35,416 nt of DNA, taken from contig JAUQQO010000056.1 in NCBI GenBank assembly GCA_030549795.1, positions 1-35,416 of the forward strand, written 5' to 3'. Under the pieces are notes generated by a model. The model was not told where the DNA came from, did no database searches, and saw only the letters and a list, made by a program, of their open reading frames with translations. The position numbers and the translations under genes are program-made. Positions 1 to 35,416 of this stretch are shown one piece after another; positions within the stretch are counted from its first letter, which is position 1; each line of letters begins with the position of its first letter. The DNA is from Pseudomonadota bacterium. GTDB lineage: Bacteria > Pseudomonadota > Alphaproteobacteria > Geminicoccales > Geminicoccaceae.

Positions 1-538
1 CAACAGAAGCCCAAAACCCCCATCAGAGCCCAACAGCCAGGCGCCCTGCCAACGCGGACACCCCGCGCCGCCGCCTGCACATCCCTACCACCACACTCTG
101 TCCAAAGAGCATGCCGACTGCTTCCGAGCCCTCACGGGCTCACAGTCATTCGCACCTCGGCGAGGAGGCGCAAAATTCATATTTAGAGCAGCCGACCCTT
201 GCCCGCAAGGGGCTTTGATCGCTTCCGTCGGCGGATCGCAACCGCGCTCGCACCGACCGGACGCCTGCGCATTTAGTGAGCCTTCTCTGCGGCCGCAAGG
301 GGGTTTCGTCGCACACCCGTCACAGAGCCGGTCGCGATCGCCCCGCCTCGCGCTCGGGCGAACATCCACCACCTTCGCCCGCGACAGGCCCCGCACCCCG
401 CTCCTGACGGGCTCGCGCGCGCACCGCGCCGTCATAGCGCGACCGCATCGCGCTTTTGGACTCGCTCGCCGGTTCCTGCGCGCCCGCCGGCGACGCTCGT
501 GCAGACGGCGAAGAGAACAGCGTCCCGGGCGCGGTGTA
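1..538. repeat. Gene-free region with degenerate stem-loop repeats
   Basis: I see no convincing gene here: open frames on both strands are GC-driven and lack recognisable domains or ribosome sites. The region does contain related short units. Two are clear: one around 180-230 and one around 271-320, exactly 90 bases apart at the shared core CCGCAAGGGG (203-212 and 293-302). Both are preceded by ATTTAG plus a GAGCC-like block and followed by a TTT..TCGC block. The first can fold as CCCTTG/CAAGGG (196-211); the second contains the palindrome TGCGGCCGCA (288-297). Two weaker relatives are at about 130-150 (GAGCCC-TCAC-GGGCTC hairpin) and about 400-425 (CCTGACGGGCTC). Their role is unknown; they could be a dispersed genomic repeat family or structured RNA pieces. 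The region lies downstream of the first TRAP operon and could also hold its transcription end. Confidence 0.4.
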
Positions 539-1834
539 TCAACCCATGTAACCGAAGCGACGCGGCAGCCACAAGACGAGATCGGGGAAAGCGATCAACG
601 TTGCGAGCGCCACGATCAAGACGAGGATGAAGGGGGTAAGATAGCGGATGATCTCGCGCAAGGGCGTGCCGGTGAGCGCCGAGATCACGAACAGGAGCAT
701 CCCATAAGGAGGCGTGATCAGGCCGATCATACAGTTGATGACCGCTACGACCCCGAAGTGCACGAGATCGATGCCCAAAGCCTCGCAAGCCGGAAGGAAA
801 AGCGGCAAAATAACGAGGATGATCGTGGCCGCATCGAGCAGACAACCCAGCGCCAACAGCAAGACGTTGACCGCGAACAAAAATAGGAGCGGCGAAACCT
901 CAAGGCCTGCGAGGATGGAAGAGAGCTTATGCGGTATCCGCTCAGAAGCGACGATGTAATTGAAGATGAGCGCGCAGCCGATGACGATGCCCACCGTCGC
1001 CGCTTGCCGCGCGCTCAACACCAATTGCGACCACAACTGTATAAAGCTCATCGAGCGGTAGAAGAGCGCTGAAATCACAAGAGCATAGAGCGCCGCGATG
1101 GAAGCCGCCTCGGTCGGCGTGGCTGCGCCACCGTAAATCCCTCCGAGGAGAATGATCGGCATCAACAGCGCCGGAAATGCCTCTAAGGTTCGCCGCGGGA
1201 GCATGCGTAAGGGCACGGGGTCCTCGCGCGCGATGGCGAGCCGCACCGCCATCACCCGGTTGAGCGCCATGAGCGCAGCGGCGATAAGCAAGCCCGGAAT
1301 GACACCGCCCAGGAACAAAAAGCCGATCGACTGATCGGAGACGAGCGCGTACATCACCATTGGGATGGAGGGCGGGATGATCGGCCCAATCGTCGCCGAA
1401 GCGACCGTCAAGGCGGCGGCATAGCCCCGCGGGTAGCGGCCGCTCGTGGTCATCATCTCCATAATGAGCTTGCCCACACCCGCGGCATCCGCCACCGCCG
1501 AACCCGACATGCCGGCGAAGATCACCGAAGCAACCACATTGACATGCCCCAGCCCGCCGCGGAATCGGCCCACCACAGCATTGCAGAAGGCCAAAAGACG
1601 TTCGCTTACCGTTCCCGCGTTCATGATGTTGGCGGCCGCGACGAACAAAGGCACTGCCAACAGCACGTAACCGTCGTAGAGCGATTGCACGAGTTGTTCT
1701 GTAGCCAGCGCAAGGTCCGCGCCTTGAACCGCGAGATACACGACGGCGGCGACGAAGAGCGCGTGCGCGATCGGCGCTCCCAACGCGGCGAGCACGAAGA
1801 CCGTGGCGATGCAGGCTAAAAACGCGCTGCTCAT
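539..1834 (-). CDS. dctM: TRAP transporter large permease (DctM family)
   Basis: Membrane subunit that carries the substrate through the inner membrane in a Na+-coupled tripartite ATP-independent periplasmic transporter. At about 431 residues it is normal length for DctM and is hydrophobic throughout, with roughly a dozen membrane segments. Family motifs seen include GMSGSAVADAAGVG near residue 108 and IGLITPPYG near residue 370. The start is chosen at the ATG at 1834 because it shares one base with the dctQ stop (TGATG), the usual translational coupling; a GTG one codon upstream is also in frame. It is the last gene of a dctP-dctQ-dctM operon. The substrate is not evident from the permease; the binding protein suggests a small carboxylate. 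Confidence in the family is high. Confidence 0.93.
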   Translation of the reverse strand: MSSAFLACIATVFVLAALGAPIAHALFVAAVVYLAVQGADLALATEQLVQSLYDGYVLLAVPLFVAAANIMNAGTVSERLLAFCNAVVGRFRGGLGHVNVVASVIFAGMSGSAVADAAGVGKLIMEMMTTSGRYPRGYAAALTVASATIGPIIPPSIPMVMYALVSDQSIGFLFLGGVIPGLLIAAALMALNRVMAVRLAIAREDPVPLRMLPRRTLEAFPALLMPIILLGGIYGGAATPTEAASIAALYALVISALFYRSMSFIQLWSQLVLSARQAATVGIVIGCALIFNYIVASERIPHKLSSILAGLEVSPLLFLFAVNVLLLALGCLLDAATIILVILPLFLPACEALGIDLVHFGVVAVINCMIGLITPPYGMLLFVISALTGTPLREIIRYLTPFILVLIVALATLIAFPDLVLWLPRRFGYMG

Positions 1835-2358
1835 CACTTCGCGGCGGCGCTGAACCGCTCCTCGCTCGGCTCGCGAGGGACATCACCCTTTTTTACAAGC
1901 CGCCATAGAACCCAGAGTTGGCGCGCCGCCATCGCGATGGCAAAGACGAGGGAAACCGCGAACACATAGGATAAGGGAATGCGCAGGGTGGCGCTGCGCT
2001 TGATGCGATAGAAGCTCACATACTCCCAGCTCGGCTCGATGACGGCCGCAAAGCCCGAGAATAGAGCGAGCGCAACCGCAATGCCCGCCAAGCGGCGCGC
2101 GCGCCGCGGCAGTTTTTGGAGGAGCAGATCAAAGCGCACATGCTCCCGCTCGGGCACGCTTAATGCGGCTCCGAGCAGGACGAGCCACAACCACATGGTC
2201 AAGCACAGCTCGACCGTCCAGCCCAAAGGCCAGTTGAGCAGGTAGCGAAAGGCGATCTGGAGAACGAAGATCGCAAAGAGCGCGGCGAGCAGAGCACCTA
2301 CGAGCGCATCTGCCGCGCCGCGCAGCGCAAGAACAAAACGATGCCAGCGCGAGCTCAA
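1834..2358 (-). CDS. dctQ: TRAP transporter small permease (DctQ family)
   Basis: Small membrane subunit of the TRAP transporter, about 174 residues with four hydrophobic segments, the usual DctQ topology. The segment around residues 40-60 (LLNWPLGWTVELCLTMWLW) matches the typical DctQ pattern of an aromatic-rich second helix with an acidic residue. It is thought to link the binding protein to the large permease. The start is a TTG that overlaps the dctP stop by four bases (TTGA); no better ATG lies near, so translation is probably coupled to dctP. Its stop shares a base with the dctM start. The C-terminal tail (about 25 residues) is charged and cytoplasmic. Confidence 0.88.
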   Translation of the reverse strand: MSSRWHRFVLALRGAADALVGALLAALFAIFVLQIAFRYLLNWPLGWTVELCLTMWLWLVLLGAALSVPEREHVRFDLLLQKLPRRARRLAGIAVALALFSGFAAVIEPSWEYVSFYRIKRSATLRIPLSYVFAVSLVFAIAMAARQLWVLWRLVKKGDVPREPSEERFSAAAK

Positions 2359-3350
2359 AGCGCGTTGATTCTCTCGAGGATTCCCGGAGGCCAGGACTTG
2401 GCGTAGGGCGAATCGAGGTATGCCTTCTGCACGCGGGCGCGGAACGCTGCTACATCCGGCTCGTAGACCTCCAATCCTTTCTCTTTGAAGAACTGGACGA
2501 GCTCCGCTTCGAGCGCGAGCTGTCGCTGACGCGCGAGTTCGGCCGCATCATCCGCCGCTTTTTGCGTGATCTTCTGTTGTTCGGGTGTAAGCCTGTCCCA
2601 CACCTTCTTTGAAAAAGCCAGGTAGTTCAAATCGACGAGATGTGAGGTGAGTACGATCTGTTTGGTGACCTCATAGAATTTCGAATCTTTGACCGTCGGC
2701 AGCGGATTGTCCTGCGCGTCGATGGCTCCGGTCTGCAGGGCCGTGTACACCTCGGTGAACGCCATCGGCACGGGGTTGGCACCCAGCGCCTTGCCCAAGA
2801 ACTGCCAGGCGTCGGTGGGCGGCATACGCAGCTTGACCCCGGCCAAATCATCGGGGGTGCGGATCTTTTTATCGGTGCGCAAATTCAGCTGGCGACGGCC
2901 CAGGTACATGACCGTCAAGAGTTTCACCCCGAGCTCTTTTTCTGCCTTCTCTTTGAAAGGCTGCATCAGGGGATCGTTGAACACGCGCACCTGATGCGCC
3001 GCATCGCGGTGCACGTAGCCAGCGGTGAAGACCGAGAACTCGGGGAAGAAAGTGGCGAGCTCTTGGGCCGAGGTAATGGCCATCTCGAGATTGCCGCGCG
3101 CGATCGCCTCGAGCTCGGTTGCCTGTTTAAACAAGGTGCCGTTGTAGTGCGGCTCGTAAATCGCAAACGCTGAGACCGCCGGTGCGAACACTTCTTCGAG
3201 AGCACGGCAGCGCTGGTCGGTGGGTGTGGCCACCGTCGACAGGCGAAGTCGCACCTTCTCGGCCGCACCACCGCGACGCCCGAGAAGGAACGAGGCACCC
3301 ACCATGCTCACGCCCGAGAGCACAGAGCGGCGTGACGCGATAACCTGCAT
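2355..3350 (-). CDS. dctP: TRAP transporter substrate-binding protein (DctP family)
   Basis: Periplasmic binding protein of about 331 residues that captures the substrate and delivers it to DctQM. The N-terminus (SRRSVLSGVSMVGASFLLG) has a twin-arginine-like motif before a hydrophobic stretch, so Tat export is possible; the mature part starts near residue 30. DctP hallmarks are visible: LAGVKLRMPPTDAWQ with the ligand-binding Arg near residue 175, NPVPMAFTEVYTALQTGAIDAQDNPL near 190-215, and the helical C-terminal dimer/hinge region. This is the classic DctP/SiaP-like branch, so C4-dicarboxylates or similar acids are plausible ligands. A strong Shine-Dalgarno sequence (GGGAGG) sits about ten bases before the ATG. 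First gene of the operon; the promoter should lie in 3351-3500. Confidence 0.93.
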   Translation of the reverse strand: MQVIASRRSVLSGVSMVGASFLLGRRGGAAEKVRLRLSTVATPTDQRCRALEEVFAPAVSAFAIYEPHYNGTLFKQATELEAIARGNLEMAITSAQELATFFPEFSVFTAGYVHRDAAHQVRVFNDPLMQPFKEKAEKELGVKLLTVMYLGRRQLNLRTDKKIRTPDDLAGVKLRMPPTDAWQFLGKALGANPVPMAFTEVYTALQTGAIDAQDNPLPTVKDSKFYEVTKQIVLTSHLVDLNYLAFSKKVWDRLTPEQQKITQKAADDAAELARQRQLALEAELVQFFKEKGLEVYEPDVAAFRARVQKAYLDSPYAKSWPPGILERINAL

Positions 3351-3560
3351 TGGTCTTTGGCCTCCCTCCCTTCGACCCCCCGAGCCGCAAGCGAGCGGTC
3401 TTCAAGACCGATCGCGGCCGGATTCGCTCGCGCGCGTGCGGACGCTACCGGCAAGCACGGGAAACGCCAAGCCCGACGATGCGGCGCCGCTGTGGTCCTC
3501 GAGCCGCACGTGGACGAGCATTGAGCTGGGAGAAGAACCGGCGGGGACGTCTGGCCATCG

Positions 3561-3587
3561 GCTGCCGATCCCATTTTTGCCGGCAGC
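3561..3587 (-). terminator. Possible stem-loop downstream of the AsmA gene
   Basis: An inverted repeat GCTGCCG / CGGCAGC (seven pairs, 13-base loop) lies about 35-60 bases past the stop of the AsmA-family gene, in the direction of its transcription. There is no clear U tract after it, so it may be a weak or Rho-assisted terminator or only chance in GC-rich DNA. The rest of 3351-3620 holds no gene I can support; it should contain the promoter of the dctPQM operon. Confidence 0.25.
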
Positions 3588-3620
3588 GCCCAAGAGGAGA
3601 AGCTAGGCCTCGTGCCTGCT

Positions 3621-5390
3621 TTAGCGCCCGAACAGACCCTCCAGCCCCCGCCGCAAGACATCGGCGCCCGGCAGAGCGGGCGGTCCCTCGGCCGGCTTTT
3701 GGCCTGCGCCGGCGACCGGCGCCAGACAGGGGTTGTCGGAAACCCCGAGCTCGGCGAAAGCGGCGAGTGCGGCGGGCGGAAAGACCAAAGCGCCCAATAG
3801 GCCAAGGGCGGCGCGGCGCGCCGCTTCCCGTTGATCGAGGGCGAAGCGCGGTTGTGCAAGCGTACCCCGCACGCGCACGGGAACGATGAAGGTGAGCGTC
3901 GCCGCTCGCGCGCGCGGAACGAGCGTGAGATCGAGGCGCTCGGTTGCGAGATCGATGCGACCTTCGGCAATCAGCCGCGCGGCTTCGGTCTCGAGCACAG
4001 CGGTTCTGGTCTCGACCACACCGGCGCGCAGGGGCAAGTCGACAACCGCGCAGCGCAGCGGCACCCACTCGCCGCGCCGCTCGCTTACGAGTTCCAAGAC
4101 GAGCTCGCGCACGCCTCCCGCCAAGCGATCGAGCGCGGCGAGCGCGATGCGGCCGCGGCCCAGGGCAGCGGTGAGCCGGCCATCGAGGGACGCAACCAGG
4201 GTCCTTATCGTCCGCCCCTGTCCCGTGACCGCAAGGGCGAGATCGAGGGGAGCTTCGATGGAGACCGGCTGTCCGAGCGCACGCTCAAGTTCGCTCACCG
4301 CAACCCCTTTCAGCGCCAGATCGAGTTCGAGCGCCGGCTCGGGCGCGCCGGCATCGAGCGCAAGCCGGCCCTTGACCGTCCCGCCCGCGAACTGCGCCGA
4401 AAGCGGAAGTGTAAGGCGAGCGTTCGCGAGCTCGAGCGGCCCCCGCACCCATTGCAGAGCCGCTCCGTTCAGCTGCAGCTTTTCCACCACGAGCTCGAGC
4501 GCGAGCTCGATCCCCCGCAGAGCCGTAACATCGAGCGTGCGATCCGGTATCAAAAAGCGCGGCTCGTCCTGTTCGGCGCGTGGTGCGGGGGCGGTTTGCC
4601 CGCCGGAGAGAAGCGCCGCCAACCGTAGGGGAGCCAAGTGCCGGCTCTGAAGGCGCCCCGAAAGCCGCGGCCGCGGTCCGCCCAGCTCGAGCGCGAGCTT
4701 GCCCTCGAGATCGTCTTCGCCCAGGCGCAGCGCAAAGGGTTCGAGCTCAACGCTGGCGCGCGTTACCAAACCACTCAGTGGTGTGAGCCCAAAACGCAGC
4801 GTCCACTCTGTTCCCTCCAGGATTCCCGAAGCGTCGAGCTCCATTCGGTCGTTTTGATCGGAAACGGAAGCCTCAAGGCGAGTGATCTCGACCCGCCGAG
4901 GCGAGCCGCCCTCAAGGCGCGGCAGTTCCAGCCGCAGCCGCTCGGCGCGGAGGATGCCGATGCGCGGGACGAGCGCACCGCGCCCGCCGGATCCGCTGTT
5001 GCCTGTGGGCTCCGTCTGCCCGGGTGGAGCACGGGTAAAAAGCGCGGCTGCGATCGTGGCGTCGGCGAGGCTCACCTCATCGAGCTCGATCTTTCCGCGC
5101 AGAAGCGGCCCCAGCGCGGGGCGGACTTCCAGCCGCCCGATCCGAAGAAGATCGGCCGACGTCGCATCCTGCCCGTCGCCGATCCGCAACCCTTCAACGA
5201 CAAGGCTCGGGGCCGGCGACCATCGCAGCGCAAGCGAGCCTTCGATCGCAACCGGGCGCGCCAGTGCACGGCTCGCCGCCGCTTCAAGATGTGGCGTGAA
5301 CAAGCGCGCGCCTTGAAGCGCAACGAACGCGATCGCCGCGACCGCGAGCAGGGCGATGAGAGAGAGCGAGATCCCCATAATGCGGCGCAT
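3621..5390 (-). CDS. AsmA-family protein
   Basis: A 589-residue protein anchored by one N-terminal membrane helix (residues about 5-28), with the rest predicted periplasmic. The AsmA N-terminal signature is visible just after the helix (ARPVAIEGSLALRWSPAPSL, then VEGLRIGDG), and the C-terminal AsmA repeat is present (EGRIDLATERLDLTLVPR near residue 475, then a VRVRGTLAQPRFALD segment). AsmA-like proteins form bridge- or groove-like beta structures and are linked to phospholipid movement and outer-membrane assembly. Length is typical for the mid-sized alphaproteobacterial members. The start is well supported by AGGAGG six bases upstream of the ATG at 5390. It stands alone, divergent from rpmF. 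The exact lipid substrate is unknown. Confidence 0.85.
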   Translation of the reverse strand: MRRIMGISLSLIALLAVAAIAFVALQGARLFTPHLEAAASRALARPVAIEGSLALRWSPAPSLVVEGLRIGDGQDATSADLLRIGRLEVRPALGPLLRGKIELDEVSLADATIAAALFTRAPPGQTEPTGNSGSGGRGALVPRIGILRAERLRLELPRLEGGSPRRVEITRLEASVSDQNDRMELDASGILEGTEWTLRFGLTPLSGLVTRASVELEPFALRLGEDDLEGKLALELGGPRPRLSGRLQSRHLAPLRLAALLSGGQTAPAPRAEQDEPRFLIPDRTLDVTALRGIELALELVVEKLQLNGAALQWVRGPLELANARLTLPLSAQFAGGTVKGRLALDAGAPEPALELDLALKGVAVSELERALGQPVSIEAPLDLALAVTGQGRTIRTLVASLDGRLTAALGRGRIALAALDRLAGGVRELVLELVSERRGEWVPLRCAVVDLPLRAGVVETRTAVLETEAARLIAEGRIDLATERLDLTLVPRARAATLTFIVPVRVRGTLAQPRFALDQREAARRAALGLLGALVFPPAALAAFAELGVSDNPCLAPVAGAGQKPAEGPPALPGADVLRRGLEGLFGR

Positions 5391-5737
5391 CGCGTACCTC
5401 CTCAGGGCCGGTCGCGCTACGATCCCGGCACGCGTTTCTTATTCGCATCGGGAGCAGGAGGTGAGGGCCGATTGTCGGCCTTCCTGACCCATCGCGTATT
5501 GAAGCGCCCGGTCTTGGCGCAGCTCTGCTCGAAGCGGAGACCGAAACGCACGAACCTTGCTGCCGCGATGTGCCGTTGCCGGCCGAGGACAGCGTCGCAC
5601 CCCACCTCTTGGGAAGCCTCTCGAGCCTTGACCCCGATCGTCTTATCCGGTAACCGCGCGTCTGCACAGCTTCCGCCAGCTGCGCGACCATGGAGTTTTG
5701 TCCGCCGCGCGCGGCGAGCGTCCGCGAGGGTCCGTCG
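5391..5737. other. Intergenic region between asmA-like gene and rpmF
   Basis: This 347-base gap separates two divergent genes and should carry both promoters. I could not pick a convincing -10/-35 pair. On the minus strand a frame ending at 5417, only 27 bases before the AsmA start, has coding-like third-position GC over its last 70 or so codons, but it has no good start codon with a ribosome site and no recognisable family, and its upstream part runs antisense to rpmF. I do not annotate it as a gene. Confidence 0.5.
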
Positions 5738-5941
5738 ATGGCCGTTCCCAAGAAAAAGATCTCGAAATCGCGCCGCGACATGCGTCGCTCGCACCTGGCG
5801 CTTTCCATGCCGACTTGGGTCGAGGACAAGGAAACCGGCGAGTTCCGCCGCCCCCATCACATCGACCTCAAGACCGGGCGCTACCGCGGCCGTCAGGTGC
5901 TCATCCAAAAGGAAAAGCCGAGCGAGGAAACAACGGAATAG
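5738..5941 (+). CDS. rpmF: 50S ribosomal protein L32
   Basis: A 67-residue ribosomal protein of the large subunit. The sequence begins [19 protein letters not shown] and carries [19 protein letters not shown], which is the alphaproteobacterial form of L32. It contains no cysteines, so it is the zinc-free type. The open frame extends 16 codons upstream, but the true start is the ATG at 5738: it matches the invariant MAVP N-terminus and has GAGGG about six bases before it. It is divergent from the AsmA gene and is the only gene on the plus strand in the first 14 kb. This gene is the main evidence for the class of the organism. Confidence 0.96.
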
Positions 5942-6040
5942 CGCGCCGCACGCATCGAGCGCAACGACGCCGCTACGACCCCCGCGCTCAGCTGTTTGCC
6001 TTGTGCATCCATCCGATCTGCAAAGGCACGCGGGATCACT

Positions 6041-7153
6041 CTAAGAGCCGAACCGGCGCAGGCTCATCGCCTTCTCGACCCGCTCGCGCGCGAGTGCTTC
6101 CGCGGCGTGGCGCGTTGCGATGCGCTCGCGCCGGGCGCGCGTGAGTACGGCCTCGGTATTGGCGCGGATCTTCTCGGCGATCAGCGCGAGCGCCTGGGCT
6201 TCACTGCCGCCGGCATATTCGACGGCGGCGCAGATCACACCGCCCGCATTGGCGATGAAATCGGGAACAAGGAGTACCCCGCGGGCCTCGAGCTCCGCCT
6301 CGGCTTTCGGGGTGATCGGGATGTTGGCGCCGCTTACCACGATCGCGGCGCGCAGCCGATCGACGTTGCCCTCGTGGATGACGTCGGGGCGCGCCGCCGG
6401 GATCCAGATCTCGCAGGGTACTTCGAGGATGGCCGAGAGCGATTCGGCGCGTCCGCCCGAAAAGCGCGCAACCGGCTCGCCCTTGGCCTTATGAGCGAGC
6501 AACGCGACGACATCGAGCCCCTGCTCGTTCACGATCGTGCCCTTGCTGTCGCTCACCGCGACGATGCGGCAACCCCGCTCGGCGAGCCGTCGGGCAGCGT
6601 GCCGCCCCACCGCACCAAAACCCTGAATCGCCACCCGCGCCCCTTCAAGCGCGATCCCGGCGAAGCGGCAGGCGACCTCACAGGCAACCGCAAGACCGTG
6701 GCCGGTGGCCCCAATCTCGTCTAAGGGAATGCCGCCGAGCTCACGCGGCAACCCGACAGCGCGCCCGATCTCGTCGTGGACCCAGGCCATGGCGCGCTCG
6801 TCCGTGCCCATGTCGGGACCGGGAATGTAGCGCGTGAGATCGCGGATGGCGCAGGCGAAGGCGCGCAAGAGCCGCTCTTTTTCGGCGAGCGGCATGGCCG
6901 GGTCGGCGCGGATGACTGCCTTGCCACCGCCATGGCGCAGGCCGGCGGCGGCGTTTTTGAAGGTCATGGCGCGCGCAAGTCGAAAACATTCCTCGGTGGT
7001 CACATCAAGAGCCATGCGAACCCCGCCGATCGCCGGCCCGCAGGCGGTGTTGTCGATCACCACCACCGCTTCGAGACCAAGGCGCGGACGCCAGAGGTGG
7101 ACCACCTGCTCGGGACCGAGTGCGTCTTCGAAACCGAACCATCCGCCCGCCAT
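6041..7153 (-). CDS. Glu/Leu/Phe/Val family amino-acid dehydrogenase
   Basis: NAD(P)-dependent oxidative deaminase of about 370 residues that interconverts an amino acid and its 2-oxoacid plus ammonia. Seen in the sequence: substrate-binding Lys66 (TFKNAAAG), Lys78 in GGGKAVI, the catalytic Asp114 in PGPDMGT, and the dinucleotide-binding IQGFGAVGRHAA near residue 195. Length is nearer leucine/valine dehydrogenases (about 365) than glutamate dehydrogenases (410-450). It is the last gene of a run with E1 alpha, E1 beta and E2 of a 2-oxoacid dehydrogenase (73-base gap after E2). That context favours branched-chain amino acids, giving 2-oxoacids to the complex, but glutamate cannot be excluded. 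Confidence 0.85.
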   Translation of the reverse strand: MAGGWFGFEDALGPEQVVHLWRPRLGLEAVVVIDNTACGPAIGGVRMALDVTTEECFRLARAMTFKNAAAGLRHGGGKAVIRADPAMPLAEKERLLRAFACAIRDLTRYIPGPDMGTDERAMAWVHDEIGRAVGLPRELGGIPLDEIGATGHGLAVACEVACRFAGIALEGARVAIQGFGAVGRHAARRLAERGCRIVAVSDSKGTIVNEQGLDVVALLAHKAKGEPVARFSGGRAESLSAILEVPCEIWIPAARPDVIHEGNVDRLRAAIVVSGANIPITPKAEAELEARGVLLVPDFIANAGGVICAAVEYAGGSEAQALALIAEKIRANTEAVLTRARRERIATRHAAEALARERVEKAMSLRRFGS

Positions 7154-7226
7154 CCGTTGTGCCTCCCTTCGCTGATTGGTCGCACCCGTGTCTCGGTTGG
7201 CCCGTGCCGTTGGCGTGCGTGCGCCC

Positions 7227-8348
7227 TCAATCTGGCAATTCCAGATCGGCGATCGCAGCCTGAAGAAAACGCGCCGCCTCGCCGCCGGTCACCGCGCGGT
7301 GGTCGAAGGTGAGCGACAGCGGCAACAGCCGGGTGATGCGGATCGCCCCGGCGCTCACCCGCACGCCCTCGTAGATCCGTCCGGCGCCCAAGATCGCGAC
7401 TTGCGGCGGCACCACCACGAGCTGGGCGAAGCGTCCGCCGAGCGTGCCGAAATTGGAGAGGGTGATCGTCGCTCCTTTGAGCTCGGCCAAGGGAATGGTG
7501 CGCGCGCGCACATCGCGCTTGAGCCGATCGAGCCCGGCGCGCAGATCGGCCGGCGTGCGGTTGGCCACATCGCGCAGGACCGGCACGATCAGCCCATCGG
7601 GAAGATCGACGGCTATTCCGACATCGATGCGCGATTCGAGCACCCGGCCTTCGGCCTCGGAGAGGAAACGGGCGTTGAGTGCCGGCTCGGCACGGCAGCC
7701 GGCGACGATCGCGCGGACAAGCCTAAGAGTGACATCAGTGCCCGGGCGCCAGCGGCCGACATCGGCCTCATCCACCACGGTTGCCGGCACGACCTCGGCG
7801 TGGGCGCGCGCCATGGTGCGCGCCATTGCCCGCCGCACCCCACGCAGCGGCAAGAGTTCGGGCGCGCGCTCGGGTTCGGGGGTAGCCGGTGCGGCCGCGC
7901 CGCGAGCCGCGGCTTCCACATCGGCAAGGGTGATCGTGCCCTCGGGTCCGCTGCCCACGACTCGCGCGAGGTCGACCCCGAGCTCGGCCGCCCGCCGCCG
8001 CACCGCAGGGGCAGCGCGGGTGGCTGCCGAGGCGACCCCCTCGCCCGCCGTCACGGTCGGGGCTTCCGGTGCGCGCGCGAGCTCGCCCACCACCGCCCCC
8101 GCATCCTCGCCGGTTCCCTCTTCGAACTCGACGAGCGGTGCTCCCACCTTCACCACGGTGCCGGGCTCGGCGAGCAGGGCCTTGATGCGCCCCGAGCGCG
8201 GCGAGGGCACCTCCACCACCGCCTTGTCGGTTTCGACCGACAATAGCGGCTGGTCGGCCACCACATGGTCGCCCGCGGCGACATGCCAGGCGACGATCTC
8301 CGCCTCTTCGAGCCCTTCACCGAGATCGGGCAGACGGAAGATGCTCAT
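7227..8348 (-). CDS. 2-oxoacid dehydrogenase E2 component (dihydrolipoyl acyltransferase)
   Basis: Core acyltransferase of a pyruvate or branched-chain 2-oxoacid dehydrogenase, 373 residues. Domain order: one lipoyl domain (residues 1-76, lipoylated Lys42 in ETDKAVVEV), an Ala/Pro-rich linker, a peripheral subunit-binding domain (about 112-148, PAVRRRAAELGVDLARVVGSG), and the catalytic CoA-dependent acyltransferase domain to the end. The active-site His is His350 in DHRAVTGGEA. The usual motif is HxxxDG; here the Asp position is Thr354, which may alter catalysis or mark a subfamily. It lies 67 bases after E1 beta in the same operon. No E3 gene is in the operon, so lipoamide dehydrogenase must come from elsewhere. 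Confidence 0.92.
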   Translation of the reverse strand: MSIFRLPDLGEGLEEAEIVAWHVAAGDHVVADQPLLSVETDKAVVEVPSPRSGRIKALLAEPGTVVKVGAPLVEFEEGTGEDAGAVVGELARAPEAPTVTAGEGVASAATRAAPAVRRRAAELGVDLARVVGSGPEGTITLADVEAAARGAAAPATPEPERAPELLPLRGVRRAMARTMARAHAEVVPATVVDEADVGRWRPGTDVTLRLVRAIVAGCRAEPALNARFLSEAEGRVLESRIDVGIAVDLPDGLIVPVLRDVANRTPADLRAGLDRLKRDVRARTIPLAELKGATITLSNFGTLGGRFAQLVVVPPQVAILGAGRIYEGVRVSAGAIRITRLLPLSLTFDHRAVTGGEAARFLQAAIADLELPD

Positions 8349-8415
8349 GGCGGCTCCGCATGCGGGCGCGCCAACGGCTGAGGCGCGTTTTCAAGCCGAA
8401 GCGGGAGGTGCGCCG

Positions 8416-9396
8416 TCATCGGTGCGCCATCGCCCGCCGGCAGGCCTCGAGAACGTCGGCAAGCGCGGGCAAAAAGAGCTCTTCAAGTCGCGGCAAGGGC
8501 GTCGGCACGTCGAAGGCGGTGACACGGAGCACAGGTGCGAGCAAGGAAAAAAGACCTTCGCTCGCCAAGACGGCAGCGATCTCCGCCCCGGGCCCGAAGG
8601 ACGGTGGTGCTTCGTGCACGATCACGCAGCGCCCGGTCTTGGCGACCGAGTCGAGAAGAGTCGCGCAATCCAAAGGCTTGAGGGTGGCAATGTCGATCAC
8701 CTCCACCGACACCCCCTCTTTTGCCAGCTCCGCGCTCGCTTGCAGGGCAACGGGGATCATGGCGCCCCAGGCGACGAGGGTGAGGTCTCGTCCCTCGCGC
8801 AAGACGAAGCAGCGATCGAGGGGTAGAGCGCGACCGTCGTCGACCACCTCTTCGCGCACGGCGCGGTAGATCCGCTTCGGTTCGAGAAAGACGACCGGAT
8901 CGGGATCTCGGATGGCAGCCAAGAGCAGCCCATAGGCGCGCGCTGGAGAGGAAGGGATGACGGTGCGCACGCCCGGGATGTGGGCGAAGAACGCCTCCGG
9001 ACTCTCGGAATGGTGCTCGGGAGCGCGCACCCCACCGCCGTAGGGGAAGCGCACGACCATCGGGCAAGAGAGGCGCCCGCGCGTGCGCGCCCGCAACCGC
9101 CCGGCATGGTTCACGAGCTGATCGATCGCCGGGTAGCTGAAGCCGTCGAACTGGAACTCAACCACCGGCTTGAAACCCTGCGCCCCGAGCCCGACCGCAA
9201 GGCCGACGAAGAGCGCTTCTGAAAGCGGAGTGTCGAGCACGCGCTCCGGCCCGAAGCGCTCGAGGAGTCCTTCGGTAGCGCGGAACACGCCCCCGTCCTT
9301 GCCGACGTCCTCGCCGAGCACGAGGACGGTGGGGTCCTCCGCCATCGCCCGCGCGAGTGCGGTCCGCACCGCTTCGACGAGGGTCATAGCCGTCAT
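8416..9396 (-). CDS. 2-oxoacid dehydrogenase E1 component, beta subunit
   Basis: Beta chain of the thiamine-diphosphate-dependent E1 heterotetramer, 326 residues, the normal length. Family features seen: LGEDVGKDGGVFRATEGL near residue 27, DTPLSEALFVGLAVGLGAQG near 55-74, FDGFSYPAIDQLVNHAGRLR, and PEHHSESPEAFFAHIPG. The second half is the transketolase C-terminal-like domain that binds E2. The start overlaps the E1 alpha stop by four bases (ATGA), showing coupled translation of the two E1 chains. A second ATG three codons on is also possible. Pyruvate versus branched-chain substrate cannot be settled from motifs alone; the neighbouring amino-acid dehydrogenase favours branched-chain acids. 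Confidence 0.92.
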   Translation of the reverse strand: MTAMTLVEAVRTALARAMAEDPTVLVLGEDVGKDGGVFRATEGLLERFGPERVLDTPLSEALFVGLAVGLGAQGFKPVVEFQFDGFSYPAIDQLVNHAGRLRARTRGRLSCPMVVRFPYGGGVRAPEHHSESPEAFFAHIPGVRTVIPSSPARAYGLLLAAIRDPDPVVFLEPKRIYRAVREEVVDDGRALPLDRCFVLREGRDLTLVAWGAMIPVALQASAELAKEGVSVEVIDIATLKPLDCATLLDSVAKTGRCVIVHEAPPSFGPGAEIAAVLASEGLFSLLAPVLRVTAFDVPTPLPRLEELFLPALADVLEACRRAMAHR

Positions 9397-10484
9397 CGCT
9401 CGGCCCCCTCGGCGCGCCGCGCCACCCGCCGCACGAGTTCGGCGCGCTGAGCGCGCATCGGCGCCGGCAGCTCGGCGAAGACATAGTCGATCATGTCGGT
9501 AGCCGGCGCAGGAGCGCGCGCGAGATAGGCTTCAACGGCACTCTCGACCTCGCGCGCACACCACGCCAAGAGCTGTTCTTCTTTGTCCTTGTCCCACAGA
9601 CCACGGGCGGTGAGAAAAGTCCGCAGCCGTGCGATCGGCTCTTCTTTCCAGTGCGCGCTTACTTCCGCATCGTCGCGGTAGCGCCGGGCGTCGTCGGCGG
9701 TGGTATGGTCGGAAAGACGGTAGGTGACGGCTTCGACGATCGCCGGCCCCTCGCCCGCGCGCGCCCGCTCGATCATCCGGCCGACCACCTCGCGCACGGC
9801 GATCACATCGTTGCCGTCCACCTGCACTCCCGGCATGCCGCAAGCGATCGCCTTTTGCGCCAGGGTGGCGGCCGCGGTCTGAGCCGAGCGCGGAACCGAA
9901 ATCGCCCACTGATTATTGTTGACGACGGTGACCATCGGCAGCCGCCACACCCCGGCCAGGTTCCAGGCCTCGTAGACGTCGCCCTTCGAGGTCGCCCCAT
10001 CGCCAAGCATACACACCGCCACGCGCGGCTCGCGGCGCAGCTTGAAAGCGGTCGCCACCCCCGCAGCGTGCGGCGCATGGGTTCCAACCGGAATGCACAC
10101 CGGAAAGTCTTCGCGCGGGCCGCTCCAATTGGAGCCGCGCTCGTCACCGCCCCAAAAGGTCAACAGTTCTTCGATGCGTACGCCGCGGTAGAGCATCGCC
10201 CCCTGCTCGCGGAAGGAGGGCAACAGCACGTCTTGAGGGCGCATCGCCGCCGCGGTGCCGACTGCTACCGCTTCTTGCCCGAGCGACGAGGCGACGGTGC
10301 CGAGCCGACCGGTACGCTGCAAATTGACCGCCTTGGTGTCGTAGGCGCGGGTGAGCACCATGGCGCGGTAGAGGCGCACGAGCTCCTCTCCGTCTTCGGC
10401 CCACGGTGGGAGAGGAGCGGCAAGCGTGCCATCGGCCCGCAGATATTGGATACGCTCGATGCGGAAGCTCGCGACCTCGACCAT
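9393..10484 (-). CDS. 2-oxoacid dehydrogenase E1 component, alpha subunit
   Basis: Alpha chain of E1, 363 residues, which binds thiamine diphosphate and decarboxylates the 2-oxoacid before passing the acyl group to E2 lipoamide. The ThDP motif runs from GDG (161-163) to NNN (189-191). SFREQGAMLYRG near 90 and YRLSDHTTADDARRYR near 265 (the mobile loop that holds the phosphorylation site in mitochondrial homologues) are also clear. It resembles the Gram-positive-type PdhA/BkdA rather than the single-chain AceE of enteric bacteria. The ATG at 10484 has GGAG upstream. First gene of the operon; see the promoter candidate just upstream. Confidence 0.92.
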   Translation of the reverse strand: MVEVASFRIERIQYLRADGTLAAPLPPWAEDGEELVRLYRAMVLTRAYDTKAVNLQRTGRLGTVASSLGQEAVAVGTAAAMRPQDVLLPSFREQGAMLYRGVRIEELLTFWGGDERGSNWSGPREDFPVCIPVGTHAPHAAGVATAFKLRREPRVAVCMLGDGATSKGDVYEAWNLAGVWRLPMVTVVNNNQWAISVPRSAQTAAATLAQKAIACGMPGVQVDGNDVIAVREVVGRMIERARAGEGPAIVEAVTYRLSDHTTADDARRYRDDAEVSAHWKEEPIARLRTFLTARGLWDKDKEEQLLAWCAREVESAVEAYLARAPAPATDMIDYVFAELPAPMRAQRAELVRRVARRAEGAER

Positions 10485-10511
10485 CCCGGCTCCGGGGGTT
10501 GAACACCCTTA

Positions 10512-10542
10512 AGAATAGCACCGGCTGCCCGGTGATTGTCGA
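10512..10542 (-). promoter_or_regulatory. Candidate promoter of the 2-oxoacid dehydrogenase operon
   Basis: Upstream of E1 alpha the minus strand reads TCGACA (10537-10542) and TATTCT (10512-10517), five of six and four of six matches to the vegetative consensus, but 19 bases apart, which is longer than ideal. The spacer contains an inverted repeat CACCGG-N4-CCGGTG (10519-10534) that could be a regulator site. The distance to the start codon is about 28 bases. This is a hand match in a short intergenic region and remains tentative. Confidence 0.35.
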
Positions 10543-10592
10543 GGTGGGAGGTTAATTCTTCGTTAGCCGAAAGCCGCGCCTGCGAGCAACGC

Positions 10593-10667
10593 TGGTAGCG
10601 GAGGAGGGATTCGAACCCCCGACCAAGGGATTATGATTCCCCTGCTCTACCGCTGAGCTACTCCGCC
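10593..10667 (-). tRNA. tRNA-Met (CAU), elongator type
   Basis: The minus strand folds as a full cloverleaf. The acceptor stem GGCGGAG pairs with CTCCGCT (the outermost pair is a G-U wobble), followed by discriminator A and an encoded CCA (10593-10595). The D arm is GCTC...GAGC, the anticodon stem GGGGA/TCCCT encloses the loop ATCATAA with anticodon CAT, and the T arm GGGGG-TTCGAAT-CCCTC is present. The sequence matches the alphaproteobacterial elongator methionine tRNA. It lacks the three G-C pairs next to the anticodon loop expected of the initiator, and tRNA-Ile(CAU) usually looks different in the acceptor stem. The gene starts only 21 bases after the mnmA stop on the same strand, so it may be transcribed by read-through from mnmA. 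Confidence 0.93.
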
Positions 10668-10688
10668 TTCAGGATCCACCCGCGTCAG

Positions 10689-11840
10689 CTAAGCAGAGGC
10701 GTGGGCGTCGTCAAGGCAGCTCGCAGCGCATACCGCCCACGGCTCGGTGGCGGCGATCCATCCGCCGCCTAAGAGCCGGCTCTCGCGCCATGCCACGCAG
10801 GCCTGACCGGGAGCGACCCCGGCCTGCGGCTCAACAAAGCGCACCCGCGCGGTGCCGTCTGCAGCGCACGTAATCTGAGCCGCTACCGCCGGTTCGTTGT
10901 AGCGGTGCTTGACCGCCACCACCTCCCCGACCTCGGGTGCAGCGAGCCAGGAACAGTCGGTAAGCCGTACCGCACCGACGAGCCCGGCACGCCGGGGACC
11001 CACCACGATCCGACTGCGCGCCGCATCGATGGCGGTAACGTAGAGGGGCACTTTAGCGGCGACCTTCAGCCCGCGCCGCTGGCCTACGGTAAAGCGCGCA
11101 ATACCCTCGTGCCGCCCCAGCACCCGCCCCGCTTGGTCGACGATCTCTCCCGGTGCGAGCGCCTCCGGCCGCAGCGCAGCGACCACGCGCACATGGTCGC
11201 GGTCGGGCGCGAAGCACAGGTCTTGGCTGTCGGGCTTGTCGGCGACGGGCAATCCGAGCTCGGCGGCAATCGCGCGCACTCGGCTCTTGGCGAGATGGCC
11301 GATCGGAAAGCGCACAAACGCGAGCTGTTCGGGTGAAAGGGTGAACAGAAAGTAGCTCTGATCGCGGGCGCGATCGAAGGCACGGTGCAATTCGAGGCCG
11401 TGCGGACCGCGCACCCTCTGGGCGTAGTGACCGGTGGCGAGCGCCTGCGCCCCGAGATCGCGTGCGAAGTCGAAGAGATCGCGGAACTTGATGCGCTCAT
11501 TGCAGCGCACGCAGGGCACCGGAGTGCGGCCAGCGGCGTACGAGTCCGCGAAATCCTCGATCACCGCCTTCCGAAAACGCTCTTCGAAATCGAGCACGTA
11601 ATGGGCAATCCCGAGCCGCTCGGCGACCGCGCGCGCATCCTCGACGTCGCGCCCGGCGCAGCAGCTCTTGCCGTCGCGGCGGATCGCGCGCTGGTCGTAA
11701 AGCTGCAGTGTCACGCCCACCACCTCGAAGCCCAGGCGGTGCAACAAGGCGGCAGCGACCGAACTGTCGACGCCGCCCGACATGGCGACTACCACCCGTG
11801 CGCCGGGAGGCAGGTCGAGGTCGGCCGAATGATCACGCAT
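10689..11840 (-). CDS. mnmA: tRNA-specific 2-thiouridylase MnmA
   Basis: Catalyses ATP-dependent 2-thiolation of the wobble uridine in tRNA-Lys, -Glu and -Gln. At 383 residues it is normal length. The PP-loop SGGVDSS is at 21-27; the two catalytic cysteines are Cys113 (RCNERIKF) and Cys209 (DSQDLCFAPD). The central and C-terminal beta-barrel domains are complete. The open frame runs far upstream through the ferredoxin and IscA region in a different frame; the real start is the ATG at 11840, which overlaps the ferredoxin stop by eight bases. It is the last protein gene of a cysE-desulfurase-iscA-ferredoxin-mnmA run, so the persulfide it uses probably comes from the desulfurase of the same operon. 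Confidence 0.95.
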   Translation of the reverse strand: MRDHSADLDLPPGARVVVAMSGGVDSSVAAALLHRLGFEVVGVTLQLYDQRAIRRDGKSCCAGRDVEDARAVAERLGIAHYVLDFEERFRKAVIEDFADSYAAGRTPVPCVRCNERIKFRDLFDFARDLGAQALATGHYAQRVRGPHGLELHRAFDRARDQSYFLFTLSPEQLAFVRFPIGHLAKSRVRAIAAELGLPVADKPDSQDLCFAPDRDHVRVVAALRPEALAPGEIVDQAGRVLGRHEGIARFTVGQRRGLKVAAKVPLYVTAIDAARSRIVVGPRRAGLVGAVRLTDCSWLAAPEVGEVVAVKHRYNEPAVAAQITCAADGTARVRFVEPQAGVAPGQACVAWRESRLLGGGWIAATEPWAVCAASCLDDAHASA

Positions 11841-12162
11841 CGCTGAGCAGACTCGAACGCGGGACGCGCACGATGAGGCCGTCGAGCGTGGGATCGAGAC
11901 GGATCTGGCAGCCCAGCCGCGAGGTCGGCGCCCAATCACAAGCCAAGTCCAGCATGTCCTCTTCTTCTGGGCTCGCAGCCGGAAGCCGGGCGAACCACTC
12001 CTCCTCCACCCAAACGTGGCACGTCGCGCAGGCCATCGATCCGCCGCACGCCCCTTCGATGTCGATCCCAGCTCGCCGCGCGGCTTCGAGCACGGTAGTC
12101 CCCGCGTCGACCGCGACCGACACGATTCGACCGCTGGGCAACGAAAAGTGCACGGTGGGCAA
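11833..12162 (-). CDS. fdx: 2Fe-2S ferredoxin, adrenodoxin/Isc type
   Basis: Small soluble electron carrier of 109 residues. The cluster ligands are visible as Cys39, Cys45, Cys48 and Cys85 (ACGGSMACATCHVW, then LGCQIRLD), the C-x5-C-x2-C...C spacing of adrenodoxin-like ferredoxins. The acidic stretch PEEEDMLDLACDW between them is typical of Isc ferredoxins and is where redox partners dock. It lies 10 bases after iscA and overlaps mnmA by eight bases. In the ISC system this protein supplies electrons for iron-sulfur cluster assembly, and the position beside IscA and a cysteine desulfurase fits that role. Confidence 0.93.
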   Translation of the reverse strand: MPTVHFSLPSGRIVSVAVDAGTTVLEAARRAGIDIEGACGGSMACATCHVWVEEEWFARLPAASPEEEDMLDLACDWAPTSRLGCQIRLDPTLDGLIVRVPRSSLLSDA

Positions 12163-12172
12163 AGCGTAACGC

Positions 12173-12508
12173 TCAGACTTTGAAGCTCTCGCCGCAGCCG
12201 CAGCGGGCCTTCTCGTTGGGATTGTTGAAGACGAACTGCGCGCCCAGCTGATCCTCGACCCAGTCGACGCAGGTTCCGGCGACGAGCGGCACCGCTTTGC
12301 CGTCGACGACGACGGTCACACCATGGCTCTCGACGACCTGATCTCCGGGTTCGATCACACGCGCGAAATCGAGGTGATAAGAGAAGCCCGAACAACCCGT
12401 GGGCTTAACCGCGAGCCGCAACCCCTTAGCACCTTCGCCTTTGGTTGCGAGGAGCTGGCGCACGCGGCGCGCTGCTGCTTCGGTGAGCGTGAGCAAGGGC
12501 CGATCCAT
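12173..12508 (-). CDS. iscA: IscA/HesB-type iron-sulfur assembly protein
   Basis: A-type carrier of 111 residues that helps load iron-sulfur clusters into target proteins. The three conserved cysteines are Cys39 (KPTGCSGFSY) and Cys103/Cys105 (CGCGESF at the C-terminus). Length and C-terminus are exactly as expected. The start ATG at 12508 has GGAG about nine bases upstream. It could equally be named erpA or sufA; A-type proteins are hard to separate by reading alone. The scaffold IscU and chaperones HscAB are not in this cluster, so it probably works with a SUF or other system encoded elsewhere. Confidence 0.92.
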   Translation of the reverse strand: MDRPLLTLTEAAARRVRQLLATKGEGAKGLRLAVKPTGCSGFSYHLDFARVIEPGDQVVESHGVTVVVDGKAVPLVAGTCVDWVEDQLGAQFVFNNPNEKARCGCGESFKV

Positions 12509-12616
12509 CCTTTTCGGCTCCGGACAGGAGATGATCCGGTTCGGCTTTTGAAATTGCGGTTCATCGCCCGCTTGACAAGGCGCGCATCCCGCAACGCTTC
12601 GCTTCGGTGCGCATCC

Positions 12617-13726
12617 TTAGGCCGCTTTCCGCGCCCGCCAGCGCTTATAAAGGTGCTCCCAGGCAACCAAAAAGCGGGCGATCTCCTCACCCCCCGTACT
12701 CCATCCCAGGCTCACCCGGATGGCACAGCGCGCTTGCGCCTGCGTGTAGCCCATGGCGAGCAGCACATGGGACGGGGCGAGTTTGCCCGAACTGCAAGCT
12801 GCCCCGGCACTCACCGCGATCCCTTCGAGGTCGAGAGCGACCAGCTGGGTCTCGGCGGTGAGACCCTCAAGGAGAAGACAGCTGATGGTGGGAAGCCGAG
12901 GTACCGCCTCGGCGACGATGACGAGCTCGGGAGCGATCCTGCGTACGTCCGCTTCCAGCTGCGCGCGCAGCGCCGCGATCGGCGACCAATCGATCCGCGC
13001 TACCCGCTCGAGCGCCGCAGCAAAGCCGACGATGCCGGGCAGATTGGGCGTCCCGGCGCGCCGTCCGCCTTCTTGTCCGCCACCCGGCTGGCGCGGGATG
13101 AGCGCAACGCCGGGCCGCGCGAGAAGCGCGCCCACCCCCATGGGCCCGCCGAGCTTGTGGGCCGAGACAGCCACCGTATCCGCCCCGAGGGCTTCTGGAG
13201 CACAGTCGAGTTTGCCCGCTGCCTGGACCGCATCCACGTGCACCCGTGCCCCATGGGCGCGCGCAAGACGCGCGAGTTCGGCCACCGGCTGGATCGCGCC
13301 CGTCTCGTTGTTGGCGAGCTGACAGGCCACGAGCGCGGGGCGGTGCTCAAAGATGAGCCGCTCGGCTGCAGCGAGATCCACAACGCCTGCTGCTCGAACA
13401 GGAATGCGCGGCGCCTGCGGGACCGCTTCGAGAATGCAGCTGTGCTCGATCGCCGTAACCAGGATCGGTCCGCGCGCCTGGTAAAGTGCGAGCTGATTGG
13501 CCTCGGTGCCGCCGCTCGTGAACACCACCCCATCGGGATCGACCCCGAAGCTGCGCGCGACGGTGCGCCGGGCAGCCTCAAGACGCGCCCGCGCGCGCCG
13601 GCCGAAGGCGTGGACGGAAGCGGGATTGCCGACTTCGCGCAGCGCTTCCGCCACCGCAGCGACCGCTTCGGGTAGGACCGGCGCGGTGGCGGCCCAGTCG
13701 AGGTAAACGGGAGCGGAGGTGTGCAA
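12617..13726 (-). CDS. iscS: Cysteine desulfurase (IscS/NifS family)
   Basis: PLP enzyme that converts cysteine to alanine and holds the released sulfur as a persulfide. It has 369 residues. PLP-binding Lys191 is in VSAHKLGGP; the persulfide Cys311 is in SAGAACSSGKLAPS, the short-loop (class I, IscS/NifS) form. YLDWAATAP at the N-terminus and GGGQEGGRRAGTPN near 215-228 are typical. The start is a TTG at 13726, set by an in-frame TAA three codons upstream and nine bases after the cysE stop, with AAAGG before it. Its neighbours (cysE upstream; iscA, ferredoxin, mnmA downstream) suggest it supplies sulfur for clusters and tRNA thiolation. The name iscS is by family; nifS-like annotation is possible. 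Confidence 0.9.
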   Translation of the reverse strand: MHTSAPVYLDWAATAPVLPEAVAAVAEALREVGNPASVHAFGRRARARLEAARRTVARSFGVDPDGVVFTSGGTEANQLALYQARGPILVTAIEHSCILEAVPQAPRIPVRAAGVVDLAAAERLIFEHRPALVACQLANNETGAIQPVAELARLARAHGARVHVDAVQAAGKLDCAPEALGADTVAVSAHKLGGPMGVGALLARPGVALIPRQPGGGQEGGRRAGTPNLPGIVGFAAALERVARIDWSPIAALRAQLEADVRRIAPELVIVAEAVPRLPTISCLLLEGLTAETQLVALDLEGIAVSAGAACSSGKLAPSHVLLAMGYTQAQARCAIRVSLGWSTGGEEIARFLVAWEHLYKRWRARKAA

Positions 13727-13735
13727 GGACGACCT

Positions 13736-14437
13736 TTATGAGCCGACCCGGCGCAGCGGCACCGGCTCGCCACGCTCGGCCATTTGCTGTTCGAGGCGCT
13801 CTAGGCGCGCCTGCAACTCTTCGAGCTGCAAACAAACGCGCTCGAGCGCGCGACTGACCGGGTCGGCTGCGACCCCCGGCCAGGTGCCGTAGGCGGGGAA
13901 CGCCTCGCGACCCGCTTCAACCGGCTGCGGCCCCACGGGTTTGGCGGGAATGCCCACGACCGTCACGCCGGGCGGCACTTCTTTGAGAACCACGGCATTG
14001 GAGCCGATGCGGGCGCCTTTGCCGACCCGGAAGGGACCCAGCACCGCAGCCCCGGCACCGATCACCACGCCGTCCTCGATGGTCGGGTGCCGCTTGCGGC
14101 GGTCGAGGCTCACGCCCCCGAGCGTCACTCCCTGATAGATGGTCACATCGTCGCCGATCTCGGCGGTTTCACCGATCACCACCCCCATCCCATGGTCGAT
14201 GAAGCAGCGGCGGCCGATCTTGGCGCCGGGGTGGATCTCGATGCCGGTAAGGAAGCGGGTAAAGGTCGAGAGCAAGCGGGCGAGAAGGCGGAAATTGCGC
14301 CGCCACAGGGCATGCGCGACACGGTGCAGCATCACCGCGTGAACGCCGGGGTAGCACAACAGCACTTCAAGGCGGGAGCGCGCCGCCGGATCCCGTTCAA
14401 GGACCGCCTGCACGTCTTCCATAAGCGCCTTGAACAT
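13736..14437 (-). CDS. cysE: Serine O-acetyltransferase
   Basis: Acetylates serine with acetyl-CoA to make O-acetylserine, the acceptor of sulfide in cysteine synthesis. About 233 residues. The start [17 protein letters not shown] is the standard short N-terminus of the alphaproteobacterial/EpsC-like form, so the much longer open frame upstream (which runs antisense to the next gene) is not used. The left-handed beta-helix hexapeptide repeats cover about residues 65-165, with catalytic His in [11 protein letters not shown] and [18 protein letters not shown]-terminal extension (about residues 180-233) ends in a Glu/Leu-rich coiled-coil-like segment. First gene of the sulfur operon. Confidence 0.93.
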
Positions 14438-14552
14438 CGCTTCGCGCCTCGCGTAACCAGTTGCTCGCCGTGGCCGCCGGTCCCGCTCCGTCGCGTGCAG
14501 CTCCGCCCTCTTGTCGCGACGGCCGCGGCCACCACATGAGGCCACGATCTGA

Positions 14553-14581
14553 CCTATAGATCGGGTTTTCGGGTCGTGCAA
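14553..14581 (-). promoter_or_regulatory. Candidate sigma-70 promoter for the cysE operon
   Basis: On the minus strand TTGCAC (14576-14581) and TATAGG (14553-14558) are exactly 17 bases apart, four of six matches each to the -35 and -10 consensus. The site lies about 115 bases before the cysE start, in the gap between cysE and the divergent alpha/beta hydrolase gene, and is locally AT-richer than its surroundings. It would drive cysE-iscS-iscA-fdx-mnmA and perhaps tRNA-Met. Confidence 0.45.
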
Positions 14582-14650
14582 TCGCGCTCGTCGGCACCCT
14601 CCTCGAGGCGCGGGCGCGATCACAGCGCGGAGGTTTGCGAGGTTCACTCG

Positions 14651-15319
14651 ATGCCGGAAGTTATCTTCAACGGCTCGGACGGACGTCTTGAAGGACGCTA
14701 CATGCGCGGTGCGGGCAACGCGCCGCCGCTTGCCATCATCCTGCACCCGCATCCGCTCTATGGCGGGACGATGAACAACCGCATCGTCTATATGTTGTTC
14801 CACGTCTTCGCCCGACGCGGTTTCGCCACCTTGCGCTACAACAGCCGTGGCGTCGGCCGCTCGCAAGGGGTGTTCGACCACGGCCAGGGCGAGCTGCGCG
14901 ATGCCGCTGCGGCGCTCGACTGGATGCAGCTGCACCATCCCAACAGCACCTCCTGTTGGGTGGCGGGCTTCGGCTTTGGCGCCTGGATCGCCATGCAGCT
15001 GTTGATGCGGCGCCCGGAAGTGCAGGGCTTCATCTGCGTGAGCCTACCGGCCAATCTCTACGACTTCAGCTTTTTGGCACCCTGCCCGGCTTCCGGCTTG
15101 ATCATCCACGGCGACAAAGACATCGTCACACCGACCGAATCGGTGTCGCGGCTCGTCAACAAGCTGAGCCAGCAGCGCGGGATCACGATCGACTTCCACT
15201 TGCTCGAGGGCGCCGATCACTACTTCACCGGCCGCGTGCAGGAAGTGGAGGCGATCTGCGAGGCCTATCTCGACCGACGCCTCAAGCCGGCCAGCGAAAC
15301 GCTGGCGCTTACCCGCTAA
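14651..15319 (+). CDS. Alpha/beta hydrolase-fold protein (COG2945-like), nucleophile replaced by Gly
   Basis: A 222-residue cytoplasmic protein of the small alpha/beta hydrolase family common next to cysE or tyrS in alphaproteobacteria. Seen: [11 protein letters not shown] (31-41, oxyanion region), [11 protein letters not shown] (63-73), the nucleophile elbow region AGFGFGAW (105-112), HGDKDIVTP (153-161, acid residue) and GADHYFTG (188-195, His190). The elbow reads GFGFG at 106-110, so the expected Ser is Gly108 and the protein may not be a standard serine hydrolase. The ATG at 14651 is preferred over an upstream one because it has GAGG ten bases before it and starts the conserved region. 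The substrate is unknown. Confidence 0.85.
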
Positions 15320-15343
15320 GCACGCTGTCCTCTTTAAGCCCCG

Positions 15344-15363
15344 GGGCCCGCGACGGCGGGCCC
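15344..15363 (+). terminator. GC-rich hairpin between hydrolase gene and tyrS
   Basis: A perfect eight-pair stem GGGCCCGC / GCGGGCCC with a four-base loop (GACG) lies 24 bases after the hydrolase stop and 18 bases before the tyrS start. No U tract follows, so it may be a weak terminator, an RNA-stability element or part of the tyrS leader. Confidence 0.4.
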
Positions 15364-15381
15364 GTGTGATGAGGCCCGCCG

Positions 15382-16629
15382 ATGCACCGTTTTCGCTCGG
15401 AGTTTTTGAGCACACTCGCCAGCCGCGGCTACATCCATCAGGTGAGCGAGCCGGAAGCGCTCGACGACCTGTTCTGTCGCGAGCGCGTCACCGCCTATGT
15501 CGGTTTCGACTGCACGGCCGATAGTCTGCACGTCGGCCACCTCGTCTCGATCATGATGCTGCGCCTGCTCGAGCGCACCGGCCACCGCCCGATCGCACTC
15601 ATCGGCGGCGGCACGACCAAGGTCGGCGATCCTTCGGGGCGCGACGAGACCCGCCAGCTGCTCTCGGATGCCCAGATCGCCCACAACAAGGCAGGGCTAT
15701 TGCGCTCGCTTTCGAAGTTCCTCGATTTCGAGAAGGGCTCGGCTCTCCTGTTGGATAACGCCGAGTGGCTCGACGAGCTCAAATACATTCCGTTCTTGCG
15801 CGAAGTTGGAGTCCATTTCACGGTCAACCGTATGTTGACGTTCGAGTCGGTCAAGCTCCGGCTCGAACGCGAGCAACCGCTTACCTTTCTCGAATTCAAC
15901 TATATGATCATGCAAGCTTACGATTTCCTGCAGCTCGCGCGGCGCTACGACTGCCGCCTGCAGATGGGCGGTTCCGATCAGTGGGGAAACATCATCAACG
16001 GTATCGAGCTCGCCCGCAAGCTGGATGGCCGCCACCTCTTCGCCCTCACCACACCGCTCATCACCACTGCTTCGGGCCAAAAGATGGGGAAGACGGCGAG
16101 CGGGGCGGTCTGGCTCAACGCCGATCGGCTGCCGCCATTTGAATATTTCCAATACTGGCGCAACACGGAGGACGCGGACGTCGGGCGGTTCTTGCGGTTG
16201 TTCACCGAACTGCCGCTGGCTGAGATCGAGCGGCTCGAGCGGCTGCAAGGTGCTGAGCTCAACGAAGCCAAGAAGATCCTCGCCTTCGAGGCGACCGCAC
16301 TGTGCCACGGACGGGCGGAAGCCGAGAAGGCGAAAGCGGCGGCAGAAGCGCTGTTCGAGCACAAGGGCGACCGGCTCGACGGCCTGCCGGTGGTCGAGGT
16401 CGACCGCGACCGTCTCGCCGAGGGCATGCCGATTATCGAGCTGTTCATGCTCGCCGGCCTCGTGCAGAGCAATTCCGAGGCGCGCCGGCTCGTCCGTCAG
16501 GGCGGCGCGCGCCTCGATGACCGCTTGATCGAGGACGAGACGATGCGCATCGATCTCGACCGCTTCAAAGGTGGTGCCGTGAAGCTCTCGGCCGGCAAAA
16601 AGCGGCACGTTCTCGTGCGCCCGAGGTGA
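15382..16629 (+). CDS. tyrS: Tyrosyl-tRNA synthetase
   Basis: Charges tRNA-Tyr with tyrosine using ATP. It has 415 residues, as usual for the TyrRS form with the KMSKS variant seen here. The class I signatures are HVGH (50-53) and KMGKT (234-238). YVGFDCTADSLHVGH binds tyrosine and ATP, and QMGGSDQWGN near 194-203 is the tyrosine-specific segment. The C-terminal S4-like RNA-binding domain (about 350-412, with EARRLVRQGGARLDD) is complete. GAGG lies seven bases before the ATG. It follows the hydrolase on the same strand, separated by the hairpin noted above, with glnE downstream. Confidence 0.97.
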   Translation: MHRFRSEFLSTLASRGYIHQVSEPEALDDLFCRERVTAYVGFDCTADSLHVGHLVSIMMLRLLERTGHRPIALIGGGTTKVGDPSGRDETRQLLSDAQIAHNKAGLLRSLSKFLDFEKGSALLLDNAEWLDELKYIPFLREVGVHFTVNRMLTFESVKLRLEREQPLTFLEFNYMIMQAYDFLQLARRYDCRLQMGGSDQWGNIINGIELARKLDGRHLFALTTPLITTASGQKMGKTASGAVWLNADRLPPFEYFQYWRNTEDADVGRFLRLFTELPLAEIERLERLQGAELNEAKKILAFEATALCHGRAEAEKAKAAAEALFEHKGDRLDGLPVVEVDRDRLAEGMPIIELFMLAGLVQSNSEARRLVRQGGARLDDRLIEDETMRIDLDRFKGGAVKLSAGKKRHVLVRPR

Positions 16630-16723
16630 GCGGACGCGGCATGGCGGGCCCGCTTTCCTCTGCGCCCGCGTACCGCTTCATCGACCGCGCAGAGCGGGAC
16701 CGCCATCGCGGGGTGACGCGCCT

Positions 16724-19690
16724 GTGAACCCTCCGCCCCTCGCCCCGCCTCTTCCCTTCGACCGGCTCGCCATCGACGCCGGTGTGCGCCACTGGCAGGC
16801 TCTCGCCTCGACGAGCAGCGACGAGCAGCTCGCTTGTTTCCTGCGCGCCGCCCTCGATCTGCCGCAGTGGGGTTCGCTTTTGCGGGCGATCTTCTCCGGC
16901 AGCCCCTTTTTGACCGACTGCCTGCTCGCCGAGCCGGATGTTCTGCGCCAGATCCACGAGCAGGGTGTCGGCGCCGCGCGCGCTGCCCTCATGGCCGAGC
17001 TCGCTGGCCTTCCGCTCGGCGAGCGGGGCCGGCTCGCAAGTGGTCTTCGCCGCGCACGGCGCCGCTTGGCCCTTCTTGTGGCGCTCGCTGATCTCGCCGG
17101 GCTGTTCACGCTCGAGGAGACGAGCGAGACGCTTACCGCCTTCGCCGATACCGCACTCGCCAAAGCCGTGCAGCACCTGTTGGTCGATGCCGCCCGGCGT
17201 GGCGAGCTCGCGCTCGTCGACCGCGACGACCCGGAGCGGGCAAGCGGCCTCATCGTTCTGGGCATGGGCAAGTACGGGGCGCGCGAGCTCAACTACTCCT
17301 CCGATGTCGATCTCATCGTGCTGTTCGAGAAGGAGGGCCTGCCGGCGCGCGCGAGCGACGGGCCCATGGCGGTCGCCACGCGCTTGACCCGCTCCCTCGT
17401 CCATCTTCTCGAACAGCCGACCCGCGAGGGCTACGTCTTCCGCATCGACCTGCGGCTGCGCCCGCACCTACCGGGCCATCCGCTCGTGATTTCCTCTGAA
17501 GCAGCGGAGTTCTATTACGAGCGCCACGGGCAGAACTGGGAACGCGCCGCTTTTATCAAGGCGCGCGCCGCCGCTGGCGACCGGGATGCGGGTGAGCGCT
17601 TCTTGCGCGCGCTCGTCCCCTATGTCTGGCGCCGGAACTTGGATTTCGCCGCGATTCGCGACATCCACTCGATCAAGCGGCAGATCCACGCCCAGCGCGG
17701 CTTCGGCTCCATCCGCGTGCTCGGCCACGACATCAAGGTCGGCCGCGGCGGGATCCGCGAGATCGAGTTCTTCGCCCAAACGCAACAGCTGATCTTGGGG
17801 GGACGCGACCGCGATCTGCGCCACCCGCGCACTTGTGATGCCCTGCAGGCGCTTGCCGACAAACGTTGGATCGCTCCGCAGGCCGCTGCCGAGCTCATCG
17901 CCGCCTATCGCTTCCTGCGCTGCCTCGAGCACCGGCTGCAGATGGTCGCTGATAAGCAAACGCAGACGATCCCCGCGCGCGAGCAGGAAGTAGCGCGCTT
18001 TGCCGCCTTTGCCGGCTTTGAAAGCCCCGCAGCGATGATCGAGCGGGTGCACGCCGCGCTGCAGACGGTCGAGCGCCACTATGCCGCACTCTTCGAGCGC
18101 GAGCCCGACCTCGGCGCCGGCGGGGCGCTCGTCTTCACCGGCACCGAGGACGACCCCGGCACGCTCGAGACGCTTAAGGCGATGGGCTTCCGCCAGCCGC
18201 AGCTCGTCGCTGCACGCCTGCGCGCTTGGCATCACGGGCACATCCGTGCCACCCGCTCGACCCGCGCGCGCGAGCTCTTGACCGAACTGACCCCAGCGCT
18301 GTTGCAGGCCCTCGCCCGCCAGAGCGACCCCGATGGCGCGTTCGCGCTCTTCGATGAGTTCGTCTCGGCTCTTCCTGCCGGCGTTCAGCTCTTCTCGCTG
18401 CTCGTCGCCAATCCCCGCCTCCTTGAACTCCTGGCCGAGCTCATGGGCGCCGCCCCGCGCCTTGCCCGCCATCTCGCAAGCCAAAGCGATCTCTTCGAAC
18501 AGCTGATCCAACCCGACTTCTTCGAACCGCTGCCGCCCGCGGAAGTACTCGCGCGCGAGCTCGCAGCACGCCTGGGCGACGCGCGCGACCTTCAAGACAC
18601 GCTCGAGCTCGCCGCGCGCTGGGCGCGCGGGCGCCAGTTCCAAGCCGGCGTCCAGGTGCTCTTGGGGCTCGCCGCGGCCGAAGAGGCGGCCGAAGCGCTC
18701 ACCGCCATCGCCGAGACCGTGCTCCAGGCGCTGCTTCCGCGCGTCGAGGCGTGGCTCGAGCCGCAGCACGGGCGGATCCCGGGTGGTGCTTTCGTCGTCC
18801 TAGGGTTCGGCAAGCTCGGCTCGCGCGAACTCACCGTCGGCTCTGATCTCGATCTCGTCTTCGTCTACGACGCCCCCGAGGGCGCGCGCTCGACCGGCCC
18901 CAAACCCTTAGATGCCGCGAGCTGGTACGCGCGGCTCGGCAACCGACTGGTCGCCGCGATTACCGCCCGCACCGCAGGAGGCCAACTCTACGAGATCGAC
19001 ACCCGCTTGCGGCCGTCCGGCAATATCGGTCCGCCGGCCTGTGCTCTCACCAATTTCGCGCGTTACCAGCTCGAGACGGCCGAAGTGTGGGAACAACAAG
19101 CGCTCACCCGTGCGCGGGTGGTAGCGGGGGATCCGGAGCTCGCGCGCAAGGTCGAGGCGGTAATCGCCCAAGCGGTGCGCCGACCGCGTGCCCGCGAACC
19201 CCTCGCGCGGGCGGTGCGCGCCATGCGCGAGCGCATCTGGCGCGAACACGGGCGCGAGGATCCGTGGACGCTCAAGCACACCCGCGGCGGGCTCGTCGAC
19301 CTCGAGTTCAGCGCCCAGTTCCTCGTCCTCGCCCATTCCGCCGAACATCCCGAACTCCACCAGACCCCCACGCTCGCGGTCTTGCAAACCGCGGGCGAGC
19401 TCGGCTTGATCGCACCCCAGTTGGCGCGCGCGGCAGCGGCGGCGCTCAAACTTTTGCACGCTCTGCAAGCCGTGCTGCGCCTGTCGACTCGCGAGCGCTT
19501 CGATCCCTCAACCGCCCCAAGCGGCCTTAAAGGCGCGCTCTTGGCAGCGGCCCGGCGAGCGCTGCCGGATGAACCCTTGCCCGATTTCAGCGCGCTCGAG
19601 TGCCGGCTCGTGGAAAGCGAAGCGGTGGCGCGCCAACTCTTCGACGAGCTGTGCCCACCTCTGGGCACCGCGGAAGAGCCGAGGAGATGA
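16724..19690 (+). CDS. glnE: Bifunctional glutamine synthetase adenylyltransferase/deadenylylase
   Basis: Controls glutamine synthetase by adding or removing AMP, in response to PII and glutamine. At 988 residues it is full length. Both nucleotidyltransferase domains are intact: the N-terminal removase has GMGKYGARELNYSSDVDL at 180-197 (Asp194, Asp196) and the C-terminal adenylylase has GFGKLGSRELTVGSDLDL at about 694-711. Each is followed by its helical GlnD/PII-linked domain. The start is a GTG at 16724. It ends in a four-base-scale overlap with the peroxiredoxin gene, so the two are probably one transcript. Gene order tyrS-glnE-bcp is plausible in alphaproteobacteria. Confidence 0.97.
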   Translation: MNPPPLAPPLPFDRLAIDAGVRHWQALASTSSDEQLACFLRAALDLPQWGSLLRAIFSGSPFLTDCLLAEPDVLRQIHEQGVGAARAALMAELAGLPLGERGRLASGLRRARRRLALLVALADLAGLFTLEETSETLTAFADTALAKAVQHLLVDAARRGELALVDRDDPERASGLIVLGMGKYGARELNYSSDVDLIVLFEKEGLPARASDGPMAVATRLTRSLVHLLEQPTREGYVFRIDLRLRPHLPGHPLVISSEAAEFYYERHGQNWERAAFIKARAAAGDRDAGERFLRALVPYVWRRNLDFAAIRDIHSIKRQIHAQRGFGSIRVLGHDIKVGRGGIREIEFFAQTQQLILGGRDRDLRHPRTCDALQALADKRWIAPQAAAELIAAYRFLRCLEHRLQMVADKQTQTIPAREQEVARFAAFAGFESPAAMIERVHAALQTVERHYAALFEREPDLGAGGALVFTGTEDDPGTLETLKAMGFRQPQLVAARLRAWHHGHIRATRSTRARELLTELTPALLQALARQSDPDGAFALFDEFVSALPAGVQLFSLLVANPRLLELLAELMGAAPRLARHLASQSDLFEQLIQPDFFEPLPPAEVLARELAARLGDARDLQDTLELAARWARGRQFQAGVQVLLGLAAAEEAAEALTAIAETVLQALLPRVEAWLEPQHGRIPGGAFVVLGFGKLGSRELTVGSDLDLVFVYDAPEGARSTGPKPLDAASWYARLGNRLVAAITARTAGGQLYEIDTRLRPSGNIGPPACALTNFARYQLETAEVWEQQALTRARVVAGDPELARKVEAVIAQAVRRPRAREPLARAVRAMRERIWREHGREDPWTLKHTRGGLVDLEFSAQFLVLAHSAEHPELHQTPTLAVLQTAGELGLIAPQLARAAAAALKLLHALQAVLRLSTRERFDPSTAPSGLKGALLAAARRALPDEPLPDFSALECRLVESEAVARQLFDELCPPLGTAEEPRR

Positions 19691-19692
19691 GC

Positions 19693-20166
19693 ATGAGCGT
19701 CAAAGAAGGCGATCCTGTGCCGTCCTTCGAGCTGCCAACCGACGACGGCGGACGCGTTGGCTCGGCGAGTCTTCTGGGCCGGCCCTACGTCATCTATTTC
19801 TACCCTAAGGACGACACACCGGGGTGCACAAAAGAGGCGATCTCCTTCTCCTGCCTCAAACCCGAGTTCGACAAGCTCGGTGTGACCGTGATCGGGGTTT
19901 CCAAAGACGACATCGAAAGCCACAGCAAGTTTCGCAAAAAACACGATCTTTCGATTCACCTCGCGTCCGACGAAGAGGGCAAAACCATCGAGGCATTCGG
20001 TGCTTGGGTCGAGAAATCCATGTACGGTAAGAAGTATATGGGTATCGAGCGCTCGACCTTCCTCGTCGACGCCGAGGGCCGCATCCGAAAGGTGTGGCGG
20101 AACGTCAAGGTGCCCGGCCACGCGGAAGCGGTCTTGGAAGCAGCCAAAGCGCTCGTGAGCGGCTGA
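19693..20166 (+). CDS. bcp: Thioredoxin-dependent peroxiredoxin (Bcp/PrxQ family)
   Basis: Reduces hydrogen peroxide and organic hydroperoxides; 157 residues, normal for Bcp. The peroxidatic Cys45 is in PKDDTPGCTKEA with the catalytic Thr42. The resolving Cys usually found five residues later is replaced by Ile50; another Cys (Cys54) is four residues further on. It may therefore be a 1-Cys type or use Cys54. I choose the ATG at 19693 because GAGGAG lies six bases before it; an ATG at 19687 overlaps the glnE stop but abuts the Shine-Dalgarno sequence. Likely co-transcribed with glnE. Confidence 0.92.
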   Translation: MSVKEGDPVPSFELPTDDGGRVGSASLLGRPYVIYFYPKDDTPGCTKEAISFSCLKPEFDKLGVTVIGVSKDDIESHSKFRKKHDLSIHLASDEEGKTIEAFGAWVEKSMYGKKYMGIERSTFLVDAEGRIRKVWRNVKVPGHAEAVLEAAKALVSG

Positions 20167-20199
20167 GCCCAGCCGCCCATGTAGAGCGCGATCGCGCGC

Positions 20200-21237
20200 A
20201 TGCTTGCGGCCTGGGCGATCGTCGATGTGCTGCGCCGAGCCCAGGCGGCCATGCTGCCCGCGGTGGAGCCCGACGCGCCGGCCCGTCAGTTGGCCGCCGG
20301 CTCGCTCTGGCAGCTTTTCGGCCTCAATGCGACACAAGTGGCGCAAGGCCCCCCTGTCCTGCTCGTTCCGGCTCCGATCAAGCGCGCAGCCGTGCTCGAT
20401 CTCACCGCGCGGGCGAGTTTGAAGCGGCGCTTAGCGGCCTTAGGGTGTCGACCCTTTCTCCTCGCCTGGTCCGATCCCACCGCCGCCGACGACGAGCGGG
20501 GCCTCGCTGCCTACGTCCACATGATCCGCGAAGCGGCTTCGGTTGTGCGCGCGCTGGCCAAAGAAAAGCCGTGGCTGATCGGCCATTCGCTCGGAGGAAC
20601 GCTGTGCGCGATCGCAGCACTCGAGGATGCGCACGAACTCCAAGGTCTTGTGCTGGTGCACAGCCCTTTGGCCTTTGCACCCGGCTCGAGCCCTTTCCGT
20701 GATGCGCTTGCGCAGCTCGCACCGACACTCGGCGCTGTGCGCGGTCTCGTCCCGGGAACGCTTTTGAGCATCCTCAGCACCTTCGCGGCGCCGGGGACCT
20801 TTCTCTTCGCCCGCACAGCCGATCTGTGGGCCTCGATCGGCGATCGCGAAGCGCTCGCCTTGCACCTCGCGGTGGAACGCTGGACACTGGACGAGATTGC
20901 GTTGCCCGGCGCGCTCGTGCGCGAGGTCGTCAGTCGGCTCTGGTGGGAAGACGCGCTCGTGCGCGGCCGCCTGTCGCTTGCGGGCCGTTCGCTTACCCCT
21001 GACGATTTGTCCTTACCGCTTCTTGCGGTCGCATGTCCCGCCGATGTCGTAGCTCCCCCTGCGGCTGTTGTTCCTTTCCTTGCTGCCGTGCGCCATGCTC
21101 CCGTGCGCCTTGTCCTATGGCCGTTCGAGTGCGGTACCGTCTTTGCCCATTTCTCGGCCGTGCTCGGCCGGCGCGCGCACGCGCGGCTGTGGCCGGCGAT
21201 CGTTGCGTGGATGCGCGCGCAGGCGCGGCCGCAGTGA
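20200..21237 (+). CDS. PhaC-like alpha/beta hydrolase
   Basis: A 345-residue alpha/beta-fold protein resembling polyhydroxyalkanoate synthases in layout: PVLLVPAPIKRAAVLDL near 52-68, FLLAWSDPTAADDERGLAAYV near 86-106, the nucleophile elbow GHSLGGTL at 128-135, and ACPADVVAPP near 278-287 (acid Asp282). True PhaC uses Cys in GxCxG; here it is Ser130, as in lipases and depolymerases. The usual PhaC GGH catalytic-His segment appears as ECGTVFAH, so the His may be His317 or missing. I infer an esterase or PhaC-derived hydrolase rather than a PHA polymerase. The start ATG at 20200 has no strong ribosome site. It follows bcp by 33 bases. Confidence 0.75.
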   Translation: MLAAWAIVDVLRRAQAAMLPAVEPDAPARQLAAGSLWQLFGLNATQVAQGPPVLLVPAPIKRAAVLDLTARASLKRRLAALGCRPFLLAWSDPTAADDERGLAAYVHMIREAASVVRALAKEKPWLIGHSLGGTLCAIAALEDAHELQGLVLVHSPLAFAPGSSPFRDALAQLAPTLGAVRGLVPGTLLSILSTFAAPGTFLFARTADLWASIGDREALALHLAVERWTLDEIALPGALVREVVSRLWWEDALVRGRLSLAGRSLTPDDLSLPLLAVACPADVVAPPAAVVPFLAAVRHAPVRLVLWPFECGTVFAHFSAVLGRRAHARLWPAIVAWMRAQARPQ

Positions 21238-21271
21238 AGGAGGCGCGGAAAAGACTGGCCGCGCCCGCGCC

Positions 21272-22534
21272 TCAATTGCAGCCCAAGACGCTCAAGGCAT
21301 AGAAGGGAACCGGCTCGCCCGGCTCCACGCGGGTACGCTCGGCGGCGATTTCGACTAGCCCATCGGCCTCCCCGAGGCTCGTGAGGATGCCCGAGCCTTC
21401 ACGGAGAATACGATCGACCGCCACCGCACCGTCGGCTCGCCGCACGAGCCGTGCGCGCAGCAGTTCCGTGCGCCCGCTTCCTTTGCGAAAGGAAAAGGCC
21501 GCGGGAAGCGGCACCGGTTGCGGCGGCGCGAACGGAGCCCCGGCGAGCGCGAGCAGAAACGGTCGCGCAAAGCGCAGAAAACACACCGCTGCGGCAACCG
21601 GATTGCCGGGAAGACCGATGAAGATCGCCGAACCCAACCGACCGGCGGCGAAAGGACGACCCGGCTTCATCGCGATCTGCCAAAAGGCGAGCGCACCCTT
21701 CTGTGCCACAGTGCGGGCGAGATGGTCTTCGGCTCCCTTGGAGGCCCCGGCGGAGCTCAACACCACGTCGTGGGTGGCGGCTGCCTCCAGGAGCACGGCT
21801 TCAACGCGCGCCGCGTCATCAGGCAGGATCCCAAAGTCGCTCACCGAACAGGGCAGGCGCGCGAGCAGCGCGCGCAGCATCACTCGGTTGGCATCGTAGA
21901 CGGCACCGGGCCGAAACGGCGCGCCGGGCTCGAGCAACTCGTCTCCAGAGGAGAAAAGCGCCACGTTGAGGGGGGCGAAGACCTCGAGTTCCGCTGCCCC
22001 GAGTTCGGCTGCGATGCCGAGATGCTGCGGCCCCAGGCGCGTGCCTTCGGGAAAGACGGAGGTCCCAGCACGGATGTCTTCACCAGCGCGCCGGCGATTG
22101 GCGAAGGGACGAAAGCCAGCTGGAACGACGAGCGTCTCACCCTCGACCCGACACTCCTCCCACATCGCCACCGTGTCGGTTCCAGCTGGCATGGGCGCAC
22201 CGGTGAGTGCCTGTACGGCGCAGCCCGGCGGCACCACACCCGGGAACGGATGCCCGGCGGCGGCACGCCCGGGCACGATGCGCAGCCGCGTCGACCCCTC
22301 GGCCGCGAGCGAGGCAGCGGCAAAGGCCCAACCGTCGACCGCGACATTGTCGAACGCGGGAACGTCTCGCGGCGCGACGAGTGGCGCTGCGAGGATGCGG
22401 CCGAGCGCGGCTTGAAGCGGCACGCGTTCGGTCCTGGCCGGCGGCCGCACCAGTGCCGCGAGGCGGCGGTCGACCTCTTCGACCGAGACGAGACCGACAT
22501 CGGGCCCGTAACAACCGTTGGCGCGCAGCTCCAT
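21272..22534 (-). CDS. moeA: Molybdopterin molybdenumtransferase MoeA
   Basis: Inserts molybdate into adenylylated molybdopterin to complete molybdenum cofactor. About 420 residues, the usual length. Visible family segments: AFDNVAVDGWAF near 60-71, GCAVQALTGAPMPAGTDTV near 102-120, the GDEL-type FSSGDELLEPG near 195, GASKGAEDH near 265 and FIGLPGNPVAAAVCF near 315. The open frame continues upstream through mobB in another frame; the true start is the ATG at 22534, five bases after the mobB stop. Its partner mobB lies directly upstream, making a two-gene cofactor operon divergent from tusA. Confidence 0.95.
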   Translation of the reverse strand: MELRANGCYGPDVGLVSVEEVDRRLAALVRPPARTERVPLQAALGRILAAPLVAPRDVPAFDNVAVDGWAFAAASLAAEGSTRLRIVPGRAAAGHPFPGVVPPGCAVQALTGAPMPAGTDTVAMWEECRVEGETLVVPAGFRPFANRRRAGEDIRAGTSVFPEGTRLGPQHLGIAAELGAAELEVFAPLNVALFSSGDELLEPGAPFRPGAVYDANRVMLRALLARLPCSVSDFGILPDDAARVEAVLLEAAATHDVVLSSAGASKGAEDHLARTVAQKGALAFWQIAMKPGRPFAAGRLGSAIFIGLPGNPVAAAVCFLRFARPFLLALAGAPFAPPQPVPLPAAFSFRKGSGRTELLRARLVRRADGAVAVDRILREGSGILTSLGEADGLVEIAAERTRVEPGEPVPFYALSVLGCN

Positions 22535-22538
22535 CCCC

Positions 22539-23057
22539 TTAACCTGGCACCGCGTGGGTGAGTACGAAGGCGGCAATCCCCTCGATGTCATCGAGGGCGA
22601 AAACCGGTACGGAAAGATCGGGTAAAGGCTCGTCTGAGGCAACCGCGAGGATGGTCGGATCTTCGCGAGCGAGCAACGGCGTGCCGCGCTCTCGCCGGTG
22701 TACCTCGATCTTGGGCTGCGCAAAGCGCTTAAAGCCTTCAACCAAGATGAGATCGACCGGCGCCATCTTGGCGAGGATCGCATCCAGCGACGGCTCGGGC
22801 TCATCGCGCAATTCGTGGACAAGGGCCCAACGCCGCGACGTCGCGAGCACGACTTCGAGCGCGCCCGCTTCCCGGTGGCGGTAGCTATCCTTGCCCGGCT
22901 GGTCGACGTCGACCGTGTGGTGGGCGTGTTTGACCGTCGAGACCCGGTAACCACGGGCTACGAGATATTCGACCAAGCGGACCAAAAGGGTCGTCTTGCC
23001 GTTGTTCTTGTATCCGACCACGCCGAAAACGCGCCTTCCGCTTAAGATCCGCTCCAT
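22539..23057 (-). CDS. mobB: Molybdopterin-guanine dinucleotide biosynthesis protein MobB
   Basis: GTP-binding adaptor that aids MobA in attaching GMP to molybdenum cofactor. About 172 residues. The Walker A loop GYKNNGKTT is close to the N-terminus, and STVKHAHH with DSYRHREAGA and LILVEGFKR are typical MobB segments. I choose the ATG at 23057 (MERILSGRRVFGVVGY), which fits the family N-terminus and has AAGGG about nine bases upstream. An in-frame ATG at 23093 adds 12 charged residues and lacks a ribosome site. It is followed immediately by moeA. MobA is not in the window. Confidence 0.92.
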   Translation of the reverse strand: MERILSGRRVFGVVGYKNNGKTTLLVRLVEYLVARGYRVSTVKHAHHTVDVDQPGKDSYRHREAGALEVVLATSRRWALVHELRDEPEPSLDAILAKMAPVDLILVEGFKRFAQPKIEVHRRERGTPLLAREDPTILAVASDEPLPDLSVPVFALDDIEGIAAFVLTHAVPG

Positions 23058-23131
23058 CGCCTTTTTGCCCTTGTCCCGTTCAGCGCGCCGCATAGCATGA
23101 CGATCGGCGCCTGGGCAGAGGCGAGAATACG

Positions 23132-23371
23132 ATGAGCGAAACCACCCAACGCTTGGATCTGCGCGGACTTACCTGCCCGCTGCCGGTACTTAAAACGCGC
23201 AAAGCGCTCGCTGCGCTCGCGCCGGGCGCGCGGCTCGAACTCTTGACCGACGACCCCAAGGCCCCGGCTGATCTGGCCGAACTGTGCGCGGTCGGCGGCC
23301 ATCGCCTCCTCGCGAGCGAAGCGACCGCGCAGGGCCACCGCACGGTGATCGAACGCGGTCCGGTGCGCTGA
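23132..23371 (+). CDS. tusA: Sulfur carrier protein TusA
   Basis: A 79-residue persulfide carrier of the SirA/YeeD/TusA family. The conserved sulfur-binding Cys15 is in DLRGLTCPLPVLKTRKAL, the family signature. It receives sulfur from a cysteine desulfurase and passes it to tRNA thiolation or to molybdenum-cofactor enzymes. It is divergent from mobB-moeA, with a 74-base shared promoter gap, which fits the known link of TusA to molybdenum cofactor and sulfur transfer. An ordinary length and start (ATG at 23132). Confidence 0.92.
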   Translation: MSETTQRLDLRGLTCPLPVLKTRKALAALAPGARLELLTDDPKAPADLAELCAVGGHRLLASEATAQGHRTVIERGPVR

Positions 23372-23514
23372 CCGCTGTCTTATGCCGCCCGCGACACTGT
23401 GAATCCTGGGGATTACCTTAAGCGCGGGCTTGCTCGGTGGCTGCAAAACCTTAAGTTGCACAGCCGTCCCGCGTGGCGTAACGAGAAGTCCCCTCGATTC
23501 AGGACCAGGCTCCG

Positions 23515-24555
23515 ATGCGGCGTTCAGCACCGCCGACCCGCGGCGCGAGCATGGGTGCGCCCGTCAGCTGCGCGCGACGCCTCCCTGCGCTCCTGCACGC
23601 GCTCTTGCGCCGGTGCAGATGGCGGACGCCCGCCAGCGAGGCCGCGCGGCTTGAGGACTTCTTGCGCGCGGCGAGCGATTTCTGGTGGGAGACGGATCGC
23701 CGCTATCGCTTGGTCTACCTCTCCCCCGAAGCGAGCCGCGTGCTCGGTCGGCCGATCAGCGAGCTTTTGGGTCGCCACCTTTTCGAGCTCGTGAAGACCG
23801 TGCCTTCCGCCGGCCTCGACGGCGGGATGTTGCTCGGCGACCTTTCGACCTCGCCGCGCTTCGTTCCCGGCCGGCCGTTTCGCGACCTGCGCTGCAGCTT
23901 CATCGACCCCAATGGACGGAAGCGCATCCTCGAAGCCAATGCAGTGCCGATCTGCGACGCGCGCGGCCGCTTTTGCGGCTATCGCGGCACGGCGCGGGAA
24001 GTGAGCGCGCGCGTGCGCGCCGAAGGCCGTCTGCGCTTTCTCGCCGGTCATGACCCGCTCACCGGAGTTGCCAACCGAGCCCTGCTCGAAGCGGCGGCGC
24101 AGTCGGCCCTTGCGCGTGCGCGCGCGCGCAACCGACACTGCGGTCTGATGCTGCTCGACCTCGATCGCTTCAAGCAGGTCAACGATGCCGCGGGCCATGC
24201 GGCCGGCGATCTCGTCTTGCGCATCGTGGCACGGCGGATGGAAGAAACGGCGCGCGCAGGCGACCTCGTCGCGCGATTGGGCGGTGACGAGTTCGTGCTC
24301 TTGCTGGCTGAAGTCGAGGGGCGCGAGGAGCTCGTCGCGCGCCGCCGCGCGCTCGAGGAAAAATTGTGCGCGCCCATTTTCCACGATCGCCACACGCTCG
24401 CCGTGGCGGCGAGCATCGGGATCGCCCTTGCACCCGAGGACGGCTGCGATCTCGCAGCGCTACTCGCGCACGCCGACGCCGAGATGTATGCCCGCAAGCG
24501 CAGCCGCGCGGAGCGCGGGGTGGACCGCGAAAGGCGGCTCGTCGACGCGCCTTAA
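23515..24555 (+). CDS. PAS-GGDEF diguanylate cyclase
   Basis: Probable c-di-GMP synthase of 346 residues. An Arg-rich N-terminus of about 45 residues is followed by a PAS sensor domain (about 48-165: FWWETDRRYRLVYLSPEASRVLG through GRFCGYRGTAREVS). The GGDEF domain fills the rest, with HDPLTGVANRALLE near 183 and the intact active site GGDEF at 256-260. An inhibitory I-site RxxD (RAGD) lies five residues before it, so product feedback is likely. No membrane segment is obvious, so it should be cytosolic. The PAS ligand is unknown. The ATG at 23515 is used; a second ATG 12 codons on is possible. It stands alone, 143 bases after tusA. Confidence 0.88.
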   Translation: MRRSAPPTRGASMGAPVSCARRLPALLHALLRRCRWRTPASEAARLEDFLRAASDFWWETDRRYRLVYLSPEASRVLGRPISELLGRHLFELVKTVPSAGLDGGMLLGDLSTSPRFVPGRPFRDLRCSFIDPNGRKRILEANAVPICDARGRFCGYRGTAREVSARVRAEGRLRFLAGHDPLTGVANRALLEAAAQSALARARARNRHCGLMLLDLDRFKQVNDAAGHAAGDLVLRIVARRMEETARAGDLVARLGGDEFVLLLAEVEGREELVARRRALEEKLCAPIFHDRHTLAVAASIGIALAPEDGCDLAALLAHADAEMYARKRSRAERGVDRERRLVDAP

Positions 24556-24639
24556 GCGCGCCGAGAACCGGATTGGCTTCGCCGCCCTCGCCGCTCCTGC
24601 GCAAGCCGCAGCCATCGCAGCACCAAACCGGGGCACGCC

Positions 24640-25803
24640 ATGAACCCCATCCGGTCCGAGATCCTCGCTCTCGAACCCTCCGGGATCGCCAAAGTCGCGG
24701 CCGATTACTTGGACGATCCGGAAGTGATCCCCTTGTGGTTCGGAGAGAGCGACATCGTCACACCGCCTTTTATTCGCGAAGCGGCAATACGCGCTCTCGA
24801 AGCAGGCAAGACCTTCTATGGTCCGACCCGAGGTCACGTGCCGGTGCGCGAGGCGATCGAGCGCTATCTCTACCGCATATACGGTGTTGCTGTGCACCCG
24901 GACCGGATCACGATGCCGGGCTCGACCATGCTCACCGTCATGATCACCTGCCAGTGCCTGATCAACCCAGGTGACGAGGTGATCCTGATCGCACCTTATT
25001 GGCCCAACATCCGCACCGTGATCGAAGTGTTGGGCGGCGTACCCAAAGAGGTGCGGCTTGAAGAGGGCCCGGAGCGCTGGCACCTCGACCTCGGCCGAGT
25101 CGAAGCGGCGATCGGGCCCAAAACGAAAGCCATTTACGTGAACAGCCCGTCCAACCCCACCGGTTGGATCATGCAGCCGCACGAGCAGGCTGCGCTCCTC
25201 GCGCTGTGTCGGCGCCACGGTCTCGCTTTGATCGCCGATGAGGTCTACCACCGCAATGTGTTCGAGGGCCCCGATCCCGCCCCCTCCTTTCTGACCCTCG
25301 CCCAAGAGGACGAGCCGGTCTTCGTGCTCAACGGATTCTCGAAGGCCTGGGCGATGACGGGTTGGCGGCTGGGATGGATGGTTCACCCCAAAAGCCTCGC
25401 TACGCCCATGCGGGTGCTCTCGGAAGTCAATAACACGGGTGCCACCGCTTTCGCGCAGTACGGCGGCATCGCCGCGCTCGAACAGGGCGAAGCCTTCGTG
25501 GCTGAATTCCGCGCCCGCACCCGTCACAACCGCGATCTCGTCATGCGCATGTTGGGTGCGCATCCGCGGGTGCGCCTCTTGCGGCCGGAGGGCGCGTTCT
25601 ATGCCTTCCCGCGCATCGAAGGCCTCAAGGACAGCCTCGCCTTTTGCCGCCGGCTGGTGGAGGAGGAGAAAGTCGGCACCGCTGCCGGCTATACTTTCGG
25701 TGCTGGCAACGAGAGCCACATCCGCTTGTGCTTCGCCATTTCCCCCGAGCGGCTCGAGCTCGCCCTTGAGCGGATCTGCGCCTTTCTCGACCGCTTCGAC
25801 TGA
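24640..25803 (+). CDS. Class I/II PLP-dependent aminotransferase
   Basis: A 387-residue fold-type I aminotransferase. PLP-binding Lys235 is in NGFSKAWAMTGWRLGW; other family marks are FYGPTRGHVPVREAI near 65-80, NSPSNPTGW near 168-176 with the PLP-contacting Asn, IADEVYHR near 202-209, and RLCFAISPERL near the C-terminus with the carboxylate-binding Arg. It resembles the aspartate aminotransferase-like subgroup, but the amino-acid specificity cannot be told from this. It is 84 bases after the GGDEF gene on the same strand and is followed by a lipoprotein gene. Confidence 0.9.
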   Translation: MNPIRSEILALEPSGIAKVAADYLDDPEVIPLWFGESDIVTPPFIREAAIRALEAGKTFYGPTRGHVPVREAIERYLYRIYGVAVHPDRITMPGSTMLTVMITCQCLINPGDEVILIAPYWPNIRTVIEVLGGVPKEVRLEEGPERWHLDLGRVEAAIGPKTKAIYVNSPSNPTGWIMQPHEQAALLALCRRHGLALIADEVYHRNVFEGPDPAPSFLTLAQEDEPVFVLNGFSKAWAMTGWRLGWMVHPKSLATPMRVLSEVNNTGATAFAQYGGIAALEQGEAFVAEFRARTRHNRDLVMRMLGAHPRVRLLRPEGAFYAFPRIEGLKDSLAFCRRLVEEEKVGTAAGYTFGAGNESHIRLCFAISPERLELALERICAFLDRFD

Positions 25804-25922
25804 GCCCGCCATCGCGGTTCCTCGGCTGCGACGCGCCGTCGCGCGAGATCGCCCAGCCCCGAGCGCTGCACTGCGCGGGCGCGCTATGGGATATTTCTTA
25901 TAAGTTTTCGTAGAGCGCGCAC

Positions 25923-26300
25923 ATGCTCGTGTACTTGCGATTTGCGCTCGGCGTCGTCTTGTCCCTAGCGCTTTTGCTCGGCGGCTGCACCCGCATGCGC
26001 GAAATGCCTCTTACGCCTTCTGCGGCCGACGTGGACGGCGTGAAACCTGGAGACAGCGTACGCCTCACGCTGCGTGACGGCTCGGTGCACGAATTCGAAG
26101 TCCGTGCCGTGGAACCCGATGCGATCGCCGGAGATGGAGCGCGCATCACGAAGGCCGAGATCGTCAAGCTCGAGCGCAAAGAGATCGACGTGGGCGCAAC
26201 GGCGGCGGTCGGTGTCGCGGGAACCGGGCTGCTTATCCTGCTCCTCTTCGGCCTCGCCCTGGCGGCGGCCGCGCCGGCCATGTTCCTCGCCGGCGGGTGA
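25923..26300 (+). CDS. Small lipoprotein with C-terminal hydrophobic segment
   Basis: I do not recognise the family. The 125-residue protein has a lipoprotein signal peptide (residues 1-21) ending in the lipobox LLGGC, so Cys22 should be lipidated. A short beta-rich middle (about 38-80: KPGDSVRLTLRDGSVHEFEVRAVE) looks like a small barrel or SH3-like unit. The C-terminus (about 90-122) is a long hydrophobic stretch rich in Gly, Ala and Leu. A lipid anchor plus a membrane segment is an unusual pairing. An AT-rich stretch with a TATAAG hexamer just upstream could be its -10. It converges with nsrR. Confidence 0.6.
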   Translation: MLVYLRFALGVVLSLALLLGGCTRMREMPLTPSAADVDGVKPGDSVRLTLRDGSVHEFEVRAVEPDAIAGDGARITKAEIVKLERKEIDVGATAAVGVAGTGLLILLLFGLALAAAAPAMFLAGG

Positions 26301-26344
26301 ACATCGCGATCGCCCGCCGCGCTGCCCGGCCGATCGCAACCGCA

Positions 26345-26776
26345 CTAGGGAACGAGCAGTTCGCGAAGACGGCGACGCTCGGCGACGACATCGGCGAGGG
26401 TCACGCGATCGAGCACCGCCAAAAAGGCTTCGAGCGCTTCTTTGAGCACCGCGCGAAGCTCGCAGCCCGGCTCGAGCCGGCACCGCCCGCTCGACGGCTC
26501 GAAACATTCGACGAGGCGCAGATCGGTCTCGGTGATGCGCACCACCCGACCGAGGGAGATCCGCTCGGGCGCCGCTCCCAGCCGATAGCCTCCAGCACGG
26601 CCTCGCACCGAAGAAAGAAAGCCGTGACGCGCTAGGAGATGGGTGATCTTGCGGACGTGACCTTCGGGAATGTGGTACGTCTCGGCGATCTCCGCCACGG
26701 TCACGAGCTCGGGCTCGCGCACCGCAGCGAGAACGAGTGTGCGCAGCGCATAATCCGAGAGCTTGGAGAGCTGCAC
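26345..26776 (-). CDS. nsrR: Rrf2-family NO-sensing repressor, NsrR-like
   Basis: Winged-helix regulator of the Rrf2 family that binds an iron-sulfur cluster. The helix-turn-helix lies at about residues 25-55, followed by the wing (SVRGRAGGYRLG). The three cluster cysteines (CFEPSSGRCRLEPGC) are spaced C-x7-C-x5-C; numbered from the chosen start they are Cys91, Cys99 and Cys105, close to known NsrR proteins. The GTG start at 26776 is chosen because the protein then begins QLSKLSDYALR, matching family N-termini; an ATG at 26824 would add 16 charged residues. It is the last gene after norS-norY-senC-orf1-nirC, so it likely represses this operon and its own synthesis, relieved when NO damages the cluster. 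Confidence 0.8.
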   Translation of the reverse strand: MQLSKLSDYALRTLVLAAVREPELVTVAEIAETYHIPEGHVRKITHLLARHGFLSSVRGRAGGYRLGAAPERISLGRVVRITETDLRLVECFEPSSGRCRLEPGCELRAVLKEALEAFLAVLDRVTLADVVAERRRLRELLVP

Positions 26777-26866
26777 CGGCTGTCGATCCGATACCTGCCT
26801 GCGGCGCTCCGCATCGCGCGCCATCGCTGCTCTAAGTCTACCAGCGCCAGCGGCCAACGGGCAGGT

Positions 26867-27688
26867 CTAGGATGACGTCTGCTCCTTGCCTGTCGTCACC
26901 GGGGCCGGCGAAGCCGCACGTTCCGGCGAAGTAAGGATCAGAGCGTAGCCAGCTCCCAGGACGAGAGCGCCGGCGATCGCATTGCCGATCGTGACCCACA
27001 AGAGATTGTGGGCGATCCCGCCAACCCCCAAGCCTGGCACCACGCCGGAGAGGTAGGCAGTGGCGAAGATCGTCATGTTGGCTACCGAATGTTCGAAACC
27101 GCAAGCGATGAACGCGAACAAACACCAGAAGATGAGAATACAACGCGCTGCATCACTACGGGCGCGCTCGACGGTCCACAGAGCCAAGCAGACCAGCCAA
27201 TTGCATAGAATACCTCGCGCGAGCAAGGAAAGTGTACCGGATTCCGCTTTGTAGAGTGCGACGTCGCGCAGAAGACTGGCTGTCGGGGCCAGGATACGGC
27301 TACCTCCGATCACGAACAGTGCCGCGAGCACAACCGACCCCAAGAGGTTGGCGAGCCAGGTCCATACCCAAGCGAGCAACACGGTCCGTGGACCGATGCG
27401 CGCCTCGAGCCAGCCAATGGTCATCGACAGGGTATGTCCGGTAAAGAGTTCCGAGCCGGCGAAGACCACAAGCGTCAGCGCGATCCCGAAACTCGCCCCC
27501 ATAACGAGCGGTCGCAAAGAGGCGTCGAGTGGTTCGCCGACCGAAAGGATGAGCAAGATACCCGCCCCCACGTAAGCACCGGCAAAGACGCCAGCGAGCG
27601 TAAACCCGAGCGGATTGTCTCTCATCAACCGCGCCTTCGCTTCCGCTGCCTGCGCGAAACTGATGTACGTGTCGCGAAGATCTCGCAT
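26867..27688 (-). CDS. nirC: Nitrite channel NirC (formate/nitrite transporter family)
   Basis: Pentameric inner-membrane channel subunit of about 273 residues with six membrane helices. It reads closely like NirC: FAGSELFTGHT (77-86), a GILCNWLVCLALW segment (159-171), and CGFEHSVANMTIF (196-208), where His200 is the central pore histidine of the family. GGIAHNLLWVTIGN follows. The ATG at 27688 has GGGAG six bases before it; the open frame upstream in the same frame is not needed. It lies 17 bases after orf1 in the norS operon. It would move nitrite (and perhaps related anions) across the inner membrane, a sensible partner of NO metabolism. FocA-like formate use is less likely. Confidence 0.9.
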   Translation of the reverse strand: MRDLRDTYISFAQAAEAKARLMRDNPLGFTLAGVFAGAYVGAGILLILSVGEPLDASLRPLVMGASFGIALTLVVFAGSELFTGHTLSMTIGWLEARIGPRTVLLAWVWTWLANLLGSVVLAALFVIGGSRILAPTASLLRDVALYKAESGTLSLLARGILCNWLVCLALWTVERARSDAARCILIFWCLFAFIACGFEHSVANMTIFATAYLSGVVPGLGVGGIAHNLLWVTIGNAIAGALVLGAGYALILTSPERAASPAPVTTGKEQTSS

Positions 27689-27705
27689 TCGCCGCTCCCG
27701 AACGG

Positions 27706-28314
27706 TCAGCGCACGGATGCCTGCACCGCCGCTCGCACAGACCGTGAAGACGATGTAGCTTCTGGCTTCGCTGTCGATGAGGTCGAAAAATGCACCAGCC
27801 AAACCACAAAAGCCAAGACTGACAGAATGATTAGAGCAACACCGATTTCATCTTGGTCGTTGCGCGGATAGCGTAGGCACAAACGCTGCGGCAGCACGAG
27901 ATAAAGCCATCCCATGGCTGTCGCCATCGCGATCGCATGCACGGCCAGCATTTGCCGGGCGAGCCACGGGGTGGCGGGCAAGCTGGTCGCAAGAGCCGCC
28001 CCCGCAACGGGCAGGCTCACGAACTTAACGAGCGCGTAGTCGATCGAACCCACGCTCGTGTCGATCGCGCGCGGCACCATCCAAAAGGTCAGAATCGCTC
28101 CGGCGAGGACGATCCCGCTCGCTCCGCCCCGGTTCCAGGCCTGTATCGATGCCCCGCAACGTCCACCGCCAACCACAGCCCCCAGCGCGAGCAAGAGCGG
28201 GTACTCGACCAGGACATGGGTGACCAGGCGAGCTTCGAGGATCGGTCGAAGAAGGACGAACAGTGCCCCCCACCCGATGAAGGCAAGTGCGGCCCGATCC
28301 ATCGCCCCGATCAT
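27706..28314 (-). CDS. Membrane protein of the norSY-senC cluster (orf1)
   Basis: A 202-residue integral membrane protein with about five or six hydrophobic helices and a Ser/Thr-rich hydrophilic C-terminal tail. I know of no function for it. Its place right after senC, with a four-base stop/start overlap (ATGA), matches the uncharacterised orf1 of the norSY-senC-orf1 clusters of ammonia oxidisers. A few histidines lie near or in the helices (VTHVLVEYP, LAVHAIAMATAMGW) and could bind heme or metal, but that is a guess. It may assist assembly of the reductase. Confidence in the gene is good; its role is unknown. Confidence 0.75.
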   Translation of the reverse strand: MIGAMDRAALAFIGWGALFVLLRPILEARLVTHVLVEYPLLLALGAVVGGGRCGASIQAWNRGGASGIVLAGAILTFWMVPRAIDTSVGSIDYALVKFVSLPVAGAALATSLPATPWLARQMLAVHAIAMATAMGWLYLVLPQRLCLRYPRNDQDEIGVALIILSVLAFVVWLVHFSTSSTAKPEATSSSRSVRAAVQASVR

Positions 28315-28907
28315 CGCCGCAAGCCCCGCAGCGCCGGTTCGATCTCTTCGGGATCGAAAATGGCGCTCAGCCGTCCTTGGGCATCGACGAGGTGAAGGGC
28401 AGCGTTGTGCACGAATCCCCCTTCACCATCCGGGATGACCACTACGCCGAAGGTCTCGAGAAGGATTCGCAACTCGTTCGCGCGTTCGGGTACCGCGACG
28501 CGCCAGTGGGCGGGATCGGCGCCGTGCGCCTCGGCATAGGCCTGCAACGCCTTTTGATCGTCGCGCGCGGGATCAAAGCTCACCGAGAGGAGCTGCGGGA
28601 GCGGCTCACCGCCGCCGCGTCTGATCCTCTCTTGGATGCGCGCGAAACTGTCGCCGAGGGCGACGCACAGAGTGGGACAGCTCGAGTAGATGAATTCGAC
28701 CAGCATCGGTCTGCCCGGCTGCGGCAGGAAGAAGCGGTCGCCCGTGCTGTCGCGGAGCGCTACCGAAGGGACGGGTACGGGCGTACGGGCCACGGCCAGC
28801 CGCCGTGCAGTTTCCGTGGTGAAGGCAGCGAAGCCGTCGGTCTCGAGGGCGAGCACCGCGACCCCAGCAGCGAAGAGAAGGACGCTCGCGAATGCGGTGC
28901 GGATCAC
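28311..28907 (-). CDS. senC: SenC/Sco1-family copper chaperone
   Basis: Thioredoxin-fold protein of 198 residues that delivers copper to CuA or CuB sites of heme-copper enzymes. One N-terminal membrane anchor (residues 4-21) leaves the domain in the periplasm. The copper ligands are visible: Cys77 and Cys81 (SSCPTLC) and His167 (GFVHNAALHL). The start is a GTG at 28907, four bases after the norY stop. Its position between the CuA-containing oxidoreductase and orf1 suggests it matures NorS CuA. The N-terminal linker is short, as in other bacterial Sco proteins. Confidence 0.93.
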   Translation of the reverse strand: MIRTAFASVLLFAAGVAVLALETDGFAAFTTETARRLAVARTPVPVPSVALRDSTGDRFFLPQPGRPMLVEFIYSSCPTLCVALGDSFARIQERIRRGGGEPLPQLLSVSFDPARDDQKALQAYAEAHGADPAHWRVAVPERANELRILLETFGVVVIPDGEGGFVHNAALHLVDAQGRLSAIFDPEEIEPALRGLRR

Positions 28908-28911
28908 GGGC

Positions 28912-30372
28912 TCACCGTCCTACGCGTTCCTCTGGCACAGCGATTAGACCCACGATCGATTTCGCAAAGAACCCGCTTGCGCCCAAAAGCACGAGTGCCG
29001 CGAAGACGACTCCCGGAATGTCGTGGACGATCCAGGCTGCATCATGGACCGCCCACCGACGCGGTACGCTTGCCGCCCCGGCGACGAGGAAGCTGATCGC
29101 GAGGCCGGCACCGCCGATCAGATAGGAGGCGAAGAACAGACGATCGGAGGCAACGAATCCCCCGCTCCGACGGCCACCGGCGAGCCAGAGGAGGGTTCCC
29201 CAGATCATCGCGACCTGGCCTAGGATCAAATACATATGAAAATGACCAGGAACCCAGAGCGTATTGTGCATGACTTTGTTGACGGCAATAATCCCGTCGA
29301 TCCACGCCGGCATCACACCCGCTGTCCACCCGCCCACCCCGAGCACGAGGAGCGCTGCCGGGAGATCAAGGGTTGCGCCCGAGCGGTGCAGGTTGGTGAG
29401 CAGTCCGAAAGCAGTCACGGCGACCAGGGGCACCGCGCTGCCGTAAGAAAGGACCTGGCCGATGACGAGCGACCATGGCGGCATCACCGTGTCCTGCAAC
29501 AAATGGTGGGTGTAGACGGCCATCACGAAGACCAGGATCACGCTCCAAGCACCGGCGAAGAGCCGCGTCACTTTCCACGGTCGACCAGTGTAAAGCGGAA
29601 CGATTTCATACACTGCGATCACTGCCATATAAATCGTAGCATTGATAAACACGTGACCAAAGAAATAGATCATGTTTTTCGCCAACAGAGGATCGAGAAT
29701 CGTTCCAGCGACGAGAATATCGATAATAGACATCGTGATCGCCGCGGCACCGAAGACGAGACCTAGGGTATTGAAGACGGTAACGGCCGAGGCTGCGATC
29801 ACGGTAGGTGGCGGTAGCGGATCCTGCTGGCCGCCGAACAAAAGTGGCCAGCCGAGAGCTCGCGCGAGACTTCCCCACCGGCTACGCAACGCGCGCGCAC
29901 ACTCGAGGTGCACGAGTAGGAACGCCACGCCCACGAGCGCCAGTCCAACGAGATAGACGACCGCCGTTGCGGGCGACCACACTCCACCCGATCGGGCGGG
30001 CAAGGGATAAAGGAACGTCCAGGCCCCCGCGAAACCCCCAACGAAAATACTTCCCAAAATAACGACGACACCCGACAAGAACAACGCCATAAAGGCCCAA
30101 AACACGCGCTCGTCGAGGTCAACGTGCCGCCCGAGGAATGTCCACAACACAGCAAGGCCGGTAAGACCAGCGGTTCCGACCATACCAATACCATGCGCGG
30201 TCATGATCTCGTAAAAGAGCCTCGGATCCATTGACAGCAACTCGGCCTGGCTCGCTTTCATGACGAGGCCGAAGACCATCATGAGCAAAAAGACGAGGCC
30301 GCCCAAAAGCAGCGCTATGCGAGCAGGCGGGAGCTCCGGGACAGCGCGGACGGCGCTCAGGCGAGGTGTCAT
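28912..30372 (-). CDS. norY: Heme-copper nitric oxide reductase (sNOR type), catalytic subunit I
   Basis: Integral membrane enzyme of 486 residues with about 12 helices, predicted to reduce NO to N2O. All metal ligands of the superfamily are in place: low-spin heme His60 (TAHGIGM) and His379, high-spin heme His377 (PGHFHM), CuB His240, His289 and His290. The helix-VI motif is FFGHVFINATIYM: residue 244, four after the CuB His, is Asn, where oxygen-reducing oxidases have the cross-linked Tyr. This and the norS-norY-senC-orf1 order point to sNOR rather than a terminal oxidase. The ATG at 30372 has GGAGG five bases before it; an upstream in-frame start inside norS is not preferred. The name follows the ammonia-oxidiser clusters. 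Confidence 0.82.
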   Translation of the reverse strand: MTPRLSAVRAVPELPPARIALLLGGLVFLLMMVFGLVMKASQAELLSMDPRLFYEIMTAHGIGMVGTAGLTGLAVLWTFLGRHVDLDERVFWAFMALFLSGVVVILGSIFVGGFAGAWTFLYPLPARSGGVWSPATAVVYLVGLALVGVAFLLVHLECARALRSRWGSLARALGWPLLFGGQQDPLPPPTVIAASAVTVFNTLGLVFGAAAITMSIIDILVAGTILDPLLAKNMIYFFGHVFINATIYMAVIAVYEIVPLYTGRPWKVTRLFAGAWSVILVFVMAVYTHHLLQDTVMPPWSLVIGQVLSYGSAVPLVAVTAFGLLTNLHRSGATLDLPAALLVLGVGGWTAGVMPAWIDGIIAVNKVMHNTLWVPGHFHMYLILGQVAMIWGTLLWLAGGRRSGGFVASDRLFFASYLIGGAGLAISFLVAGAASVPRRWAVHDAAWIVHDIPGVVFAALVLLGASGFFAKSIVGLIAVPEERVGR

Positions 30373-30382
30373 CGTTGCCTCC

Positions 30383-30901
30383 CTAGCCCTTTGGGACGAC
30401 ATCGAGTTCAGCGATCATGCCGTGGTGGACGAGACCGCAATATTCGAGGCAGAGTATGCGGTAACGGCCGGGCTCGGCGAACGTCCAACTCACCTTATTC
30501 ACCCAGCCCGGCATGGCCTGGGTTTGGAACAACAAGCGCCCCTGGAGGTCGAAGACGCCGAATCCGTGGTTCACGTCCTCGCTCGTGGCGAGGAACACGA
30601 CAGGAGTATTTGCGGGGACCCGCGCCGGTTCGAGTTCCCACGCCCACAAGCGCGCGCGCACCGTGACCGAAACCACCTCCGGCCCCGTCGCCACTGCGTG
30701 CGGCCACGGGACGAGGGTGAGCAGGGCGATCGCCGCACCCATCACCAGCGAGCCCCAGAGCAGCCGGGCGCGCAGCTTCGCCGCCGCTTCGGCCGCGCTC
30801 CAGCCTGCCTCGCCGGGTTGGAGTTCCCGCAGCACCTTGGCGAACACGGCGGCGACCGCCGCAACCGCGGCCAGTGAGACCGCGAGCACCTGCTCCTGCA
30901 T
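30383..30901 (-). CDS. norS: sNOR subunit II with CuA centre
   Basis: Electron-entry subunit of the heme-copper enzyme, 172 residues. Two N-terminal helices (about 5-21 and 48-66) are followed by a periplasmic cupredoxin domain. The CuA ligands are complete: His112 (DVNHGFGV), Cys151, Cys155, His159 and Met162 (CLEYCGLVHHGM). It takes electrons from cytochrome c or a small copper protein and passes them to NorY. It is short for a CoxB, without cytochrome domain. The ATG at 30901 has GGGGGAGG directly upstream. First gene of the operon, with promoter and palindrome just before it; norY starts ten bases after its stop. Confidence 0.85.
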   Translation of the reverse strand: MQEQVLAVSLAAVAAVAAVFAKVLRELQPGEAGWSAAEAAAKLRARLLWGSLVMGAAIALLTLVPWPHAVATGPEVVSVTVRARLWAWELEPARVPANTPVVFLATSEDVNHGFGVFDLQGRLLFQTQAMPGWVNKVSWTFAEPGRYRILCLEYCGLVHHGMIAELDVVPKG

Positions 30902-30919
30902 GTGCCTCCCCCGCGGTTT

Positions 30920-30942
30920 AACATCGATTTAACATTGATGTT
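30920..30942 (-). promoter_or_regulatory. Palindromic operator candidate upstream of norS (possible NsrR site)
   Basis: A 23-base palindrome with outer arms AACATC and GATGTT; nine of the 11 base pairs around the central A are complementary. It lies 19-41 bases before the norS start and just downstream of the -10 candidate, so a bound protein would block transcription. The size (two 11-base half-sites) and the ATTT toward the centre are like NsrR operators; the left half matches the classical AAGATGCATTT half at eight of 11 positions. Assignment to the nsrR gene of this operon is inference. Confidence 0.55.
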
Positions 30943-30969
30943 TTTAGCGCGCGAAAGGGCCGGACGCAA
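30941..30969 (-). promoter_or_regulatory. Candidate promoter of the norS operon
   Basis: Minus-strand hexamers TTGCGT (30964-30969) and TAAAAA (30941-30946) are 17 bases apart, four of six matches each to the vegetative consensus. The -10 touches the palindromic operator candidate, placing the likely transcript start inside it. It lies inside the apparent 3' end of the frameshifted dctM frame but downstream of that gene's probable original stop. Confidence 0.4.
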
Positions 30970-32317
30970 TAGCCGCCCGGCCCGTTCGCCCCCCCCTTGC
31001 TAGCCGAAGAGCAGGCGCGGCAACCAGAGTGCCACTTCGGGGAAGAAGAAGACGATGGCGAGGCCGACGAGCTGCAGCAGCATGAAGTCGACCATGCCGC
31101 GGTAGATCCAGGCGGAGCTCCCACTTGGGGGCCACCGCCTTGAGATAGTAAGCGGCCATGGCTACCGGTGGCGAAAGGAAGGCGGTTTGCAGGTTAACAG
31201 CGACGAGCGTGCTGAACCACAATAGATCGATCTTCATCTCCTCGACCACCGGCAGGAAGATCGGCAAGAAGATGAAGATGATCGCCGGCCACTCCAGCGG
31301 CCAACCCAGGATGAAGATCACCACCATGAGCATGAGGATCAACGCCGTCGGCTCGAGCCCGAGGCCCAATAGCCATTCGGCGAGCATACTGCTCGTACCC
31401 AGGCGGGTGAACACGGCGCCGTAGATGTTCGAGGCGACGGCTAGGAACAGGACGAGGCTCGACGTCTCGAGTGTGTTCAAGCACGCGTCGCGTACTTTGC
31501 GCAGATCGAAGCGCCCGTAGGCGATCATGAGAACGACCGCACCGAACGCCCCCATCGCCGCGGCCTCGGTCGGAGTCGCAAGGCCGAAGAGGATCGAGCC
31601 GAGCGCCGCAAAGATCACCACCGCCAGCGGTACGACCCCCACGAAGAATTCCTTGACGACTTCGCGGTAGGAGCTCGCCCGCTCTTCAGGCGGCAACGGC
31701 GGCCCTAGCGACGGGTTGAGCTGGCAGCGGATGAGCGTGTAGGCGACGTAGAGCCCCGAGAGGATGAGGCCGGGGACAAGCGCGGCGGCGAACAGCTTGA
31801 TGATCGACACCCCGACGATCGGCCCCATGACCACGAGCATGACTGAAGGCGGAATGAGAATGCCGAGCGTACCGCCGGCGGCGATCGTCCCAGCGCTGAG
31901 CTTGGGGTCGTAACCCGCCTTCATCATCGCTGGTGCCGCCATCATGCCCATCACGGTCACCGAGGCGCCGATGATCCCGGTGGCGGTGGCGAAGATGGTG
32001 GCGGTAAGAAGCACACCTAAATAGAGCGAGCCCTTAACGGGCGCGAGGATGAGCCGGAAGGAGCGGAACAGCCGCTCCATGAGCCCCGCCTGCTCCATGA
32101 TATGGCCCATGAAGATGAAGAGCGGCACCGCGGCCAGCGTCTCCTCCTTCATGAGCCCGATCGTCTGGAACACCATCAAATAGAAAACGGTGTCGCCGAA
32201 CCCGATCAGCCCGAACACGATTGAGAGAATGATGAGCGTAAAGGCGATCGGAAAGCCGGCGAAGATCCCGGTGAGCAGAGCGCCCAACAGGACCAGACCA
32301 AGAAGCTCCTGGCTCAC
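30944..32317 (-). CDS. dctM: TRAP transporter large permease (DctM), frameshifted near the 3' end
   Basis: Large TRAP permease, hydrophobic throughout, with family motifs such as PLFIFMGHIMEQAGL, the TGIIGASVTVMGMMAAPAMM region, GGTLGILIPPSVML, LATPTEAAAMGAFGA and LQTAFLSPPVAMAAYYLKAVAPKWEL. The start is a GTG at 32317 overlapping the dctQ stop by four bases. After WEL (about 31112) the frame turns hydrophilic and Arg-rich. The neighbouring frame instead reads IYRGMVDFMLLQLVGLAIVF then a WLPRLLFG end, with stop at 31000-31002, the normal DctM C-terminus. One extra base near 31110-31118 explains this; a corrected gene would be 438 residues ending at 31000. It may be a sequence error or a real recent mutation. 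The as-read frame ends at 30944. Confidence 0.85.
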   Translation of the reverse strand: MSQELLGLVLLGALLTGIFAGFPIAFTLIILSIVFGLIGFGDTVFYLMVFQTIGLMKEETLAAVPLFIFMGHIMEQAGLMERLFRSFRLILAPVKGSLYLGVLLTATIFATATGIIGASVTVMGMMAAPAMMKAGYDPKLSAGTIAAGGTLGILIPPSVMLVVMGPIVGVSIIKLFAAALVPGLILSGLYVAYTLIRCQLNPSLGPPLPPEERASSYREVVKEFFVGVVPLAVVIFAALGSILFGLATPTEAAAMGAFGAVVLMIAYGRFDLRKVRDACLNTLETSSLVLFLAVASNIYGAVFTRLGTSSMLAEWLLGLGLEPTALILMLMVVIFILGWPLEWPAIIFIFLPIFLPVVEEMKIDLLWFSTLVAVNLQTAFLSPPVAMAAYYLKAVAPKWELRLDLPRHGRLHAAAARRPRHRLLLPRSGTLVAAPALRLARGGRTGRAAIASGPFAR

Positions 32318-32862
32318 AGCGTTCTTCCCGTCACCGCCGCATAGGCGCTCTTGAGGAACTCGGAAACGCCCTGAATGAAGAGCAAGGCGAGCGAAACTGG
32401 CATGACCATTTTGAACGGCCAAATCGGCGGCCGCCAGGGGCTGGCGTCGGAGACCTCTCGGATGTCGAAGGAGTGCAGCGCCTCCTGCAATCCCATCCAA
32501 AAGAACAGAGCAATACCAGGAAAGAAGAACAACACATAAAGCGTCGCGTCGATGATTCCCTTGGTGCGTGGCGACCAATTCTGATAAAACATATCGGTTC
32601 TGATGTGGCCACCCCTGTACAGGGTATAGGCGGCGCCTAACATAAAGTGGCTACCATAGAGCATGTAACTGACGTCGAAGGCCCAAATAGTCGGTCGGTG
32701 GAAGAAATATCGAGCAAACACTTCGTAGACCATGGCCCCGACGAGCGGCACCACGAGCCAGCAGAAGATCGCTCCGGTCGAGAGCGTCAGTCGGTCGATG
32801 GCGCGCACGATGCGCACGAGGGAGGCCGGAGGACGTCCGGCCGCGGCAGAAATCGCAGACAA
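32314..32862 (-). CDS. dctQ: TRAP transporter small permease (DctQ family)
   Basis: Small membrane subunit of the second TRAP system, about 182 residues with four helices, in the larger DctQ group that pairs with 2-oxoacid or mannitol/chloroaromatic-type large permeases. Conserved features include VYEVFARYFFHRPTIWAFDVSYMLYG and the GGHIRTDMFY segment. The open frame starts at a TTG at 32910, but this lies in the loop of a strong hairpin; I prefer the TTG at 32862, which has GAGGTG five bases upstream. The start remains uncertain. It overlaps dctM by four bases and follows the two dctP genes. Confidence 0.85.
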   Translation of the reverse strand: MSAISAAAGRPPASLVRIVRAIDRLTLSTGAIFCWLVVPLVGAMVYEVFARYFFHRPTIWAFDVSYMLYGSHFMLGAAYTLYRGGHIRTDMFYQNWSPRTKGIIDATLYVLFFFPGIALFFWMGLQEALHSFDIREVSDASPWRPPIWPFKMVMPVSLALLFIQGVSEFLKSAYAAVTGRTL

Positions 32863-32898
32863 GGTCGCACCTCGGCCTTGCGGGTGAAAGACACGGAC

Positions 32899-32922
32899 GG
32901 GGCGGATCAACCGATCCGCCCC
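32899..32922 (-). promoter_or_regulatory. Stem-loop between dctP and dctQM
   Basis: A perfect ten-pair stem GGGGCGGATC / GATCCGCCCC with loop AACC, starting 11 bases after the dctP stop. No strong U tract follows on the minus strand. Such hairpins between a binding-protein gene and its permease genes commonly stabilise the upstream message or cause partial termination, giving more binding protein than permease. That role here is inferred from position. Confidence 0.6.
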
Positions 32923-32932
32923 TTCGTTGCAC

Positions 32933-34039
32933 TCAGTCTTTCTTTACGTAGACCTTGTGCTTCCAGTAGTAGTTACCGGCAAACTCGTAAGGAGGATAGA
33001 AGCTCAGCCGGAACGGCACGATCTTCTCGGCGTAGGCTTTTTGGCTCTCGATCACCTTCTTGTAGAAGGGATCCTTAGCCGCATATTCGGCCTGGATCTT
33101 CTCCCATTCGTTGAGGAACTGGATGAGGATGTCGTCGGGCGTGCGGTGGATCGTCACCCCTTCCTTGAGCAGCTGCTCGCACCCCTCGGCAGCCTCGCGG
33201 GCGAAGATGAAGTTGCGCTTTAAGGTCGCATCGTTGAGCGCGACCTTCATGATCTCCTGAATATCGGGCGTGAGTTTGTTCCAAACGTTGCGGTTGATGA
33301 TCAGCTGCCCACCCGTGATCGGCTCGTGCATGCCGGGGGTGTAGAAGTGCTTAGCCACGTTGTGGAGACCGAGCTTTCGGTCTTCCGCACAGTTGATCCA
33401 CTCGGCCCCTTCGATCACGCCCCGCTCCATGGCCGGCACGATCTCGCCACCGGGCAGCGTGACCACCGACACCCCGAGCCGTCCGAAGGTTTCGGCACCG
33501 ATTCCGTAGATACGGTACTTGATGCCCTTGAGCTCTTCCAAGCTCTTGATCGGCCGCTTGAACCAGCCGAGCCCCTGCGGGTAGTCGGTAGGCGCCGGGA
33601 AGCCGACCACGTTGAGCTTGATGATGTCGCGGTAGAACTCCTCTAAGAGCTCCATGCCGCCGCCGTCATGGTACCAGCCCCAATAGTCGAAGGCGTCCAT
33701 GCCGAACAGCGGGCCGTGGGAGAGCGGAATGCCGGCCAAACTCTTGCCGAGGATGTAGCCGAACGGCGCCATGCCGACATCCAGCACCCCGCGCGAGGTC
33801 GCATCGAACACCTCGAACGCCGGAACGATCGCACCTGCCGGCAGAGCCTCGATCTTGACCCGTCCGGCGGTCATCTTCTCGACGTTCTCCGCCCACAGCT
33901 TAAAGAGCAAGTGGAGGTTCGCCGAAGCCGGATGCGAAGATTGGCCCTTGAGCCGAATGGTCTGCGCGTCCGCTGGGTCGGCCCAGGCGAGCATCGCCCC
34001 GAGCCCAGCGCCGGCGAGCAACGCCAGCAGTTTCTTCAT
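32933..34039 (-). CDS. dctP: TRAP substrate-binding protein (DctP/TakP-like), copy A
   Basis: Periplasmic binding protein of 368 residues with a Sec signal peptide (residues 1-25, cleaved after ADA). It belongs to the TakP-like branch rather than the classic DctP: motifs LPGGEIVPAMERGVIEGAEW (near 210-230) and HFYTPGMHEPITGGQLIINRNVW (near 250-272) are typical. Characterised members bind 2-oxoacids or lactate, often with a metal ion, so a 2-oxo- or hydroxy-acid is a reasonable guess. The ATG at 34039 has GGGAGG seven bases upstream; the open frame continues 42 codons further but that part is not protein-like. A close paralogue lies directly upstream; dctQM follow. Confidence 0.93.
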   Translation of the reverse strand: MKKLLALLAGAGLGAMLAWADPADAQTIRLKGQSSHPASANLHLLFKLWAENVEKMTAGRVKIEALPAGAIVPAFEVFDATSRGVLDVGMAPFGYILGKSLAGIPLSHGPLFGMDAFDYWGWYHDGGGMELLEEFYRDIIKLNVVGFPAPTDYPQGLGWFKRPIKSLEELKGIKYRIYGIGAETFGRLGVSVVTLPGGEIVPAMERGVIEGAEWINCAEDRKLGLHNVAKHFYTPGMHEPITGGQLIINRNVWNKLTPDIQEIMKVALNDATLKRNFIFAREAAEGCEQLLKEGVTIHRTPDDILIQFLNEWEKIQAEYAAKDPFYKKVIESQKAYAEKIVPFRLSFYPPYEFAGNYYWKHKVYVKKD

Positions 34040-34259
34040 GAACGGACCTCCCTGTACCAGTCGCAGGAGCGACCAACGCGAGCGAGCAAAGCGGCACCCC
34101 TCTCGCCTGTCAATCGCAGCCCGTCTCACCTTTTTTGCCCGCCTTTGTTTTCCCTTCCTCTCCATTCGCCCTCGAACCTGAGAGCTCCCGACCCCCGAGC
34201 GCCGCCAGCGGCCGTGGGCCCGCGCCTGCGCGCAGGCCGCAAGCCGACGGCGCCCGCAC
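34040..34259. other. Intergenic region between the two dctP paralogues
   Basis: This 220-base gap holds no gene. It contains the palindrome GCCTGCGCGCAGGC (34224-34237), 23-36 bases after the copy-B stop, which could form a hairpin in the transcript, and the copy-A ribosome site. A separate promoter for copy A is possible but I could not identify one. Confidence 0.4.
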
Positions 34260-35366
34260 TCAGTCTTTGCGAAGATAGACCTTATCTTTCCAGTAATAGT
34301 TGCCGGCGAACTCGTAAGGAGGATAGAAGCTCAACCGGAAGGGCACGATCTTTTCGGCATAGGCCTTCTGGCTCTCGATCACCTTTTTATAGAACGGATC
34401 TTTCGCTGCGTATTCCGCCTGGATCTTTTCCCACTCGTCGAGGAAACGCGTGAGAATGTCATCCGGCGTACGATGAATGGTAACCCCATCCTTCAGCAAT
34501 TGCTGACACCCTTCAGCGTTCTCGCGCGCCAACATCATGTTGCGCTTTAGGGTTGCATCATTGAGCGCCGCTTTCATAATCTCCTGGATATCGGGGGTGA
34601 GACGGTTCCACACATTGCGGTTGATGATCAGTTGACCACCCGTCACAGGCTCATGCATGCCGGGCGTATAGAAATGCTTGGCGACATTGTGCAGGCCGAG
34701 CTTGCGGTCATCCGAACAATTGAGCCACTCGGCCGCGTCGATGACACCGCGCTCCATCGCCGGCACGATTTCGCCACCCGGCAACGTCACCACCGAAACG
34801 CCGAGACGGCCGAACGTCTCCGCCCCGATACCGTAGATGCGAAACTTCATGCCTCGCATGTCCTCGAGGCTGCGAATGGGCCGTTTGAACCAGCCCAGGG
34901 CCTGTGGAAAATCGGTGGGAGCGGGGAAACCGACGACGTTGAGTTTGATCACATCGCGATAGAACTCATCGAGCAGTTCAAGGCCGCCACCATCATAGTA
35001 CCAGGCCCAGAAATCAAAACCGTCCATGCCAAACAGCGGCCCATGCGAAAGGGGGATGGTGGCTGGATGCTTGCCCAAGATAAAACCCAAGGGTGCCGCC
35101 CCGACGTCGAGCACTCCACGCGAGGTGGCATCGAAGACCTCGAAAGCGGGAACAATGGCACCCGCCGGCAAGGCCTCGATCTTCACCCGTCCGGCGGTCA
35201 TCTTTTCCACCGTTTCAGCCCACAACTTGAACACGAGGTGCCAATTCGCCGATGCCGGATGGGAAGATTGGCCCTTAAGGCGGATAGTCTGAGCATCAGC
35301 CGGCGAGACTAGGGCAACGAGAGCAGCAAGCGCAGCACCGACGACCGATCCGAACCTTTTCCTCAT
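34260..35366 (-). CDS. dctP: TRAP substrate-binding protein (DctP/TakP-like), copy B
   Basis: Paralogue of the next gene, also 368 residues with a Sec signal peptide (about 1-25). By hand count about 44 of some 343 mature residues differ between the two, so they are close to 87% identical; the C-terminal 40 residues are nearly the same. The TakP-like motifs are kept (LPGGEIVPAMERGVIDAAEW, HFYTPGMHEP). Differences cluster near residues 88-125 and 180-230, including MAPFGYILGKSLAG versus AAPLGFILGKHPAT, which could change ligand choice. It uses less GC at third positions than copy A. GGGAGG lies upstream of the ATG at 35366. It is the first gene of the visible operon; the promoter should be within or just beyond the window edge. 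Confidence 0.93.
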   Translation of the reverse strand: MRKRFGSVVGAALAALVALVSPADAQTIRLKGQSSHPASANWHLVFKLWAETVEKMTAGRVKIEALPAGAIVPAFEVFDATSRGVLDVGAAPLGFILGKHPATIPLSHGPLFGMDGFDFWAWYYDGGGLELLDEFYRDVIKLNVVGFPAPTDFPQALGWFKRPIRSLEDMRGMKFRIYGIGAETFGRLGVSVVTLPGGEIVPAMERGVIDAAEWLNCSDDRKLGLHNVAKHFYTPGMHEPVTGGQLIINRNVWNRLTPDIQEIMKAALNDATLKRNMMLARENAEGCQQLLKDGVTIHRTPDDILTRFLDEWEKIQAEYAAKDPFYKKVIESQKAYAEKIVPFRLSFYPPYEFAGNYYWKDKVYLRKD

Positions 35367-35416
35367 CCCGGCCCCTCCCTGTCGCTATTGATCCAATTGA
35401 GGGCGCGCGCATGCGG

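Follow-up and report, generated by a model that had tools for sequence, protein, structure and literature searches.

The window, by which we mean the whole 35,416-nucleotide stretch of DNA that was analysed, contains six minus-strand genes at positions 26345-30969. Their positions, strand, uninterrupted frames and Pfam families all agree with the six-gene run described in the initial annotation, and from the reading of the frames together with the Pfam matches the genes are real and intact; gene starts were chosen among in-frame candidates. In the direction of reading, norS (30383-30901, 172 aa) encodes a CuA subunit II (COX2 Pfam, 3.6e-07), norY (28912-30372, 486 aa) a heme-copper subunit I of the sNOR type (COX1 Pfam, 1.9e-40), senC (28311-28907, 198 aa, GTG start) an SCO1-SenC protein (PF02630, 1.4e-10), orf1 (27706-28314, 202 aa) a helical membrane protein with a DUF1404 match below its cut-off and no other Pfam, nirC (26867-27688, 273 aa) a Form_Nir_trans protein (PF01226, 1.2e-59), and the last gene (26345-26776, 143 aa, GTG start) an Rrf2 regulator (PF02082, 4e-35). 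The junctions had been described as short or overlapping, which fits all but the last: norS and norY are 10 bp apart, with GGAGG ahead of the ATG by sequence reading, norY and senC 4 bp apart, senC and orf1 overlap via ATGA, and orf1 and nirC are separated by 17 bp, whereas 90 bp lie between nirC and the Rrf2 gene. The end of the run at 30969 lies 68 bp past the norS start, and this extra stretch contains a 23-bp operator-like dyad (30920-30942, assigned to no strand) that is located 18 bp upstream of norS. Consensus scans found neither a sigma-70-like promoter upstream of norS nor a terminator, and a 16-bp inverted repeat between dctM and norS is matched in folding by 17 of 200 shuffles. The genomes of the same genus are Geminicoccaceae, in agreement with the alphaproteobacterial origin previously suggested.

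Judged from their sequences, NorS and NorY are an sNOR-type nitric oxide (NO) reductase, as had been proposed. NorS begins with two hydrophobic helices by sequence reading, which are followed by a cupredoxin domain containing H112, C151, C155, H159 and M162 (alignment A2), residues that we take to be the copper ligands. Among solved structures it best matches a subunit 2 chain of cytochrome c oxidase (1.8e-17); the ba3-type chain 1ehk_B scores 8.3e-17. This CuA-type subunit II gene adjoins norY, as is characteristic of sNOR. In NorY, the histidines H70, H250, H299, H300, H387 and H389 are invariant in the six rows of alignment A1 and are presumably the heme and CuB ligands, by analogy with ba3 oxidase. 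The position of the oxidase cross-linking tyrosine is occupied by an asparagine (H250-VFI-N254, numbered by row 1 of A1), a residue given as the sNOR/CuANOR signature in PMC8756737 (Table A4) and PMC3475470. NorY is 50% identical to the Nitrosomonas halophila sNOR across 459 aa. In a wider alignment of 115 rows, the histidine and asparagine occur together in 87 (83 distinct loci and four duplicates), a count that is partly by construction, as the search used AKNMIYF or FGHVFINA; the six A1 rows were gathered without that filter. The other 28 rows have glutamine (3), tyrosine (2) or glycine (5) or are unreadable there (18, including a fragment of the split sNOR of L078). Placed on a 42-row tree, NorY groups with the Nitrosomonas sNOR; the 34 rows of sNOR type cluster together (support 95/97, kept as one group in 94% of bootstrap trees), separate from the aa3, cbb3 and eNOR-like rows, the tree being one from which ba3 and bNOR are absent.

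The first four genes had been likened to the norSY-senC-orf1 cluster of ammonia-oxidising bacteria, and they correspond to it in both content and order; the cluster is named in Table 1 of PMC4940428. To this set the window adds a co-directional nirC and Rrf2 gene, whereas two Nitrosomonas loci (L089 and L096) have a weaker FNT match on the opposite strand and yielded no Rrf2 gene. SenC is an SCO1/SenC copper chaperone that probably loads CuA. The orf1 product is less readily classified: Pfam gives DUF1404 in 6 of the 57 rows of its alignment, and although its AlphaFold model is confident (pLDDT 91.9), comparison with the PDB yielded no fold match under E 0.001, the best hit (Z 5.4, to a transporter) saying little.

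The neighbourhood survey drew on the best 80 of 172 loci, and gene content was counted in the 69 loci that had enough context. The complete set of norS, norY, senC and orf1 was called in 67 of these, a linkage that is therefore beyond chance and that includes senC as a recurrent member of the cluster. The channel gene directly follows orf1 in 37 of the 69, an Rrf2 gene is found in 44 and absent from 25, and both features coincide in 29, with the Rrf2 gene divergent in 26 of these; elsewhere it may also lie upstream or downstream. The six-gene set is thus widespread rather than unique, but the order in which all six are co-directional with the Rrf2 gene last was seen in the window only, so that the initial impression of an undescribed arrangement holds for the order and not for the set. 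Two same-genus loci (L014 and L015) likewise have the Rrf2 gene last and retain the dyad, and a CuA-COX1-FNT run is also present in Thermomicrobium roseum, a member of another phylum. A search of mainly open literature, including the available parts of PMC3475470, PMC8756737, PMC6967387, PMC11388526, PMC4940428, PMC1274295, PMC10356946, PMC5525234, PMC9041414 and PMC10472526, did not turn up any sNOR operon described as also containing nirC and an Rrf2 gene.

The Rrf2 protein is of the NsrR/RirA kind and is probably an NO-responsive repressor of the operon. Its best solved match is NsrR 5n07 (1.8e-18), which we take to be the Streptomyces coelicolor protein. The three cluster cysteines (C91, C99 and C105) are present and cannot tell NsrR from RirA; their C-X7-C-X5-C spacing is also compatible with RirA. 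The NCBIfam models rank RirA (122.1 bits, cut-off 193) above NsrR (107.9 bits, cut-off 182) and both cut-offs are missed; each of the eight sNOR-linked proteins of this family that were scored falls below the two thresholds. The earlier designation as an 'NO sensor' accordingly depends on the dyad and the context.

The dyad ahead of norS is what is new here, and it is probably an NsrR-type binding site. It is an inverted repeat with 9-bp arms and a 5-bp spacer (palindrome p=0.02, 100 shuffles), and its degenerate pattern has one exact match in the 3.16-Mb genome, the dyad itself. A second near-match lies inside a molybdopterin-oxidoreductase-like frame, named by eye and from a weak narG match, and was taken as chance. 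The NsrR consensus gATGyAT-N5-ATrCATc of PMC1274295 has the same spacing, but the arms differ (ATCGAT or ATCAAT versus ATGyAT). Similar dyads precede norS by 21 and 16 bp in L014 and L015, respectively. Across sNOR loci, the frame AA-N5-AT-N5-AT-N5-TT located 10-41 bp upstream of norS, which was picked after inspection of the upstream regions, is present in 33 of the 47 loci that carry an Rrf2 gene and absent from the other 14 (in 200 shuffle sets it averaged 5.0 loci and never exceeded 10); it also occurs in 6 of 30 loci without one, thus above their own shuffles too (mean 1.5, maximum 5). A general palindrome test at p <= 0.05 was weaker than the fixed frame, marking 17 of the 47 Rrf2-carrying loci and 3 of the 30 others, and some of the 17 palindromes differ from the dyad (a GC-rich hairpin after dctM in L014 and L015, a distant one in L074). 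Since the dyad has NsrR spacing and its frame is so much commoner in Rrf2-carrying loci than in shuffles, the Rrf2 protein would most likely repress the operon, with NO relieving the repression, and the feedback control envisaged in the initial annotation is a likely reading.

The assignment of the fifth gene to a NirC-type channel is borne out by PF01226 and by its best solved match, NirC 4fc4 (1.7e-65), followed by 3tdo (8.8e-53); FocA matches at 3e-13, placing the protein closest to NirC within the FNT family. NirC is also its top NCBIfam model (263.8 bits, under the cut-off of 293). The nitrite uptake that had been ascribed to it is doubtful, because the siroheme nitrite reductase domain PF01077 has no match in the genome, leaving no known cytoplasmic reductase to feed, and because three loci of the same genus lack nirC or carry a decayed copy. 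The FNT survey PMC5525234, in the text available, sought pfl, fdh, nirBD and asr as partners and thus neither supports nor denies a link between FNT channels and sNOR. A second FNT gene lies in locus L135.

NorY is not the sole NOR-type heme-copper enzyme of this genome, as contig C36 carries an eNOR-like enzyme together with nirS, nirF-like and nirN-like genes. The C36 cluster is probably the denitrification core; narG matches in the genome are far below the cut-off. The location of nirS on one contig with a second, eNOR-like NO reductase suggests that the sNOR is probably an accessory enzyme of NO homeostasis.

We consider it likely, from the sequence evidence, that the operon encodes an NO-inducible sNOR that is controlled by an NsrR-type Rrf2 repressor at the dyad and is accessory to the core on C36. 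In this model NorS would receive electrons from periplasmic carriers and pass them via CuA to NorY, which would reduce two NO to N2O, with SenC loading copper and the orf1 product acting as an assembly helper or third subunit. The Fe-S repressor encoded by the last gene would occupy the dyad before norS and lose its hold when NO attacks the cluster; the enzyme, the channel and the repressor itself would then all increase, and their expression would cease again once NO has been removed. NirC would pass nitrite across the membrane, and its balancing or expulsion seems likelier than the feeding of a cytoplasmic reductase.

It is quite unlikely, in our estimation, that NorSY is mainly a high-affinity, NO-tolerant oxygen reductase of B-family descent, placed under NsrR-type control for use when NO inhibits other oxidases. 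PMC6967387 proposes the same for Nitrosomonas europaea on the basis of induction under low O2, regarding the Nitrosomonas sNOR as possibly a high-affinity oxidase, and also refers to indirect evidence that sNOR reduces NO in Nitrococcus mobilis. All 20 PDB chains that match the NorY profile are named cytochrome c oxidase, and a cbb3-like subunit I gene lies near 20 of the 83 distinct loci, as in Ruegeria pomeroyi. An oxygen-reducing role is nevertheless at odds with the lack of tyrosine at the cross-link position and with the NsrR-type dyad before the operon in many loci, and the genome is already equipped with aa3-like and cbb3-like oxidases.

The regulator invites a different question, namely whether it is a RirA-like sensor of iron or Fe-S status that is a mere neighbour of the operon or adjusts it to iron supply. 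The higher RirA score and the compatible cysteines favor this identity, as does the observation that the genome yielded three Rrf2 proteins, of which only the operon's is NsrR/RirA-like. We regard it as rather unlikely, given that the best solved relative is NsrR, that a dyad of NsrR spacing is commoner in sNOR loci carrying Rrf2, and that a single exact site in this genome does not resemble a global iron regulon. A third possibility, that nirC and the Rrf2 gene came to lie beside the sNOR genes by chance or recent shuffling and have no functional connection to them, is very improbable: the loss of nirC in relatives and the varied or missing Rrf2 gene would fit, but the recurrence of both genes among the surveyed loci and the Thermomicrobium roseum run argue against it.

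Several described systems resemble the proposed NO-inducible sNOR operon in part. The qCuANOR type II clusters of Bacillus azotoformans and Geobacillus (PMC3475470, in the text available) likewise combine a two-helix CuA subunit, a short asparagine-bearing subunit I, SenC and a 4-5-helix protein. Unlike the window, their hosts are Gram-positive, the Geobacillus clusters are linked to an enzyme to which heme a synthesis is ascribed, and in B. azotoformans the nirC genes lie elsewhere in the genome and nsrR/Rrf2 goes unmentioned in that text. The NsrR regulons of PMC1274295 share with the window an Rrf2 repressor, a dyad with a 5-bp spacer and NO-handling targets; in its available text, this 2005 study places NsrR in only one alphaproteobacterium, and nirC, senC and 'cytochrome c oxidase' are absent. 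A further counterpart is a megaplasmid locus of Ruegeria pomeroyi DSS-3, which has all six gene types and, read by eye, a dyad upstream of norS, but in which the Rrf2 gene is divergent and a cytochrome c gene comes after.

A broader possibility, which we put forward tentatively, is that sNOR belongs with an FNT channel and an Rrf2 repressor to a conserved module for NO and nitrite homeostasis shared by several phyla (Pseudomonadota, Nitrospinota as represented by a MAG, and Thermomicrobiota, the last without a listed Rrf2 gene), with operator arms that tend to vary with the recognition helix of the repressor. Here it would stand beside a separate nirS/eNOR-like denitrification unit, so that a single cell would run two NO reductases of the B-family type, each with its own task. 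The NsrR-type dyad in Rrf2-carrying loci provides regulatory evidence for an NO role of the debated sNOR, and the module is directly testable because R. pomeroyi DSS-3, which carries it, is cultured. As the subunit I of that strain is publicly annotated as a cbb3-type oxidase, and KEGG labels sNOR as an oxidase according to PMC11388526, the N2O-forming capacity of sNOR can escape surveys.

The six-gene minus-strand run described in the initial annotation was borne out by the sequence and by Pfam: norS (CuA subunit), norY (heme-copper subunit I), senC, orf1, nirC and an Rrf2-type regulator gene, all intact, extend in this order from position 30901 down to 26345. The gaps between them had been described as short or overlapping, which is true of all junctions (17 bp or less) except the last, where 90 bp precede the Rrf2 gene. 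Upstream of norS are the TRAP transporter genes dctM and dctQ (Pfam) together with a gene that reads as DctP-type; the downstream neighbor is a small convergent frame for which a Pfam search returned no match. Near its C-terminal end (~31100-31150, minus strand) the dctM frame diverges from that of a same-genus relative (locus L014), a change that is either real or an assembly error.

NorY retains the six heme-copper histidines, and in the alignment it carries an asparagine at the position of the cross-linking tyrosine of oxidases. As tabulated in PMC8756737 (Table A4), asparagine at this active-site position marks sNOR and CuANOR, glutamine eNOR and tyrosine the oxidases. NorY shares 50% identity with the Nitrosomonas halophila sNOR, and tree placement, one of the checks originally proposed, puts it in one group of 34 sNOR rows (support 95/97) that is separate from the eNOR-like, aa3 and cbb3 rows in a 42-row tree constructed without any ba3 or bNOR row. 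When the NorY profile was compared to the PDB, all 20 matched chains were named cytochrome c oxidase; these include the BA3-type 1ehk, and NorS in turn matches chain 1ehk_B, both in keeping with B-family descent. The operon layout also agrees with that outlined in PMC3475470 for the Bacillus and Geobacillus type II qCuANOR.

Gene neighborhoods were surveyed by scanning named genomes with the peptides AKNMIYF or FGHVFINA, so the active-site asparagine is partly built into the locus set, which is also tilted to Alphaproteobacteria because the query was alphaproteobacterial. The best 80 of 172 relatives were retained, the window and six Geminicoccaceae loci were added, and four duplicates (L020, L021, L030 and L053) were removed to give 83 loci, 69 of which have enough flanking sequence. 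Among these 69, drawn from the best 80 of 172 plus the additions, norS, norY, senC and orf1 were all called in 67; nirC lies directly 3' of orf1 in 37, elsewhere in 8 and is lacking in 24, and an Rrf2 gene is present in 44. The gene set with nirC after orf1 and an Rrf2 gene, whose six-gene arrangement was not known to the initial annotation as a described unit, occurs in 29 of the 69 loci, and the Rrf2 gene is divergent from norS in 26 of the 29 (in one of the 29, L098, it lies some kilobases off and senC was not called), whereas all six genes run in one direction with Rrf2 last only in the window. The window holds a genuine sNOR operon whose gene content is common and whose gene order is unusual. 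Ruegeria pomeroyi DSS-3 has the same module with a divergent Rrf2 gene; its NorY is annotated as a cbb3-type subunit I. Genes for cbb3-like oxidases lie near the sNOR module in this locus (L136, 1120-4505) and in 20 of the 83 distinct loci, and eNOR-like gene pairs lie a few kilobases from the sNOR operons of L095 (554-2852) and L098 (1035-3323), loci titled Burkholderiaceae and Ramlibacter. A Thermomicrobium roseum plasmid (L137, 4339-7261) carries a CuA subunit, a COX1 protein with the asparagine and an FNT channel in one row; its 11.2-kb feature table, incomplete according to PLSDB, contains no Rrf2 gene.

Within the Geminicoccaceae, three same-genus loci (L014, L015 and L019) have Rrf2 downstream of orf1 in the same direction and no intact nirC, which is absent from L014 and L019 and reduced to a 59-residue remnant in L015 (7603-7776). 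In another genus of the family (L017) Rrf2 is also last and nirC absent, and in L018 nirC (10171-11112) is interrupted by an internal stop and Rrf2 is divergent. From these arrangements, nirC is easily lost and the Rrf2-last position is recurrent within the family. An sNOR-adjacent nirC is also split over frames in L065 (9576-10581). Searches of two further same-genus genomes (G002 and G003) returned no NorY match.

A 9-5-9 dyad (30920-30942) that pairs at eight of nine arm positions is located 18 bp before norS, and the 3.16-Mb genome contains a single exact match to its degenerate pattern. For NsrR, PMC1274295 gives the consensus gATGyAT-N5-ATrCATc and notes an exception in Neisseria. The frame AA-N5-AT-N5-AT-N5-TT, with at most one mismatch of eight, was sought 10-41 bp before norS. 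Of the 47 loci that have an Rrf2 gene, 33 carry it (shuffles: mean 5.0, maximum 10), or 30 when arm symmetry of at least 6 was also required (mean 0.9, maximum 4); these counts are for a frame picked after viewing the sequences and include close relatives more than once. The corresponding values for loci without Rrf2 are 6 of 30 (mean 1.5, maximum 5) and 5 of 30 (mean 0.2, maximum 2), so some loci without a neighboring Rrf2 gene also carry the frame. Testing for palindromes in general, without fixing any bases (p <=0.05), gives a weaker signal: 17 of 47 loci with Rrf2 and 3 of 30 without, some through other palindromes. As a lead from sequence comparison, the arms appear to track the recognition helix of the Rrf2 protein: several SRNH proteins accompany ATGTAT-like arms, PFNH goes with AGGTAT or AGGCAT, SFDH with ACGTAT or ACGCAT, and PEGH, the helix of the window's genus, with ATCGAT or GCGAT; L033 and L037, which combine SRNH with ACGTAT arms, run counter to this trend.

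Searching the genome turned up three Rrf2 proteins: that of the operon, a SUF regulator that scores above its cut-off and a third that lacks the cysteine motif. The operon protein had been proposed as an NO sensor. Its closest solved structure is NsrR, and the dyad site and target operon point to NO, but it scores under both the NsrR and RirA cut-offs, with RirA nearer by score; we call it a putative NsrR/RirA-type regulator, for which NO sensing is inferred from its site and target.

The operon channel is of the NirC type, and a second FNT gene is present on contig C44 of the same genome. Nitrite uptake, as claimed initially, is unlikely to feed a siroheme reductase, because no match to the siroheme nitrite reductase domain (NIR_SIR) was found in the genome at E 0.001; it is likelier that NirC would balance or expel nitrite. 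At the same threshold there was no match to NirK, and none to NosZ other than the CuA domain of a small frame; all narG hits fell far under the cut-off. Searches of the genome identified four heme-copper subunit I genes: aa3-like, cbb3-like, eNOR-like (GHSSQQ, with glutamine) and NorY. The eNOR-like gene is preceded by that small frame, whose CuA domain the NosZ model alone picks up (Pfam gave nothing at 1e-5), and followed by UbiA/CtaB-type and Sco genes. Contig C36 holds these genes together with nirS and nirF-like, nirN-like and NirDL-like genes (L133, 4891-8896 and 13095-19160; L134, 135-4090). The added value of the analysis lies in the operator evidence and in this second NOR-type enzyme in the same genome. 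As nirS and the eNOR-like gene share C36, and G003 has nirS and the CuA domain in the absence of a NorY match, the sNOR is probably accessory, serving NO homeostasis beside a nitrite-to-N2O pathway.
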